Shown here one piece after another: positions 1-64,000 of a DNA stretch of 64,000 bases. The notes beneath the pieces are model-generated. The model searched no databases. It was not told the DNA's origin and saw only the letters and a list, made by a program, of their open reading frames with translations. The stretch is from Chitinophaga pinensis (GTDB taxonomy: Bacteria; Bacteroidota; Bacteroidia; UKL13-3), in NCBI GenBank assembly GCA_945860865.1, contig CAMARW010000002.1:62001-126000 (forward strand), given 5' to 3'. Each line of letters begins with the position of its first letter. The stretch's first letter is position 1. The translations under genes and the position numbers were made by a program.

Positions 1-737
1 CTCGAGCCTGGAATAACCTTTAATTTATTTGCCAAAATAGCAAAATGTGGCTCATGCGCATCGCAAGTGGTGTAATAACTGTTTCTAATGTAAAAGTTAT
101 TAAACTCATCTCTTTTTACACGCTCACCCTTAATAAAGCCCTCTCCTTCTTGGGTTCTAAACTCGCGCATCAAACCCCGTTTAGTTTGATAATTAAAGGT
201 TACTTCCTCTATGTTGTAAGTATCGGCTCCTTGCTTAAATTGTGGTGTATTGGTTAATTTACCGGCACTGTCTTTTTCGCCTATTGCATTTACTAAACTA
301 TTATCAAGGTTAATTTTGATAATAGCGGCTTTCATTTCATATTTTTCAAAATTTATTTCGGCACTCTTGTATAGCGTGGCTACTTTATCACTGGCTAAAT
401 ATACAATAGAGTCTTTTGCCTTGTAAGTTACCTTATCTTTAACGGCCGAACTGGTGCGAGGAAGATAATTGCTATCTACCAAATTAGAATCTGGAAGACT
501 TATAGAGATTGATTTAGCAGTATCATCAACAATATAAACAACTGATTGATTGAATATTACAATATGGTCGATATTTTTATTTGTGGATGTGCCTGATAAA
601 GTGACTAATTTTGTTTCTGAAGGCTTGGAAACAGCATAAACAGGTTTAACAACCGTTAATATGATAAAAGCGGATAAAAGTTGATAAAAAAGCCAATTTG
701 GCCTTAAAGACAAAGGATATGAAAAAAAGTATTTCAA
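1..737 (-). CDS. lptD: LPS-assembly protein LptD, N-terminal part (runs off the window)
   Basis: The reverse strand is open from about 737 to the left edge, giving about 245 residues of the outer-membrane translocon that inserts lipopolysaccharide. The visible part has a signal peptide-like N-terminus (hydrophobic LLSAFIILTVV ending VYA) followed by the OstA/LptA-like periplasmic domain, with the family stretches YLASDKVATLYKSAEI and YYTTCDAHEPHF. No ATG fits. TTG at 737 or TTG at 713 both give a good signal peptide, so the start is uncertain within 24 bases. The C-terminal barrel lies outside the window. The gene diverges from the amidase gene, and the two 5' ends touch or overlap. The partner lptE is at 13152. 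The family call is from motif memory. Confidence 0.82.
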   Translation of the reverse strand, partial: MKYFFSYPLSLRPNWLFYQLLSAFIILTVVKPVYAVSKPSETKLVTLSGTSTNKNIDHIVIFNQSVVYIVDDTAKSISISLPDSNLVDSNYLPRTSSAVKDKVTYKAKDSIVYLASDKVATLYKSAEINFEKYEMKAAIIKINLDNSLVNAIGEKDSAGKLTNTPQFKQGADTYNIEEVTFNYQTKRGLMREFRTQEGEGFIKGERVKRDEFNNFYIRNSYYTTCDAHEPHFAILANKLKVIPGS

Positions 738-1576
738 TGTTTGATGCAAATCTAAATAAAGTATTGAATTTACCGAAATGGGAAATAATTATGCCATTAT
801 TGTTGGTTTTATTTTTTTATTCCTTTACGCCCCCACCTGGAAAGAAAATTCAAAAGAAAACTATAGCTACAATTGTTATAGATGCCGGCCATGGCGGACA
901 TGATCCTGGGTGCATTCATGCGGGTGTTAAAGAAAAAGAAGTAACTCTTGCCATAGCACTATCCATTGGCACAAAATTAAAAGAACAATTGCCCGACATA
1001 AAAATTATTTATACCCGCACGGGGGATAAGTTTGTGAATTTATGGGAACGTGCAGTTATTGCCAATAAAAACAATGCAGACTTATTTATATCTATCCACT
1101 GCAACTCTACTAAAAATACGGCCATACATGGCACAGAAACTTTTGCTATGGGCCTAAACCAAAGTGCAGGAAACTTAGATGTGGCTAAAAGAGAAAATCA
1201 AGTGGTTTTATTAGAAGATGATTATTTGAGTAAATATGAAGGGTTCGACCCTAATTCACCAGAATCACATATTTATTTTTCTTTATCACAAAACGCACAC
1301 ATGGAACAAAGTGTGAATTTAGCTGCTAAGGTAGAAAAGCAAATTAGCAAAAATGTTAAAAGACCTAGCAGAGGAGTTAAACAAGCTGGTTTTGTGGTTC
1401 TTTGGAAAACCAAAATGCCGAGTATATTAATAGAAACTGGTTTTTTAAGCAATATAGAAGACCGCAAGTATTTAACTAGTAAAGAAGGTATTGATAAAAT
1501 GTCGAACAGCATAGTAGATGCAATTTTAGAATATAAAAAAACATACGAAACAGTTTCTACCAATAAGATTAATTAG
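719..1576 (+). CDS. N-acetylmuramoyl-L-alanine amidase (Amidase_3)
   Basis: A zinc-dependent peptidoglycan amidase that cleaves the bond between MurNAc and the stem peptide. Counting from ATG 719 (285 aa), the zinc and catalytic residues of the Amidase_3 fold are visible: H58 in DAGHGGHDPG, a Glu near 74 (VKEKEV), H127 in FISIHCNS and E239 in ILIETGFLSN. A single hydrophobic segment (about 25-36) before a proline-rich stretch is a signal or anchor. Other in-frame starts are TTG 698, ATG 737 and ATG 791. ATG 791 (MPLLLVLFF) would give a conventional signal peptide and leave room for a divergent promoter with lptD, so it is a serious alternative. The next gene, MlaD-like, starts 43 bp downstream. 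Confidence 0.9.
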   Translation: MKKSISMFDANLNKVLNLPKWEIIMPLLLVLFFYSFTPPPGKKIQKKTIATIVIDAGHGGHDPGCIHAGVKEKEVTLAIALSIGTKLKEQLPDIKIIYTRTGDKFVNLWERAVIANKNNADLFISIHCNSTKNTAIHGTETFAMGLNQSAGNLDVAKRENQVVLLEDDYLSKYEGFDPNSPESHIYFSLSQNAHMEQSVNLAAKVEKQISKNVKRPSRGVKQAGFVVLWKTKMPSILIETGFLSNIEDRKYLTSKEGIDKMSNSIVDAILEYKKTYETVSTNKIN

Positions 1577-1619
1577 CATTGGTGCACAATTTCATTATTT
1601 TTGCTAAAAAGAATTTGCT

Positions 1620-2594
1620 TTGAAAATAAATAAAGAATTTAAGATTGGCTTATTTGCTGCATTCTCTCTAGCAGCTCTCTATTTTGGCTATAATTTCTTG
1701 CGTGGAAAAAGACTATTTTCTTCCTTAAATACTTACTATGTTACTTACAATAAAATTGATGGTATCGTAAAATCTACCCCCATATATTTTAAAGGTTTAA
1801 AAGTGGGTCAGGTAGAAAAACTTAGCCTCATACGCACCGATAGCGCCAATAGAATCTTAGCAACCCTGCTCATAGACAATAAAATTACCCTTTCTAAAAG
1901 TAGCGAGGCCATGATTGTAAGCATGGATTTACTCGGTGGAAAGGCCATTTCTCTCAATATCCCTTCGCTGGTTGACCCAATCTTTGAAGGCGACACTCTC
2001 ATTGGAACAGAAGAAACAAGCTTATCTGCTTCTATCACAGAAATGATTACCCCTGTAAAAAACAAAGCAGAAAATGTAATGGTATCACTTAACCATGTTT
2101 TAGGCGAACTTGAAAAAGTACTTGCCGATGGTGGTACTAAAAACCTCAGCAACGGCATTGCAGATTTAGCAGGTATTATGCATAACCTCAACAATACAAG
2201 CAAACAACTAGACGCCCTTATTGCTGCAGAGAAAAATAAAATTGGCAATATAACAACCAATATGGAAGCACTGAGTCTTACGCTCAAAAACAACCAAAAA
2301 GACATTGAAGCCAGTTTAAAAAACTTTAAAAATATCACAGATTCTTTGGCCGCAGCTCCGTTAAAATCTACCATTGATCAGCTCAATAAAACTTCTGTTC
2401 AATTGGCCAGTATTACCCAAAAAATAGACAAGGGAGAAGGAACTGCCGGAAAATTTATAAACGATAAAGAACTGTACGACAACCTCAATAAATCTTCCCT
2501 TGAGCTTCAAATGCTGCTAAAAGATTTGCAGAAAAACCCAAGCAGGTATGTAAATATTTCTGTGTTTGGTGGTAAAAAAGAAAAGAAAAAATAG
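1620..2594 (+). CDS. MCE/MlaD family lipid-transport protein
   Basis: A 324-aa protein starting at TTG 1620 (MKINKEFKIGLFAAFSL), the typical N-terminus of the Bacteroidota MlaD family. One N-terminal membrane helix (about 8-25) is followed by the MCE domain (about 38-115, with YNKIDGIVKSTPIYFKGLKV and the MDLLGGKAISL strand) and then a long helical region (about 140-310). MCE proteins form hexameric rings that shuttle phospholipids between inner and outer membranes, usually with an MlaE permease and MlaF ATPase; neither is in this window. A TATTTTTG (1596-1603) upstream resembles a -7 element, but no well-spaced -33 is seen. It is convergent with the efflux operon, only 6 bp from the tolC-like stop. 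Confidence 0.88.
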   Translation: MKINKEFKIGLFAAFSLAALYFGYNFLRGKRLFSSLNTYYVTYNKIDGIVKSTPIYFKGLKVGQVEKLSLIRTDSANRILATLLIDNKITLSKSSEAMIVSMDLLGGKAISLNIPSLVDPIFEGDTLIGTEETSLSASITEMITPVKNKAENVMVSLNHVLGELEKVLADGGTKNLSNGIADLAGIMHNLNNTSKQLDALIAAEKNKIGNITTNMEALSLTLKNNQKDIEASLKNFKNITDSLAAAPLKSTIDQLNKTSVQLASITQKIDKGEGTAGKFINDKELYDNLNKSSLELQMLLKDLQKNPSRYVNISVFGGKKEKKK

Positions 2595-2600
2595 GCTTTG

Positions 2601-3908
2601 CTATTGCTGTAGCAATTTCCCGCTCAAGCGTTTTAACTCAATTTCACTGAGCTTAGCTTCATATGCAGCTTGAAACTTACGCTGCATGCTTTGCATATAA
2701 TTTACTTCCGCAATGCGCAAATCGTTAATGCTTAGTAAACCATTGGCTTGTTGTTCTCTGGCTAGTTCAAAATTTTCTTTGGCCAATAGTACGTTCGATT
2801 CTTCAAACTGAAACAAAGCACGGTTTGCTGCATACATCTCGTAAGCTTGTGCTACTGCAATTTCTAACTTTAGTAAAGAATCTTTGAATAATAATTCAGC
2901 CGACTTTTGATTGATTTTTGCTATACCAATCTTTCTATCAGTATCAAACCCGTTAAAAATATTTAGGTTCAGGCCAAGGCCATAGTGAAAACCCGTATTG
3001 TTTGACGATTGTAAGAAACCGACCTCAGATTCTTGTTTGTTATAATTGTAACCACTCCTTAATTGCAAACTTGGGTACCTATCTGCTTTTAGTTCTCCTA
3101 ATTGTGTTTGCGCTAGTTCTTTACTCAACTTAGAAAGCTGAATACCGCTATTTTGCTGCATAGCACTTTCTTTAAAAGCCTCGTATGAGAGCGCTTCTTG
3201 GGAAACCCATGAATCGGAAAGCTCAAAGTTAAAACTAGTTTGCAATCCCAATAACTGCAACAAATTGAGTTTGCTATTTTTATACGACGCCTCCAACCTG
3301 CGCGCGGCAGCTTTGTCGGCCTGCAAGTTTACTTGCACATTAAGCACTTCAGATTTAGGACTTTTACCCGCCTCCAATTTTGCTTTGGCAACCTGCAAAC
3401 GTTTCTCACCAATACTTAAAACCTGCTCGGCAATGGCCAATTGCTCTTTGGCTAGCAAGGCATCTAAATATGCCTTAGCAACCCTACTCAAAGTATTTTC
3501 CATTTGTTGCTTTAGGCGCAGCTTTCCCATTGCTTCAAACTCTGCCAATTTTCTTTTGGTAGCAAACATTTTCATCCCATTAAAGAGCGTCCAATTCATT
3601 TCTACACTTGCATTTAACGAATTACTTTTAGCCCCATCGCGGTTGTTTTCTGCCCCATTTAAAAACTTCTGCTTGGTATCAACCACTTGGTTATCTTGAT
3701 TTACCACTCCATTTAAACTGGGCAACATGCCCGCATTTCCAATTACATTATTACGCTTGGCAATTTCCAATTCGTTGCTAGCAATTTGAATGGAGAAGTT
3801 GTTTTCCAAGGCCAATTCATAAGCCTGTTTTAAACTCAAAGTTGTTTGCGCCTGAACCAAATTGGTTAAAGCAAAAAGGCCCAACAATAACATCCACTTA
3901 TTTCTCAT
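2601..3908 (-). CDS. TolC family outer-membrane efflux channel
   Basis: A 435-aa protein with a Sec signal peptide (ending VQAQ) and two OEP repeats rich in long helices. It starts with LSLKQAYELALENNFSIQIA, the usual first helix of the OEP family, and the second repeat ends with an NGLLSINDLRIAEVNY segment. It is the outer-membrane duct of the RND system encoded just upstream and overlaps the pump gene by 11 bp (3898-3908), which suggests translational coupling. It is the last gene of a three-gene operon ordered adaptor, pump, channel. Confidence 0.93.
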   Translation of the reverse strand: MRNKWMLLLGLFALTNLVQAQTTLSLKQAYELALENNFSIQIASNELEIAKRNNVIGNAGMLPSLNGVVNQDNQVVDTKQKFLNGAENNRDGAKSNSLNASVEMNWTLFNGMKMFATKRKLAEFEAMGKLRLKQQMENTLSRVAKAYLDALLAKEQLAIAEQVLSIGEKRLQVAKAKLEAGKSPKSEVLNVQVNLQADKAAARRLEASYKNSKLNLLQLLGLQTSFNFELSDSWVSQEALSYEAFKESAMQQNSGIQLSKLSKELAQTQLGELKADRYPSLQLRSGYNYNKQESEVGFLQSSNNTGFHYGLGLNLNIFNGFDTDRKIGIAKINQKSAELLFKDSLLKLEIAVAQAYEMYAANRALFQFEESNVLLAKENFELAREQQANGLLSINDLRIAEVNYMQSMQRKFQAAYEAKLSEIELKRLSGKLLQQ

Positions 3909-6900
3909 TGTTTGTATCCTCCTTATGCAATTGTGTTCTGTCTTTATTACCGCTAAATAGTTGATAAATTACCGGAATAACATATAAAGTTAAAAAGCCC
4001 GAAAACAGCAATCCTCCAATAATAACCATACCCATAGAAACCCTGCTTTTTGCGCCTGCCCCAAGTGCCAAAGCAATAGGTAAAGCTCCTAAAATGGTTG
4101 CTAAGCTAGTCATCATAATGGGCCTTAAACGAGAAACCGCTGCTTCTTTTACAGCTTGCAGTTTAGGCAAACCGTGCTCACGCTTTTGGTTGGCAAATTC
4201 TACAATTAAAATGCCGTTTTTAGTTACTAAACCCAGCAATACAATTATACCAATCTGACTAAAAATATTCAGTGTTTGGTTAAAGTACCACAAACTTATT
4301 AAGGCACCAGCCAAGGCTAAAGGAACTGTAAACATAATAATGATGGGGTCTCTAAAACTCTCAAATTGAGCGGCCAAAACCAAATAAACCAAAACCAAGG
4401 CCAATATAAAAGCAAAAGAAGTATTAGAAGAACTCTCGGCAAAATCTCTAGACGGACCAGCCAAATCGGTGGTAAAAGAATCGTCGAGTATTTCTTCCTT
4501 TATTCGTTCCATTTCGGCTATGCCATCTCCGATGGTTTTTCCTGGCGCTAATCCGGCAGAAACCGTGGCCGCTTTATAGCGATTGTAATGGTACAATTGC
4601 GGCGGACTACTTTGTTCCTCCACACTTAATAAATTATCTAGCTGAATAAGTTCTCCCCTATCATTGCGCACATACAAAGATTTTAAATCAACAGGGTCGT
4701 CGCGGTGTTGGCGCTCAACCTGACCAATAATTTGGTATTGCTTACCACTTTTATTAAAATAGCCATAGCGCACGCCGCCGTAGGCAAATTGTAAAGTTTG
4801 AGCTACATTCTGAATACTTACACCCAAATCTTTGGCCTTTTCTCTATCAAACGAAATAACCAATTCGGGTCGGTTAAACTTTAAATTTACATCTACCCCT
4901 TGAAACACCTTACTGGCGTTTGCTTTTTCTAGGAACTTAGGTAAATCACTTTGAATCTTGGCAAAATCTTGGTTCTGCAAAATAAACTGAACTGGCAATC
5001 CAGACCGTGAGCCACCGCTACCACTGATAGTTTGGTCTTGAATAACAAAAGCCCGAGCGCCAGTTAAGCCCATTAAATTTTGCTGTAATTTTTGGGCAAT
5101 TTGCTGCTGACTTCTTTCTCGCTCGTTGGGTTCGGTTAAAATTACCCTAACAAAACCGGTATTCATGGCGCCACTTCCGGTAAAACCTGGGGCTGTAACC
5201 ACCAAAGTAAGCCTTTTTTCTGGAATAGAATCATCTAATAAGGAAGACACCTCATTCATATAGCGCTCCATAAAATCATAGGAAGTACCCTCGGGTGCAG
5301 TGGCGCTAATACGCATCCAACTCCGGTCGTCTAAGGGCGATAATTCGGAAGGCAGGGTTGAACCAATTAAAAATATAAGCACCATACTTACGCCAATAAT
5401 GCTCCAAACCACCCATTTTCTATCAAAGAAAAACTCGAGTGATTGCGCGTAAGCATTGTTTAAACGAACAAAATAAGGCTCGGTTAAATCATAAAAACGA
5501 GAATGTTTAGCGCCCTTACGTTGCAAATAAACATTTAAAACAGGCGTAAGTGTAAGCGAAACAAAAGCAGATATCATAACAGCACCAGCCACAACTACTC
5601 CAAATTCTCTAAACAAACTACCTACAAAACCTTGGATAAATATAATAGGCAAAAAAACTACGGCAAGCGTAACAGAGGTAGCAATTACCGCAAAGAAAAT
5701 CTCATTGGTTCCAGCAATGGCAGCCATTCTTGGACTCATACCCTCTTCCATTTTCTTAAAAATGTTTTCGGTAACTACAATACCATCATCTACTACCAAT
5801 CCGGTTGCTAGCACAATGGCTAATAAAGTTAAGATATTGATTGAATACCCAAAAATGTACATGATAAAAAAAGCACCAATCAGTGAAACTGGAATATCTA
5901 CAAGCGGACGAAAAGCGATGAGCCAATCCCTAAAAAACAAGAAGATAATAAAAACAACCAATAAAAAGGCAATCAGTAAGGTTTCGCCAACTTCATAAAT
6001 GGAGGTGCGCACAAAACGCGTATTATCTAAGGCAATATCCATTTTTATATCGGCCGGAATATCTTTTTTAAGCACCTCATAACGCTTGTAAAATTCATCT
6101 GCAATTTCTATGTAATTGGCTCCAGGTTGTGGCACTAAACCCAAGCCAATCATTGGCACTCCCTTAGATTTTAATCCGGTTTCTTCATTTTCTGCGCCTA
6201 AAATGGCGTATCCAACATCGGCTAAACGAACAATTTGAGAACCTTCAGATTTTAAAACAATCCGATTAAACTCCTCCTCGGTAGTATACCTTCCCATGGT
6301 TTTAACGGATAGTTCAGTATTATCTCCCGTAATTTTACCACCCGGTAGTTCTATGTTTTCCCTATCCAAAGCTGCTTTAATATCCAGCGGTGTTAATCCA
6401 AAAGCACTTAATTTATTTGGGTCGAGCCAAAGACGCATAGCATACTTTTTTTGTCCCCAAATTTGAATATTACTTACACCTGGAATGGTTTGCAAACGCT
6501 CCATAACCACATTTTCTGCATAATCATTCAGTTCAAATTTGGTTCTAGAATCGCTTTGTAAGGTAAGCGAAACAATGGCATCCGAATTGGCATCAGCCTT
6601 ACTTACAACCGGCGGAGCGTCTATATCTTGAGGCAATTGCCTAACCGATTGCGAAACTTTATCGCGCACATCATTGGCAGCTTCCTCCAAATCATAATTC
6701 AAATCAAACTCAACCGTAATTATACTGCTACCTTGGTTGCTAGAAGAACTGATAGACCGAATTCCTGCAATTCCATTTACAGCCTTCTCCAAAGGCTCTG
6801 TAATTTGCGATTCAATAATATCTGGATTGGCACCCGTATAATTGGTTCGAACCGTAATCACAGGAGGATCGATGCTGGGATATTCGCGTACTCCCAAAAA

Positions 6901-6990
6901 ATTAAATGCGATGGCCCCAAATAAAATGATGAGGATAGAACAAACAACCGCAAGCACCGGGCGGCGAATGGCAACACTGGCAATACTCAT
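3898..6990 (-). CDS. RND efflux pump, HAE1-type inner-membrane transporter
   Basis: A 1030-aa resistance-nodulation-division transporter, probably a proton-driven multidrug exporter. It shows the duplicated 6+6 membrane topology: an N-terminal helix (RRPVLAVVCSILIILFGAIA), a large periplasmic loop, then helices 2-6, and the same arrangement again. The paired aspartates of the proton relay are D401-D402 in GLVVDDGIVVTENIF of helix 4. The second half carries VTKNGILIVEFAN with the conserved lysine of helix 10. Length is normal for the family. The adaptor gene ends 1 bp before it and the TolC gene overlaps its end. The exported substrate cannot be read from the sequence. Confidence 0.95.
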   Translation of the reverse strand: MSIASVAIRRPVLAVVCSILIILFGAIAFNFLGVREYPSIDPPVITVRTNYTGANPDIIESQITEPLEKAVNGIAGIRSISSSSNQGSSIITVEFDLNYDLEEAANDVRDKVSQSVRQLPQDIDAPPVVSKADANSDAIVSLTLQSDSRTKFELNDYAENVVMERLQTIPGVSNIQIWGQKKYAMRLWLDPNKLSAFGLTPLDIKAALDRENIELPGGKITGDNTELSVKTMGRYTTEEEFNRIVLKSEGSQIVRLADVGYAILGAENEETGLKSKGVPMIGLGLVPQPGANYIEIADEFYKRYEVLKKDIPADIKMDIALDNTRFVRTSIYEVGETLLIAFLLVVFIIFLFFRDWLIAFRPLVDIPVSLIGAFFIMYIFGYSINILTLLAIVLATGLVVDDGIVVTENIFKKMEEGMSPRMAAIAGTNEIFFAVIATSVTLAVVFLPIIFIQGFVGSLFREFGVVVAGAVMISAFVSLTLTPVLNVYLQRKGAKHSRFYDLTEPYFVRLNNAYAQSLEFFFDRKWVVWSIIGVSMVLIFLIGSTLPSELSPLDDRSWMRISATAPEGTSYDFMERYMNEVSSLLDDSIPEKRLTLVVTAPGFTGSGAMNTGFVRVILTEPNERERSQQQIAQKLQQNLMGLTGARAFVIQDQTISGSGGSRSGLPVQFILQNQDFAKIQSDLPKFLEKANASKVFQGVDVNLKFNRPELVISFDREKAKDLGVSIQNVAQTLQFAYGGVRYGYFNKSGKQYQIIGQVERQHRDDPVDLKSLYVRNDRGELIQLDNLLSVEEQSSPPQLYHYNRYKAATVSAGLAPGKTIGDGIAEMERIKEEILDDSFTTDLAGPSRDFAESSSNTSFAFILALVLVYLVLAAQFESFRDPIIIMFTVPLALAGALISLWYFNQTLNIFSQIGIIVLLGLVTKNGILIVEFANQKREHGLPKLQAVKEAAVSRLRPIMMTSLATILGALPIALALGAGAKSRVSMGMVIIGGLLFSGFLTLYVIPVIYQLFSGNKDRTQLHKEDTNNEK
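6842..6853. repeat. TTGGTTCGAACC word, copy 1
   Basis: Exact 12-mer inside the RND pump gene, near its 5' end. Confidence 0.6.
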
Positions 6991-6991
6991 C

Positions 6992-8050
6992 TTATTTCCC
7001 CTTACTTAATTTTACTTTTATACCGTTTTTCATGTACATAATACCATCCACAATTAGCGAATCGCCGGCGGATAAGCCCTCCGTTATTTCCACTTTATTC
7101 TCGTTCCTAAATCCGGTTTTAACCAATTTTTCAACCGCAGAATCACCTTGCATCACAAATACCTTCTGCCCTTTTAAAACCGGCACCAAAGATTGTGTAG
7201 GAATCATAAATGTAGGAGCGTTGGCGCCCAATTTTAACGTAATATTAGCAAACAAACCTGGCATCAAACGCGCTTGTTTATTGTTACAAACAGCTTTCAT
7301 AGCAATGGTTCTAGTAGCGGCAGTTACAGATGCATCTCGGGCATAAATTTTTGCACCAAATTTTTTATCAGAACCGGTTACTACAAACGAAATGCTATCA
7401 CCCACCTTTATAAGTGAGCTATGTTTTTCTGGAATGGCAAAGGCAAGTTTCAACAATTGATCATCTTGTAAAGAAGCAATTAAAGTGCTTGGTTGCACAA
7501 AAGCGCCCTCACTTAAATTACGCAAACCAATGGTTCCGCTGAAGGGTGCGCGCAACTCTGTTTTCCTAATTTGCTCACGCAGCAATTCAATATCTGCATC
7601 AATGGCTTGTTTTTCATTAAGCGATAAGTCGAAATCTGCTTGGGCAATGGCTTCTTTTTTGAGTAAAATTTGATTGCGTTCAACACTTAAATCTCTTAGT
7701 TTTTTATTGGCCAAGGCTTTTTTTAACTGAGCTTGCAAATCGGCATCATTTATTTTTAGCAGCAAATCTCCTTTATTAACCTTAGCACCCTCCTTAAAAT
7801 AGAGGTTCCGAACCAGGCCAGATGTTTCGCAATATAAATCTACCATTTCATTGGCTTGAAGCGTGCCACTTACCTGGTAATTAGGCGTTACAAACTCTGC
7901 ATTTAGTACCAAAACACTTACTTTGATTGGCATTTTATTAGCGCCACCCTTTCCCATACCGCCCGATTCTTTTTTCTCTCCACAAAAAAACTTTGGAATC
8001 AATAAAACCAAAATCACCCCCAACACAATGCCAATATTTCTGTACTTCAT
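6992..8050 (-). CDS. Efflux RND periplasmic adaptor (membrane fusion protein)
   Basis: A 352-aa HlyD/AcrA-like adaptor that bridges the inner-membrane pump and the outer-membrane channel. It has an N-terminal hydrophobic segment (8-22), a lipoyl half-motif (LYCETSGLVRNLYFKEGAKV), a short alpha-hairpin (about 100-165), the second lipoyl half (TELRAPFSGTIGLRNLSEGAFV), a beta-barrel domain and a membrane-proximal domain. A Cys follows the hydrophobic segment (PKFFCGEKK) but is not a convincing lipobox. It is the first gene of the operon, separated from the pump gene by one base. Confidence 0.93.
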   Translation of the reverse strand: MKYRNIGIVLGVILVLLIPKFFCGEKKESGGMGKGGANKMPIKVSVLVLNAEFVTPNYQVSGTLQANEMVDLYCETSGLVRNLYFKEGAKVNKGDLLLKINDADLQAQLKKALANKKLRDLSVERNQILLKKEAIAQADFDLSLNEKQAIDADIELLREQIRKTELRAPFSGTIGLRNLSEGAFVQPSTLIASLQDDQLLKLAFAIPEKHSSLIKVGDSISFVVTGSDKKFGAKIYARDASVTAATRTIAMKAVCNNKQARLMPGLFANITLKLGANAPTFMIPTQSLVPVLKGQKVFVMQGDSAVEKLVKTGFRNENKVEITEGLSAGDSLIVDGIMYMKNGIKVKLSKGK

Positions 8051-8109
8051 TTTAAAAATTTTCGATGTTCAATATTAATATAATAGATTAAAGGGAAAGA
8101 ATGTTTTAT

Positions 8110-9300
8110 TTAAATGGCATTAGACACCTTTTGGTTCACCAATAAACGTACAAACAAAAATGTTAAAACCATTATCAATGCTCCGCCAGCATAGGGCAAT
8201 CCAAAGTGTAGGTCGTATAAAATTCCGCCTAAAACCGGACCAATTACCCGGGCTAAACTACCAAAAGATTGGTTCATACCTAATACCTGCCCTTGCTCAT
8301 TTTTAGCAGCCGCTTGCGAAATTAAAGAAGTAATGGCAGGAGTAATACAACCATTGGCAAAGGCAACAAAAACGATGCTTATCAATTGAAGTAAAAAATA
8401 GGCGGGCGGCACAAACGGGATACTCAACAAACCAATACCCATAGAGATGGTGCCCATCATAAGCAGTTGTTTTTCGCCAAATTTCTTATTGAGCAAACCT
8501 ACCAAACCACCCTGCACAATGGCCGATGATAAACCCATAAACATAAATACAAAACCTACCTGTTTTTCGTTTAAAAAATAGTGCTCAATCCATAAAATGG
8601 CTAGGGTAATTTGCATCATAGAAAAAGAAGTTACAAACAGAAAATTAACTGTAAACAACTCTCTAATCACAGGCTTTTTAAGCTCATAAAATAAATCGCT
8701 TACTGGCTTGAACCTGTAACGCTTATTAACTTGTTTTTCTTTAATAGACTCGGGTAAAAAGGCGTAAGCCATTACCCAATTTAAGGCGCATAAAGCTGCG
8801 GCAAAATAACCCACCAAAGCTACGCTTCCGGCGCCACTTAAACTTTTTAAGAATCCGCCAACAGGCGGACCAAAAATAAAGCCCAAGCCAAAGGCAGCAC
8901 CAATTAGTCCCATGTTTTTAGCACGGTCTTTGGGTTCAGTAATATCAGAAATATAAGCTTGAGCAGCAGAAATATTGGCTGAACCAATGCCCGCAAAAAT
9001 CCTAGAAACCACCAAAAACCACAAACTATTGGTAAAGGCAAAAAACACATAAGCCAGCATGGTAATAAAAATGCTAATAAGCATCACAGGTCGTCTCCCA
9101 ATTTTATCGCTTAATGTTCCCCAAAATGGGGCAAAAACAAAATTCATTAAAGAGTATAATCCTGCTATAAGGCCAATTTGTAAAGACGTAGCTTTTAACT
9201 CCAAAGCAAAAACTGGCAGTATGGGAATAATTAATCCGAAACCGAGTAAATCAATAAAAATGGTAACAAAAAGAACAAAAATAGGTGAGCGGTTTTTCAT
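8110..9300 (-). CDS. MFS drug exporter, TetA-like (DHA1)
   Basis: A 396-aa major facilitator superfamily protein with about 12 hydrophobic helices. The loop 2-3 signature GTLSDKIGRRPVM and the helix-5 antiporter motif GAAFGLGFIFGPPVGGFL place it with proton-driven drug antiporters of the TetA type. ATG 9300 (MKNRSPIFVLF) is preferred; an in-frame start five codons upstream at 9315 is possible. It is 59 bp downstream of the RND adaptor start on the same strand and 20 bp after the TonB receptor stop, so it may be co-transcribed with the receptor. The substrate is unknown. Confidence 0.9.
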   Translation of the reverse strand: MKNRSPIFVLFVTIFIDLLGFGLIIPILPVFALELKATSLQIGLIAGLYSLMNFVFAPFWGTLSDKIGRRPVMLISIFITMLAYVFFAFTNSLWFLVVSRIFAGIGSANISAAQAYISDITEPKDRAKNMGLIGAAFGLGFIFGPPVGGFLKSLSGAGSVALVGYFAAALCALNWVMAYAFLPESIKEKQVNKRYRFKPVSDLFYELKKPVIRELFTVNFLFVTSFSMMQITLAILWIEHYFLNEKQVGFVFMFMGLSSAIVQGGLVGLLNKKFGEKQLLMMGTISMGIGLLSIPFVPPAYFLLQLISIVFVAFANGCITPAITSLISQAAAKNEQGQVLGMNQSFGSLARVIGPVLGGILYDLHFGLPYAGGALIMVLTFLFVRLLVNQKVSNAI

Positions 9301-9320
9301 ACTACAAAGAAGCAAAATTC

Positions 9321-11642
9321 TTAGAACATTACCCGCAATTGGATGTTATAACTGCGCATGGCATCAATTTTTGTTGGGCGCATGGCATATTCTTCGTTGG
9401 TTAAATTATTAACTAAGAAAGACAATCTCGTTTGTTCTGTAAACTGATAAGATATGCGCACATTGTGCACCATATTGGCAGCCCCCGCCCTATCAAAAAA
9501 AGATTTAATAGTTGGCGTAAATACAAGAAAGAAAGGGTCTATTTTTTCATAGATACTATAATAATTAAAAGAATAGCCCAGCATTAATTTTTTCCAACCA
9601 GCCTCAATATCCCATTTTGCAGTAGCCCTGTTTCTATAAGGCAGCAGAGCCTTGTAATAGTTAGCGCTATCTAAACCGCCCATATTATCAAAGAAGGCTT
9701 TTGAGTAATTGCCCCAATCTCTCATGCGGGGGTCGTCTGTTAAACTTACGGGCATGGCATACGTGTATCCGCCCAATGTTCTAATAAGCACATCACCTAT
9801 TCTACCTTCACCGGTTAGGGTAATTTCAAATCCAGCGGTGCGGGTTTGCCCAATATTGCTTGCCCTAAATCCAATGCGTTCAAAAATAGGAATATTGGGA
9901 TAATCAACAGAAGACAACCACTGGTCGAACCTAAACTCAATCATCCTATTAAACTCCTGATTAAAAACAGCAAAATCCAATGCCCCGTTAAAGTTCCCAA
10001 TTTTAAATCCTTTTTGAATCCCAATCTCAGCCGTCCAACCCTCTTCTGAAACCAAATTTGGGTTAGGGAAAATGCGCAAATCGGCTGCTCTATCCTCTAC
10101 AAATTTTTCGCCAATGGTAGGAAAACGGTAACCCTCAGAGTAATTGGCACGCATAAAAGTTTTAGACGTAATTTGGTAGTTAGCACCAATGCGTTTTAAT
10201 AAACCTGTTTTATCTTGAAAGTCTCCCAAACCATTTACCTCATACCTGCCACCCAAAACAAAACTCCAGCGCTTATAACGGTAATCCAATTGTGAAAACC
10301 CAGCTGCACTAAATCCAGCAAACTCACCTTTATATACATTGCCAACCGCCCACAAAGAAGTTAAATAAGAACCAGCCACCAAATCTAAACCCTTCCAGAG
10401 CGTGGCTTTTAAATTATAATCAAAGGCAAATAAGTTGGCAATGGCATCATTATCTTTGGGAAACAACTCTCTATCCACAAAACGCTTAATCTGATACATT
10501 CTACCTTTAAATGTTTGAACGGTTTTACCTAAAGTTAATTCTGCATGTGGATCAAAAGATACAATGCGGTAAAAATCATCCACAACATAATTGTCGAATG
10601 GCTTTAAAGCACCCGAGTCGGCATCTTGCCAAATAAAGAAACGACCTGCTTTTTCAACCATGGTATTTACATTTAAGCCAAAATTAAAATTCTTATTGAC
10701 CCTATACCTTGTTTTTAAGTAGTTTCTTCCCCTAAACGCATCTGCTTGTTGCAGGTGACTATGAATTCCGTTTAAGTTTCCGGCTAGAACGAGATCGAAT
10801 TTACCCCAACTTTGTTTATGACTGTAAAACATACCTGCGGTGGAAGGCTGAGTGGAGGGTGTCCACCAGATTGTTTCACGTCGGCGGGGATTATCCAAAA
10901 CACCCTGATAAAATTGAAATTTAGTTTGCGGTTTCTGTGTTCCCCAACCTGTGCGCACGTTAACAGTTCCATTTAGGGCAGAAGACCCATATAAAACAGA
11001 TGCGGAACCCTTTATTACTTCAATTTGCTCGGCCGCTTCTATGGGCAGGAATGTCCAACGAACATCTGCTAAATCGGCCCCCAATAATGGCATATCATCT
11101 AAAAGTACCGCTACCCTGCTGCCTGTATTGTATGAAAACCCAACACCCCCGCGGATGGTAACCTGGCCATCTACCACCATTACACCGGGCACTTTATTGA
11201 GCACATCAGTTAAATCTGCGGCATTAGAATTGGCAATTAAATAAGGTTGAATAACATTTACAGAACTTACCTCCCGGGCAACAGTTTTTGCACCCCTTGA
11301 ACCCGAAATCACCATTTGCCCCAGTTGATTAACAAACGGTTCCAATAAGATTTGAAATTCCTTTTTACCATCCAGCATTTCTTCAAATTGCTGATTAAAG
11401 TTACGGTAACCAATTCTACTTACCTTTAATTGATGTTTTCCTGGTTCAACCCGAAAAGAAAAAAACCCGTTAGAATCTGTTAAAGATTGTATTTTTTTGT
11501 CTAGCGTAATAGAGGTTCCAGCCAAAGGCATTAGATTTTGCTCATCTAGCACAACGCCACGAATGAGCAAATTTTGACTTTTAGCCGAAAAGCCTATAAA
11601 AATTAAATATGTTACTAATAAAATAAATTGATTTACTCTCAT
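9321..11642 (-). CDS. TonB-dependent outer-membrane receptor with CarboxypepD_reg-like domain
   Basis: A 773-aa outer-membrane receptor. In order: a signal peptide (ending FSAKSQ), a carboxypeptidase-regulatory-like beta-sandwich (about 26-105, IRGVVLDEQNLMPLAGTSI), a plug domain (about 115-235, with TDVLNKVPGVMVVDGQVTIR and the EQIEVIKGSASVLYGSSALN box), then a 22-strand-type barrel ending in the canonical terminal Phe (YNIQLRVMF). It imports a large nutrient using TonB energy. There is no SusD partner and the protein is shorter than SusC porins, so vitamin or siderophore uptake is more likely than glycan uptake. No cobalamin riboswitch is visible in the 119 bp upstream. Divergent from gltA. 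Confidence 0.92.
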   Translation of the reverse strand: MRVNQFILLVTYLIFIGFSAKSQNLLIRGVVLDEQNLMPLAGTSITLDKKIQSLTDSNGFFSFRVEPGKHQLKVSRIGYRNFNQQFEEMLDGKKEFQILLEPFVNQLGQMVISGSRGAKTVAREVSSVNVIQPYLIANSNAADLTDVLNKVPGVMVVDGQVTIRGGVGFSYNTGSRVAVLLDDMPLLGADLADVRWTFLPIEAAEQIEVIKGSASVLYGSSALNGTVNVRTGWGTQKPQTKFQFYQGVLDNPRRRETIWWTPSTQPSTAGMFYSHKQSWGKFDLVLAGNLNGIHSHLQQADAFRGRNYLKTRYRVNKNFNFGLNVNTMVEKAGRFFIWQDADSGALKPFDNYVVDDFYRIVSFDPHAELTLGKTVQTFKGRMYQIKRFVDRELFPKDNDAIANLFAFDYNLKATLWKGLDLVAGSYLTSLWAVGNVYKGEFAGFSAAGFSQLDYRYKRWSFVLGGRYEVNGLGDFQDKTGLLKRIGANYQITSKTFMRANYSEGYRFPTIGEKFVEDRAADLRIFPNPNLVSEEGWTAEIGIQKGFKIGNFNGALDFAVFNQEFNRMIEFRFDQWLSSVDYPNIPIFERIGFRASNIGQTRTAGFEITLTGEGRIGDVLIRTLGGYTYAMPVSLTDDPRMRDWGNYSKAFFDNMGGLDSANYYKALLPYRNRATAKWDIEAGWKKLMLGYSFNYYSIYEKIDPFFLVFTPTIKSFFDRAGAANMVHNVRISYQFTEQTRLSFLVNNLTNEEYAMRPTKIDAMRSYNIQLRVMF

Positions 11643-11691
11643 GTTTTAAAATACGATGTAAAAATAATAATTTCTTGATTTTTTAAAACAA

Positions 11692-11724
11692 TTTGTTTAA
11701 GTAGTTAAACATATACTAATTTAG
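11692..11724 (+). promoter_or_regulatory. Candidate promoter for gltA
   Basis: TTTG at 11692-11695 and TAATTTAG at 11717-11724 are separated by 21 nt and lie 38-70 nt before the citrate synthase ATG. The -7 box has one mismatch to TAnnTTTG. This is a consensus match only. Confidence 0.35.
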
Positions 11725-11761
11725 CAGGATTATTATTATCGATTTAACATTTTAAAACAAT

Positions 11762-13078
11762 ATGGGCACATTAAAGGAAAAGTTTATTGAAAAAGCATTG
11801 CCGCTATCAGCAGAAATTAGACAATTTGTTAAAGAAAATGGTCAAGTACCTTTAGGCGAATTCACTGTAGAGGATGTATATGCTGGTCAGAAGGGAATTA
11901 TTGGATTGCTGACAGAAACTTCTTTATTGGATGCTAACGAAGGAATTCGCTTTAGAGGATATTCCATTCCAGAGTTGAGAGAAAAACTTCCAAAAGTTCC
12001 AGGAGGAACAGAACCCCTGCCAGAGGGTTTATTTTACTTAATGTTATTGGGCGAAATGCCAACTTATGACGATGTACTAGAAATACAAGCTAACTGGGGA
12101 GCACGCACATCGGTTCCAGCACACGTATATGCTGCTATAGACGCGCTTCCAATTACCACACATCCAATGACTCAGTTTAGCATTGGTATTATGGCTATGC
12201 AAACAGATTCTAAATTTGCTGAAGCTTATAGAGAAGGTATTAATAAAAAAGATTATTGGGATCCAACCTACGAAGATGTTTGTAATTTACTAGCACGCAT
12301 TCCTCATGTAGCTGCTTATATTTATAGAAGAACATACAAAAACGGAGAACATATTGCTCCAAAACCAGAATTAGACTGGGCTGGAAACTTTGCCCATATG
12401 TTGGGTTACGACCAAGTTGAGTTTTACAAATTAATGCGTTTGTACCTAACCATTCATGCCGACCATGAAGGCGGAAATGTTTCGGCACATACAACTCATT
12501 TGGTTGGCTCGGCCCTAAGCGACCCTTATTTAGCATTTTCTGCAGCTATGAACGGATTAGCCGGACCACTGCATGGATTGGCTAACCAAGAAGTAATTCG
12601 CTGGATTTTTGAAATGCGAAATGAAATTGGAAATTCTCCAAGTAAAGAGCAAATTGCAGATTATATTCACACTACGTTAAAAAATGGCAAAGTGGTTCCA
12701 GGATACGGTCATGCAGTTTTAAGAAAAACTGATCCACGTTTTATTGCGCAGCAAGAATTTGCCAAAACATATATGCCAGATGATGAATTAGTAAACATTG
12801 TTTGGAATATTTATGAAGTGGCACCTCCTATTTTAGAAGGATTAGGTAAGATTAAAAACCCTTGGCCAAATGTTGATGCCCATTCTGGCGCTTTGTTGCT
12901 ACATTACGGTTTAAATGAATATGATTTCTTTACTGTTTTATTTGGTGTAAGTAGAGCACTTGGTGTAATGGCTTCACTGCTTTGGGATAGAGCATTAGGA
13001 CTTCCAATAGAACGTCCTAAATCGGTTACTTATGAATGGTTAAAGAATACTGTAGAAGCAAAAAAAGCCAAAGGCTAA
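11762..13078 (+). CDS. gltA: Citrate synthase, mitochondrial (eukaryotic) type
   Basis: A 438-aa enzyme condensing acetyl-CoA and oxaloacetate to citrate, the entry step of the TCA cycle. The catalytic triad is H271 (GPLHGLANQEV), H317 (VPGYGHAVLRKTDPR) and D372 (NVDAHSGALL). These blocks, and the whole C-terminal third (KNPWPNVDAHSG, TVLFGVSRALGV, ALGLPIERPKS), follow the animal mitochondrial enzyme rather than the hexameric NADH-regulated enterobacterial one. The N-terminus begins near the mature mitochondrial protein. A strong hairpin follows at 13097. Isocitrate and malate dehydrogenases are also in the window but not adjacent. Confidence 0.97.
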   Translation: MGTLKEKFIEKALPLSAEIRQFVKENGQVPLGEFTVEDVYAGQKGIIGLLTETSLLDANEGIRFRGYSIPELREKLPKVPGGTEPLPEGLFYLMLLGEMPTYDDVLEIQANWGARTSVPAHVYAAIDALPITTHPMTQFSIGIMAMQTDSKFAEAYREGINKKDYWDPTYEDVCNLLARIPHVAAYIYRRTYKNGEHIAPKPELDWAGNFAHMLGYDQVEFYKLMRLYLTIHADHEGGNVSAHTTHLVGSALSDPYLAFSAAMNGLAGPLHGLANQEVIRWIFEMRNEIGNSPSKEQIADYIHTTLKNGKVVPGYGHAVLRKTDPRFIAQQEFAKTYMPDDELVNIVWNIYEVAPPILEGLGKIKNPWPNVDAHSGALLLHYGLNEYDFFTVLFGVSRALGVMASLLWDRALGLPIERPKSVTYEWLKNTVEAKKAKG

Positions 13079-13096
13079 AATATTTTTTTTAAATAC

Positions 13097-13126
13097 AAAA
13101 GGAGTTTGAATTTTCAAGCTCCTTTT
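13097..13126 (+). terminator. Rho-independent terminator after gltA
   Basis: AAAAGGAG at 13097-13104 pairs perfectly with CTCCTTTT at 13119-13126. An inner TTG/CAA extends the stem, and the closing T run is part of the 3' arm. It starts 18 bp after the gltA stop. Confidence 0.75.
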
Positions 13127-13151
13127 GCATTTAAATGTACTTTTGAAGCAA

Positions 13152-13664
13152 ATGAAAATCATTCAAAATTTAAACATCATGCTCGTTTACCTGTTGGCTA
13201 TATCGTTTTCAGGTTGCGGCGTTTATACCCAGAGTGGCGCCTCCATTCATCCAGAGGCTAAAACTTTTAGTGTGGCTTACATTACCAACAAGGCCAGCAT
13301 CGTGGCCCCAACCCTCAGTCAAACTTTAACAGAAAGAGTTAAAACTAAATTCATCAACGAAACTCCCCTAAAACTCACCAACGAGATTGGCGACTTACAT
13401 TTTAGCGGGAAAATAACTTCTTATGTTACCGCACCTATTGCCATTCAAGGCAACCAAACAAACGCCTTAAATAGATTAACAGTAACGGTAGAAATAAGCT
13501 GCGAAAACAAACTAGAAGAAGACAAATCTTTTACCCAAACCTTTAGCAACTTTACAGATTTCGATGCCCAATCAAATTTTGCAGCCATTGAACAAGATTT
13601 AATAAATAAAATTTGTGATGGTATGGTGCAAGACATTTTCAATAAAGCATTTATTAATTGGTAA
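13152..13664 (+). CDS. lptE: LptE-family LPS-assembly lipoprotein
   Basis: A 170-aa lipoprotein from ATG 13152: a hydrophobic signal with lipobox ISFSGC (C22), then CGVYTQSGASIHPEAKTFSV, the opening typical of Bacteroidota LptE, and a short alpha/beta body. LptE plugs the LptD barrel and helps insert LPS into the outer leaflet. A TTG at 13125 would extend the ORF by 9 codons but lies inside the gltA terminator, so it is not preferred. The order lptE, TPR-like protein, secG, groES, groEL is a recurring Bacteroidota arrangement, here interrupted by the sigma/anti-sigma pair. Confidence 0.85.
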   Translation: MKIIQNLNIMLVYLLAISFSGCGVYTQSGASIHPEAKTFSVAYITNKASIVAPTLSQTLTERVKTKFINETPLKLTNEIGDLHFSGKITSYVTAPIAIQGNQTNALNRLTVTVEISCENKLEEDKSFTQTFSNFTDFDAQSNFAAIEQDLINKICDGMVQDIFNKAFINW

Positions 13665-13754
13665 ATTGCCAAAACAAAGCTATTGCTCAATTCGGATCAG
13701 CATTCATTGACAGTACTAAAAATTTTAATTATATTGCTCAACAAATAGGGGAAA

Positions 13755-15233
13755 TTGAATAAGTACGATTTTACATCATTGGTTAAATCTCCAGAAAATA
13801 TTGGAGAAAAAGACATAAACAATTTAACAGAATTGGTAAAACAATTCCCCTATTTTGCTGTGGCTCAAAACCTATTGGTTAAAGCGTTTCATAATACCAA
13901 ACATTATGAATACGACAAACAACTTAAACAAGCTGCGCTGCAAGCAGGAAACAGGTCTGCACTATACAATCTAGTGCACAATCTTCCGCAAGAAACAGAC
14001 AGCACACAATGGCTTGGCCAATCCTTAGAAAAGCTAGCATTGAAAGATGTTTTCGCTCCAGATTCAATTAATAAGCCAATTGAAATAACACCAGTAGCGC
14101 CTATTTTAGAAGTTATTAAAGAACAAAACCCAGATACACCCGCAATACCTATCCAAAGTAATCCAACAGAGATTTTAGAGTCAGAAATATTGATACAGCC
14201 TAATGGTAAATTTGAAAAGTTTATTCCCAAAGCTAATTCAACTAGTTTATTGCCTTCAGAGCAATCTATTATTCCAGATGTAGAGGATGAATTGGCCAAC
14301 ATACTGTCAAATTTCGATATTAACAGTTTAAATGAAACTCCAAACACGCCTTCAACACGAATAACAGCATCAACAATTTCTGCCGAACCAATCATTGATG
14401 CAGTTGATGCAATTGAGACCGTTTTACCCAAAACTGAAGAATCAGTAGCTGAGTTTATAGAGGAAGATTTAAGTTTTGTAGCTAATTTACAAGAAAAGTT
14501 AGCCATTCAAGCAGCTAATCAGGTATCTCAAGGCATAAAAGAAACAATTTTAATAAGTGAAGGTATATCAGGAAAACTTCCTGAAGAAATCGCCGTTGAG
14601 CCTCCAACACCAGTTTTAATTGAAAACACAATTAAGCCAAACACAGATTCAACCACCACTGAAAATAACATTGTTGAATTAATTAATAAGCAGCCTAAAA
14701 TAGTTGCGCCTGCTGCCTTAAAACAAGAAACAATTGAGGCACCCAATGGTATTACAGAACTTGGAAGTCTTTCTAATTATGATGTAAACGAATACTTGGC
14801 TCCATTATACTTGCAGGTTAAGTATGATGATAAGTTGTTTCAAACCTCTTTTGAAGAAGTTTTTGAAAAACAACATTCAGCTAAACCTATTAGGCCTAAA
14901 AATATTGAACCATTTATATTATCGAAAGAAGAAGATCCAAAAATTGTAAAAGATGCTAGCGCAGTTGAATCCATCTTAGATAAGTTTATCAGAGAAAATC
15001 CCAGCATAGCTCGCCCCAAAAGCGAGTTTTATAGTCCGGTAAACATGGCCAAGCAAAGTGCCGAAGAAAGTGAAGAAATTGTAAGTGAAACCCTTGCTAA
15101 AATTTACACCAAACAAGGCCTTTACAAAAAGGCTATTATAATGTATGAAAAATTAGGGTTGCATTATCCCGATAAATTCACTTATTTCGCAGCCCTGATA
15201 GAACAAATAAAGTCAGCACATAATATAGAATAA
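13755..15233 (+). CDS. Uncharacterised TPR-like protein upstream of secG
   Basis: A 492-aa protein without signal peptide, starting at TTG 13755 (MNKYDFTSLVKSPENIGEKD). Residues 1-100 are helical (LTELVKQFPYFAVAQNLLVKA resembles a TPR-like pair). Residues about 110-330 are low in complexity, rich in E, P, T and I, and probably disordered. The end (about 440-485: ETLAKIYTKQGLYKKAIIMY) is a clear single TPR motif. It recurs next to secG in Bacteroidota but its role is unknown to me. Its stop is 4 bp before the secG ATG, so the two are coupled. Confidence 0.8.
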   Translation: MNKYDFTSLVKSPENIGEKDINNLTELVKQFPYFAVAQNLLVKAFHNTKHYEYDKQLKQAALQAGNRSALYNLVHNLPQETDSTQWLGQSLEKLALKDVFAPDSINKPIEITPVAPILEVIKEQNPDTPAIPIQSNPTEILESEILIQPNGKFEKFIPKANSTSLLPSEQSIIPDVEDELANILSNFDINSLNETPNTPSTRITASTISAEPIIDAVDAIETVLPKTEESVAEFIEEDLSFVANLQEKLAIQAANQVSQGIKETILISEGISGKLPEEIAVEPPTPVLIENTIKPNTDSTTTENNIVELINKQPKIVAPAALKQETIEAPNGITELGSLSNYDVNEYLAPLYLQVKYDDKLFQTSFEEVFEKQHSAKPIRPKNIEPFILSKEEDPKIVKDASAVESILDKFIRENPSIARPKSEFYSPVNMAKQSAEESEEIVSETLAKIYTKQGLYKKAIIMYEKLGLHYPDKFTYFAALIEQIKSAHNIE

Positions 15234-15237
15234 GAAT

Positions 15238-15603
15238 ATGTTAACAGTAGTTTTAATTTTAATCGTAGTAGCTTGTTTGTTGCTTACGTTATTGGTTTTG
15301 ATTCAAAACCCAAAAGGTGGTATAGCCGCCAACTTTGTTGCTCCAAGTCAGATTGTGGGCGTTAAACGAAGCACAGATTTAGTAGAAAAAGCAACATGGA
15401 TTATGGCAATTGCTTTAGTTTCATTGTCACTTTTATCCAATTTCTTTCGTCCTACAACAGCAGGCTTAGATGTATCTACAGAATCTAGAATTAAGAACTC
15501 AATAGAAGAGCAAACAGTTCCAGCTGCGCCAATGGCTCCACAGCCTGCACAAACAGAACAAACAGCTCCTGCACAAGAAGCTGCTCCTGCTCCTGCGCAA
15601 TAA
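15238..15603 (+). CDS. secG: Preprotein translocase subunit SecG
   Basis: A 121-aa integral membrane subunit of the SecYEG channel. Two transmembrane helices (about 2-22 and 57-76) flank the conserved cytoplasmic loop LIQNPKGGIAANFVAPSQIVG. The C-terminal tail (about 90-121) is an Ala/Pro/Gln-rich low-complexity stretch (QPAQTEQTAPAQEAAPAPAQ), longer than in E. coli SecG. It follows the TPR-like gene closely and is closed by a strong terminator. Confidence 0.93.
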   Translation: MLTVVLILIVVACLLLTLLVLIQNPKGGIAANFVAPSQIVGVKRSTDLVEKATWIMAIALVSLSLLSNFFRPTTAGLDVSTESRIKNSIEEQTVPAAPMAPQPAQTEQTAPAQEAAPAPAQ

Positions 15604-15620
15604 AAAAAATCTGTTTAATA

Positions 15621-15660
15621 AAAAAAGGTTGTTTATAGCTATATAAACAACCTTTTTTTT
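15621..15660. terminator. Bidirectional rho-independent terminator
   Basis: GGTTGTTTATA and TATAAACAACC form a perfect 11-bp stem around a 4-nt loop, flanked by A and T runs, so it can end transcription from both secG (+) and the convergent gene at 15674 (-). Confidence 0.9.
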
Positions 15661-15673
15661 ATTTCAAGAAAAA

Positions 15674-17179
15674 CTAAAATTGTTTCTTCAAAAATAGGTT
15701 CAAGCCAATTAAATTTGGTCTTTGTTGTATCCAATCTGGATTATCTACCATGCTATGCAAAGCCATTTTAAATTGAGGCATTAATCCAATAGCAGCACTG
15801 CTGTTGATGCGCATAGCCAAACTCGGCGAAAAACTGGCGAAAAACACATCTCTAAATTGAGGAAAAGCATTTTTATCGTTTACAATTAACAACCCAATGC
15901 AGCTAGGATCTATATGATAGGCATTAACCAAGTTTAACCTGCCATAACTGAAACCTGCACCTAAACCAAATTGAAATTTACCATCACCTTTAAATAGGTA
16001 TGTAAGCTGAATGGGTATTTCGGTAAAACTGTATTTATTTTCTAGCAAATTACCACTGCCAGAAATAATTGAATCTGAAGCATGCATGTATAAATTGGCT
16101 GGCTGAGCCCTATCAGGATTGGTTTGATTGGCGCTGGTAACATGAAAATTCAAATTTTGTGTAAACGAAGTTATTCCAATACCCAAAGAGACCATCCAAG
16201 ATTTGTTTAGGTGGTAATCTACCATTAATGCACCAGAGAAATCTAAGGCCGCATTTTCCATAGTATTACGTAATCTATAAGATTTTTCGAGGTTATATCT
16301 ACTATTTGGTGGAAGAGAATTTGTTATTATCGAATAATGAACACCCGTTTTAATGGTTATAGAAAAAGCAGTAAAATCCCCTTCGGGCTCGCTATATAAA
16401 CTACCCCCAACAGGTGTGATTGCCACAAAAGTATCTTTGGTTAAATTATTGGCTGAAAATATTTCTTTAGCTTCAAAATTTGAGACTTTTCCCTTTTGTG
16501 AAGAATCTGAGCTCAAAATAGTATCACTTTTCGTATGGAATTGCTCTTTAGCTTGCTGGCTAAAAATGGAAACTTGAGCCACTTCAGTTGATTGCGCCAT
16601 ATCATTTAAAGTGGAAGCTAACTGAGACTCATTCGATTTTATGCCCCTGGTTTTTTCGCTTCTATCAATAAAAATTTCTGTTTGAACCAAAGGGTAAACC
16701 GCTTGCCCCTTATTGGGAGCATTTATGGGTTCAAACAAACTATTAGCAGACTCCTTTACGACAAGCTTTTTAGGAGTATTAAGGTTTTTATTTATTTCAT
16801 TTGATGGAGCTATTGCTAAGGGAGGTTTAGATTTAGCTGCGATTAACGTTTGGGGTGGTTTTATTTCAATTTCGTTTTTTGTGTGGAGCCAATACGCAAT
16901 AGTAAAAGTTGAAACGCTGATGAATGCAATGAAACTAAACCAAAGAATACTGCGTTTTTTGCGAGATTTTGAGAGTTGTGGTTCAATCTTATCCCAAAAA
17001 TTATCGCTAGGCTTAACAGAAAAATCATTTAATTTATATTGCAATTTGGGTTCAAAAGAATTAGACTGAATATTTTGCTCAATTTTATCCCACAGCGTAT
17101 CCGAAGGCATCCATTCGGAAGCTTCCAGCTGCTTTTTTAATTGCTCTTCAAAATTATTTGGCTTCATCAATGGGTTCAT
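15674..17179 (-). CDS. Probable anti-sigma factor with outer-membrane-like C-terminal domain
   Basis: A 501-aa protein encoded right after an ECF sigma factor with a 26-bp overlap (14 bp if M5 at 17167 is the start). The cytosolic N-terminus has two copies of one motif: residues 10-37 (LEASEWMPSDTLWDKIEQNI) and 42-69 (LNDFSVKPSDNFWDKIEPQL). A basic stretch and one transmembrane helix (about 78-97) follow, then a Ser/Thr/Lys-rich periplasmic linker and a C-terminal region (about 270-500) with alternating-strand character like small outer-membrane barrels. Position and topology suggest it holds the sigma factor at the membrane. No classical zinc anti-sigma HxxxCxxC motif is seen. Confidence 0.6.
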   Translation of the reverse strand: MNPLMKPNNFEEQLKKQLEASEWMPSDTLWDKIEQNIQSNSFEPKLQYKLNDFSVKPSDNFWDKIEPQLSKSRKKRSILWFSFIAFISVSTFTIAYWLHTKNEIEIKPPQTLIAAKSKPPLAIAPSNEINKNLNTPKKLVVKESANSLFEPINAPNKGQAVYPLVQTEIFIDRSEKTRGIKSNESQLASTLNDMAQSTEVAQVSIFSQQAKEQFHTKSDTILSSDSSQKGKVSNFEAKEIFSANNLTKDTFVAITPVGGSLYSEPEGDFTAFSITIKTGVHYSIITNSLPPNSRYNLEKSYRLRNTMENAALDFSGALMVDYHLNKSWMVSLGIGITSFTQNLNFHVTSANQTNPDRAQPANLYMHASDSIISGSGNLLENKYSFTEIPIQLTYLFKGDGKFQFGLGAGFSYGRLNLVNAYHIDPSCIGLLIVNDKNAFPQFRDVFFASFSPSLAMRINSSAAIGLMPQFKMALHSMVDNPDWIQQRPNLIGLNLFLKKQF

Positions 17180-17717
17180 TTAAAATATGATAATGTTTGG
17201 CCAACAAACCTTGCATACACTGTTTGGCGCGCGAATATTGCGACTTACTTGTGCCAATGGCTATATTTAATTTTTCTGCAATTTCTTTGTGCGTAAATCC
17301 GTCTATGGCGTAAAGGTTAAAAACAAGGCGATATCCTTCTGGCATGTGTTGAATAAGCGCTATAATTTCTTTGGCAGATATTTTCTCGAGAATATCATCG
17401 TGAAACGGCACATCAAAATTCTCTCTATCCAAATCTTCCTGGAACTTACGGCAACGGTGTTTGTAATGATTTATGGCATTAAAAACCATAATTCTGCGCA
17501 CCCAACCTTCAAAACTACCCTCAAATTTAAATTTAGAAATGCCTTGAAACACCTTTAAAAAACCCTCTTGAACCATGTCCTCAGCTTCTGCTCTATCTTT
17601 AGCATAACGCATGCATACCCCTAACATTTTAGCTACAAAATGCTCATAGAGTGCTTTCTGGCAAGCTCTATCGCCTCCCAAACAACCCTTAATGATATCA
17701 GATTCTTTGTAAATCAT
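17154..17717 (-). CDS. ECF-type RNA polymerase sigma factor
   Basis: A 187-aa sigma-70 family protein of the extracytoplasmic-function group. Region 2 (about 15-90) includes MRYAKDRAEAEDMVQEGFLKVF and the -10-binding FEGWVRRIMVFNAINHYK. Region 4 (about 115-175) includes the helix-turn-helix HKEIAEKLNIAIGTSKSQYSRAK. It is translationally coupled to the membrane protein downstream, which probably inhibits it. The target genes are not visible. Confidence 0.92.
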   Translation of the reverse strand: MIYKESDIIKGCLGGDRACQKALYEHFVAKMLGVCMRYAKDRAEAEDMVQEGFLKVFQGISKFKFEGSFEGWVRRIMVFNAINHYKHRCRKFQEDLDRENFDVPFHDDILEKISAKEIIALIQHMPEGYRLVFNLYAIDGFTHKEIAEKLNIAIGTSKSQYSRAKQCMQGLLAKHYHILNEPIDEAK

Positions 17718-17860
17718 GCTTTCTATCGCGTTTGTATAGTCAACTTAATCTCTTTTTTGGTTGCTTATTACGCAGCAATTTACTGGTTTTTTTTCTCTGC
17801 CTTTGCCATTTTTTCAATTGTATTTATTAAAAAGAAGAAAAACTGTCAGCATTTTTTCAT

Positions 17861-17876
17861 TGGCATAGCTTTAGCT
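17861..17876 (+). promoter_or_regulatory. Sigma-54-like -24/-12 element before groES
   Basis: TGGCATAGCTTTAGCT has GG and GC dinucleotides exactly 12 nt apart and matches TGGCAYR-N4-TTGCW with one mismatch (A for the second T of TTGC). The predicted start near 17887 would leave a leader of about 29 nt before the groES ATG. No TAnnTTTG box with correct spacing is seen here. It is a consensus match only. Confidence 0.4.
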
Positions 17877-17915
17877 TAGTTGAATTGTTCTTTAAAAACA
17901 AATTTAATAAAGTAT

Positions 17916-18203
17916 ATGTCAGTAACATTAAAACCAATTGCAGGAACCCAGAACAGAGTGATTGTTCAGGCTGCACCAGCAGAAGAAAAAACTGCTTCAG
18001 GAATCATTATCCCAGACACAGCAAAAGAAAAGCCGCAAAGAGGTACCGTAATTTCTGTTAGTGAAGTAGATGAAAAAGGCAATAAACCAGCAGTAAAAGC
18101 TGGCGACGTTGTGCTCTACGGAAAATATGCAGGAACAGAAATCAGCGTTGATGGCAACGATTATTTAATTATGCGTGAGAGTGACATTTTTGCCACTATT
18201 TAA
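17916..18203 (+). CDS. groS: Co-chaperonin GroES (Hsp10)
   Basis: A 95-aa co-chaperonin that caps the GroEL chamber. It starts at ATG 17916 ([18 protein letters not shown]). The mobile loop lies in [21 protein letters not shown] and the roof/base strands in [21 protein letters not shown]. Upstream in-frame codons back to 17880 do not resemble GroES. groEL follows 29 bp later. No CIRCE repeat is present upstream. Confidence 0.97.
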
Positions 18204-18208
18204 TCTAA

Positions 18209-19870
<1,662 letters not shown>

Positions 19871-19872
19871 GA

Positions 19873-19893
19873 GGCTTTTAGCCTTTGGCCTTT
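19873..19893 (+). repeat. Heptanucleotide tandem repeat after groEL
   Basis: Three consecutive 7-mers: GGCTTTT, AGCCTTT, GGCCTTT. They start 2 nt after the groEL stop and end just before the terminator stem. Confidence 0.6.
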
Positions 19894-19895
19894 AT

Positions 19896-19930
19896 AAAAA
19901 AATCCTGTGGCTTTGCCACGGGATTTTTTT
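19896..19930 (+). terminator. Rho-independent terminator after groEL
   Basis: AAAAAAATCC...GGATTTTTTT with an inner GTGGC/GCCAC stem and a TTT loop; one T/G pair interrupts the arms. It precedes the serine hydrolase gene. Confidence 0.9.
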
Positions 19931-19954
19931 GTTTTGAATATCGTATATTCGTGT

Positions 19955-21103
19955 ATGCGTAAAATTTTTTCAATCCTCTTTTTCATCGTTATTGGTTCAG
20001 CCATAATTATAAAATTAAGCGGCAACCAGCATATTTATAATACGATAGCCCTAACCATTTTTCGCGGACAAATGGGACCACAGATTGACGAGTTAAACGA
20101 TTTTCCAAGCCGACAAATTATGATTGGAAATCCGCAGCCTTGGCCTGTTTCTGCAAGTTTTGGTTCGGCCAAAATAAATAGTGAACTGCTAAATAAGGCT
20201 ATCAATTATAAAACTACTGCATTAGTGGTAATTAAAAACGACAGCTTGTTATATGAACAATATTTTGATGGCTATGATAAAGATAGGGTTAGCAACTCGT
20301 TTTCTATGGCTAAAAGCTTTACCGCATTGCTTATTGGCAAAGCCATTCAGGAGGGCTTAATTAAAGATATTGATGCGCCCATTGGCCAATTTTTGCCCGA
20401 TTTTAAAGTGGCACCTTACGATAAAATAAGCATCAAACATTTGCTAAGCATGAGCTCTGGATTAGACTTTAAAGAAAGTTATGGCAGCTTATTTGGCTGG
20501 CCAGCAAAAGCCTATTATGGTTCAGATGTAAATGCAACAGTGTACCACGCACCAAAACTAAATGAACCGGGCAAAGTTTTTGAGTATAAAGGCGGCGATA
20601 CGCAACTATTAGGGATGATTTTAGCAGAAGTGATTAAACCCAAAAAAGTGAGCGAATATGCCAGTGAATTATGGAAAAAAATGGGTGCTGAAAGCAATGC
20701 TTATTGGAGCTTAGACCAAGAAAATGGCATGGAAAAAGTGAGCTGCTGCTATTATGCCACTGCTAGAGATTTTGCACGTTTTGGGAAGTTATTAATGCAA
20801 AAAGGCAAATGGCAAAACGAGCAACTTATTGATAGTAATTTTTTAGAAGCCAGCATAAAACCGGGAAATAACCTCACCAAAGCAGGCAAGCAAAATTCAG
20901 AATATGGATTCCAATGGTGGCTATTAAATTATAAGGGAAAATCTGTTTGGTACGCAAGGGGCATTAAAGGTCAATACGTGTTTTGCATACCAAGTGAACA
21001 AATAATTATGGTGCGGTTAGGGCATTTAAGAGCAGAGAAAAAAGGAGAAGATATTCCGCAAGACGTATTTGATTACATAGATATTGCGCTCAGCACTCAA
21101 TAA
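19955..21103 (+). CDS. Serine hydrolase, beta-lactamase/class C fold
   Basis: A 382-aa protein of the beta-lactamase/esterase/D,D-peptidase superfamily. An N-terminal hydrophobic segment (4-20) is a signal anchor. The SxxK nucleophile motif is S117-M-A-K120 in SNSFSMAKSFTALL. EYKGGDTQLLG takes the YxN place, with Gly-Gly instead of Asn. The third motif is not obvious. ATG 19955 (MRKIFSILFF) is preferred over the longer frame from 19907, which runs through the groEL terminator. Substrate unknown. It is not closely similar to the second such protein at 45340. Confidence 0.85.
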   Translation: MRKIFSILFFIVIGSAIIIKLSGNQHIYNTIALTIFRGQMGPQIDELNDFPSRQIMIGNPQPWPVSASFGSAKINSELLNKAINYKTTALVVIKNDSLLYEQYFDGYDKDRVSNSFSMAKSFTALLIGKAIQEGLIKDIDAPIGQFLPDFKVAPYDKISIKHLLSMSSGLDFKESYGSLFGWPAKAYYGSDVNATVYHAPKLNEPGKVFEYKGGDTQLLGMILAEVIKPKKVSEYASELWKKMGAESNAYWSLDQENGMEKVSCCYYATARDFARFGKLLMQKGKWQNEQLIDSNFLEASIKPGNNLTKAGKQNSEYGFQWWLLNYKGKSVWYARGIKGQYVFCIPSEQIIMVRLGHLRAEKKGEDIPQDVFDYIDIALSTQ

Positions 21104-21118
21104 AGTTTTAGTCAGAGT

Positions 21119-21544
21119 CTAGTCTCTTACATCAACTAAATATTCTACATTTTCTGGCGAATTACCCGTAATTTTTACGAGGCCTTTTTTGCCTTTGCGA
21201 TTTAATATAACCAAGCCTTCTTTATTGGTGCCAATATAATCGTAAATAGGATCAAGCAAAATTTCTCCTTGCTCGTTAATTAAGCCTAAAAGTCCAACAT
21301 TTTCTACTCTTGCCAAACCTTTTTCGAAAGGATAAACTTGGTCGAATTCGGGTTTTATAACCTCTTCACCCTGCATATCTATGAAGCCCATTTTACCGTT
21401 TTTAATTACTTTTGCACGACCATTTTTAAAAGGATAAATTACATCATATCCTTTTAACATTTTACCTCCTACTCTTTTCTGAGCGAAGGCATCCATATCT
21501 GCAAAACAAAAAACTGCAAGTACTATTAAGATTATTCTCATCAC
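21119..21544 (-). CDS. Secreted WG-repeat protein
   Basis: A 141-aa protein with a signal peptide (ending MDAFAQ) followed by about four WG/KWG-type repeats. The unit pattern is phenylalanine/glycine-rich (YPFKNGRAKVIKNGKMGFID, then YPFEKGLARVENVGLLGLIN). WG repeats build small beta-propeller-like or solenoid modules of unknown function. It is first downstream of DUF3820 on the same strand and convergent with the serine hydrolase (15 bp between stops). Confidence 0.8.
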   Translation of the reverse strand: MMRIILIVLAVFCFADMDAFAQKRVGGKMLKGYDVIYPFKNGRAKVIKNGKMGFIDMQGEEVIKPEFDQVYPFEKGLARVENVGLLGLINEQGEILLDPIYDYIGTNKEGLVILNRKGKKGLVKITGNSPENVEYLVDVRD

Positions 21545-21614
21545 GTGGCGAATTTAATTTATTTCGCTAAAAAACAAAGTTTGTGCCAGATAATTTTCTC
21601 ATATTAAAATAGGC

Positions 21615-21839
21615 TTAAACCTTATTTTTCAGAGGCTCAAGCAGATGTTCCAATCCGTTCAACCTAATTTCATAAAGTGTTTCTAATTGCTGACCCAATT
21701 TACCCTTGGGAAAACCATTGCGTTGAATCCATTCTAAATAATGAACAGGAATATGCATTAATAAAGTGCCTTTATATTTTCCGTAAGGCATTTTGGTATG
21801 AACAATGCCTAGTAAAATATCTTGCGCACTATATTCCAT
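21615..21839 (-). CDS. DUF3820 family protein
   Basis: A 74-aa protein whose body MPYGKYKGTLLMHIPVHYLEW followed by FPKGKLGQQLETLYEIRLNG is the DUF3820 signature, a small basic domain also found attached to exonucleases. Function is not established. It lies 18 bp downstream of the CoA-transferase gene and is probably co-transcribed. No signal peptide or membrane segment. Confidence 0.82.
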   Translation of the reverse strand: MEYSAQDILLGIVHTKMPYGKYKGTLLMHIPVHYLEWIQRNGFPKGKLGQQLETLYEIRLNGLEHLLEPLKNKV

Positions 21840-21857
21840 TTAATTTACATTTAAAAA

Positions 21858-22511
21858 TTACAATACCATTTCTGGTATTTCGCCTGCAACCACTAATCTA
21901 CCAATGGTTTTTTCTTTGATATAATCTACCGAAACGCCCGGCGCTCTTTCTAACAAAACAAAGCCTTCGTAGCTAATATCAAATACGCCTAACTCGGTTA
22001 CTACTTTTTTTACGCAGCCCAAACCTGTAATGGGCAAAGTACATTTGCTCAATAATTTAGATTCGCCAGCCTTATTTACATGCTGCATAGCCACAATAAT
22101 ATTTTTGGCCGAAGCAACCAAATCCATAGCGCCACCCATTCCTTTTACCATTTTACCCGGTATTTTCCAATTGGCAATATCGCCATTATCTGCTACTTCC
22201 ATGGCACCTAAAACGGTAAGGTCTACCCTACCACTGCGTATCATTCCAAAGCTCATGGCCGAATCAAAAAAACTAGAACCCACCGTGGTAGTAACCGTTT
22301 GCTTGCCCGCATTAATTAAATCGGCATCCACCTCTTCGAGGTATGGAAACGGACCAATACCTAATAATCCGTTTTCAGATTGTAAAATTACCTCAATACC
22401 AGCCGGCACATAATTGGCCACCAAAGTAGGAATTCCAATACCTAAATTTACATAATATCCGTCTCTCAACTCCTGCGCAATGCGCTTTGCAATACCAAAT
22501 TTATCTAACAT
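21858..22511 (-). CDS. scoB: 3-oxoacid (succinyl-CoA) CoA-transferase, B subunit
   Basis: A 217-aa beta subunit of a class I CoA-transferase that moves CoA from succinyl-CoA to acetoacetate or a related oxoacid. The catalytic glutamate is E46 in the SENGLLG motif, preceded by VNLGIGIPTLVANY; GGAMDLVASAKNIIVAMQHV is also typical. The A subunit normally encoded directly upstream is absent: upstream on this strand there is only the divergent mdh. A partner elsewhere in the genome is required for activity. Together with the PcaF-like thiolase at 30159 it could serve beta-ketoadipate or ketone-body breakdown. Confidence 0.93.
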   Translation of the reverse strand: MLDKFGIAKRIAQELRDGYYVNLGIGIPTLVANYVPAGIEVILQSENGLLGIGPFPYLEEVDADLINAGKQTVTTTVGSSFFDSAMSFGMIRSGRVDLTVLGAMEVADNGDIANWKIPGKMVKGMGGAMDLVASAKNIIVAMQHVNKAGESKLLSKCTLPITGLGCVKKVVTELGVFDISYEGFVLLERAPGVSVDYIKEKTIGRLVVAGEIPEMVL

Positions 22512-22628
22512 AATTTTTCGGTTTGAACCAAGGCAAATGTAAAATAATTATGGTAAGTAAAATAATTCAAATTATTATAACTGTAGTAAGCTTCCTAATC
22601 AATAGTTGTAAATTGGCTTCAAAAATAC

Positions 22629-22659
22629 TTTGTAGTGGTTGGTATACTGCTTACATTTG
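22629..22659 (+). promoter_or_regulatory. Promoter for mdh
   Basis: TTTG (22629-22632), 19 nt, TACATTTG (22652-22659): an exact match to the Bacteroidota vegetative promoter TTTG-N19-TAnnTTTG, 33 nt before the mdh ATG. Confidence 0.7.
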
Positions 22660-22691
22660 CCGTATTAAATCAATATTTAAAATTAATAAAA

Positions 22692-23633
22692 ATGACTAAA
22701 GTTTCTGTAATTGGAGCAGGTGCCGTAGGTGCAACCACAGCCGATGTAATTGCTTTTCGCGAATTAGCCGATGAGGTAGTTTTATTAGATGTAAAAGAAG
22801 GATTTGCTGAAGGTAAAGCCCTTGATATTTACCAAACCACTTCTTTATTGGGCATGAAAACCCGTATCTCGGGTACTACCAATGATTATAGCAAAACCGC
22901 TGGTTCAGATGTAGTAGTTATTACCTCAGGCATTCCGCGTAAACCGGGCATGACCCGTGAGGAATTAATTGGAACCAATGCAAACATCGTAAAATCGGTT
23001 GCAGAAAATGTTTTAAAACATTCGCCTAATGCCATTATTGTGGTTGTTTCTAACCCAATGGACACCATGACATACTTAGCTTTAAAAGCAACTGGCTTGC
23101 CAAAAAATCGCATCATTGGTATGGGTGGTTTATTAGATAGCGCTCGTTTTAAAGGTTATTTAGGCTTAGCCTTGAACCAACCAACTGCCGATATTCAAGG
23201 AACGGTAATTGGCGGACATGGTGATACCACTATGATTCCATTAACCCGTTTAGCTACTTTAAATGGTGTACCTGTTTCTAGCAAACTAAGCGCAGAGCAA
23301 TTAAAAGAAATTTCTGATGCTACTATGGTGGGTGGAGCTACTTTAACCAAATTATTGGGCACTTCTGCTTGGTACGCGCCAGGTGCTGCTTCTGCTTTAT
23401 TGGTAGAAAGCATCGTTCGCGACCAAAAGCGTGTAATGCCTTGCTGCGTTTCTTTAGAAGGCGAATATGGTCAGAGCGATATCTGCTTAGGTGTGCCTGT
23501 TACCATTGGCAAAAACGGTTGGGAAACCATCGTAGATTATAACTTAACTGCCGATGAGCAAGCTGCTTTTAACAAAAGCGCAGACGCTGTAAGAGCGATG
23601 AATACCGTGCTAAAAGAGATTAACGTTCTTTAA
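22692..23633 (+). CDS. mdh: Malate dehydrogenase (LDH-like type)
   Basis: A 313-aa NAD-dependent enzyme oxidising malate to oxaloacetate in the TCA cycle. ATG 22692 (MTKVSVIGAGAVGATTAD) opens the Rossmann GxGxxG. D34 at the end of beta-2 indicates NAD. Substrate arginines R83 and R89 lie in the loop IPRKPGMTREEL, which has the R-x5-R spacing typical of malate dehydrogenase. N121 is in SNPMD and catalytic H176 in GGHGDTTM. A longer frame from 22635 would include the promoter and is rejected. Heptad repeats start 3 nt after the stop. Confidence 0.97.
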   Translation: MTKVSVIGAGAVGATTADVIAFRELADEVVLLDVKEGFAEGKALDIYQTTSLLGMKTRISGTTNDYSKTAGSDVVVITSGIPRKPGMTREELIGTNANIVKSVAENVLKHSPNAIIVVVSNPMDTMTYLALKATGLPKNRIIGMGGLLDSARFKGYLGLALNQPTADIQGTVIGGHGDTTMIPLTRLATLNGVPVSSKLSAEQLKEISDATMVGGATLTKLLGTSAWYAPGAASALLVESIVRDQKRVMPCCVSLEGEYGQSDICLGVPVTIGKNGWETIVDYNLTADEQAAFNKSADAVRAMNTVLKEINVL

Positions 23634-23636
23634 GAA

Positions 23637-23671
23637 GTCGATAGTCCATGGTCCATAGACCATAGTTGACA
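23637..23671 (+). repeat. Heptanucleotide tandem repeat after mdh
   Basis: Five consecutive degenerate 7-mers: GTCGATA, GTCCATG, GTCCATA, GACCATA, GTTGACA. They begin 3 nt after the mdh stop. The inner part also folds as ATGGTC-cata-GACCAT. Confidence 0.6.
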
Positions 23672-23713
23672 ATTATTGTAATTAGTCTTATAGTACTACA
23701 AATGTAATTTTAC

Positions 23714-23747
23714 AAAAAAAGCTCCGAATTCTTCGGGGCTTTTTTTG
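23714..23747 (+). terminator. Rho-independent terminator after mdh
   Basis: AAAAAAA-GCTCCGAA-TTC-TTCGGGGC-TTTTTTT: an 8-bp stem with one T-G wobble, a 3-nt loop and a T run. Confidence 0.88.
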
Positions 23748-23917
23748 TGGGATTTGGAGTTGGAGTTTTGAGTAATTTTTAATTCGTAATTTCTTCCAAA
23801 CCATTTGCCTATTTTCGCTGACTTCTCCATATTCGCGAGTTAATTGTGAGTAAATCATTTTGGTTCAACCAGAAAAGAACCATTATTTGCATACATACTA
23901 AATGAATTTAAATTGAA

Positions 23918-24820
23918 ATGTCGGTTATAGTAAATGGTTTAACAAAAATATACGGTTCTCAAAAGGCGCTAGATGGCGTGAGCTTTGAGGTAAAACCGGG
24001 CGAGATACTAGGTTTTTTAGGTCCGAACGGCGCCGGAAAATCTACTACCATGAAAATACTTACAGGGTATTTGCCCCAAAGTGCTGGCAGTGCCAGTGTT
24101 TGCGGCTTTGATGTAAACACCCAGCAAATGGAAGCCCGAAAGAAAATTGGCTATTTGCCAGAGCTCAACCCTTTGTATACCGATATGTATATCAAGGAAT
24201 ACTTACTGTTTTCGGCCAGTTTAATGGGCTTAAAAGGTAAAGTAGCCAACGAAAAAGTAGAAACCATGATTGCCAAAACTGGTTTAACCCTAGAGCGTAA
24301 AAAGCAAATTAACCAACTTTCTAAAGGGTACAAACAACGCGTGGGATTAGCCGCAGCGATGTTGCACAACCCAGAAGTTCTTATTTTAGATGAACCCACT
24401 AGCGGCTTAGATCCCAATCAAGTGATTGAAATTCGCAACTTGATTAAAGAGATTGGGAAAGACAAAACGGTAATTTTCTCTACGCACATTATGCAAGAAG
24501 TAGAAGCTATGTGTAGCAGGGTAATTATCATAAACAAAGGTAAATTAGTAGCCAATGATGCCATAGAAACCCTACAGAAACAAATGCAAAAGGCATTTAC
24601 TTTAACTGTAGAATTTAAACAAGACATCGACGAAACTAAATTAAACACAATTAAAGGTTTGGTTCAGACCGAGAGAAATGGTAAACAATTTAGTTTAAAA
24701 GCTACCCGCGACATTCGCGAAGAATTGGCCCAATTGGCTCAGGCTAATGGTTGGTTAATTTTATCTATGCAATTAGCAGAAAACTCACTCGAAGATGTAT
24801 TTCAATCCTTAACTAAATAA
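23918..24820 (+). CDS. gldA: Gliding-motility ABC transporter ATPase GldA
   Basis: A 300-aa ABC ATP-binding subunit. Walker A is GPNGAGKST (35-43), the signature is NQLSKGYKQRVGLAAAML, Walker B is EVLILDEPTSGLDPNQ and the switch His is in FSTHIMQE. A C-terminal extension (about 220-300) is typical of GldA-like ATPases. It powers the GldFG membrane complex, which is needed for gliding in some Bacteroidota, though the transported substrate is not known. The gene is followed 2 bp later by gldF. Other gld/spr genes are not in the window, so the presence of gliding itself cannot be concluded. Confidence 0.93.
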   Translation: MSVIVNGLTKIYGSQKALDGVSFEVKPGEILGFLGPNGAGKSTTMKILTGYLPQSAGSASVCGFDVNTQQMEARKKIGYLPELNPLYTDMYIKEYLLFSASLMGLKGKVANEKVETMIAKTGLTLERKKQINQLSKGYKQRVGLAAAMLHNPEVLILDEPTSGLDPNQVIEIRNLIKEIGKDKTVIFSTHIMQEVEAMCSRVIIINKGKLVANDAIETLQKQMQKAFTLTVEFKQDIDETKLNTIKGLVQTERNGKQFSLKATRDIREELAQLAQANGWLILSMQLAENSLEDVFQSLTK

Positions 24821-24822
24821 AG

Positions 24823-25551
24823 ATGTTTAGCATTTATATAAAAGAAATTAGAAGTTTTTTAAGCTCCCTCATTGCCTATGTGGTGATGTTGGTTTTTTTA
24901 TTGGCCATTGGCCTTTTTACTTGGGTATTGCCAGATTACAATGTATTTGATTATGGGTATGCCAACCTAGATACGCTGTTTAATATGGCACCTTGGTTGT
25001 TTATCTTTTTAATTTCGGCCATTACCATGCGCAGCTTAAGTGAAGAGAAAAAAAACGGCACCATAGAAATTATTAGCACCAAACCCATTAGCGATTTGGC
25101 TATTATTTTGGGTAAATATTTTGCGGGTTTAACCATTGTTTTATTTACTCTTTTACCTACCCTTATTTATTATATTACTATTTACCAATTGGGGGCGCCC
25201 AAAGGTAATTTAGATAGCGGTGCCATAATGGGCTCATACATTGGCTTATTCTTTTTAAGCTCGTGTTTTGTGGCTGTAGGTATGTTTGCATCGGCCATTA
25301 GCGATAACCAAATAGTATCCTTTATTGTAGCCATGTTTTTGTGCTTTTTATTTTACAATTTATTTGAACTCATTGCCGATTTTAAACTTTTGGGAACTTG
25401 GGATTCTGTAGTAGCCAATTTAGGGATTAACGCCCATTACCAGAGCATTAGCAGAGGCGTAATTGACTCAAGGGATTTGTTTTATTTTATTGGTTTCGAC
25501 ATTATTTTTATTGCCGCAACTAAAACGGTTTTTGGAGGTAGAAAATGGTAA
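24823..25551 (+). CDS. gldF: Gliding-motility ABC transporter permease GldF
   Basis: A 242-aa membrane protein with six predicted helices (starting FLSSLIAYVVMLVFLLAIGLF). The cytoplasmic segment SLSEEKKNGTIEIISTKPIS is the ABC-2 permease coupling region that contacts the ATPase. It lies in the gldA-gldF-gldG-DUF4340 operon and overlaps gldG by 7 bp. Partner of GldA and GldG at the inner membrane. Confidence 0.92.
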   Translation: MFSIYIKEIRSFLSSLIAYVVMLVFLLAIGLFTWVLPDYNVFDYGYANLDTLFNMAPWLFIFLISAITMRSLSEEKKNGTIEIISTKPISDLAIILGKYFAGLTIVLFTLLPTLIYYITIYQLGAPKGNLDSGAIMGSYIGLFFLSSCFVAVGMFASAISDNQIVSFIVAMFLCFLFYNLFELIADFKLLGTWDSVVANLGINAHYQSISRGVIDSRDLFYFIGFDIIFIAATKTVFGGRKW

Positions 25552-27254
25552 CAGAATCAAAAAAATACCAATCGGGCAAAAAGCAAGATTTGTTTCAATT
25601 ATCGCTCATTGTAGCCATTGTAATTATTGCCAATTTAGCGCTGAACCCATTTTTCTTTAGGATAGATTTAACCAAAGAAAAACGCTTTTCGTTGAGTGAG
25701 GCAAGTAAGAAGTTAGCAGAAAAAGTAGATCAGCCTTTTTATGTAAAAGTATACTTAGCCGGAGAATTTCCTGCGGGATTTAAGAGATTAAGTCAGAGCA
25801 CCAAAGAAATGCTCGATGAGTTTAGTGCTTACAGTAAAGGCAATATTCAGTACGAATTTATAGACCCCTTTGCCAATGCAGATGCCAAGAAAATGGAAGA
25901 CATTATTTTGGAACTGGGCAATAAAGGCCTGCAACCAACCAATGTGCAAATTAAAAAGGAAGACGAGTTTGCCCAAAAAATTATTATTCCAGGAGCTATT
26001 GCCTATTATAAAACCAAAGAATATCCTATTAATTTATTGAAGAATCAATTTGGCCAAAATCCGGAAGAGGTTATTAATAGCTCTATCGAATTATTGGAAT
26101 ACGAAATTGCAAATACTCTGCGTAAAGCTACCCAAGAAAAGAGCAAGAAGATTGCAATCATAGAAGACCATGGCGAGTTAGGCAGATGGGATTTAGCCGA
26201 GGCGCAAGCCATGTTGAGTCAGTTTTATGAAGTAGAAAGATTGCCCTTATCTATCCAGGTGCCACAACGCTTATTTGATTTTGCTGGTATCATCATTGCC
26301 AAACCCACCCAAGAGATAAGCGAGTTTGATAAATTTAAAATAGACCAATACATTATGCATGGTGGCAAGGTATTGTGGCTAGTAGAATCGCAAATGGCCA
26401 GTATGGACAGCCTGCAAAGAGAAAACCTTTTTGTAAGCACCACTTACCCAACCCGCATAGACGATATGTTGTTTAAATACGGCGTGCGCATAAACAGCAA
26501 TATCATTCAAGACTTGCAATGCAATGGCATCCCTATTTTAAGTGGCATGAAAGACGGCGTGCCCCAGCAAAAATTATTACCTTGGCCTTTTTACCCTGTG
26601 GCGCCCGGTGTAGGCAATCACCCTATTGTAAAAGGGGTTGAACCCATTTGGTTTCAGTTTGCCGCTTCTATAGATACATTGGCTAATCCAGCTATTAAGA
26701 AAACAGTTTTGGTTCAATCATCTCCTTACAGCAGGGTTTTGAGCGCACCCGTAAGAGTTGATTTAAACACTGCACGCATAGATTTACAACCCGAAATGTT
26801 TAGAAGAAATAGTAATGGTAACTTTATTATGGGCGTATTGTTAGAAGGCAATTTTACTTCTAATTTTCAATATAGATATGATGCGAGCAAAACCCCCGAA
26901 TTGCCTTTTAAAGACCATGTAGAAAACAATAAAATGATTGTTATCTCTGATGGAGATGTAATACGCAACCAGTTTAAAAAATCAACTGGAGAAGTATTTC
27001 CATTGGGGTACGATAGGTATACCAGAGAAACATTTGGCAATAAAAAGTTTATCCAAAACTGTATCGATTACCTGTGCGATGATAGTGGCATTATTGAAGT
27101 AAGATCTAAAGAAATAAAGCTGCGCTTGTTAGACAAAGGCAAGGTGAAAAAAGATAGTAATTTTTGGATAGCCATAAACTTAGGTTTACCCATATTACTC
27201 ATAATTATTTTTGGCCTTGTGAACCAATATATCAGAAAAAGAAAATATACTTAG
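25545..27254 (+). CDS. gldG: Gliding-motility-associated ABC transporter substrate-binding protein GldG
   Basis: A 569-aa protein with an N-terminal membrane helix (about 18-36), a large periplasmic domain beginning RIDLTKEKRFSLSEASKKLA (the GldG/ABC_transp_aux start, similar to IFT52-like Gld proteins) and a C-terminal transmembrane helix (about 545-562) ending in a basic tail (NQYIRKRKYT). It overlaps gldF by 7 bp and is followed 4 bp later by the DUF4340 gene. It forms the extracytoplasmic part of GldAFG. Confidence 0.92.
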   Translation: MVTESKKYQSGKKQDLFQLSLIVAIVIIANLALNPFFFRIDLTKEKRFSLSEASKKLAEKVDQPFYVKVYLAGEFPAGFKRLSQSTKEMLDEFSAYSKGNIQYEFIDPFANADAKKMEDIILELGNKGLQPTNVQIKKEDEFAQKIIIPGAIAYYKTKEYPINLLKNQFGQNPEEVINSSIELLEYEIANTLRKATQEKSKKIAIIEDHGELGRWDLAEAQAMLSQFYEVERLPLSIQVPQRLFDFAGIIIAKPTQEISEFDKFKIDQYIMHGGKVLWLVESQMASMDSLQRENLFVSTTYPTRIDDMLFKYGVRINSNIIQDLQCNGIPILSGMKDGVPQQKLLPWPFYPVAPGVGNHPIVKGVEPIWFQFAASIDTLANPAIKKTVLVQSSPYSRVLSAPVRVDLNTARIDLQPEMFRRNSNGNFIMGVLLEGNFTSNFQYRYDASKTPELPFKDHVENNKMIVISDGDVIRNQFKKSTGEVFPLGYDRYTRETFGNKKFIQNCIDYLCDDSGIIEVRSKEIKLRLLDKGKVKKDSNFWIAINLGLPILLIIIFGLVNQYIRKRKYT

Positions 27255-27258
27255 GCAA

Positions 27259-28278
27259 ATGAAAAAGCAAACGTACATACTTTTAGCCATTCTTGTTGTG
27301 ATAGGTTCGGCCTATTATTTGGTTTCTAAAAAACCTTGGAGAACGGCAGAAAAAGCAGCCAATGCCTTTGCAGTAGAAGATACTGCCAGCATTAGCAAGA
27401 TTTTTATGGCTAATAAAAGAGGCGAAAAAGTTTTATTAGAAAGGTTACCCAACAATACTTGGCTTGTAAATGGAAAAGTACCCGCAGATTTCCCAAAAAT
27501 TCAGTTGTTACTGAGTACCCTCAAGCAAATGCAAATACAGATGCCTATACCGGCAACCATGCACAATACGGCCATAGGCATTTTGGCCTCTAGGGGAATA
27601 AAAACAGAAATTTATGCGGGAGATAAAATCATAAAAACCATTTATGTAGGCAGCGAAACGCCCGATAAAACAGGCACATTTATGATGTTGGAGGGAGATA
27701 ACGACGCCTATTCAATTCATATTCCGGGTTTTGTAGGTTACCTCACCCCTCGCTTTTTTATAACCGAAATTAAATGGCGCAACAAACTTGTTTTTAATTA
27801 TGAGGCAGCAGATATTGCCCTTTTAGAAATAGCCTATTCTAAGAACAAGCAAGAATCGTTTACCTATGAAAAAAGCCTTTTTGAACAAGAAAAAAGTTTG
27901 AAGAGTGAGGCGGGTGCTAAGATAGCAGCCGATACCCAACAAGTGAAAATTCTATTGCATTCCTTTCAAAACAAATACGTAGAAGGGTATTACGACGATA
28001 GTACTTTTACCCAATCAGAACGCGATTCGTTGTTTAGGCTTACGCCTTATTGCAGCATAAAATTGCAATCGGTTCAGGGCAAATTACACCAGCTTACTTT
28101 TTATGAAAAACCTGTGGGCGATAGAACCAAAGACAGATACGATGCACTAGGTAATGAGCGCAGCATTGATCCAGAAAAATTTTATGTACGCATAGATGAT
28201 ATCAATCAAATTGCGTCTATTCAAGAATATGCTTTTAGAAAAATATTTGCCCAATTAAGTGGCTTGCGCAAACGTTAG
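27259..28278 (+). CDS. DUF4340 domain protein, GldG partner
   Basis: A 339-aa protein with one N-terminal transmembrane helix (about 5-23) and an extracytoplasmic DUF4340-type body of repeated beta strands (ISKIFMANKRGEKVLLERLP, NTWLVNGKVPADFPKIQLLL). DUF4340 proteins are regularly encoded next to GldG-like auxiliary ABC proteins. Here the gap is 4 bp, which implies one operon and one complex. The molecular function is unknown. Confidence 0.82.
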   Translation: MKKQTYILLAILVVIGSAYYLVSKKPWRTAEKAANAFAVEDTASISKIFMANKRGEKVLLERLPNNTWLVNGKVPADFPKIQLLLSTLKQMQIQMPIPATMHNTAIGILASRGIKTEIYAGDKIIKTIYVGSETPDKTGTFMMLEGDNDAYSIHIPGFVGYLTPRFFITEIKWRNKLVFNYEAADIALLEIAYSKNKQESFTYEKSLFEQEKSLKSEAGAKIAADTQQVKILLHSFQNKYVEGYYDDSTFTQSERDSLFRLTPYCSIKLQSVQGKLHQLTFYEKPVGDRTKDRYDALGNERSIDPEKFYVRIDDINQIASIQEYAFRKIFAQLSGLRKR

Positions 28279-28329
28279 GCTTTAAACTTACTTTAAAAAT
28301 CAAGCAATTAGACTTACCTTCGCCCCACA

Positions 28330-29601
28330 ATGGAAATTTGGATAATCATTATAAGCAGCATACTTTTCTCGGCCTTTTTTGCGGGAATGGAAATTGCGTT
28401 TATCTCTGCCAATAAACTTTTGATTGAGCTAAAACACAAACAAGGCAGTACCTACGCCAACCTGCTTTCGCCTTTTGTGGCCAACCCATCTAAGTTTATA
28501 AGCACCACCCTCATTGGCAACAATATTGGCTTAGTTGTGTATGGTATTTATATGGCTAAATTATTAAATCCATTCCTCTTGTTTTGGATTCCAGCTCTAG
28601 AAAATAGCGTTTTTTTATTGCTCAGCATGCAAACCATTATTTCTACTCTTTTGGTTTTGGTTACTGCCGAGTTTTTACCTAAAGTTTTATTTCGAATCAA
28701 CCCAGATAACTTGCTTAAGGTATTGGTTTTCCCGTTCATGATTTTCTACTATTTATTTTGGCCAGTAGTGGTTTTTATAACTTGGTTATCCAAACTTATT
28801 TTAAGCAAAATGAGCGGCGACAAATTTAAAGAAAGCACGCCCGCCTTTAGCAAGGTTGATTTAGACCAATACATAGACCAGATAAACGACCAAGATTTAC
28901 CCGATGATGGGGAAGTTGATACCGAAATTTTTAAAAATGCCCTCGATTTTAGCAATATTAAAGTGCGCGAATGTTTGGTACCCCGCACCGAATTAGTGGC
29001 CATGGATATTACTTCTACCATTGAACAACTCTACCAAAAATTTATAGATACGGGCTTAAGTAAAATTCTTATATACAAAGAAGACCCCGACCAAATTATT
29101 GGGTACGTGCACCAAAAGGAGATGTTTAAAAAGCCGCAAACTACCCAAAGCATTATTATTCCCATAGAAATTGCCACCGAAACCATGAGCATCATGGATT
29201 TATTAAATAAGTTTATTCGCAACCGCAAAAGCCTAGCATTGGTGGTAGATGAGTTGGGCAGTACCGCAGGTATTATTACTATTGAAGATATTTTAGAAGA
29301 GGTATTTGGCGAAATAGAAGATGAGCACGATGTGGAAGATTTATTAGAAGAGAAAATTAGCGAAAGCGAGTTTAGATTTTCGGCGCGACAAGAAATTGAT
29401 TATCTCAATAACGAATATGATTTAAACATTCCGGAGGGCGATTACCATACCTTAGGTGGCTATATTTTAACACGCCACGAGAATATTCCGAGTGCGGGAG
29501 AAAAGATTTTGCTCGATAATTTTGAGTTGAGTATTGAGCAAATAAAAAATGCCCGTATAGAAATAATCACCCTGCGTGTTTTAACCAAAGAGAATAATTA
29601 A
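28330..29601 (+). CDS. CNNM/CBS-domain (hemolysin C/CorC-like) membrane protein
   Basis: A 423-aa protein: an N-terminal DUF21/CNNM membrane domain (about 1-160, three to four helices, AFFAGMEIAFISANKL), a CBS pair (about 205-325, with VRECLVPRTELVAMD and LVVDELGSTAGIITIEDILE) and a C-terminal CorC_HlyC domain (about 340-420). This architecture is linked to magnesium/cobalt transport, and the gliding protein GldE has the same layout. Sequence alone does not tell which applies here; position right after the gld operon makes a GldE-like role worth considering. A second paralogue is at 50772. Confidence 0.85.
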   Translation: MEIWIIIISSILFSAFFAGMEIAFISANKLLIELKHKQGSTYANLLSPFVANPSKFISTTLIGNNIGLVVYGIYMAKLLNPFLLFWIPALENSVFLLLSMQTIISTLLVLVTAEFLPKVLFRINPDNLLKVLVFPFMIFYYLFWPVVVFITWLSKLILSKMSGDKFKESTPAFSKVDLDQYIDQINDQDLPDDGEVDTEIFKNALDFSNIKVRECLVPRTELVAMDITSTIEQLYQKFIDTGLSKILIYKEDPDQIIGYVHQKEMFKKPQTTQSIIIPIEIATETMSIMDLLNKFIRNRKSLALVVDELGSTAGIITIEDILEEVFGEIEDEHDVEDLLEEKISESEFRFSARQEIDYLNNEYDLNIPEGDYHTLGGYILTRHENIPSAGEKILLDNFELSIEQIKNARIEIITLRVLTKENN

Positions 29602-30044
29602 AAAACGTTTAAAATCTCACTTTTTTTGCCATTAAACGCAAAAGTATCACCTTGTTTTTTACTTATTAATACCTGGGCAATGGGCGATTGTGGCGACAAT
29701 ACCATAACCTTGTTTTGATTCAGCAAAACAGGCCCTAATGCCACAGCTATCCAATACCAAAGTGTTTCGGTTTGAACCAAAGCGCCCAATTCAATCTGAT
29801 TTTGTTGCAGCTGCGTATCAATTTTTAACAAGTTTCTGTAATCTATTTGTAAAGCGGCCAAACGCTTGGCGTGCATATCTCTATCTAATTGTCCCATGGC
29901 CCTGCCCGTTTCATATTTATCGCCCATGCTGCTCTTCTCGTTACTATTGGCAGATTCTTGCGCTGCTTTCATGGCAGCCTCTGCCTCTTGCATTTTATGT
30001 TGCAGCAGCATTTTGCATTCATTGGCCAATTCTGTTTTGTTCAT
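29598..30044 (-). CDS. GreA/GreB-like protein
   Basis: A 148-aa protein with a coiled-coil N-terminus (about 1-75) and a C-terminal part (SPQSPIAQVLISKKQGDTFAFNGKKSEILNV) matching the end of GreA/GreB. It lacks a clear copy of the Gre tip with its paired acidic residues; SSMGDKYETGR occupies that region. It may bind RNA polymerase without the RNA-cleavage function. Such proteins are sometimes mislabelled as 3-oxoacyl-ACP synthase. ATG 30044 (MNKTELANECK) is preferred over an upstream in-frame start at 30074. Its end overlaps the CNNM gene stop by 4 bp, convergently. Confidence 0.7.
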   Translation of the reverse strand: MNKTELANECKMLLQHKMQEAEAAMKAAQESANSNEKSSMGDKYETGRAMGQLDRDMHAKRLAALQIDYRNLLKIDTQLQQNQIELGALVQTETLWYWIAVALGPVLLNQNKVMVLSPQSPIAQVLISKKQGDTFAFNGKKSEILNVF

Positions 30045-30158
30045 TGGACAAAGGTAGGGAATTGTATTTTCCAATGAATTATTTTACTAATTGGATTCTA
30101 AAACCTAAATTCCTTTTTCGCCAAACAATCTGTATCATTGCAAGTAATAAAAAGCAAC

Positions 30159-31355
30159 ATGAAAGACGTTTTTGTAATTGATGCCTTGCGCACGCCAATA
30201 GGTAAATATGCCGGTTCTTTGAGTTCTATTAGGCCAGATGATTTGGCTGGTATGGCCATCAAATCGCTTATAGAACGTAATCCTTTGGTAGATGTAAATG
30301 AGATTGAAGATGTAATTTTAGGTGCGGCCAACCAAGCCGGAGAAGACAATAGAAATGTGGCCCGTATGGCCTTGTTATTAGCAGGTCTGCCAGTAAGTAT
30401 TGGCGGTAATACCGTAAATAGATTATGCGCAAGCGGATTGCAAAGCATTATGGATGCAGCCAGAGCCATTCAATCTGGAGATGGCGATATATACATAGCC
30501 GGTGGTGTTGAAAGCATGAGCAGAGCGCCCTTTGTAATGGCTAAAGCAGAAACAGCATTTTCTAGGGTTCCAGAAATTTACGATACTACTATTGGCTGGC
30601 GTTTTACCAATAAGGCTTTAAGCGCCTTGTATCACCCATATAGCATGGGCGAAACAGCCGAAAACGTGGCAGCCAAATGGAATATTTCTCGTGAGGCCCA
30701 AGATGCTTTTGCTGCAGAATCTCAGCAAAGATACCAGGCTGCACACGAGGCCAATCGTTTTGCAGAGGAACTTATTTCGGTGGCCATACCTCAGAAAAAA
30801 GGAGAAGCAAAGATTTTCAGCAAAGACGAACACCCGCGTTTAAGCACCATTCAAGAATTGGCTCAGCTAAAGCCTGCCTTTAAAAAAGATGGCTCTGTAA
30901 CAGCAGGAAATGCCAGCGGAATAAATGATGGTTCGGCCATGCTTTTATTAGCCAGTGAAGAAGCTGTAAAACGCTTTAACCTGCAACCCATTGCCCGCAT
31001 AGTTTCTAAATCTATTGCCGGCGTAGACCCTGCCGTTATGGGTATTGGTCCGGTACCAGCCACCCAAAAAGCATTAAAACGCGCTGGCTTAAGCGTAGCA
31101 GATATTGACTTATGGGAACTTAATGAAGCCTTTGCCTCACAAGGTTTAGCCTGTATGCAAGAATTGGGGCTGAACCCAAACATCGTAAACGTAAATGGAG
31201 GCGCTATTGCTTTGGGTCACCCATTGGGCGCTAGCGGCTCTAGAATAAGTGCCACACTTATACATGAAATGCGCAAACGTAAAGTAAAATATGGCGTAGC
31301 AACCATGTGTATTGGTGTTGGACAAGGAGCGGCTATTGTGTATGAGGCGCTGTAA
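30159..31355 (+). CDS. pcaF: Acetyl-CoA acyltransferase, 3-oxoadipyl-CoA thiolase-like
   Basis: A 398-aa degradative thiolase. The nucleophile is C90 (VNRLCASGLQS), with H354 (GGAIALGHPLGASGSR) and C384 (MCIGVGQG). The segment AFSRVPEIYDTTIGWRFTNKAL with the SMGETAENVA that follows resembles PcaF/PaaJ, which cleave 3-oxoadipyl-CoA to succinyl-CoA and acetyl-CoA. No other aromatic-degradation genes are near, so a broader beta-ketothiolase role is possible. Start ATG 30159 (MKDVFVIDALRTPIGKY) is the family start. Confidence 0.88.
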   Translation: MKDVFVIDALRTPIGKYAGSLSSIRPDDLAGMAIKSLIERNPLVDVNEIEDVILGAANQAGEDNRNVARMALLLAGLPVSIGGNTVNRLCASGLQSIMDAARAIQSGDGDIYIAGGVESMSRAPFVMAKAETAFSRVPEIYDTTIGWRFTNKALSALYHPYSMGETAENVAAKWNISREAQDAFAAESQQRYQAAHEANRFAEELISVAIPQKKGEAKIFSKDEHPRLSTIQELAQLKPAFKKDGSVTAGNASGINDGSAMLLLASEEAVKRFNLQPIARIVSKSIAGVDPAVMGIGPVPATQKALKRAGLSVADIDLWELNEAFASQGLACMQELGLNPNIVNVNGGAIALGHPLGASGSRISATLIHEMRKRKVKYGVATMCIGVGQGAAIVYEAL

Positions 31356-31441
31356 ACCAAAATATTAATGCCAAATTAAAATACAAGCGCAAGCAATAAG
31401 TAAATTAAAAAGAACGTTTTAAACCCATAAACAAAATACAC

Positions 31442-32368
31442 ATGAAAAAATTTACTGCTATTTTAATGCTATTGTGGGTGGTTCAATTGCAAGCCCAAAC
31501 GGTAAAAGGCATACAAAAAGGAAAACTTGTAGGAGTAATTTTTTACGATGCAAACGATAAAGAAGTTAATCGCATTGAACCTGCCTACGAAGAAATTCAG
31601 GTATATGTAAAAACGCAGATTGGCGGCATTAATTTGGGCGTTGGATTTGTGGAAAGCAGGTATTGGCACGATTCAGAATATATTGAAGTTCCCATAGACC
31701 CCAATGACCCAACCTTAACTCGAGTTGACACCTTTATTCACTTTCAAAGAGCCTATCATGTAAACAAACCAATTATTGCCAAAAAGGATGGCAAATACGG
31801 CATCCTAAATGAGAAAGGTAATGAGCTATTGGGACTTGAACACACCTCGTATTTTGCAAGTATGGATTTAATTGGCTACCAAAATGACGCTCAAAAACCT
31901 TTGCTATTGATGCAAAATGGCAACAAACTAACGCTGTATGATGCCAGTTTAAAAGTTATCCTTACGGATGCGCAGTTGCCAAATAATTTTAGCAAATTAA
32001 GCAGAAAAGAAGAAGCATTGGCCCTCCTACTTTTTGGCGAAAATTTACTTGTCAATGAAGGTGGTTTATTAGTAGATTCTATCATAAAAGTACCTGCCAA
32101 AAAAGAAACGATTAAAGGCAAAGTTGTTATAAAAGAGAAGGCCTATTCTTATCCCGTTTACTATTATAAAGGTGGCAAATTTAATGTATTAAACCTGCAA
32201 ACGGGCGCATTGCTTTGGCCCGAATCTAAAGCAGATATTTTAATAACAGCTTTTGATGAAAATGGAAAACCCCATTTCGAAAACCTAAATCCAAGAAATA
32301 TTAACTCTATTATTCTCTTCCAAAACAGCAGTCATAAAATTAATCCTGCCTCTTTTGAGTTTAAATAG
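31442..32368 (+). CDS. Secreted hypothetical protein with WG-like segment
   Basis: A 308-aa protein with a signal peptide (ending QLQAQ). The middle (about 118-135: IAKKDGKYGILNEKGNELLG) resembles one WG repeat, and the rest is beta-rich without a family I recognise. It stands alone between the thiolase and icd genes, same strand, with an 86-bp gap upstream and 88 bp downstream. No catalytic motif is seen. Confidence 0.65.
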   Translation: MKKFTAILMLLWVVQLQAQTVKGIQKGKLVGVIFYDANDKEVNRIEPAYEEIQVYVKTQIGGINLGVGFVESRYWHDSEYIEVPIDPNDPTLTRVDTFIHFQRAYHVNKPIIAKKDGKYGILNEKGNELLGLEHTSYFASMDLIGYQNDAQKPLLLMQNGNKLTLYDASLKVILTDAQLPNNFSKLSRKEEALALLLFGENLLVNEGGLLVDSIIKVPAKKETIKGKVVIKEKAYSYPVYYYKGGKFNVLNLQTGALLWPESKADILITAFDENGKPHFENLNPRNINSIILFQNSSHKINPASFEFK

Positions 32369-32456
32369 ACATAATTCTTGGGGTTAATCGATTTTATTAT
32401 TGGCATATTTTAAGTAATATTGAAGCATAATTTTATACTCACATAATTATTTAAAA

Positions 32457-33686
32457 ATGAACAAAATTAAAGTAGCCAATCCGGTTGTAGAGCTAGATGG
32501 CGATGAGATGACCCGCATTATCTGGAAATTTATTAAAGATAAATTGATACTACCTTACCTAGAACTAGATATTAAATACTATGATTTAGGTATGGAGTAC
32601 CGCGACGAAACCAATGACCAAGTTACGGTTGATGCAGCAGAAGCCATTAAAAAATATGGTGTAGGTATAAAGTGTGCTACCATTACGCCCGACGAAGCGC
32701 GCGTAAAAGAATTTAGCCTAAAACAAATGTGGAAGAGTCCGAACGGAACCATCAGAAACATTTTAGATGGTACTGTTTTTCGTGAGCCTATCGTTTGTTC
32801 AAACGTGCCGCGTTTAGTGCCAAACTGGACAGCCCCTATCATGATTGGCCGCCATGCTTTTGGCGACCAATACCGCGCAACAGATTTTGTTACCAAAGGA
32901 AAAGGAAAACTTACCGTAAAGTTTGAAGGTGAAGATGGGTCGGTTCAGGAATTTGAAGTATACAACTTTAAAGGAGATGGTGTTGCCTTAACCATGTACA
33001 ATACAGATGAAAGTATCAAGGGTTTTGCTCATTCGTGTTTTAACATGGCATTAAGCAAAGGTTGGCCTTTGTACCTTTCTACCAAAAATACCATTTTAAA
33101 GAAATATGATGGTAGGTTCAAAGATATTTTCCAAGAAATTTATACAGCCGATTACGAAGCTAAATTTAAAGCAGCAGGCATTGTTTACGAACATCGTTTA
33201 ATTGATGATATGGTTGCATCTGCTTTAAAATGGAATGGTAATTTTGTATGGGCATGTAAAAACTATGATGGCGATGTGCAATCTGATACAGTGGCACAAG
33301 GTTTTGGCTCATTGGGTTTAATGACATCAGTTCTAATTACCCCAGATGGACAAACCATGGAATCTGAAGCAGCGCATGGAACCGTTACCCGTCATTACCG
33401 CGATCACCAAAATGGCAAACCTACTTCTACCAACCCTATTGCCAGTATCTTTGCCTGGACAAGAGGTTTGGCTTTTAGAGGCAAGTTAGACAATAACCAA
33501 GCGCTTATAGATTTCTGTACTGCGTTGGAAGAAGTTTGCGTGGCTACCGTAGAAACCGGCAAAATGACCAAAGATTTGGCAGTTTGTATCCACGGAAATA
33601 AAGTAAACCACGGAGAACATTATTTATATACTGAAGAGTTTTTAGATGCTTTAGACCAAGGTTTAAAAGCAAGGTTAAATAACTAA
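32457..33686 (+). CDS. icd: Isocitrate dehydrogenase (NADP+), eukaryotic dimeric type
   Basis: A 409-aa enzyme oxidising isocitrate to 2-oxoglutarate and giving NADPH. Sequence and numbering follow human IDH1: substrate arginines R100, R109 and R132 ([15 protein letters not shown]), [20 protein letters not shown], the metal/substrate block [11 protein letters not shown] and the NADP-selecting HGTVTRHYR. This is the eukaryotic-like class, not the E. coli Icd type regulated by IDH kinase. With citrate synthase (11762) and malate dehydrogenase (22692), three TCA enzymes are in the window. Confidence 0.97.
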
Positions 33687-33708
33687 ATTATCTTAATTAT
33701 ACCTGTTT

Positions 33709-33747
33709 AAAAGGGGAGCAAACAGCAACGTTTACTCCCCTTTTTTT
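33709..33747 (+). terminator. Rho-independent terminator after icd
   Basis: AAAAGGGGAG pairs with CTCCCCTTTT around a 16-nt loop that itself holds AAC/GTT; a T run follows. Confidence 0.88.
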
Positions 33748-33896
33748 GTTATGCGCAAATACAATGCAACACAAAATGCAACAAACCACAACAAAAAATC
33801 GATCCTAATTTGGCTTAAAGATGACTATTCGTGTTAAATGATTAAATTGATTACTTCATGGCAAAGCATTCTATACATTTCCCAGATTAATAAAAT

Positions 33897-33932
33897 AAAA
33901 AAAAACCGAACACTTGCGTGTTCGGCTTTTTA
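33897..33932 (-). terminator. Rho-independent terminator after the Cys/Lys-rich protein gene
   Basis: CCGAACAC and GTGTTCGG form a perfect 8-bp stem with loop TTGC, with A and T runs on the two sides. It sits 22 bp past the stop of the minus-strand gene at 33954. The 149 bp between this and the icd terminator hold no gene I can support. Confidence 0.9.
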
Positions 33933-33953
33933 GTTTTAACTTAAGTTAAAAAA

Positions 33954-34247
33954 TTATTTTGAAGCTGGAACCTCAGCTGGAGCTGCGGTGGTTGCAGTTT
34001 TTTTGTGACTGCAACAAGCTTTCTTTTCGCCAGAAGCAGCTGCATCAGAACCACAAGATTTTGCTTTTTCTGAACTGCACTCTTTGCCCATTTTCTTCTT
34101 CTTTCTATCTGCTTTACTTGGCTTATCGTTGCTCATTTCGTGCGCAACAACAGCGTTAGAAGTTGGAACAGATGAAGAAGCTGTTTGTGCGCTTGCACCG
34201 AAGTAACCAAAAGCAACAATAGCACCTAATACGATTAATTTTTTCAT
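33954..34247 (-). CDS. Small secreted Cys/Lys-rich protein
   Basis: A 97-aa protein with a clear signal peptide (MKKLIVLGAIVAFGYFGASA, then Q). The mature part is low-complexity: Ser/Ala/Lys-rich, with a basic cluster (KADRKKKKMGKE) and four cysteines in about 20 residues (ECSSEKAKSCG... then KKACCSHKK), ending Ala/Pro-rich. Cys-Cys-Ser-His in a lysine setting could bind a metal such as copper or zinc, but this is inference. It has its own terminator. No family recognised; expression looks likely because the frame has a proper signal peptide and terminator. Confidence 0.75.
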   Translation of the reverse strand: MKKLIVLGAIVAFGYFGASAQTASSSVPTSNAVVAHEMSNDKPSKADRKKKKMGKECSSEKAKSCGSDAAASGEKKACCSHKKTATTAAPAEVPASK

Positions 34248-34299
34248 GACTTTTAAATTTTATTGATACGAAGTTAACGATTTAATTCTTAAAATAGTA

Positions 34300-34956
34300 T
34301 TAATTAATTTCAGCTAAAACGGTTCTACCACCTTTAACAACCTCATTGAGTGAAACATTAATTTTGGCATCAAGTGGAAGAAAGACATCTACACGTGAAC
34401 CAAATTTGATGAAACCCATTTCGCCACCTTGTTTAACTGGCATACCTTCTTTAACATACCAACAGATACGTTTAGCCAAAGCGCCTGCAATTTGTCTGAA
34501 TAAAATTTGAACGCCATTGGCATGCTCAATAACGGTAGTGGTGCGTTCATTTTCAGTTGAACTTTTAGGATGCCAAGCTACCAGGTATTTACCTGGATGG
34601 TATTTAAAATATTTAACTACCCCTGCAATGGGGTTGCGATTAACATGTACGTTGAAAGGACTCATAAAAACAGAAACTTGCAATCTTTTACCCTTAAAAA
34701 ACTCAGGTTCCTCTACCTCTTCAATAACAACAACCTTACCATCTGCAGGAGATAGCACGAAGTTATCGCCAAAGTTAGTTTGAAAACTAGGGTTTCGGAA
34801 GAACTGCAATACAATTCCCAACAAAACAATTGAAATAAAAATAACACTATTTTGCAACCAAATTAATTGTGGCGCTAACCAAAATACTAAGGCATTAAGG
34901 CCAGTTAAAACAACCAATGAAATAAATATTGTTGCTTTTCCTTCTCTGTGTAACAT
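34300..34956 (-). CDS. psd: Phosphatidylserine decarboxylase proenzyme
   Basis: A 218-aa protein converting phosphatidylserine to phosphatidylethanolamine. Two hydrophobic segments (about 8-28 and 35-51) anchor it. The self-cleavage site that makes the pyruvoyl cofactor is G186-S187 in KFGSRVDVFLP. LSPADGKVV and FMSPFNVHVNR carry the conserved Asp and His. It is the short PSD-A class. cdsA for the same lipid pathway lies 1.5 kb away on the same strand. Confidence 0.93.
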   Translation of the reverse strand: MLHREGKATIFISLVVLTGLNALVFWLAPQLIWLQNSVIFISIVLLGIVLQFFRNPSFQTNFGDNFVLSPADGKVVVIEEVEEPEFFKGKRLQVSVFMSPFNVHVNRNPIAGVVKYFKYHPGKYLVAWHPKSSTENERTTTVIEHANGVQILFRQIAGALAKRICWYVKEGMPVKQGGEMGFIKFGSRVDVFLPLDAKINVSLNEVVKGGRTVLAEIN

Positions 34957-34983
34957 ACTTTATATATCTTTTTTTATACCACA

Positions 34984-35028
34984 AAAGGCACGCAAACAAG
35001 GAGTTTATTACTTAATTTACGTGCCTTT
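34984..35028 (-). terminator. Probable terminator after glutamate dehydrogenase
   Basis: AAAGGCACG (34984-34992) and CGTGCCTTT (35020-35028) form a perfect 9-bp stem around a 27-nt AT-rich loop, 22 bp past the gdh stop. The loop is long for a terminator, so confidence is moderate. Confidence 0.5.
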
Positions 35029-35049
35029 CTGGTGATTTATTAATGCTTA

Positions 35050-36330
35050 TTATAAGCCAAATTTACCTCTTAACTTTTCTACTTCAGCAACTTTACTAAT
35101 AGCTACTACATAAGCAGCAATTCGCAAACTACAGCCATTATCAATACTAGCCTGATACACCGCCTCAAAAGCAGTTTTCATCACTCTATCTGCTCTGCGG
35201 TATACACGCTCTTCTGTCCAAAAATAACCTAAACGGTTTTGAACCCACTCAAAGTAACTCACAGTAACACCACCAGCGTTAGCTAAAATATCTGGCACAA
35301 CCATGATACCTTTTTTGTTTAAAATTGTATCGGCACTAGCAGAAGTTGGTCCGTTTGCGCCCTCTACAATTACCTTGGCTTTGATTCTATCTGCATTTTC
35401 AGCAGTAATTTGGTCTTCCATAGCGGCAGGCACCAAAACATCAACCTCTAATTCTAATAAATCACTGTTTGTTATTTTAGATCCTCCAGTAAAACCTTCC
35501 AAGGTTCCATTGTTATTATCTCTGTAGGCAATAGCCGCTTCTATATCAATTCCTTCAGTATTGTGGTAAGCACCACTTACATCGCTAATGGCTAATACTT
35601 TCATGCCTTGTGAGGCCAATAATTTAGCAGATATAGAACCAACATTACCAAAACCTTGAACGGCGGTAGTGGCTCCAACCGGACTAATTTTTAACTTAGA
35701 CAAAGCAGAACGAGTTGATACCATAACACCTCTACCGGTTGCTTCTACCCTACCCAATGAACCGCCTAAAACAAGCGGCTTACCTGTAACTACTGCGGGT
35801 GTACTGTATCCTTTTAACTTAGAATACTCATCCATAATCCAGGCCATTTCTTGTTGGCCAGTGCCCATGTCTGGGGCTGGAATATCCTTATCAGGACCAA
35901 AAACATCTACCATTAAATCGGTATAGGCGCGGGTTAGGCGCTCTAATTCACCTTTACTCATAGAGCGAGGATCGCATTTAATACCACCCTTACCACCACC
36001 ATATGGAATACCAACAACGGCACATTTCCAAGTCATCCAAGCTGCAAGCGCTTTTACTTCATCTAAATGCACATCCATACTATACCTTATTCCACCTTTA
36101 GAAGGCCCAAGGTTAGCATTATGAACCACACGGAAACCTTCGAATACACGAACTTTTCCATTATCCATCATCACTGGAATGTTAACAATCACGGATTTTT
36201 GTGGTGCTTTGAGCACATTATAATCGCTTTCATCTAAGCCAATTATACGTGCTGCTTCGTCAAATCTAGACATCATTGACTCGAAAGGATTTTCCGAGCT
36301 GTGTTTAATTACATTTTCTTTGCCTGACAT
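35050..36330 (-). CDS. gdhA: Glutamate dehydrogenase
   Basis: A 426-aa enzyme interconverting glutamate and 2-oxoglutarate plus ammonia. The active-site blocks are GGIRYSMDVHLDEVKALA, the lysine in VGIPYGGGKGGIKCDP, and PAPDMGTGQQEMAWIMDEYS. The dinucleotide fold starts TTAVQGFGNVGSISAKLL and is followed by ISDVSGAYHN. Length fits the hexameric GDH family (about 420 aa). ATG 36330 (MSGKENVIK) is preferred; an in-frame start at 36360 adds ten unlikely residues. NAD or NADP preference cannot be decided here. Confidence 0.95.
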   Translation of the reverse strand: MSGKENVIKHSSENPFESMMSRFDEAARIIGLDESDYNVLKAPQKSVIVNIPVMMDNGKVRVFEGFRVVHNANLGPSKGGIRYSMDVHLDEVKALAAWMTWKCAVVGIPYGGGKGGIKCDPRSMSKGELERLTRAYTDLMVDVFGPDKDIPAPDMGTGQQEMAWIMDEYSKLKGYSTPAVVTGKPLVLGGSLGRVEATGRGVMVSTRSALSKLKISPVGATTAVQGFGNVGSISAKLLASQGMKVLAISDVSGAYHNTEGIDIEAAIAYRDNNNGTLEGFTGGSKITNSDLLELEVDVLVPAAMEDQITAENADRIKAKVIVEGANGPTSASADTILNKKGIMVVPDILANAGGVTVSYFEWVQNRLGYFWTEERVYRRADRVMKTAFEAVYQASIDNGCSLRIAAYVVAISKVAEVEKLRGKFGL

Positions 36331-36447
36331 AGGTTTTATATTATTTGTTAGGTGCGGCAAACGTAACTATTTTTTTATAAAAAAAAGGCTCATTTTAAAA
36401 AAATTATGAACGCTTATTCCCGCTTTGGTGGAGAACTATATTAGGTG

Positions 36448-36459
36448 TTGGTTCGAACC
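36448..36459. repeat. TTGGTTCGAACC word, copy 2
   Basis: An exact 12-mer with palindromic core GGTTCGAACC, in the short spacer between cdsA and gdh. The other copies are at 6842, 44067 and 52085. Confidence 0.6.
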
Positions 36460-36474
36460 GAAACGTGCGCCAGA

Positions 36475-37287
36475 CTAATTGCTCAGTAGCAAATAAAAAT
36501 AAACGGCTGGTACAGAAATAAAAACACCGTCGAATCTATCTAGTACACCGCCATGTCCGGGTAAAATAGAACCACTGTCTTTAATAGATAAATTGCGCTT
36601 TAAAAGAGATTCTACTAAATCGCCAAGGGTTCCAAAAACAACCACAATAGCAGCTACAACTATCCAATCTTTGGTGCTAATATCATCCCAAAATTGGCTC
36701 AGAAAGAAGCCCATAGCCATTGTTAAAATGAGGGCACCCACAAAACCCTCCATGGTTTTTTTGGGACTAATTCTTTCAAATAATTTGTATTTCCCAAATT
36801 GCCTGCCCACCAAATAGGCAAAAGTATCACTGCTCCATTGTAGAATAAGAAAGCCCAAAGGAAGGGTAAAACTGTAGCTAATGGCATTAAAATAACCAAA
36901 GTCGGCCAACATACTAATGGGTAAGCAGATGTATATAATTCCTAAAAATTGATATGCCAACGTATCTAATTCTCTGCCAGTATTTTCAAAAAGTTTAACA
37001 ATAAAAAGCAGCATAAAAACAGGAATTAGGTGATAGAACCAACCCTGCGATAAATCTCCTCTTATTATAAAAACAAACATGATATTAATAATACTACCCG
37101 CAATAACACCTAAGTATTTTTCTATCCAATTTTTATCTGGCAAAACCAATTCAAAAAACTCCAGTAAACACAAAAAATTGATGGCGAATAGTAAAATAAA
37201 AAAACTCCATTCATTCCAGATGGTGCAGGTTACCAATGTTAATACAAAAAGGCTACCTGTGATAGCTCGCTGCCAAAAATTACTCAT
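36475..37287 (-). CDS. cdsA: Phosphatidate cytidylyltransferase
   Basis: A 270-aa membrane enzyme making CDP-diacylglycerol from phosphatidic acid and CTP, the branch point of phospholipid synthesis. About seven to eight helices. The CDS signature is complete at the C-terminus: SPKKTMEGFVGAL, then GDLVESLLKRNLSIKDSGS and LPGHGGVLDRFDG. It overlaps the DUF2007 gene by 8 bp, so the two are coupled. Confidence 0.95.
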   Translation of the reverse strand: MSNFWQRAITGSLFVLTLVTCTIWNEWSFFILLFAINFLCLLEFFELVLPDKNWIEKYLGVIAGSIINIMFVFIIRGDLSQGWFYHLIPVFMLLFIVKLFENTGRELDTLAYQFLGIIYICLPISMLADFGYFNAISYSFTLPLGFLILQWSSDTFAYLVGRQFGKYKLFERISPKKTMEGFVGALILTMAMGFFLSQFWDDISTKDWIVVAAIVVVFGTLGDLVESLLKRNLSIKDSGSILPGHGGVLDRFDGVFISVPAVYFYLLLSN

Positions 37288-37492
37288 TATTTGCTGATAA
37301 ATTAGATTGAATAAGGGTTAATGCTTCTTGTTCTTTGGAAGCAGTGCATAAAACAGAAGCTTCGCCAAAATTAAGGGAACTATCAATTTTATTCACAACC
37401 ACCGCTTCAACATCATTTTCTAGCAGCATATCTTTAACCATTTCGGCCTCAATAAAATTGCCAGATTTATAAACTTTAATCCAATTGTCCAT
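37280..37492 (-). CDS. DUF2007 small protein
   Basis: A 70-aa protein (MDNWIKVYKSGNFIEAEMVK) with the DUF2007 pattern: a strand, the helix EAEMVKDMLLENDVEAVVVN, and a closing helix. DUF2007 proteins are called putative signal-transducing proteins and resemble the GlnB fold, but no ligand is known. It is regularly next to cdsA in Bacteroidota. Overlaps cdsA by 8 bp. Confidence 0.85.
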   Translation of the reverse strand: MDNWIKVYKSGNFIEAEMVKDMLLENDVEAVVVNKIDSSLNFGEASVLCTASKEQEALTLIQSNLSANNE

Positions 37493-37518
37493 GTATTTTA
37501 TATTGTATAATAAGTTGT

Positions 37519-38463
37519 TTAAACATTCAATTTATTTTCATCATTTGCATAAATGTTTTTCATCATCCAGGCTATCCCTGCGCAAAGTAAAGCAGATAAA
37601 ACGCCCCAATACCATGGAAAATGATAATTTTCGTTAAATACCTCAAAAGCTGACAAGTCCTTTTGAAAGTAAACAACCAAAACAGCCATGGCATTATTTA
37701 CAAAATGAGCCATAATGGGCACAAAAATACTGCCTGAATGCACAAATAGATAGCCTAGTAAAACGCCCATTGCAAAACGCGGAACAAAACCGTAAAACTG
37801 TCCGTGGAATCCACTAAAAACAATAGCCGAAACGATTATTGCCACCCACGCATTATCAAAAACCAAACGCGTATATTGCAGTAAAATTCCCCTAAAAAAG
37901 AATTCCTCACAAACCGCAGGAACCAAGGCCACAACAAATAGATTAAGCATAAGCATTGGCCAAGTATCTGCAGCCACAAACAATTTGGTTATAGCCTCTG
38001 CTTGCTGTTCCATTTGACGTATAGTTTGCTCCCAAGCTTGCCAAGAGGCTGGTAACTGCATGTTTTGGTTCAGTTCGTAAACCCAAGAAATAGCCGGTGT
38101 AGCTGCAAGTATAGATAAGACAGCAAGGACAATAAGCTTGGGCGACACTTTGTTTTGATACTTTATAAGCGAGTTAATGGGGTATTTGATAGCGGCAGGA
38201 AACAAAAGAGATGGAATTAAAAACATACCAATGCCACCGCCAATAGTTTGGTAAAACTTAAGGGCGGCAATAACTTGTGTATCTTCTTTGGTTAGTTCAT
38301 TTAAATTGATTGCGCTGAGATCTACCTGAAAAAATAATTGCACCAAACCCTGACTTAAAAACACGCCTAAACTGCCAAAAACCAGAACCATGCCGGTTAA
38401 AATTAATATTTTACCAAAATATCCTAAAAACTGTTCGCCACTTTGATGCATTCTTCCCTCCAT
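37519..38463 (-). CDS. CPBP family intramembrane metalloprotease
   Basis: A 314-aa protein with about eight transmembrane helices. The CPBP/Abi motifs are in order: motif 1 EEFFFRG (Glu-Glu and Arg), motif 2 FSGFHGQFYGFVPRFAMG with the metal-binding His, and motif 3 HFVNNAMAV. It belongs to the Rce1-like glutamic/metallo intramembrane proteases, though many bacterial members have unproven activity. ATG 38463 (MEGRMHQSGEQF) or ATG 38451 is preferred; a further upstream frame would run into the divergent dus promoter. Confidence 0.88.
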   Translation of the reverse strand: MEGRMHQSGEQFLGYFGKILILTGMVLVFGSLGVFLSQGLVQLFFQVDLSAINLNELTKEDTQVIAALKFYQTIGGGIGMFLIPSLLFPAAIKYPINSLIKYQNKVSPKLIVLAVLSILAATPAISWVYELNQNMQLPASWQAWEQTIRQMEQQAEAITKLFVAADTWPMLMLNLFVVALVPAVCEEFFFRGILLQYTRLVFDNAWVAIIVSAIVFSGFHGQFYGFVPRFAMGVLLGYLFVHSGSIFVPIMAHFVNNAMAVLVVYFQKDLSAFEVFNENYHFPWYWGVLSALLCAGIAWMMKNIYANDENKLNV

Positions 38464-38502
38464 TTTATTTACTTTCGTACGCAATATATTAAAGAAAAGC
38501 TT

Positions 38503-39498
38503 GTGGCAAAAATTGGCAACATAGATTTAGGAGATTTTCCCTTATTACTCGCTCCCATGGAAGACGTAAGCGACCCACCTTTTAGAGCGGTGTGCAAAGC
38601 CAATGGTGCAGACTTAATGTATACCGAATTTATTTCGTCGGAGGGATTAATTAGAGATGCCATAAAAAGCAAACAAAAACTAGATATATTTGATTATGAA
38701 CGTCCAATAGGCATACAAATCTTCGGGGGAGATGAAGAAGCGATGGCATTAGCCACTCAAATAGTATCGGTTGCTGAACCCGATTTGGTGGATATTAACT
38801 TCGGTTGCCCAGTAAAAAAGGTAGTTTGCAAGGGTGCCGGTGCAGCTATTTTAAAAGATTTGCCTAAAATGGTAAAACTTACTGATTCGGTGGTTAAGGC
38901 AACCCATTTGCCTGTTACTGTAAAAACCCGTTTGGGATGGGATGAAAACTCAAAAAATGTTGAAGAAGTGGCAGAACGCTTGCAAGATGTGGGTATTCAG
39001 GCTTTAACCGTGCATGGCCGAACACGCGCACAACTGTATAAAGGAGAGGCCGATTGGACACTCATAGCTAAAATAAAAAATAATCCCAGGATTACCATTC
39101 CTATTTTTGGGAATGGCGACATTGATTCGCCCGAAAAAGCCTTAGAGTATAAAAATAAATTTGGGGTAGATGGCATTATGATAGGCAGGGCGGCCATTGG
39201 ATATCCTTGGATTTTTAATGAAATAAAATATTTCTTTGAAACAGGCAAGCACCTTGCCCCTCCCGATATTGAGCAGCGCATAAACGTTTGCCGCACACAT
39301 TTAGAAAAATCTGTTTCGTGGAAAGGTCCGCGTGCAGGTATTTACGAAATGCGCCGACATTATGCACCATACTTTAAAGGCATAGATCATTTTAAAGAAT
39401 TTAGAACACAATTGGTTCAGGCCGACCAATTCGAAGAAATATTATTTATTTTAGAAAAAGTAGCGTTGCATTACCAAGGTGTGCCACAACTTTCTTAA
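38503..39498 (+). CDS. dusB: tRNA-dihydrouridine synthase
   Basis: A 331-aa FMN enzyme reducing uridine to dihydrouridine in the tRNA D-loop. The TIM barrel starts FPLLLAPMEDVSDPPFRAV; the catalytic Cys is C102 in DINFGCPVKKVV; FMN contacts lie in TVKTRLGWDE, LTVHGRTRAQ and the phosphate site DGIMIGRAAIG. GTG 38503 (MAKIGNIDLGDFP) is chosen because residues before it are not family-like, and the longer frame from 38443 would overlap the divergent CPBP gene. The stop shares the palindrome TTAA with the convergent gene. Confidence 0.93.
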   Translation: MAKIGNIDLGDFPLLLAPMEDVSDPPFRAVCKANGADLMYTEFISSEGLIRDAIKSKQKLDIFDYERPIGIQIFGGDEEAMALATQIVSVAEPDLVDINFGCPVKKVVCKGAGAAILKDLPKMVKLTDSVVKATHLPVTVKTRLGWDENSKNVEEVAERLQDVGIQALTVHGRTRAQLYKGEADWTLIAKIKNNPRITIPIFGNGDIDSPEKALEYKNKFGVDGIMIGRAAIGYPWIFNEIKYFFETGKHLAPPDIEQRINVCRTHLEKSVSWKGPRAGIYEMRRHYAPYFKGIDHFKEFRTQLVQADQFEEILFILEKVALHYQGVPQLS

Positions 39499-40811
39499 GG
39501 TTTTAGCTTTATAAATGCCTCTATTTCTTTTATAAGCAGCGGAGAAACATTACCCGGTTTTTCGTAATTACCAGGACCCATTTCGCCAGGCTCGTCTGTG
39601 CCTAGGTGATTGATATTTTTGAGCAAAACAAAACTTGTTTGGCTTTGCTTTACAAACTGCAAAGCCGCTTGCCACTTATCCATTTCGCTGGTGGGTACTT
39701 GGTAATCTTTCTCTCCTTGAATAAACATAAAAGGCTTATTTCGTAAGCTTTTTAAATGATTCTTGGGCGCAGCTTGGTTCAGGCTTAATAAATATTTGGT
39801 GGTAAGTCCATCGGGTAAAGAATCATTGGGGCTATTTGGGCCGAACCTATCTCTGGCATACAAGGCTTTTTGCTTGAGTTGTTGGTAAGGCAATTTTTTA
39901 TTTTCGGGCAAATCTTTGGATAAAAAATCTGCTTGGTAAACCATTAAATCTGGCAAACCGCTGTAATTGGCAAATAGTCCAATATAGCCTTTTACACCTT
40001 TAACTTTACCTGCTAAATACGGCAATAAATGTCCACCCAAACTATGCCCCATTACATAAATTTGTTTGGGGTTAATGTTAGGTTGTTGCTGCAACATGGC
40101 AATGGCCAGCTTTAAATCTTGCGTATACTCATCGTCTATATTAAAATTAGTGTTGCTTGCCAAAGTATTTTTATGTGTATAGGTTCTTTTATCAAACCTA
40201 AAAACGGCTATATTTTGGGAGGCCAAACCCCAAGCAATGTCTTTATAAATTCTTTTTGAACCTATACTTAAATCCTTGTCGCTTGGGCCAGAGCCTGCCA
40301 GTATAATAAGTACAGGAAAATCTTTGCCTTTTCGAGGAATGCTCAGCAATCCTTCTAGCGGATATTTGGGATCGGCCAATGTTTTTTTATACTCATAGAA
40401 CAAAGATTCATCGGCGTAAGCAGGCGGCTCGTAGGGCATTTTAAGCGGCTCTAGAAACAGGCCACTCATTTTACCTTGGAGGTTAAAAACTATTTTAAGC
40501 AACCAAGTTTTATTTTCAAAAACCACAGGTGTTTTGCTTACAAACAATGAATCTATGCGCTTAAAGGTAGTTTCTTTAACCTGCTGCACTTCGCCAAATT
40601 GCATATTTATGCCATCCCACAAATCTTCTAAACCGTTTGCCTCCAAAATGCGACTCATTTCATAATCGAGCATAGGATTTATTTGTTCAAATTGACGGGC
40701 TTTAAACTGGGCAATTATCTTTTGCGCATTGGCTTTAATATCCAAAGTATCTTGCGCCCAAATTGGCGAGGTAAACAAGAAGAAAAGTGTAAATAAGCGC
40801 AAGGATTTCAT
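39495..40811 (-). CDS. Secreted alpha/beta hydrolase with DUF3887 domain
   Basis: A 438-aa exported protein (signal ends PIWAQ). An N-terminal DUF3887-like domain (about 25-125) is followed by an alpha/beta hydrolase fold: oxyanion-region VLIILAGSGPSDKD, nucleophile elbow VMGHSLGGHLLP, acid in FIQGEKDYQVP and His in NINHLGTDEPG. Predicted esterase or dienelactone-hydrolase-like enzyme in the periplasm; substrate unknown. The stop codon overlaps that of dus by three bases on opposite strands. Confidence 0.87.
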   Translation of the reverse strand: MKSLRLFTLFFLFTSPIWAQDTLDIKANAQKIIAQFKARQFEQINPMLDYEMSRILEANGLEDLWDGINMQFGEVQQVKETTFKRIDSLFVSKTPVVFENKTWLLKIVFNLQGKMSGLFLEPLKMPYEPPAYADESLFYEYKKTLADPKYPLEGLLSIPRKGKDFPVLIILAGSGPSDKDLSIGSKRIYKDIAWGLASQNIAVFRFDKRTYTHKNTLASNTNFNIDDEYTQDLKLAIAMLQQQPNINPKQIYVMGHSLGGHLLPYLAGKVKGVKGYIGLFANYSGLPDLMVYQADFLSKDLPENKKLPYQQLKQKALYARDRFGPNSPNDSLPDGLTTKYLLSLNQAAPKNHLKSLRNKPFMFIQGEKDYQVPTSEMDKWQAALQFVKQSQTSFVLLKNINHLGTDEPGEMGPGNYEKPGNVSPLLIKEIEAFIKLKP

Positions 40812-40851
40812 GGTTTTATGTGGCGCAATTTATAACCAATTTATTTATAAT

Positions 40852-42618
40852 TTAGACCGAAAAATACGCCTCCTCACATTCCTTTATTTCGGCAAGAGCA
40901 GAAGGCAAATTATTTGCAGCAAAAAACTGCTTATAATAAGCGATTCCTTCCTGCAGGTTTTTTTCAAAAGTTTGGAGGTAATTTGTACGCTGTTTGCTCA
41001 GGGGTTGCTCAGATTCTGAAACCGCTTCTTTGAAAAAAGCAATATACAATTGCAGCTCTTTTACAAACATGTGCGGCCGGTCTTTTCTAGTTAAAATATC
41101 TTTTCTGCCATAAATATGATCTACCATATCTTGCAGAGAAATTAATTGGTTAAAGTAGGCTAGATTTGGACCAGGACAAATAGATACGGCGCCATCGTAG
41201 TATTTGGTTGGAATATTATAGCGCAACAAAGCAGCATTGGTTAAACCCACACATAAGCACTCGCGGGTGGTGGTTAATTCAAATTCTTTTTGAAATGCTT
41301 TATCGCTTAAACCTTTTGTTTTTAAGTCTTGTAAGCGCAGGTTTTGGTACTGACGAGAAGCGGTGCAAATTGGTTTTTCTGTATATTCTTTATTAAGCAC
41401 CGAATATTTTTTAGGGCAAGAACTACCGGGTCTATTTTTCTGAATGAGGAGTTCTTTGGCATATGCCATGCTATTGTTTTTAATATTGTTGAACCTAACG
41501 CCCAAAGGAGAGTTATGACTCAAATAAAAATCAGACTCGCGGGCTTCGCACAATTGCTGTAAAGTGGCATCATCCACGGTGGTGGCTTCGGGCACTAATA
41601 AAAAAGTACTACCCCAACCCAAGGCATCTAATTGGTATTGCGCTAGCAATAGTTGGTGTTCATCTGCAGTGCCCAAACCACCTTGTGCTGTAAATTTTTG
41701 TTCCAATGCATTGACCGGCAGCGGAATATTTTTTTCTTTTAAAGCCGCGGCGTACAATTTAAACAAAGTCTCTTTTAACTCAACTCTATGTTGTTTAAAC
41801 TCCTCCAAAATAGGCCCCATCAATAATCCATCTGTGGCAAATGCATGTCCCCCACAATTTAAACCAGATTCCATTCTAAATTCACTCACCCACAAACCCT
41901 TTTTGGCTAAAAACTTTCCCTGAATTAAAGCAGAGCGGTAATCGCTAATTTTTAAAATAATTCTCTTTTTAAGCCTACCTGAAGCATCAGGGTAAAAATC
42001 TTTAAACTGTTCAAAATAGCTGTAAAGGCGAGGGTTTAGTCCGGCAGAAAGAACCACAGATGAAGACAGATTGCTTTGGGCAAAACCACGTAATGCGGAG
42101 TGAGCATCATTATATTCATGCGGTAATTTTTCGCCCTGATACTCATTTTCCCTATCCAATTTGGTCATTATATTAATGTCAATATCGCCAGCCAATAAAT
42201 GGGTTTGCACCCAATTACGTAGCGATTGATCCATGCCTTGCAAGCTAAGGCGTGCCATAAACTCCTTTTTTAGCTGCGAAGAATTGGGTAATAATTTAAA
42301 ATATTTTTCTAGTTCACTCCCCTTTTCCCATGCGGCATTTTTTATATTTTCTAATTTTAACTGCACTATTTCCTGAACCAAATTGAGGTAAGAAGTAACA
42401 CGTTTTGCCCTAAAATCTGCCACTTTATTACTAATTTCATCATAAGCCATATTAAATTGCTTGGCATAATAAGCGCGCATTTGTTCAAGCAAAGTATCAT
42501 CAACCATAGAAATTACAGAAGAAATACCAAATGGAGCCAACTTAATGGGAGAATCTATGGTAAATGCCACGCCCATAACAGGCACATGGAATGTGTGGTT
42601 AATTGCGGTAATTGTCAT
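40852..42618 (-). CDS. Conserved uncharacterised protein, nitronate-monooxygenase-like TIM barrel with Cys-rich C-terminus
   Basis: A 588-aa cytosolic protein with no named family that I can assign. The N-terminus (VPVMGVAFTIDSPIKLAPF, GISSVISMVDD) resembles the first strand of FMN-dependent TIM barrels. GLNCGGHAFATDG (252-264) recalls the Gly-Gly-His of nitronate monooxygenase, and AQGGLGTADEHQ (311-322) followed by GWGSTFLLVPEA (334-345) recalls its phosphate-binding region. The C-terminus has five closely placed cysteines (C401, C418, C454, C456, C481), with RECLCVGLTNAALL and SICPGPNLAYF, possibly a metal or Fe-S site. I recall close relatives only in Bacteroidota, always unnamed. No partner gene is adjacent; the hydrolase at 39495 is 41 bp downstream. 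Confidence 0.7.
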   Translation of the reverse strand: MTITAINHTFHVPVMGVAFTIDSPIKLAPFGISSVISMVDDTLLEQMRAYYAKQFNMAYDEISNKVADFRAKRVTSYLNLVQEIVQLKLENIKNAAWEKGSELEKYFKLLPNSSQLKKEFMARLSLQGMDQSLRNWVQTHLLAGDIDINIMTKLDRENEYQGEKLPHEYNDAHSALRGFAQSNLSSSVVLSAGLNPRLYSYFEQFKDFYPDASGRLKKRIILKISDYRSALIQGKFLAKKGLWVSEFRMESGLNCGGHAFATDGLLMGPILEEFKQHRVELKETLFKLYAAALKEKNIPLPVNALEQKFTAQGGLGTADEHQLLLAQYQLDALGWGSTFLLVPEATTVDDATLQQLCEARESDFYLSHNSPLGVRFNNIKNNSMAYAKELLIQKNRPGSSCPKKYSVLNKEYTEKPICTASRQYQNLRLQDLKTKGLSDKAFQKEFELTTTRECLCVGLTNAALLRYNIPTKYYDGAVSICPGPNLAYFNQLISLQDMVDHIYGRKDILTRKDRPHMFVKELQLYIAFFKEAVSESEQPLSKQRTNYLQTFEKNLQEGIAYYKQFFAANNLPSALAEIKECEEAYFSV

Positions 42619-42640
42619 AAAATCGTTTTTAAACTACCCG

Positions 42641-42648
42641 CAAACTTA
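42641..42648 (-). promoter_or_regulatory. Candidate -7 element of the 588-aa gene
   Basis: TAAGTTTG on the minus strand matches TAnnTTTG, 23 nt before the ATG. The nearest TTGG upstream (42667-42664) is spaced 15 nt, shorter than the usual 19, so help from an activator is plausible. Confidence 0.45.
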
Positions 42649-42671
42649 AGGTAATAAAAAAAGCCAATATA

Positions 42672-42683
42672 TGACCAAGGTCA
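42672..42683. promoter_or_regulatory. TGACC-AA-GGTCA inverted repeat, candidate operator
   Basis: A perfect 5-2-5 inverted repeat 54 nt before the 588-aa gene. Its centre is about 42 nt upstream of the predicted start (assuming initiation 6 nt after the -7 box), the position of class II activator sites of the Crp/Fnr type. The binding protein is unknown. Confidence 0.35.
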
Positions 42684-42940
42684 GTTTTTGAAAAAAGGTT
42701 TTAGGTAATAGATGCTGACGATTGCATAATCTGTCACGTATAGAGAGTTCTCAATGGAACAGGTATTTTATATGGCTCCAGCAGTTGTAAACAAGTGAAA
42801 GTTGCTGTTATAATCTTTGGCAATCTTTACTCATAAGTATCTTATAATTAAGTATATAGCAGATTTTTATTTTACCTTTAAAATAGGAACTTGCTTATAA
42901 TAAAAGCAGATAGGAAATAGGAAATAAAAATATTACGAGC

Positions 42941-43855
42941 TCAATGCGTAATAAAATTTAGGAGTAGTTGTCTGTAGTTTTCAAAGCCAAGCGAAATGGG
43001 CACATTGCTATGATCTGCGCCCTGCACCCTATGGGCTATTTTGAAGCTACCTGTATGGTTTTTGTAAACTACTTCGCCATGGGTAAGTATATTAAGGAAA
43101 TCATCATTTGTTCCATGTATCCAGCACAGAGGCTGATTTACCTTTTTAATTTCCTCTGCATTATCAATTTTTAGGTTGGTAACAAAAGAAGCAGGCAAGG
43201 CTAAACCAGAACCATCGGCGACCATTACAGCAGCGCTGGCAAATGGCGCTTCTAATATAACCTTTTGAACACGCATGCTGCGTGGGTTTGCAGCTAGTTC
43301 GCAGCTAGGTGCAGAGCCCATGCTAAAGCCATAAATAATGAGCCTTTCATTACTTAATCCTTTGCTTTTTAGCCATTGCATAGCGGCATCTACATCATTG
43401 TACAAACCCTCCTCGCTGGGCTTGCCCTCTGATAAACCGTAACCTTGGTAATCTAGCATTAAAACCCCATACCTATGTTTTTGTCCAACATGCGCCAATA
43501 GCTTAGCACGCTGCCAATAAAAATCCATATGCCATTTATTGCCATGGCAATAAAGTATAACCGTATCGGTAGCAATTTGTGCCATATCTCCTAGGTAAGT
43601 GGCATATATTTTCACAGACTGGTTATCGCTGGTTTTAGATTGCAATCTAAAAACCGCCTGCATACTATCTTGAATTTGGTAACTGGCATCTAATTTAAAA
43701 TCTTGAATGCCGGTATAGTTATCCCATTTATACTCCGATATTTTATCGCTGGTATTATACAAGTTGCTATCTAAACGCAAGCAAGCGCTAAAGAGCAGGT
43801 TTGAACCAAAAAATGCAACTAAACCAATGTTTTTAAAGTTAAAGATATGCTTCAT
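42941..43855 (-). CDS. Alpha/beta hydrolase lipoprotein
   Basis: A 304-aa protein with a lipobox-like signal (SNLLFSAC, Cys at 25). Alpha/beta hydrolase motifs: VILYCHGNKWHMDFYW (oxyanion region), LMLDYQGYGLSEGKP, nucleophile YGFSMGSAPSCEL, Asp in IHGTNDDFLN and His in VQGADHSNVP. It resembles the BEM46/FrsA-like group. Its ATG overlaps the stop of the upstream gene (TAATG), so it is coupled to the lipoprotein at 43855. Confidence 0.88.
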   Translation of the reverse strand: MKHIFNFKNIGLVAFFGSNLLFSACLRLDSNLYNTSDKISEYKWDNYTGIQDFKLDASYQIQDSMQAVFRLQSKTSDNQSVKIYATYLGDMAQIATDTVILYCHGNKWHMDFYWQRAKLLAHVGQKHRYGVLMLDYQGYGLSEGKPSEEGLYNDVDAAMQWLKSKGLSNERLIIYGFSMGSAPSCELAANPRSMRVQKVILEAPFASAAVMVADGSGLALPASFVTNLKIDNAEEIKKVNQPLCWIHGTNDDFLNILTHGEVVYKNHTGSFKIAHRVQGADHSNVPISLGFENYRQLLLNFITH

Positions 43856-44538
43856 TAGAACCTCCTTATTAATTGAAAATAAACCCCCACAGCACCCTTT
43901 TGATTAATACCAATATAATCTACCACATTGGGTGTATTGCTTACCCCTGGCGCAACCCATTTGGTTTCTATGCCATACGACCATTTGCGCGGACTATATA
44001 AAAATCCAATATGCGGATTAACGTACCATTGTTTATTTTGCGCTTCGTTGTGGGCTCTTTGTGTGCTTGGTTCGAACCAATTATTTATACCTGCATAGAG
44101 CATTTTTTTGGGGCCCCAGTTTTTATAAACGTTTAAATCTAGTTGTGGCCAAAATTTGGCTTTGCCTTCCCAATGGTCAATGGCAATTTGCATAGCTGGA
44201 TTTACACTTATACCCAACTGTAATTTTTGATTAGCATAAAGCTCCCTGCAAATACCAAGGTCTGTTTGAAACACACCAAAAGCCAAGGCGGTAAGGTGCA
44301 CAGAACCAAAGGCAGTGGTTTTATTGTTTAAGCCACGGGCGTAAAAAGCACTGGTGTATGGAATAGGAATGGGTGCACCAGCAAATGTAATAAGCGGCCC
44401 ACCTAAGTTTGCGCCCACTGCTTTCTCACCTTTGGCTAATGGTTTTACTATACGCGTGGGAGAGCAAGACAACAAAAACACAACAACTGCAAAGAAGCAA
44501 CTTGTATGCTTTATAAAAAGTTTATTGGCATGATTCAT
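43855..44538 (-). CDS. Hypothetical outer-membrane lipoprotein
   Basis: A 227-aa protein from ATG 44538 (MNHANKLFIKH). The signal ends in a lipobox FLLSC, followed by SPTRIVKPLAKGEKAVGANLGG. The rest is beta-strand rich with aromatic and glycine alternation (FWPQLDLNVYKNWGPKKMLYAG) and ends VYFQLIRRF, compatible with a small outer-membrane barrel. I do not recognise a named family. It is coupled to the hydrolase downstream by a TAATG overlap. Confidence 0.7.
   Translation of the reverse strand: MNHANKLFIKHTSCFFAVVVFLLSCSPTRIVKPLAKGEKAVGANLGGPLITFAGAPIPIPYTSAFYARGLNNKTTAFGSVHLTALAFGVFQTDLGICRELYANQKLQLGISVNPAMQIAIDHWEGKAKFWPQLDLNVYKNWGPKKMLYAGINNWFEPSTQRAHNEAQNKQWYVNPHIGFLYSPRKWSYGIETKWVAPGVSNTPNVVDYIGINQKGAVGVYFQLIRRF
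44067..44080. repeat. TTGGTTCGAACCAA, 14-bp perfect palindrome (copy 3)
   Basis: It lies inside the lipoprotein coding region. An identical 14-mer is at 52085-52098. Confidence 0.6.
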
Positions 44539-44628
44539 TTTACACAATAATTAGTCAGCCAATTTAGCAAAATAAATAAAAATTATATTTTTTATGTAAA
44601 TGATAAATAATATAAATGAATTTACATA

Positions 44629-44654
44629 CTATTGTAGAAGTTTTACTACAATAG
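44629..44654. promoter_or_regulatory. Perfect 9-bp inverted repeat in a divergent promoter region
   Basis: CTATTGTAG, 8 nt, CTACAATAG. It lies between the divergent lipoprotein (starts 44538) and the zinc-ribbon operon (starts 44684), 29 nt before the latter's ATG. No T run follows, so it is not a terminator. A dimeric repressor site or an mRNA leader hairpin are the two readings. The halves contain TGTA/TACA as in BlaI/CopY-type operators, but spacing differs. Confidence 0.5.
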
Positions 44655-44683
44655 CCACCCAAAACAATTAAATTTACTACCTC

Positions 44684-44827
44684 ATGAAATGCCCCAATTG
44701 CCTCGGCACAAACGATTTAGAACGCGTTAAAAGAAGTTTTTTAGAGAAAATATTAAAACCATCTTACCAAAAATTCATTTGTTTAAGATGCCACAAAAAA
44801 ATTTTAGTTAAAGTAAAAAAAGTTTAA
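44684..44827 (+). CDS. Zinc-ribbon micro-protein, 47 aa
   Basis: A small frame ATG 44684 to TAA 44827 reading MKCPNCLGTNDLERVKRS and ending with KFICLRCHKKILVKVKKV. Two CxxC knuckles (C3/C6 and C33/C36), separated by 26 residues, form a plausible zinc ribbon; the body is strongly basic. It is 34 bp upstream of the DUF1456 gene on the same strand, which is itself 1 bp from a serine hydrolase gene, so it is probably the first gene of that operon. The CxxC pairing argues that it is real despite its size. Nucleic-acid or ribosome binding is a guess. Confidence 0.65.
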   Translation: MKCPNCLGTNDLERVKRSFLEKILKPSYQKFICLRCHKKILVKVKKV

Positions 44828-44861
44828 AAATCTTACCTTGCCATTCTTATTTAAATAAGTA

Positions 44862-45338
44862 ATGCAAAACAATGATATATTAAGAAGGTTACGTTACACT
44901 TTTCAACTTACCGATACAAACGTTATAGAACTTTGCGCAGCTGGAGGTTTAGAAACTAACAGAGAAACAATAAGCAATTGGTTAAAAAAAGACGACGACC
45001 CTGATTTTGTATCCTTGTACGACATTGATTTGGCAGCCTTCTTAAATGGCTTTATTACCCAGAAAAGGGGTAAAAAAGAAGGAGACAGTGCGAAGCCAGA
45101 AAAAAGCTTAAACAACAATATTATTTTGCGCAAACTTAAGATTGCACTCAATTTAAAAGATGAAGACATTTTAGACTTGCTAAACCTAGCTGATTTTAAG
45201 TTTAGCAGGCACGAATTAAGTGCGCTTTTTAGGAAGCCAGAACAAGAGCAATTTAGGGCTTGCAAAGATCAAGTATTAAGAAATTTTTTAATGGGATTGC
45301 AATTAAAACATAGGTTAAACAGTCAAGACACCTTATAA
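44862..45338 (+). CDS. DUF1456 (YehS-like) protein
   Basis: A 158-aa protein with two copies of the DUF1456 unit. Each starts NDILRRLRYTF / NNIILRKLKIAL and continues with a helical ISNWLKKDDDP / LSALFRKPEQE module. E. coli YehS has the same duplicated layout; function unknown. Its stop is 1 bp before the ATG of the serine hydrolase gene. Confidence 0.9.
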   Translation: MQNNDILRRLRYTFQLTDTNVIELCAAGGLETNRETISNWLKKDDDPDFVSLYDIDLAAFLNGFITQKRGKKEGDSAKPEKSLNNNIILRKLKIALNLKDEDILDLLNLADFKFSRHELSALFRKPEQEQFRACKDQVLRNFLMGLQLKHRLNSQDTL

Positions 45339-45339
45339 G

Positions 45340-46458
45340 ATGAAAGCAGTTAATCTATTTATAATTGTATTTTTGGTGTTTACTTTAAACAACAAAAATA
45401 CCTTAGGGCAAAACCAAAAAATACCTAGAGAAAAGCTACAAGAAATACTGAATAAGACCATAGACAATAAATCTGTTTTTGGCGCTGTAGTGCAGGTTGC
45501 TTACCGCAAAGATGCATGGATTGGTTCAGCTGGAAATTTAGTTAATAAAAACCAATATTTTATTGCCAGCATAAGTAAGCTCTTTATAACCACAATTATT
45601 TTCAAATTGCGCGCTGAAGGTAGGTTACAACTTAATGACCCTATTGCTAATTATTTACCAGAAATTGTATGGAAAGAATTGCACATTTTTAAAGGAGTGG
45701 ATTATAGCAGAGAAATTACAATAGAACAATTATTAGCACATACCTCTGGCCTCCCCGATTATTTGCAGGGTAAAAAACAAAATGGCAGTTCTTTATTAAA
45801 CGATTTAACAAGCGGTGCAGACCAAAGCTGGACATTTGAAGAGGCAATTGCCTTATCAAAAACAATGCAGCCCCAATTTAAGCCTGGAACTCCAAAGAAG
45901 GCCTTATACTCTGATACGAACTACCAGTTATTAGGCAAAATTATTGAAAATATATTGGGCAATAAATTGCAGAATGTTTTGGATGAACGCATATTTAAAC
46001 CACTGGGATTAGCCAAAACCTATCTGTATTTGAACCCACAAGACCACAATCCTGTGGATTTATATTATGATAGTTCTCCACTAAAAATACCCAAAGCCAT
46101 GACATCCTTTAGGGCAGATGGGGGTATTGTTTCTAATGCCGAAGAAAGTTTTATTTTCTTGAAAGCGTTTATGAATGGCACTTTATTTCCAAAAGAAGAT
46201 CTGGCTATTATACAAAAAGAATGGAATGCCATTTTCTTTCCTTTACAATATGGCATAGGCATAATGAAATTTCAACTTCCAAGAATATTTTCTCCTTTTA
46301 AAGCAATGCCAGTTTTAATTGGACATTCTGGATTATCTGGATCTTTTAGTTTTTACTGCCAAGAAAAAGACGTTTTTTTATGTGGTACAATTAACCAAAT
46401 AAAAAACCCAAGCCAATCTTATAAGTTAATGTTGAAACTCCTGCAAAACCTAGAATAG
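45340..46458 (+). CDS. Serine hydrolase, beta-lactamase family
   Basis: A 372-aa exported protein (signal ends NTLGQ). Class C/D,D-peptidase motifs: SxxK in FIASISKLFITT, YxN-type YSDTNYQLLGKI, and HSGLSGS near the end in place of KTG. Predicted D-alanyl-D-alanine carboxypeptidase or esterase; true beta-lactamase activity is not implied. It directly follows the DUF1456 gene. Unlike the hydrolase at 19955 it keeps the canonical Tyr-Ser/x-Asn motif. Confidence 0.88.
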   Translation: MKAVNLFIIVFLVFTLNNKNTLGQNQKIPREKLQEILNKTIDNKSVFGAVVQVAYRKDAWIGSAGNLVNKNQYFIASISKLFITTIIFKLRAEGRLQLNDPIANYLPEIVWKELHIFKGVDYSREITIEQLLAHTSGLPDYLQGKKQNGSSLLNDLTSGADQSWTFEEAIALSKTMQPQFKPGTPKKALYSDTNYQLLGKIIENILGNKLQNVLDERIFKPLGLAKTYLYLNPQDHNPVDLYYDSSPLKIPKAMTSFRADGGIVSNAEESFIFLKAFMNGTLFPKEDLAIIQKEWNAIFFPLQYGIGIMKFQLPRIFSPFKAMPVLIGHSGLSGSFSFYCQEKDVFLCGTINQIKNPSQSYKLMLKLLQNLE

Positions 46459-46527
46459 CGCAAAAAACAAAAACCAACAATTGGCTGATTTTAAAACAAT
46501 TCTTATTATTTTAGGTTATTTAAAATC

Positions 46528-47850
46528 ATGGAAAAAAGGTGCATTTTTTGGTTTAGACGCGATTTAAGACTGGTTGATAATGTAGGATTATTTCATGCCC
46601 TAGGTTCAGGCTGTAAAGTGCTTCCTATTTTTATTTTTGATACTGCTATTTTAGATAAACTTAGCAATAAAAAAGATCTGAGGCTAAACTTTATTCACCA
46701 GCAAATAGGTGAGATGCAAAAAGAGTTAGCAACTTTCAAATCTGGCATAGAAGTATTGGTTGGTAAGCCCGAAGAGATTTTTCCGCTGTTGCTCAAAAAA
46801 TATGCTTTTGCCAGCATTTATTGCAACCATGATTACGAGCCTTATGCCAGAGAACGAGACAAACAAATTGAAAGCTGGTCCACCAATAATCAAATAACAT
46901 TTAAAAGTTTTAAAGACCAATGCATTTTTGAGAAAGATGAAATTTGCAAAGATGATGGAAAGCCTTATACCGTATTTACTCCTTACAGTAAAAAATGGAA
47001 AAAGGCTTTAATAAACAGCAACCAAGAAAGCATACCTGCTGCTTTTCAATCACACGCTAGCGAAGACCTTCTGCATAATTGTGAGAATAATTTTAGCTTT
47101 AGCACTATGCCAAGTCTCTCAAAGATGGGTTTTGAGGCGAATGACTACCCGTTTCCTGGAAAAACTGTTTCACAAGATATCATAAAAAACTACACCCAAA
47201 ACAGGAATTTTCCCGGAATTTCTGGCACTACCCAACTGGGTATTCACTTTAGATTTGGGACCATCAGTATTAGAGAAAAAGCGCGAAAAGCATTGAAATT
47301 AAACGAAACCTTTTTAAATGAATTGATTTGGAGAGATTTTTACATGCAAATTCTGTGGCACTTTCCCCATGTAACTCAATCTGGCTTTAAGCCTGCTTAT
47401 AATAAAATAGAGTGGTTAAATAACGAAAATGATTTTGAGGCATGGTGTGCAGGCAAAACAGGCTATCCTATTGTTGATGCTGGGATGCGTGAATTAAATA
47501 AAACAGGATTTATGCACAACCGAGTGAGGATGATTGTGGCGAGTTTTCTTTGCAAACACCTATTAATAGATTGGAAATTGGGAGAGCAATATTTTGCAGA
47601 AAAACTTTTAGATTTTGATTTAAGTGCCAATAATGGTGGCTGGCAGTGGGCATCTGGAAGTGGCACAGATGCAGCACCTTATTTTAGGGTTTTTAACCCG
47701 CAGTTGCAAACAGAAAAGTTTGACAAGCAGTTAACTTATATTAAAAAATGGGTGCCAGAATATGGGACTAGTCATTACCCAAAACCAATTGTAGAGCATA
47801 CTTTTGCAAGAAATAGATGCTTAAGTACTTATAAAAAAGGATTGGCTTAA
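46528..47850 (+). CDS. phrB: Deoxyribodipyrimidine photolyase
   Basis: A 440-aa blue-light DNA repair flavoenzyme. The N-terminal alpha/beta antenna domain begins CIFWFRRDLRLVDN. The C-terminal FAD domain holds LIWRDFYMQILWHFP, TGYPIVDAGMRELNKTGFMH, NRVRMIVASFLCKHLLIDW and the signature DLSANNGGWQWASGSGTDAAPYFRVFNP region. This is the class I CPD photolyase layout; a cryptochrome role cannot be excluded by eye. It is 69 bp after the serine hydrolase and could belong to the same operon. Confidence 0.93.
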   Translation: MEKRCIFWFRRDLRLVDNVGLFHALGSGCKVLPIFIFDTAILDKLSNKKDLRLNFIHQQIGEMQKELATFKSGIEVLVGKPEEIFPLLLKKYAFASIYCNHDYEPYARERDKQIESWSTNNQITFKSFKDQCIFEKDEICKDDGKPYTVFTPYSKKWKKALINSNQESIPAAFQSHASEDLLHNCENNFSFSTMPSLSKMGFEANDYPFPGKTVSQDIIKNYTQNRNFPGISGTTQLGIHFRFGTISIREKARKALKLNETFLNELIWRDFYMQILWHFPHVTQSGFKPAYNKIEWLNNENDFEAWCAGKTGYPIVDAGMRELNKTGFMHNRVRMIVASFLCKHLLIDWKLGEQYFAEKLLDFDLSANNGGWQWASGSGTDAAPYFRVFNPQLQTEKFDKQLTYIKKWVPEYGTSHYPKPIVEHTFARNRCLSTYKKGLA

Positions 47851-47971
47851 AAAAAATTTGCATTTTATTTTATATTCCTTACTATTGCAATATCAATCAG
47901 GTTGCCTTAGGTTTTATAGGTTTTAACTATCATCTACCATAAGGTTGGTTGTTTCACATTCACTCATTCAC

Positions 47972-48085
47972 ATGTACAATTTAAATTCATTAACCAACAA
48001 GCTCGTGACTGAGCTAAAAGAAATTGCTAATATTTTTGGCATATCTTAGGCTAATGAGGACAAACAATAATTAATCAAAGCTATT
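47972..48085 (+). pseudogene. Rho N-terminal domain in frame with rho but interrupted by TAG and TAA
   Basis: From ATG 47972 the frame reads MYNLNSLTNKLVTELKEIAN then IFGIS, TAG (48047-48049), ANEDKQ, TAA (48068-48070), LIKAI, and continues without shift into LENQKSKPQ at 48086, where the uninterrupted rho frame begins. ELKEIA....GI, KQ and LIKAILENQ match the Rho_N helical (SAP-like) domain that opens bacterial Rho. The second stop stands where an acidic residue (GAA or GAT) is expected before LI. So the domain is recognisable on both sides of two nonsense codons with the frame kept. Decayed domain, sequencing error or readthrough are the options. Confidence 0.75.
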
Positions 48086-49669
48086 TTGGAAAATCAAAAA
48101 TCTAAACCTCAAAAATCAGTTGACGAAAAAATTGAAGAAGGAGAAGAATCACCTAAAAAAAGAGGGAGGCCGCGTTTACCCAAGGCAGAAAAAATAACAA
48201 CTAAAGTAGCTAAGGTTTCTGTTGAACCAGCTTCAAATAAGATAGAAACGCCTATTAATGAAGCAATAGATACACCTGTGCTAGAAGTTGAAAAAACAAA
48301 AGAAATAGCGGCAGAAATAGAGCCAAAAATAGGGGAGAAAATTATTGTAGGTTTAGATAAACCAGCTTATGTTAAAGCACCCAATCCAAACCAAGTTTTG
48401 GGTGAGCGCAAAGACAATAAATGGCGCAATGAAAGAAACCAAAATCGCCCTCAGCGACCAGAAAACAATATAGGAAATAGCAACGAAAATAAGCAATCGC
48501 AAGAGAATAGACCTGTTTCTGAGAACAAACCAGAGCGCGTTTCTTATCAAGAACTAGATGCCATTGTTAGCTCTGAAGGTGTGTTAGAGATGATGGCCGA
48601 TGGTTATGGCTTCTTACGTTCATCTGATTACAACTATATGCCATCACCGGATGATGTTTATGTTTCGCCTTCACAAATTAAATTATTCGGATTAAAAACT
48701 GGAGACACTTGTTTTGGAACTATTCGTCCGCCTAAAGAAGGTGAAAAATATTTTGCCCTTGTAAAGGTAGAATCTATCAATGGCAGAATACCCTCTGAGG
48801 TACGCGATAGGGTTGCTTTTGAACATTTAACGCCTTTGTTTCCAGATGAGAAATTACGCTTGGCAGATAATTCAACCACCTACTCTACCCGTATCATAGA
48901 TTTATTAGCCCCTATTGGTAAAGGTCAGCGTGGCTTAATCGTGGCTCAACCCAAAACGGGTAAAACCATTCTATTAAAAGACATTGCCAATGCCATAGCT
49001 AAAAATCACCCAGAAGTATATCTGCTCATTTTATTGATAGATGAACGTCCGGAGGAGGTTACCGATATGCAGCGCAGTGTGCGCGCAGAAGTGGTGGCTT
49101 CAACCTTTGATGAGCCTGCAGAAAAGCATGTAAAACTGGCCAATATTGTTTTGGAAAAAGCCAAGCGATTGGTAGAATGCGGACATGATGTAGTAATATT
49201 ATTAGACTCTATTACCCGCATGGCACGCGCCTTTAATACAGCACAACCAGCATCGGGTAAAATTTTATCGGGAGGTGTAGATGCAAATGCTTTACACAAG
49301 CCAAAGCGCTTTTTTGGTGCAGCCAGAAAAATTGAAGATGGCGGTTCTTTAACTATTATCGCTACTGCTTTAACCGAAACCGGATCTAAAATGGATGAGG
49401 TTATTTTTGAAGAGTTTAAAGGTACAGGAAACATGGAGTTACAATTAGACAGAAAACTGGCTAATAAGCGCGTATTCCCTGCCATAGATATTATTTCATC
49501 TAGCACACGCCGTGATGATTTATTGCTAGAAAAAACTGCTTTACAAAGAATTTGGGTATTGCGCAATCACTTGGCAGATATGAACCAAGAGGAAGCGATG
49601 AATCTAATGTTAAAAAACATGCGAGCAACCAAAAATAATGAAGAGTTTTTAGCTTCTATGAATGGCTAA
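48086..49669 (+). CDS. rho: Transcription termination factor Rho
   Basis: A 527-aa (from TTG 48086) hexameric RNA helicase that ends transcription. Residues 1-150 are a disordered, charged, Asn-rich linker with an AT-hook-like [10 protein letters not shown], common in Bacteroidota Rho. The cold-shock RNA-binding domain is about 155-235 ([20 protein letters not shown]). Walker A is AQPKTGKT (287-294), Walker [16 protein letters not shown], and the secondary channel loop [20 protein letters not shown]. No ATG is available before residue 169. TTG 48086 is the only conventional start upstream of the linker, and it lies inside the ancestral Rho_N helix. It overlaps convergent recF by 14 bp. Confidence 0.95.
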
Positions 49670-50762
49670 CAACAACTCCATTATCTATAGAAAAGTAAAC
49701 ACAAGGCAAATGCGTTTTAGCTAGCATAGCACGCAGTCTTTTTTCTTGTGTATCTGTTATAAATATTTGTCCGAATAAACCATCAGACATCCATTTAAAA
49801 AGCTCGGCTAATCTTTGTTGGTCGAGCTTTTCAAATATATCATCCAGCAATAAAATAGGCTTAACACCCTTTTTAAGATGAAGGTACTGAAATTGCGCTA
49901 ACTTTAATGCGATTATAAACGTTTTCTGTTGCCCCTGAGAGCCAAACTTTTTAAGCACTTGTTGGTCGATTAAAAAAGACCAATCATCTTTGTGAATGCC
50001 TTTGGTAGTGCGCAGTAAATCTACATCGGCAGATTCGGCCTGGAGCAGTAAATTAGCAAATGTGGTTTTGTTTAAATCAGACTCATAAGCTAAATTTACT
50101 TGTTCATTGCTACCAGCCAAACGCTGATAATTACTTAAGAATAACGGCTTAAAATCGTCTATAAAAGTATGTCTAATTCGGTGAATATATGACCCCGATT
50201 GAATTAATTGCTCATTATAAGTAGCTAATAAATCTCTATCAAAATACCTGTTTTCATGAAAGTCTTTGAGCAATTTATTGCGTTGATCGAGGCTCCTTTG
50301 ATACGATTGCAGTTCATGGAGATAAATGCGGTTGCACTGACTAATAAGTAAATCTATAAATTTTCTTCGATCTTCACTTCCCTCATATATAAGTTGAATA
50401 TCTCCTGGGGCAATCATTACCACTGGCATTTGGCCAATATGTTCCGAAAATTTCTCAACTTCATTTTGCTGAACCAAAAGTTTTTTCCCAATTCCACGCT
50501 GAAAAAAAAGGCGCAATTCCGTTTCAATTTCCTCTTGTATTAAATTGGCTTGTAGGGCAAAAAACTGCTCGCCATGTTGTATCTGTTGATGGTCTACTGA
50601 ATTAAAGTAACTTCTGGTAATGGCTAAGTAATAAATAGCATCCAGCACATTGGTTTTACCTGCTCCATTCTTCCCAAAAAACACATTTAAACTCGGGCTG
50701 AACCTAAAGTTGGCTTCGGTATAATTCTTAAAATGACTGAGCGTAAGTTGACTTAAATGCAT
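49656..50762 (-). CDS. recF: DNA replication and repair protein RecF
   Basis: A 368-aa SMC-like ATPase that loads RecA at single-strand gaps with RecO and RecR. Walker A is GKNGAGKT (30-37), the ABC signature [14 protein letters not shown], and Walker [15 protein letters not shown]. The N-terminus [14 protein letters not shown] is the usual RecF start. It is not in a dnaA-dnaN cluster here; it follows a CNNM/CBS gene after 9 bp and may share its transcript. Confidence 0.95.
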
Positions 50763-50771
50763 GGTTACGGA

Positions 50772-52040
50772 TTAAGCTTGAAGGCTTACAATTACTTTAT
50801 CTATACGAGCACCATCCATGTCTACAATTTCTATTTTAAAATTAAGCCAATTCAAAGTGTCGGTAGGGGCAGGAATTCTTCTAAGTTCGTGCAAAATTAA
50901 TCCACTAATGGTATTAAATGGAAGACTATCTGCCATGTCGTCTAAATCAAACTTACGCAAAAACTCCGGCAATGGATATTGCCCATCTATTAACCAAGAG
51001 CCATCAGCTCTTTGGATAAAGGTAAAATCATCCGCATAAAAATCAGACACATCACCTACTAGCGCTTCTAGCAAATCGTTCATGGTAAGCAAACCTTGCA
51101 TTTGCCCGTATTCATCTATCACAATACCTTGGTGATTTTTGCTTATTTTAAAATTTTTAAGTGCCTCATAAGCAGACAAGTTTTCGGAAAGAAATTCCGG
51201 ATTTTTGATATAGTCTGCCAATTTAAAATCATCCTTATTAATGCATTTAAATAAATCTTTGAGCAGAACCATTCCTACCACATCAAATTTATGATTTACA
51301 ACTGGGTAAACAGAATGCATTTCATCGTTTACTATGCTTTTAATCTTATCTGCACTGTCTTCTATTCTTAAAACAATAATGTCGTTTCTGTGCGTCATAA
51401 GTGAAGATACTTTTCTATCCCCTAAATTAAAAACCCTTTCTACAATATCTTGCTCAATTTCTTGTATCGCACCGCCTTCTGTCCCCTCTTGTATAATAGC
51501 TTTTATTTCTTCCTCTGTTACTTTGCTATCGCTGCTAGGTTTTATCTGAAATAGGGCAATTAATAAATCGCCAGTAAAAGTAAGTAGCCATATAAAAGGC
51601 GCTGCTGCAACAGAGATATAATACATGGGGTAAGCAAGCATTTTAGATATTTTTTCGGGCATAGTAAGACCAATTCTTTTGGGAACTAACTCACCTAAAA
51701 CCAAAGAGAAAAAAGTTAACGCAATTACAATTATAGCAGTAGCAATAGGAGTACTTTGTGATTTTAATAATTCGAAACCATTTAAGTATTGAACCAAATC
51801 ATCTTGAATTTTTTCGCCACTATAAATACCCGTTAAGATTCCAATGAGTGTTATTCCAATTTGAACTGTAGACAAAAACTTGCCAGGGTTATTAGCTAAA
51901 TCAAGCGCTTTTTGTGCCGATTTATCTCCCTTTTTGGCAGCGGCCTCAAGACGAGCTTTGCGGGAGGAAACCATGGCAATCTCCGACATAGAAAAAACAC
52001 CATTTAATAAAATTAGAAACAGAATAATTAGTATCTCCAT
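50772..52040 (-). CDS. CNNM/CBS-domain (hemolysin C/CorC-like) membrane protein
   Basis: A 422-aa protein with a CNNM/DUF21 membrane domain (about 1-175; LLNGVFSMSEIAMVSSRKARL, LVLGELVPKRIGLTMPE), a CBS pair (about 205-330; VIDEYGQMQGLLTMNDLLEALVG) and a CorC_HlyC domain (about 345-420). It is closer to the YtfL/TerC-adjacent hemolysin group than the paralogue at 28330. Proposed roles are divalent cation export or homeostasis. recF lies 9 bp downstream. Confidence 0.88.
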   Translation of the reverse strand: MEILIILFLILLNGVFSMSEIAMVSSRKARLEAAAKKGDKSAQKALDLANNPGKFLSTVQIGITLIGILTGIYSGEKIQDDLVQYLNGFELLKSQSTPIATAIIVIALTFFSLVLGELVPKRIGLTMPEKISKMLAYPMYYISVAAAPFIWLLTFTGDLLIALFQIKPSSDSKVTEEEIKAIIQEGTEGGAIQEIEQDIVERVFNLGDRKVSSLMTHRNDIIVLRIEDSADKIKSIVNDEMHSVYPVVNHKFDVVGMVLLKDLFKCINKDDFKLADYIKNPEFLSENLSAYEALKNFKISKNHQGIVIDEYGQMQGLLTMNDLLEALVGDVSDFYADDFTFIQRADGSWLIDGQYPLPEFLRKFDLDDMADSLPFNTISGLILHELRRIPAPTDTLNWLNFKIEIVDMDGARIDKVIVSLQA

Positions 52041-52084
52041 GGCACAAATATATTATATCCTTTTCTACATAAGTTATTTTAGCA

Positions 52085-52098
52085 TTGGTTCGAACCAA
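52085..52098. repeat. TTGGTTCGAACCAA, 14-bp perfect palindrome (copy 4)
   Basis: Identical to 44067-44080, but here intergenic, in the divergent spacer between the CNNM gene (start 52040) and pdhA (start 52226). Confidence 0.6.
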
Positions 52099-52182
52099 AT
52101 TAATTAGTAAAAAAGAGTGCCAAAAGACCAAGAAAACAAGAAAATGGAATAACAATGCTGAATATCAATGTTTAAAGAATAC

Positions 52183-52212
52183 TTGCCAAAAGTAATATTT
52201 TGTATACTTTTG
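52183..52212 (+). promoter_or_regulatory. Promoter for pdhA
   Basis: TTG (52183-52185), 19 nt, TACTTTTG (52205-52212). It fits TTTG-N19-TAnnTTTG except for C in place of the first T of the -33 box. The leader would be only about 8 nt. Confidence 0.6.
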
Positions 52213-52225
52213 CATTTCTTAAAAA

Positions 52226-53221
52226 ATGGCAACAAACAATTTCAACAAAGAAACTTACCTCGCATGGTATGAGCAAATGATGCTTATGCGCAGGTTCGAA
52301 GAAAAAGCTGCCCAATTATACGGGCAGCAAAAAATTAAAGGCTTTTGTCACTTGTACATTGGTCAGGAAGCCGTTGTGGCTGGTACCATGAGTGCGCTTA
52401 AGAAAGAAGACAAACTTATCACAGCATACAGAGACCACGCGCATGCGCTTGCTTGCGGCATACCAGCCAGAGAAGTTATGGCAGAATTGTACGGAAAAGT
52501 AACAGGCTGTTCGAAAGGAAAAGGTGGCTCTATGCATATGTTTAGCAAAGAACACAACTTTTTTGGCGGACATGGAATTGTTGGTGGTCAAATTCCGCTA
52601 GGTGCAGGTATTGCATTTGCAGACCAATACAGAGGCGGCGATCAAGTTACAGTATGTTATTTTGGTGATGGAGCTGCCCGCCAAGGAGCGCTTCACGAGA
52701 CCTTTAACATGGCCATGTTATGGAAACTACCAGTTATTTTTGTGATAGAAAACAATGGATATGCCATGGGTACATCTGTGGGCAGAACAACCAATGTGAT
52801 GGAAATGCACAAAATGGGCCTAAGTTATGAAATGCCTTCAGAATCGGTGGATGGTATGCGTGCAGAAGATGTGCATTTAGCTGTTGCCAAAGCCGCAGAA
52901 AGAGCAAGAAAAGGTGGCGGACCAACCTTATTAGAAATTAGAACCTATCGTTACCGTGGGCATAGTATGAGCGACCCAGCCAAGTACCGTACCAAAGAGG
53001 AAGTAGAAGATTATAAAAACCAAGATCCGATTGAACAAGTGAAGGCAACTATTTTGAAGAAAAAATATGCCACAGAATCAGATCTAGAATTAATAGAAGA
53101 AAAAATAGTTGAAATAGTTGCTGATTCAGTTACTTTTAGCGAAGATTCACCTTACCCAGAAGCAGCCGCGTTGTACGAGGATGTTTATTTTGAACCAAAT
53201 TATCCGTTTATAAAAGAATAA
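52226..53221 (+). CDS. pdhA: Pyruvate dehydrogenase E1 component, alpha subunit
   Basis: A 331-aa thiamine-diphosphate enzyme subunit that decarboxylates pyruvate and passes the acetyl group to lipoyl-E2. The TPP motif GDG...NN is present: YFGDGAARQGALHETFNMAM to VIFVIENNGYAMGTSV. The phosphorylation-loop-like YRYRGHSMSDPAKYRTKEE is conserved. The beta subunit gene is not adjacent; the next gene is a TPR protein. The E1-beta partner must lie elsewhere, as in other Bacteroidota where pdhA and pdhB are separate. A branched-chain 2-oxoacid substrate is less likely given the overall match. Confidence 0.93.
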   Translation: MATNNFNKETYLAWYEQMMLMRRFEEKAAQLYGQQKIKGFCHLYIGQEAVVAGTMSALKKEDKLITAYRDHAHALACGIPAREVMAELYGKVTGCSKGKGGSMHMFSKEHNFFGGHGIVGGQIPLGAGIAFADQYRGGDQVTVCYFGDGAARQGALHETFNMAMLWKLPVIFVIENNGYAMGTSVGRTTNVMEMHKMGLSYEMPSESVDGMRAEDVHLAVAKAAERARKGGGPTLLEIRTYRYRGHSMSDPAKYRTKEEVEDYKNQDPIEQVKATILKKKYATESDLELIEEKIVEIVADSVTFSEDSPYPEAAALYEDVYFEPNYPFIKE

Positions 53222-53235
53222 GAAACCGAACCCAG

Positions 53236-53907
53236 ATGGAGCACAAAGAAGAAAAACACGCAGATTTAGATTTAGACAATACCTTAATTGAAAGTACTCA
53301 TAAGGTAGAATCATTTTATTCTGCTTACAAAAAGCAAATCAATATAGCCGTATTGATTTTAATCTTAGCCGTTGCAGGCTATGTAGGTTTTAACAAACTA
53401 TATCTTGAGCCATTAGAAAAAGAAGCGCAAGCTGCCCTTTTCCCAGGCCAAGCCTTGTTTGAAAAAGACAGTATTGATGCGGCTTTACTTACATTTGAGG
53501 CAGTGGCCAACGATTATGGTTTAACCAAAGCTGGGAATTTAGCACATTATTATGCAGGTGTTTGTTACATGCGCAAAGGCGAGTTTCAAAATGCAATTGA
53601 TCAACTTGATAAGTTTAGCAGCCAAAATGAATTAGTATCACCATTGGCTACTGGTTTAAAAGGAGATGCTTATATAGAATTAAACGACTTAAGTAAAGGT
53701 GCAAGTTTATATATGAAAGCAGCCAATGCAAGTAACAACAAACTTACCACTCCTATTTTCTTAAAGAAAGCTGGATTAGCTTACGAAGAGTTAAAAGAAT
53801 TTAAAGATGCCGCTGCTGCTTACGAAAAAATCAAAAAAGAATACAGCGACGCCACCGAAGCACAAGATATAGACAAATACATAGCCCGCGCAACTGCTGG
53901 CTTATAG
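53236..53907 (+). CDS. Membrane-anchored TPR protein (YfgM-like layout)
   Basis: A 223-aa protein with a cytosolic acidic N-terminus, one transmembrane helix (about 35-52, INIAVLILILAVAGYVGFN) and four TPR-like repeats outside (LFEKDSIDAALLTFEAVAND, GNLAHYYAGVCYMRKGEFQN, AIDQLDKFSSQ and later). The topology resembles YfgM/BamD-like tetratricopeptide proteins involved in envelope protein handling. It commonly precedes ribH in Bacteroidota. The stop is immediately followed by heptad repeats and a strong terminator. Confidence 0.82.
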   Translation: MEHKEEKHADLDLDNTLIESTHKVESFYSAYKKQINIAVLILILAVAGYVGFNKLYLEPLEKEAQAALFPGQALFEKDSIDAALLTFEAVANDYGLTKAGNLAHYYAGVCYMRKGEFQNAIDQLDKFSSQNELVSPLATGLKGDAYIELNDLSKGASLYMKAANASNNKLTTPIFLKKAGLAYEELKEFKDAAAAYEKIKKEYSDATEAQDIDKYIARATAGL

Positions 53908-53941
53908 TTTTTGGTCTTTTGTCTTTAGTTATTTGGCTAAA
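53907..53941 (+). repeat. Heptanucleotide tandem repeat after the TPR gene
   Basis: Five degenerate 7-mers: GTTTTTG, GTCTTTT, GTCTTTA, GTTATTT, GGCTAAA. The first G is the last base of the TAG stop. Confidence 0.55.
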
Positions 53942-53971
53942 GAATTGATTAGCCTAATGAATGGTATTTAC

Positions 53972-54004
53972 AAGCGTGAAAGGATCTCCTTTCACGCTTT
54001 TTTT
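53972..54004 (+). terminator. Rho-independent terminator after the TPR gene
   Basis: AAGCGTGAAAGGA and TCCTTTCACGCTT form a perfect 13-bp stem with a 2-nt centre (in practice a 4-6 nt loop), followed by a T run. Confidence 0.93.
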
Positions 54005-54008
54005 GTTC

Positions 54009-54043
54009 TTCATTCTTCATTCGTAATTCGTAATTCGTAATCA
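54009..54043 (+). repeat. Heptanucleotide tandem repeat before ribH
   Basis: Five 7-mers: TTCATTC, TTCATTC, GTAATTC, GTAATTC, GTAATCA. They fill the space between the terminator and the ribH -7 box and cover its -33 position. Confidence 0.65.
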
Positions 54044-54048
54044 TTCCC

Positions 54049-54056
54049 TATGTTTG
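54049..54056 (+). promoter_or_regulatory. Candidate -7 element of ribH
   Basis: TATGTTTG, an exact TAnnTTTG, 15 nt before the ribH ATG. No TTTG lies 19 nt upstream because the heptad repeat occupies that place. Confidence 0.45.
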
Positions 54057-54071
54057 CAGAAATAAAAAAGC

Positions 54072-54560
54072 ATGGCTACCAAACTCAAAAATTTATCTGA
54101 AACCAACATAACAGCAGGCAAACAATTTAAAAATTGGACTATAGGTATGGTGGTAGCAGATTGGAACCCAACTATTACCTATGCCATGCGTGATGCGGCC
54201 ATTAGTTTTTTAATAGAAAAAGGTATTAAGAAAAATAAGATTAAAGTATACGCTGTACCCGGAACTTTTGAATTGCCCCTTGGTGCACAATATTTAGCTA
54301 TTGATGCCAAAATAGATGCAATTATTAGCATTGGTTGTGTGATACAAGGTGAAACAAGACACTTCGATTTTATTTGTGATGCTTGTGCCAATGGCATAAC
54401 ACAAGTTGGATTAAAATTTAACAAACCCGTAATATTTGGCGTATTAACTACCCAAACACTAGAACAAGCAGAGGCTCGTGCGGGAGGTAAACACGGAAAC
54501 AAAGGAATTGAAGCAGCAGAAACTGCACTCAAAATGTTATTATTGCGCGATTCAGTTTGA
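54072..54560 (+). CDS. ribH: 6,7-dimethyl-8-ribityllumazine synthase
   Basis: A 162-aa enzyme of the penultimate riboflavin step. Substrate-binding parts are visible: ADWNP at the start of the fold, VPGTFELPLGAQYLA, ISIGCVIQGETRHFDFICD with the catalytic His, and PVIFGVLTTQTLEQAEARAG. It normally forms a 60-subunit shell or pentamer. No other rib gene is adjacent. Confidence 0.95.
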   Translation: MATKLKNLSETNITAGKQFKNWTIGMVVADWNPTITYAMRDAAISFLIEKGIKKNKIKVYAVPGTFELPLGAQYLAIDAKIDAIISIGCVIQGETRHFDFICDACANGITQVGLKFNKPVIFGVLTTQTLEQAEARAGGKHGNKGIEAAETALKMLLLRDSV

Positions 54561-54586
54561 TAAAAAACTGCTTTCCCCTATGTTTG
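54556..54586 (+). promoter_or_regulatory. Promoter for the lipoprotein-purN transcript
   Basis: TTTG (54556-54559, overlapping the ribH stop codon), 19 nt, TATGTTTG (54579-54586): exact consensus, 16 nt before the ATG at 54603. Confidence 0.65.
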
Positions 54587-54602
54587 AACCAATAATTATT
54601 CG

Positions 54603-56105
54603 ATGAATAGCTGCAAATACATTTTCTTATCTCTTTTTATACTGGCAATTGGTGCCTGCAAAAAAGGTTTTGAAGGCACTGCCAAAATCCCAAATATGCC
54701 AGAAACCTTCATGGCTATTGATAAAATTGAACGAAGTGGCGAAAATAGATTAACAACACTCGTAGAAGCTCATTGGTGGGGCGTTTCGGAAGGTGGATTC
54801 ATAAAAGGATTCGAAATCTCTGTAGATAACCAACAAACTTGGCACTTTACCACTCGCCAAGATAGCAGCTTTTTACTAAAAATTCCTCCAGGGCAAGACA
54901 CCGCGGATATCGCTATTTATGTTAGAGCAATTGATAACGCCAACCAAACAGATGTTAGTCCAGCCTCTACCCTATTCCCCATTAAAAACTCCAAACCTGC
55001 AGTTAGGTTTATTTTTTCTAGTCCCATAGCAGGTATTCCATCTCAAAATCCCATCAATATTTTCCCCGTATTAAAATACAATATTTTTGGCGAAGACCCA
55101 GATGGAATTGATGATATTTTTCAATACGAGATCTATTTTAACGATACCCAGAGAGCGCCCTATTTATTGCCAGCCAATACAAGCTCATTTTTATTGGTTG
55201 CCAATAACCCCAAGGCAGATAGCAGCGATTGTAAAATATTTATTAATGGCAGTAATAATGCCCTTACAAATGCCGTAAAAGGTTTGAACCTACAGGCTAA
55301 TAATACGCTTTACATTAGGATTGTAGACAAAGCACTTTCAAAATCTAATTTTGTAGCTACTCCCCGCATTTGGGTAAAAAAAGTAGGCAGCGATATTTTA
55401 CTCGTAAATGCCTACACCAGCAATAAGATTTTTGTGCAAAATTATTATACTAACAACCTTAACAAAATTGGGATTAGCAATTTTGACACCCTGCAAGCCA
55501 CTGAAGTAATTGACAATAATTTTACCCAATTACAGCCCGATTTTCAGGCGCAAAATAAAGTTTTTGCCTTCTTCAAAAAGATAGTATGGTTTGGCGATGA
55601 TGCAAATTTCTCTTTTGCTTATGGGCAAAGAACTACCAATGATTTTTTTAACAATGGCGGACAATTATTTATGGCGGTTGCTATCAATTCAAATTTCGAC
55701 CCATTGTCTAACTTTTTGGATTGGACACCCATAAAAAGTTTGGTTAACCCGCCACCCGCCAGTGTATTTAGAGTGAATATAAATGCATTGGTTAGGCCAG
55801 TAATCAATAATTGGCCTGTAATAAAATCTACCGCAATTATTGCCAGTGCTAGGCCTTTTGAATTGCTAGACAACACCCCAACCATAGGTTATGATTCACT
55901 TTATTTTGGTGGAATTATTGAGAGCAAAACAGGCTTGCCACCCATTCCGTGGCAAGGAAAATCTGCGGTAATAGCCAAACGATTTAACCTAAGCAATAAG
56001 CAAACAAATTTTGTAATAAGTAGCTTGCCCTTGGAGCGATTTAATGGCAATAACAACATAGATAGTTTATTTATTAGGGTATTTAAGGAAGAATTGCAGT
56101 TTTAA
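54603..56105 (+). CDS. Uncharacterised lipoprotein, Ig/FnIII-like
   Basis: A 500-aa protein with a signal peptide and lipobox (LAIGAC, Cys 19). The first part (about 30-130) has fibronectin/Ig-like features (GFIKGFEISVDNQQTWHFTT, IYVRAIDNANQTDVSPAS). Another beta-rich domain follows, including EDPDGIDDIFQYEI. The C-terminal half has no recognised family. Probably exposed at the outer membrane. The stop TAA overlaps the purN ATG by one base, so purN translation may depend on it. Confidence 0.72.
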   Translation: MNSCKYIFLSLFILAIGACKKGFEGTAKIPNMPETFMAIDKIERSGENRLTTLVEAHWWGVSEGGFIKGFEISVDNQQTWHFTTRQDSSFLLKIPPGQDTADIAIYVRAIDNANQTDVSPASTLFPIKNSKPAVRFIFSSPIAGIPSQNPINIFPVLKYNIFGEDPDGIDDIFQYEIYFNDTQRAPYLLPANTSSFLLVANNPKADSSDCKIFINGSNNALTNAVKGLNLQANNTLYIRIVDKALSKSNFVATPRIWVKKVGSDILLVNAYTSNKIFVQNYYTNNLNKIGISNFDTLQATEVIDNNFTQLQPDFQAQNKVFAFFKKIVWFGDDANFSFAYGQRTTNDFFNNGGQLFMAVAINSNFDPLSNFLDWTPIKSLVNPPPASVFRVNINALVRPVINNWPVIKSTAIIASARPFELLDNTPTIGYDSLYFGGIIESKTGLPPIPWQGKSAVIAKRFNLSNKQTNFVISSLPLERFNGNNNIDSLFIRVFKEELQF

Positions 56106-56686
56106 TGAAACACAAGCTTGTGATTTTTGCCAGTGGTAGCGGCAGCAATGCGGTTAATGTATGTGAGCATTTTAAATTGCATCCAACCATAGAGGTAAGC
56201 GCCTTGTTTTGTAATAATCCAAATGCAGGTGTTATTGCTAAAATGAAGGCAATGAACATCCCCGTTGAAGTATTTAACCGGGAAACATTTATGCAAGAAA
56301 CAGCCTTTCTAACCCTGCTTCAAAAATACAATCCTGATATGCTTGCCTTACTCGGATTTTTATGGAAAGCACCCCATTATTTGGTTCAGGCATACCCAAA
56401 AAAAATAATTAATCTACACCCTGCACTTTTGCCAAAATTTGGAGGCAAAGGGATGTACGGGCTATTTGTGCATAAAGCGGTAAAAGAAGCCAACGAAACA
56501 AAAACAGGCATTACTTTACATTGGGTAAATGAGCAATACGATGAAGGTGAAATTATTGCCCAATTTACTTGCAACATAAATCACCTAGATACGGTTGAAA
56601 CTATAGCCCTAAAAATTCATGCTTTAGAACAAGCGCATGTTCCTAAAGTAATAGAACAAGCTATGGTACCGACTGAACCCAAATAA
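56105..56686 (+). CDS. purN: Phosphoribosylglycinamide formyltransferase
   Basis: A 193-aa enzyme transferring a formyl group from 10-formyl-THF to GAR in purine synthesis. GSGSN (11-15) is the phosphate loop, and the catalytic residues are N103, H105 (INLHPALLPKFGG) and D146 (NEQYDEGEII). It is coupled to the upstream lipoprotein gene and followed by purH after 74 bp, the next-but-one step group in the pathway. Confidence 0.95.
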   Translation: MKHKLVIFASGSGSNAVNVCEHFKLHPTIEVSALFCNNPNAGVIAKMKAMNIPVEVFNRETFMQETAFLTLLQKYNPDMLALLGFLWKAPHYLVQAYPKKIINLHPALLPKFGGKGMYGLFVHKAVKEANETKTGITLHWVNEQYDEGEIIAQFTCNINHLDTVETIALKIHALEQAHVPKVIEQAMVPTEPK

Positions 56687-56732
56687 AAATATTTTTTCTG
56701 CAACAACATAGCTTTTTGTAGAGAAGGTTTCC

Positions 56733-56740
56733 TACCTTTG
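56733..56740 (+). promoter_or_regulatory. Candidate -7 element of purH
   Basis: TACCTTTG, exact TAnnTTTG, 20 nt before the purH ATG. The closest TTTG (56715-56718) is spaced 14 nt, so the -33 is weak. Confidence 0.45.
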
Positions 56741-56760
56741 CGGGTAACAAACTTTATTAC

Positions 56761-58287
56761 ATGCAAGCGCAACAAAAAATTTCAACCGCCTTAATTTCAG
56801 TCTTTTACAAAGACGGCCTCGCTCCTATTGTGCAATCGTTAAACCGATTGGGTGTTACCTTGTACTCTACAGGTGGAACCCAAACGTTTATAGAAAATTT
56901 AGGTATACCGGTTATAGCTGTTGAAAAAATTACAGGCTATCCTAGTATTTTAGGTGGCCGAGTTAAAACCCTACATCCAAAAGTATTTGGAGGCATTTTG
57001 GCGCGCAGAGACTTGGCTCAAGACATGGAAGAAATTGCCCAATATGAAATTCCACTTTTTGATTTGGTGATGGTAGATTTGTATCCTTTTGAAGAAACTT
57101 TAGCCCAAACCACCGATGAATCAGCCATTATCGAAAAAATAGATATTGGTGGCGTTTCATTAATAAGAGCAGCAGCCAAAAACTTTAAACATAGCCTTAT
57201 TGTATCACATGTAAATCAATATGCTGCACTACAACAAATAATAGACCAACAAGAAGGAAATACCGAAATAAACGAACGTAAACATTTTGCTTCATTGGCT
57301 TTTAGTGTTACCTCACAATACGATACATCCATTGCAAACTATTTTCAATCTGGCCATAACCAACAAGCATTTAAAGTAAGTTTCAATCACGGTAATAGTT
57401 TAAGATATGGAGAAAATCCGCATCAAAAAGGATTTTATTTTGGACAGTTAAACGATTTTTTAACCGTATTGCATGGCAAAGAGTTATCTTATAATAACCT
57501 ATTAGATGTAGATGCAGCAGCTAATTTACTAGCAGATTTTTGTGAACCAACTGTAGCCATAATAAAACACAACAATCCTTGCGGCGTTGCATCGAGGCCA
57601 TCGATTTTAGAAGCATGGAAAGATGCATTGGCAGGCGACCCAGTTTCAGCATTTGGAGGTATTATTGCCTTAAACCAACCAGTAACACTGGCTTTGGCTG
57701 AAGAAATGGATAAGATTTTTTTAGAGGTTTTAATTGCTCCTGCCTACGATAAAGATGCCTTGGCACTTTTAAAAGGAAAGAAAAACCGCATCATATTGCA
57801 GCAAAATGGCACATTGCCAGCCACACAAACTATTCGCTCTGTATTAAATGGCGTTTTGGTTCAAGACAGAGATTTGAAAGTTTTGTCAGCATCAGATTTG
57901 AAATTAATGGGCAGCACTGTTGCAACAGCTAACGAAATTGAAGATTTGCTTTTTGCAGATAAAATTGCCAAACACACCAAATCTAACACCATTGTATTAG
58001 TTAAAAACAAGCAATTATTAGGCATAGGTTGTGGACAAACATCTAGGGTTGATGCTTTGAAGCAAGCCATTGCTAAAGCACAAGGTTTTGGTTTTAATTT
58101 AAAAGACACCAGTATGGCCAGTGATGCTTTTTTTCCCTTTCCAGATTGTGTTGAAATAGCCTTTAATGCCGGCATTAAAAATGTAATTCAACCGGGTGGA
58201 TCAATAAAAGATGATGCCTCCATAACCTTTTGCGAAGACCATAAAATGCCAATGTATTTTAGCGGAATTAGACATTTTAAACATTAA
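56761..58287 (+). CDS. purH: Bifunctional AICAR formyltransferase / IMP cyclohydrolase
   Basis: A 508-aa enzyme of the last two purine steps. The N-terminal MGS-like IMP cyclohydrolase domain (about 1-190) includes LYSTGGTQTFIENLG, GRVKTLHPKVFGGIL and the MVDLYPFEETL stretch. The C-terminal transformylase domain (about 195-508) has SLRYGENPHQKGFYFG, the catalytic Lys-His of IIKHNNPCGVAS, DPVSAFGGIIALN, and the closing DAFFPFPDCVEIAF and IQPGGSIKDD. Full length for the family. Confidence 0.97.
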   Translation: MQAQQKISTALISVFYKDGLAPIVQSLNRLGVTLYSTGGTQTFIENLGIPVIAVEKITGYPSILGGRVKTLHPKVFGGILARRDLAQDMEEIAQYEIPLFDLVMVDLYPFEETLAQTTDESAIIEKIDIGGVSLIRAAAKNFKHSLIVSHVNQYAALQQIIDQQEGNTEINERKHFASLAFSVTSQYDTSIANYFQSGHNQQAFKVSFNHGNSLRYGENPHQKGFYFGQLNDFLTVLHGKELSYNNLLDVDAAANLLADFCEPTVAIIKHNNPCGVASRPSILEAWKDALAGDPVSAFGGIIALNQPVTLALAEEMDKIFLEVLIAPAYDKDALALLKGKKNRIILQQNGTLPATQTIRSVLNGVLVQDRDLKVLSASDLKLMGSTVATANEIEDLLFADKIAKHTKSNTIVLVKNKQLLGIGCGQTSRVDALKQAIAKAQGFGFNLKDTSMASDAFFPFPDCVEIAFNAGIKNVIQPGGSIKDDASITFCEDHKMPMYFSGIRHFKH

Positions 58288-58366
58288 TTATAAACAATTA
58301 CTTCTTTTAAATTAAAAAATACTATTTTGCAATAGTTTCAATTTTGATAGGGAGAACTAGAATTTC

Positions 58367-59389
58367 ATGGGCGCATTTAGCTTTTTAACACAAGACTTAG
58401 CCATTGACCTGGGTACGGCCAACACGCTAATTATACACAAAGACCAAGTAGTGGTAGATGAACCATCTATCATTGCTATTAATCGGAGAAACGGAAACGT
58501 AATTGCGGTTGGTAGTCAGGCACAACAGATGCATGGAAAAGTGCACGAAGATATTAAAACAATTAGACCCTTAAAGGATGGTGTAATTGCAGACTTCCAA
58601 GCGGCAGAGCATATGATTAGGGGCATGATAGACATGATACCTAAAACCAGCAAATTGATTAAACCACAACAGCGCATGGTAATCTGTATTCCATCTGGCA
58701 TTACAGAGGTTGAAAAAAGAGCAGTAAAAGATTCAGCTGAAAGAGCAGGAGCTAAAGAGGTTTATCTAATACATGAACCAATGGCAGCAGCTATAGGAAT
58801 TGGCATAGATGTATTTGAGCCAATGGGAAATATGATTATTGATATTGGCGGAGGTACCACTGAAATTGCTGTAATTGCTCTTGCAGGAATCGTTTGTGAT
58901 CAATCTATTAGAGTGGCTGGCGACGAGTTTACTGAAGATATTTTAGATTACATGCGTAGGCAACACAACCTGCTAGTTGGTGAAAGAACAGCTGAAAGAA
59001 TTAAAATTGAAGTTGGCTCAGCCCTGCCAGAATTAGATAATCCACCACCAGATTTTGCTGTAAATGGTAGAGATTTAATGACTGGTATTCCTAAACAAAT
59101 AACCGTTAGTTACTCAGAAATTGCCTCAGCTTTAGATAAATCTATCTCAAAAATTGAAGAGGCAATTCTAAGGGCATTAGAGTTAACGCCACCTGAGTTA
59201 TCAGCAGATATTTACTCAACTGGATTGTATTTAACTGGAGGTGGTGCCTTACTTAGAGGCTTAGATAAGCGTATTGCTACAAAAACCAAATTACCCGTTC
59301 ATGTGGCAGAAGATCCATTAAGAGCTGTTGTTAGAGGTACAGGTATGGCCCTAAAGAATTTGAGTAATCACAAGTTTTTAATGACCTAA
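58367..59389 (+). CDS. mreB: Rod shape-determining protein MreB
   Basis: A 340-aa bacterial actin that organises lateral wall synthesis. The actin ATPase motifs are present: phosphate-1 AIDLGTANTLI, connect-1 VYLIHEPMAAAIGIGIDV, phosphate-2 MIIDIGGGTTEIAVIAL and adenosine YLTGGGALLRGLDKR. First gene of mreB-mreC-mreD-mrdA-rodA. Indicates a rod-shaped cell. Confidence 0.98.
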   Translation: MGAFSFLTQDLAIDLGTANTLIIHKDQVVVDEPSIIAINRRNGNVIAVGSQAQQMHGKVHEDIKTIRPLKDGVIADFQAAEHMIRGMIDMIPKTSKLIKPQQRMVICIPSGITEVEKRAVKDSAERAGAKEVYLIHEPMAAAIGIGIDVFEPMGNMIIDIGGGTTEIAVIALAGIVCDQSIRVAGDEFTEDILDYMRRQHNLLVGERTAERIKIEVGSALPELDNPPPDFAVNGRDLMTGIPKQITVSYSEIASALDKSISKIEEAILRALELTPPELSADIYSTGLYLTGGGALLRGLDKRIATKTKLPVHVAEDPLRAVVRGTGMALKNLSNHKFLMT

Positions 59390-59435
59390 TAATAAATTTT
59401 GGTCTGAACCCAAATTTGGATAGCAAAAAGAAGAC

Positions 59436-60269
59436 ATGAGAAACCTGATATTCTTTTTTTACAAATACTACACATTCATTCTCTTCTTTGTGCTTGAATT
59501 ATTTTCTTTTGTAATTTTATACCAATACAACCATTACCAGCGAGCTAGTTTTTTAAATTATACAGGTGGTATGGCAAGTGGATTTTACGAAACGGTTAAT
59601 AGCACTACCAATTATTTTGGCTTGCGTAATATGAATGATAGTTTGATGTCGGAAAATGCACGTTTACGCTCACAAATGCTAAATGCCTATTACCAAAATG
59701 GATTTACCCAAACTTCCATAAGCGATACACTCTACAAACAACAGTATGATTATATCTCGGCTAATGTTGTTAATAATTCGGTGAGCAAACGCAACAACTA
59801 TATAACCATAGACAAAGGTAGCAAACACGGAATTAAACCTGATATGGGAGTAATAGGAAGTAATGGAGTTGTGGGAATTGTTACCAGTGTTTCATCTCAT
59901 TTTTCTACTGTTCGTTCTGCACTTAATGCCAACACTAAAATTAGTTGTATGGTTCAAAAAAACAATGCCTTTGGATCATTAGAATGGAATGGAGACGACC
60001 CTAAATTTTCTAGCTTAAAATACGTTAATAAACACGTACCTATTACTACCAACGACCCAATTGTAACAAGTAATTTTTCAATGCTTTTTCCGGAAGGTTT
60101 ACCTGTAGGAAAAATATATGCCCATAGCATTGATGCAAGTGATAATTTTCACTCTATAAAAGTAGAATTATATACAGATTTTGCCACACTAAAAAATGTA
60201 TATGTTATTAGAAATATTTTTAAAGACGAGCAACAAATGCTTCAAAATAATTTAAAAGGTGATCATTGA
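59436..60269 (+). CDS. mreC: Rod shape-determining protein MreC
   Basis: A 277-aa bitopic protein: one N-terminal membrane helix (about 10-28), a short coiled coil (about 58-75, MNDSLMSENARLRSQML) and a periplasmic double beta-barrel (about 90-265; NYITIDKGSKHGIKPDMGVI, GVVGIVTSVSSHFSTVRS). It links MreB/MreD to the penicillin-binding proteins. Overlaps mreD by 11 bp. Confidence 0.95.
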   Translation: MRNLIFFFYKYYTFILFFVLELFSFVILYQYNHYQRASFLNYTGGMASGFYETVNSTTNYFGLRNMNDSLMSENARLRSQMLNAYYQNGFTQTSISDTLYKQQYDYISANVVNNSVSKRNNYITIDKGSKHGIKPDMGVIGSNGVVGIVTSVSSHFSTVRSALNANTKISCMVQKNNAFGSLEWNGDDPKFSSLKYVNKHVPITTNDPIVTSNFSMLFPEGLPVGKIYAHSIDASDNFHSIKVELYTDFATLKNVYVIRNIFKDEQQMLQNNLKGDH

Positions 60270-60777
60270 TTTTTTAACATTTATTATACGTTTTGTTTTC
60301 ATTATTTTGATCCAACTATTGGTAATCAATAATATTGAATTAGACACCTATTTAAACCCTTATATCTATATCGTTTTTATATTAAGTTTGCCAGTAACCA
60401 TGAAACCTTGGATGGTTGTAAGTCTTTCCTTTTTCACAGGCTTGGTAATGGATACTTTTAGCAGTACGCCTGGTTTACACATGGCAGCTTCTGGATTTGT
60501 TGGTTATTTCAGAAACTTTTATCTAGAGTTTGCTTGCAGCAAAGAAGACTTTGAAAAACAAATCTCACCTGCTATTTCTTCAAAAGGTTTTGTTTGGTTT
60601 ACGGTATACGCGCTGTTACTAACTCTTCTGCATCATACCGTTTTATTCTACCTTGAAATATACAGTTTAAATGAATTCTTTAGAACATTTTTTAGAGTAA
60701 TATCAAGTACCCTATTCAGTGTTTTAATTATCGTTATTAGTCAGCTTTTATTTTTCAAAAATAAAGAAAGCAGATAG
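60259..60777 (+). CDS. mreD: Rod shape-determining protein MreD
   Basis: A 172-aa integral membrane protein with about five helices, starting at GTG 60259 inside the end of mreC. The segment GLVMDTFSSTPGLHMAASGFV is the conserved MreD region. The stop is directly followed by the mrdA ATG with no gap. Confidence 0.9.
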   Translation: MIIDFLTFIIRFVFIILIQLLVINNIELDTYLNPYIYIVFILSLPVTMKPWMVVSLSFFTGLVMDTFSSTPGLHMAASGFVGYFRNFYLEFACSKEDFEKQISPAISSKGFVWFTVYALLLTLLHHTVLFYLEIYSLNEFFRTFFRVISSTLFSVLIIVISQLLFFKNKESR

Positions 60778-62616
60778 ATGAATAGCAGTAGCAAACCAAA
60801 AATCCTACTCATCATTTTTATTGGTGTAGCATTGGTGTATATAAGTAGGCTATTTTATTTGCAAGTAGTTGATTCTAGTTATGTTTTTTATGCGCAAAAT
60901 AATGTTTTACAAGAGCAAACTATTTACCCTGCCCGAGGCCTTATATATGATAGAAATGGTGAGCTCTTAGTTTACAATGATGCAATTTATGATTTATCTG
61001 TTATTCCTGATCAAATTAAAAACCTAGACACAATAGAATTTTGTAAAGTATTAAATATAAGCAAAGAGGAGTTTATAGCCACTTTTGCCCGTTTAAAAAG
61101 ACAAAAAGGATATAGCAGATGGAAACCCATCGTATTTCAGAGACAAATTACCATTCCAACGTATGCTGCATTTCAAGAAAAGCTTTTCGATTTTCAAGGA
61201 TTTTTTGTAGAAGTGCGAACCGATAGAAAATATAAACACAGCAACGCTGCCCATGTAATGGGATATATCGGAGAAGTAACAGAAAAAGACATCGACAAGA
61301 GCGATGGTTACTATCGCATGGGAGATTTTATTGGGATAAGCGGAGTGGAGCGCATTTATGAGAAAGACTTGGGTGGCATAAAAGGCACTCGATATGTTTT
61401 AGTTGATAGTAAAAATAGAACACAAGGCAGATACAAAAATGGCGAATTTGATACTGCTGCTATTGCAGGTAAAGACATTCACTTAAGTATAAACCAAGAA
61501 TTACAAGCCTTGGGCGAGGCTTTATTGCAAAACAAAACAGGTAGTGTAGTTGCTATTGAACCCAGAACGGGTGAGGTATTGGCCTTGGTAAGTTCACCCT
61601 CTTATGACCCCAATTTAATGGTGGGCAGAGAACGTGGAAATAGGTATATGGAATTACTTAAAGACCCCAGTAAACCTTTATTTAACAGGCCCATTTCTGC
61701 CCCTTATCCTCCTGGATCTATTTTTAAAATAATAGTTGGTTTAATGGGCCAACAAGAAAAAGTACTCAGTCCAAATACCACTTATGGTTGTAACCATGGA
61801 TACTTGTTTGTAGGTTGCCACCCTCACGGTTCGCCACTTGCTTTAAGAGGCGCCATTGCGGTTAGTTGCAATGCCTATTTTTGCCAGGTATACCGAAGCA
61901 TTGTAAACAACCCAAAGTATAAACATGTAGAAGATGCCTACACAGAATTCTATAAACACGCCTATAGTTTTGGAATGGGCCATGCCCTGGGAATTGATTT
62001 ATTTGGCGAAGGTGCCGGTGTACTTAAGCCAGCAACCTATTTTGATAAAATATATGGCAGGCATAGGTGGCAAGCACTAACAACCATTTCTATGGGAATT
62101 GGACAAGGAGAATTGGGTATAACTCCACTTCAAATGGCCAATGCAACTGCTGCTATTGCCAATAGAGGTTATTTTTATACACCACATATTGTAAAAAAAA
62201 TAAACCACAGGGCAAATCCTAATCCAAAATATACAACAAAGAATTGGACAACCATAGATACTTCTTACTTTTCAGTAATGATAGATGGCATGCATGATGT
62301 TATAGAAAATGGAACCGCAAGAATAGCCAAAATTCCAGGAATTGAAGTATGCGGCAAAACAGGAACAGCGCAAAACCCTCACGGTAAAGACCACTCTATT
62401 TTCTTTGCCTTTGCACCCAAAACCAATCCTAAAATTGCTATTGCGGTGGTGGTTGAAAACTCGGGATTTGGGGCAACTTGGGCAGCACCTATTGCCAGCT
62501 TAATGATGGAGCAATACCTAACGGGTAAGCACGATACACGGAAAGCACTTTTAGAAAGAATGTTAAACGGAAACTTAAACCATAGAAATGATAGCGCCAG
62601 ATTTAAAACCAAGTAG
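60778..62616 (+). CDS. mrdA: Penicillin-binding protein 2 (elongasome transpeptidase)
   Basis: A 612-aa class B PBP. One N-terminal transmembrane helix (about 7-25), a pedestal/dimerisation domain with RGLIYDRNGELLVYN, then the transpeptidase domain with SxxK in YPPGSIFKIIVG, SxN in AVSCNAYF and KTG in VCGKTGTAQNP. It crosslinks lateral-wall peptidoglycan with RodA. Its last 29 bp overlap the rodA start. Confidence 0.97.
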   Translation: MNSSSKPKILLIIFIGVALVYISRLFYLQVVDSSYVFYAQNNVLQEQTIYPARGLIYDRNGELLVYNDAIYDLSVIPDQIKNLDTIEFCKVLNISKEEFIATFARLKRQKGYSRWKPIVFQRQITIPTYAAFQEKLFDFQGFFVEVRTDRKYKHSNAAHVMGYIGEVTEKDIDKSDGYYRMGDFIGISGVERIYEKDLGGIKGTRYVLVDSKNRTQGRYKNGEFDTAAIAGKDIHLSINQELQALGEALLQNKTGSVVAIEPRTGEVLALVSSPSYDPNLMVGRERGNRYMELLKDPSKPLFNRPISAPYPPGSIFKIIVGLMGQQEKVLSPNTTYGCNHGYLFVGCHPHGSPLALRGAIAVSCNAYFCQVYRSIVNNPKYKHVEDAYTEFYKHAYSFGMGHALGIDLFGEGAGVLKPATYFDKIYGRHRWQALTTISMGIGQGELGITPLQMANATAAIANRGYFYTPHIVKKINHRANPNPKYTTKNWTTIDTSYFSVMIDGMHDVIENGTARIAKIPGIEVCGKTGTAQNPHGKDHSIFFAFAPKTNPKIAIAVVVENSGFGATWAAPIASLMMEQYLTGKHDTRKALLERMLNGNLNHRNDSARFKTK

Positions 62617-63862
62617 GATAGATTGGATAACCCTAGCGCTTTATTACTTTTTGGTAATAGTTGGCTTGTTGTGTGTATACGCATCCGTTTTCAAGGAAAC
62701 CAACCCCAATATTTGGGACACCAGCCAAAATTATGGAAGACAACTTATATGGATAGCTATTTCATCTTTCCTTGGCCTTATGATTTTATTAATAGATGAG
62801 AAATTTTTCTTTGCCTTTGCTTACCCTATTTATACCATAAGTGTATTACTACTTATTGCTGTATTACTAGCAGGAACTACGGTAAAAGGCTCTTCTAGCT
62901 GGATAGAAATTGGGAGTTTTAGGATGCAACCAGCCGAATTTGCTAAGTTTGGAACAGCTCTAGCACTCGCAAGATTCTTAAGTGGTTACAATGTAGATTT
63001 TGAAAAAGATAAAAAAATACAATGGATTAGTGCCGCAATTATCTTAGCACCTATGACTATCATTCTTTTTCAGAATGAAACGGGTTCTACACTTGTATTT
63101 ACCTCTTTTATTTTTGTTTTGTACCGTGAAGGTTTACCCGGATGGATTTTATTTGCGGGTTTTATGCTCATTGTGTTATCTATTTTAGCTTTATTAATTC
63201 AACCCTTGTATATTATTATTGCTTTGGTAGTATTGGCTAGCTTGTTCTTATATTTTGTTCGCAGAACCAATCAGCTTATTGCTATTACGGTTGGAGCAAT
63301 TGTGTTGGCAGGACTAATGGTTAGCAGTATTGATTACGTTTTTGAAAACGTTATGCAAGCACATCAGCGCACACGTATTAATGTTTTGTTGGGTAAAGAA
63401 GTAGATATTAAAGGGGCTGGATACAATGTACAACAATCTAAAATTGCAATTGGAAGTGGTGGTTTTTGGGGCAAAGGCTTTTTACAGGGAACACAGAATA
63501 AGTTTAGATTTGTACCAGAACAAAGCACAGATTTTATCTTTTGTACGGTTGGTGAGGAATTTGGGTTTATGGGCTCAGTGCTTTTTGTTACTGTATATAT
63601 ATATTTACTATATAGGCTTTTAATGATGGCAGAACGACAGCGGCATAAGTTCAATCGAATATATGGCTATAGCGTGGTAAGTATTTTGTTTTTTCACTTT
63701 TTAATTAATGTTGGCATGACCTTAGGTATTATGCCAGTAATTGGTATTCCGCTGCCCTTTATTAGCTACGGTGGTTCTGCTTTATTAAGCTTTACTATTC
63801 TTCTCTTTATCTTTATAAGACTTGATGCTAATCGTGTAAACGAATTGCGCAATTTTTCTTAA
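62588..63862 (+). CDS. rodA: RodA, SEDS peptidoglycan glycosyltransferase
   Basis: A 424-aa SEDS-family protein with about ten membrane helices. Typical segments: RMQPAEFAKFGTALALARFL, QNETGSTLVF (with the conserved Glu region), FLQGTQNKFRFVPEQSTDFIF and GIPLPFISYGGSALLSF at the end. It polymerises glycan strands with PBP2. Start ATG 62588 lies inside mrdA. Last gene of the operon, and its stop overlaps the aat stop on the other strand. Confidence 0.97.
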   Translation: MIAPDLKPSRIDWITLALYYFLVIVGLLCVYASVFKETNPNIWDTSQNYGRQLIWIAISSFLGLMILLIDEKFFFAFAYPIYTISVLLLIAVLLAGTTVKGSSSWIEIGSFRMQPAEFAKFGTALALARFLSGYNVDFEKDKKIQWISAAIILAPMTIILFQNETGSTLVFTSFIFVLYREGLPGWILFAGFMLIVLSILALLIQPLYIIIALVVLASLFLYFVRRTNQLIAITVGAIVLAGLMVSSIDYVFENVMQAHQRTRINVLLGKEVDIKGAGYNVQQSKIAIGSGGFWGKGFLQGTQNKFRFVPEQSTDFIFCTVGEEFGFMGSVLFVTVYIYLLYRLLMMAERQRHKFNRIYGYSVVSILFFHFLINVGMTLGIMPVIGIPLPFISYGGSALLSFTILLFIFIRLDANRVNELRNFS

Positions 63863-64000
63863 TCTGCCTTAACAAACTTATCAAGCAGCAAAAGAAAATC
63901 CTGCCTGCTTATTTCTCTTGCCCCCATACTAATTAAATGAGCGGTGGTTTGCTGACAATCTATTACCTCAATGCCTTCTTGTAAGGCATGTAAACAGAAG
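63859..64000 (-). CDS. aat: Leucyl/phenylalanyl-tRNA--protein transferase, C-terminal end
   Basis: The reverse strand is open from the right edge to TAA at 63861-63859. The last 46 residues read CLHALQEGIEVIDCQQTTAH, then LISMGAREISRQDFLLLLDK and FVKAD. The IDCQ..TAHL.SMGAREI.R..F pattern is the end of Aat, which adds Leu or Phe to protein N-termini for the N-end rule pathway. The rest lies outside the window. Convergent with rodA; the two stop codons overlap. Confidence 0.85.
   Translation of the reverse strand, partial: FCLHALQEGIEVIDCQQTTAHLISMGAREISRQDFLLLLDKFVKAD

Follow-up and report, generated by a model that had tools for sequence, protein, structure and literature searches.

In the window, meaning the whole 64,000-nucleotide stretch of DNA that was analyzed, the gene encoding the termination factor Rho has very probably lost its N-terminal Rho_N domain through nonsense decay, with Rho most likely restarting at TTG 48086. 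Under this explanation, which is built on sequence comparison, the old promoter, leader, and ATG persist, translation from the old ATG would end at TAG 48047 after 25 codons, and working Rho would start at TTG 48086, inside the former last helix of Rho_N. Initiation at this TTG could be direct, on a weakly structured stretch rich in A and U, or could follow translation of the short leader open reading frame (ORF) as re-initiation. The predicted product is a Rho motor with its RNA-binding and ATPase domains intact, whose N terminus would be a basic low-complexity tail carrying KKRGRP. Both the exact start codon and the absence of a long Rho are what we infer from the DNA. Features of the locus are as follows.

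47857 to 47887, + strand: promoter-like pair of TTTG (47857 to 47860), 19 nt, and TACTATTG (47880 to 47887), from sequence
47894 to 47951, + strand: possible hairpin in the leader, preceding the old start, with a folding energy of −14.7 kcal/mol and z −2.57
47972 to 48085, + strand: Rho_N relic with its frame kept, from translation, Pfam, genus search, our own HMM, and the relatives' alignment
47972 to 48049, + strand: 25-codon leader ORF remaining from the start of Rho_N, old ATG to TAG, from sequence
48080 to 48099, + strand: 20-nt run GCTATTTTGGAAAATCAAAA containing the presumed restart TTG, identical in the window's genome (G000), in G005, and in intact G001, G006, and G002
48086 to 49669, + strand: rho, 527 codons from TTG 48086, with low-complexity N-terminal tail, RNA-binding domain, and ATPase
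48155 to 48172, + strand: basic motif KKRGRP near the new N terminus, seen across genus members

A Rho_N relic in frame with rho

The relic sits between the rho core and an upstream gene, presumably photolyase-like, that ends at 47850. From ATG 47972 the window sequence reads MYNLNSLTNKLVTELKEIANIFGIS, a stop, ANEDKQ, a second stop, and LIKAIL, all in frame with rho; the stops are TAG (48047 to 48049) and TAA (48068 to 48070), and no frameshift precedes the otherwise normal rho. The earlier note had described a broken Rho_N domain running in frame into rho, and its coordinates and translation were confirmed. Profile matches agree: with X at the stops, the relic scored 18.7 bits (E 0.0017) against Pfam Rho_N (PF07498; cutoff 24.9), the same region of relative L003 scored 28.9 bits, and the window's rho did not reach the gathering cutoff in its uninterrupted frame. 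In a search of 19 genomes of the genus, the relic was the best Rho_N match in the window's genome (18.3 bits, flagged "1 TAG, 1 TAA"). An HMM of our own, made from the domains of 16 relatives, gave the relic 54 bits with its stops as X and gave intact genus members 65 to 78 bits, 8 of these intact members having been in the HMM; within the open frame of the window's rho it found 3.6 bits.

The Rho_N likeness of the relic exceeds chance. The relic also aligns without gaps over 36 codons with Rho_N of G001 and G006 at the same locus, consistent with common descent from the domain that is intact in relatives. Comparison with relatives bore out the domain assignment in that the same DNA position there encodes an intact Rho_N. 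One detail did not hold, since the TAA had been placed at an acidic position and the genus members that were read carry G, S, T, or R there.

The window's genome (2.59 Mb, 13 contigs, 99.9% complete) has a single rho match, which ruled out a second rho elsewhere in the genome search. A Rho_N supplied from another locus was rejected as well, the only other match in this genome reaching 12 bits against the cutoff of 24.9.

Rho_N in the genus, the family, and other Bacteroidota

The genus search found a rho match in 18 of its 19 genomes, the exception being G016 (68% complete); N-terminal translations were compared in all 18 and codons in 15 (all but L017 to L019). Rho_N was intact in 11 of the 18, a broken relic in 3, and absent in 4. 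The intact members (G001, G002, G003, G006, G008, G010, G011, G012, G013, G015, and G018) have the domain in rho's open frame with an ATG before it, and the Pfam Rho_N cutoff was exceeded in 11 of the 19 genomes. Among the broken genes, the window's has two stops and no indel, G014 is frameshifted (its alignment shows a 2-nt gap) with the old ATG kept, and G005 has a heavily diverged relic with TAA where G001 and G006 have AAA. No inactivating lesion of G000 is held in common with G014 or G005. In G004, G007, G009, and G017 there is no trace of Rho_N, and an ATG start stands immediately before the basic motif.

Compared with the aligned codons of 11 of 11 other genus members, TAG is 2 to 3 bases off and TAA 1 to 3; in the nearest four (G001, G005, G006, and G014) both stops are 2 to 3 bases off, and G002 is one base off the TAA. 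A tree from six concatenated genes (8064 columns, 6984 kept) did not settle the order of G000, intact G001, and G014 plus G005, and grouping the three broken genomes together was not rejected (p 0.363). Within the window's clade, the broken genomes G000, G005, and G014 measure 2.5 to 2.6 Mb and the intact G001, G002, and G006 measure 3.2 to 3.8 Mb. A tie between loss and small genomes was tried across the family and is not claimed, because the ranges overlap (means of 3.06 Mb for 11 lost versus 3.35 Mb for 48 intact).

Over the 36 Rho_N codons, dN/dS was 0.07 for the intact pair G001-G006, 0.30 for G000-G001, 0.81 for G005-G001, and 1.0 between the relics of G000 and G005, with other intact pairs scattering from 0 to 0.75. 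Because 0.30 falls within this scatter, the G000 value proves nothing by itself, and the case for lost selection in G000 rests on the stops, not the rate. Decay in G000 seems to be recent. Outside Rho_N, conservation of rho is strong: in 19 of 21 pairs the core gave a dN/dS of 0.00 to 0.03 (synonymous sites were close to saturated, and two pairs could not be computed), and these values ruled out rho as a pseudogene.

Across the family, 63 of 64 genomes had a rho match and 62 were assessable, G071 being cut by a contig end. With an intact call defined as Rho_N of at least 20 bits inside rho's open frame, 50 of the 62 were intact and 12 were not: the seven genus members above (G000, G014, G005, G004, G007, G009, and G017) together with G024, G047, G048, G072, and G063. 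G024, G047, and G048 (loci L012, L121, and L159) belong to another genus of the family and have rho without Rho_N, and their genus-mate G046 (L122) is intact. G072 (L137) has a separate decayed relic in which the old ATG has become ATA and another ATG has arisen immediately ahead of the basic motif. A tree of 59 rho cores (L130, L157, L158, and L159 were dropped as cut, short, or unassessable) requires 5 changes of Rho_N state, 4 of them forced by well-supported branches; if only losses are allowed, the count on the drawn tree is 5 or 6, according to whether G000 has a loss in common with G014 and G005.

A wider sample, the best 80 named Bacteroidota loci of a longer list, overlaps the family. 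Rho_N lay inside rho's open frame in 75 of these best 80; of the others, L047 scored 18 bits, contig ends truncate L079 and L105, and no Rho_N was seen in L051 or L078. The records of L051 and L078, which have no Rho_N before rho, are titled Chitinophagaceae and Cytophagaceae MAGs. Across the family and these best 80 loci, Rho_N loss is thus recurrent, yet uncommon. Private lesions that differ among relatives, and complete loss that was repeated, favor what the earlier note had put forward as a recent loss of Rho_N with a start at TTG 48086. The losses in the family range from newly acquired stops to complete absence, with the motor nearly unchanged throughout, a natural experiment on the purpose of Rho_N, on a basic tail as its replacement, and on relocation of a start codon without loss of function.

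The remaining Rho protein and known systems

The window's rho contains Rho_RNA_bind (PF07497) at residues 164 to 236 (112.1 bits), ATP-synt_ab (PF00006) at residues 268 to 473 (98.4 bits), and the motif PKTGKT. It lies above the cutoffs of both full-length Rho models, with 630.4 bits versus 509.45 for TIGR00767 and 657.5 versus 315 for PRK09376. In its RNA-binding and ATPase domains, single copy, and strong conservation it resembles Rho as defined by TIGR00767, and it differs in having no Rho_N helix bundle and a probable non-ATG start. KKRGRP or a close variant (KRRGRP, KKRRGRP, or KKRGRKP) was found in 18 of 18 genus members, including those that have completely lost Rho_N.

Rho without Rho_N is not unheard of, since a model named paralog_Rho2, "Rho, short form" (NF041509), already exists, the absence of Rho_N from it being deduced from its length. 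The 360 positions of that model start at residue 166 of the window's protein, in the RNA-binding domain. Unlike NF041509 proteins, the window's rho is no paralog, scores 470 bits against a cutoff of 628, and keeps a long N-terminal tail.

In the window's rho, as in other Bacteroidota Rho proteins (PMC10284900), the RNA-binding domain is preceded by a long stretch of low complexity. For Bacteroides thetaiotaomicron Rho, PMC13269538 describes Lys/Arg-rich motifs of a disordered region that bind RNA and drive condensation. The window's rho likewise has a basic low-complexity region before its RNA-binding domain; unlike in the B. thetaiotaomicron protein, the tail is the N terminus itself, and the likeness is one of composition. 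Composition suggests that the window's tail is disordered. A role proposed for Rho_N is to assist in directing nucleic acid to the primary binding site of Rho (PMC12133298 and PMC4499133), and the tail may take over this guiding of RNA from the helix bundle. A literature search, with most subscription journals outside its scope, found no paper that describes recurrent Rho_N loss or a short Rho initiated internally.

Translation start and competing readings

The earlier note had counted 169 codons of rho free of ATG, which was essentially right: the next in-frame ATG lies 168 codons past TTG 48086 (M169, with the TTG as codon 1). Because KKRGRP is kept in all 18 genus members with rho, Rho_N losers included, the start is expected upstream of this motif, and TTG 48086 is the sole ATG, GTG, or TTG from the TAA to KKRGRP. 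Independent support comes from G024, G047, and G048, where the interval from the final in-frame stop to the basic motif holds a single ATG, GTG, or TTG, again a TTG, in the common stretch TTG GAA GAA GAA AAA GAT. For Flavobacterium johnsoniae, PMC6847099 reports A-3, A-12, and A-13 as favorable and U as the first base of the start codon as disfavored. TTG 48086 has A-3, A-12, and A-13; its G at −6 and its initial U count against it.

Around the TTG, 25 of 28 bases of G001 are kept in all three broken species and 26 in intact G006. Directly downstream, identity to G001 falls to 27 to 32 of 45 bases in all of them; conservation around the TTG is an island, not a boundary. A 12-nt insertion in G000 downstream of the TTG keeps the frame. 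The 20-nt run identical in five species compares with a longest identical run of 14 nt for the same species in the 1065-nt core, and resampling of core codons gave P values of 0.0036 for 60 codons and 0.024 for 355. These odds are generous because the five species were picked after the alignment had been seen, because a sixth, G014, departs from the run at one base (ATT to ATG immediately before the TTG), and because 5′ regions may change more slowly, as the lower synonymous change near the 5′ end of the G001-G006 pair indicates (pS 0.46 versus 0.70).

An older origin of the start is compatible with decay and restart. In this reading, which we hold to be possible though unlikely, the TTG is an old internal start, and across the clade the ATG would give a long Rho and the TTG a short one. 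The infB gene, whose in-frame internal starts yield long and short IF2, would offer a precedent for two Rho forms encoded by a single gene, which here is hypothetical. The identity of GCTATTTTGGAAAATCAAAA across two stop-bearing and three intact species fits an internal start, as do the product of residue-specific codon identities for the five species (4e-5), the ATG TTG that G014 carries at the same spot, and the TTG or ATG found at the codon of TTG 48086 in 6 of 11 intact genus members. Against it, the codon is ATT or CTT in the other 5 (L006, L007, L009, L011, and L014). The data suggest internal initiation in intact genes and go no further, because the run in the three intact species alone is not significant (P values of 0.06 for 60 codons and 0.32 for 355). 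A two-start state would explain the ease of Rho_N loss, stop-bearing species keeping the short form only. If so, repeated Rho_N loss would be the collapse of a two-form state to the short form, and a core termination factor would have been caught shedding a nucleic-acid-guiding domain in favor of a basic tail.

Slightly more doubtful is the idea that the relic now serves as a leader ORF, a possible route to the restart: ribosomes would start at the old ATG, stop after 23 to 30 codons, and re-initiate 21 to 40 nt farther on. Rho synthesis might then be coupled or attenuated in the fashion of a leader peptide. In 3 of 3 broken species the old ATG is retained with a short ORF that ends 21, 36, and 40 nt before the TTG, but retention of the ATG in all three is not improbable under recent decay, and the ORFs are unlike one another in length, sequence, and frame, one being out of frame with rho. 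The promoter box and leader are also kept. The promoter-like pair at 47857 to 47887 is of the Bacteroidota type; its second box, as TA[CG]TATTG, occurs in 13 of 13 rho leaders and its first box, TTTG, in 8 of 8 aligned rows. Folding of the leader gave z scores of −2.57 for the window's sequence and −2.11 for that of L007, and the L015 leader folded no better than shuffled sequences. RNAalifold found 0 pairs of covarying structure across 13 rho leaders, and none of the known RNA families matched among 13 rho loci up to an E value of 1.

Decay with restart at the TTG is also far preferable to regulated readthrough, which the earlier note had offered as an alternative and in which passage through TAG and TAA would yield a long Rho beside the short one. 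The kept frame and the two recognizable halves of Rho_N speak for it; nevertheless, it is highly improbable and is disfavored because readthrough of stops cannot bridge the G014 frameshift. Selection for the frame across the stop was not seen in the sisters, one having the frameshift and the other, G005, a diverged relic with its own TAA. TAA and TAG are ordinary stops in the window, ending 37 of 39 open frames of at least 250 codons, which counts against readthrough, led us to reject an altered genetic code, and agrees with the earlier view that a changed code is unlikely. A sequencing or assembly error in the window's genome could account for the TAA by one base relative to G002, but it too is very improbable given two separate stops, each 2 to 3 bases off the codons of the nearest four species, no indel, sisters with other lesions, and a genome 99.9% complete in 13 contigs.

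A second gene in the window, at 13755 to 15233 (492 codons), also starts at TTG, with a TAG three codons upstream, further TTG codons at positions 9 and 27, and no ATG before codon 431. Of 18 other genus genomes, 17 (all but G011) have a match that starts at its residue 1, and in the two relatives whose first codon was read, G005 and G014, that codon is TTG and the frame is open further upstream.
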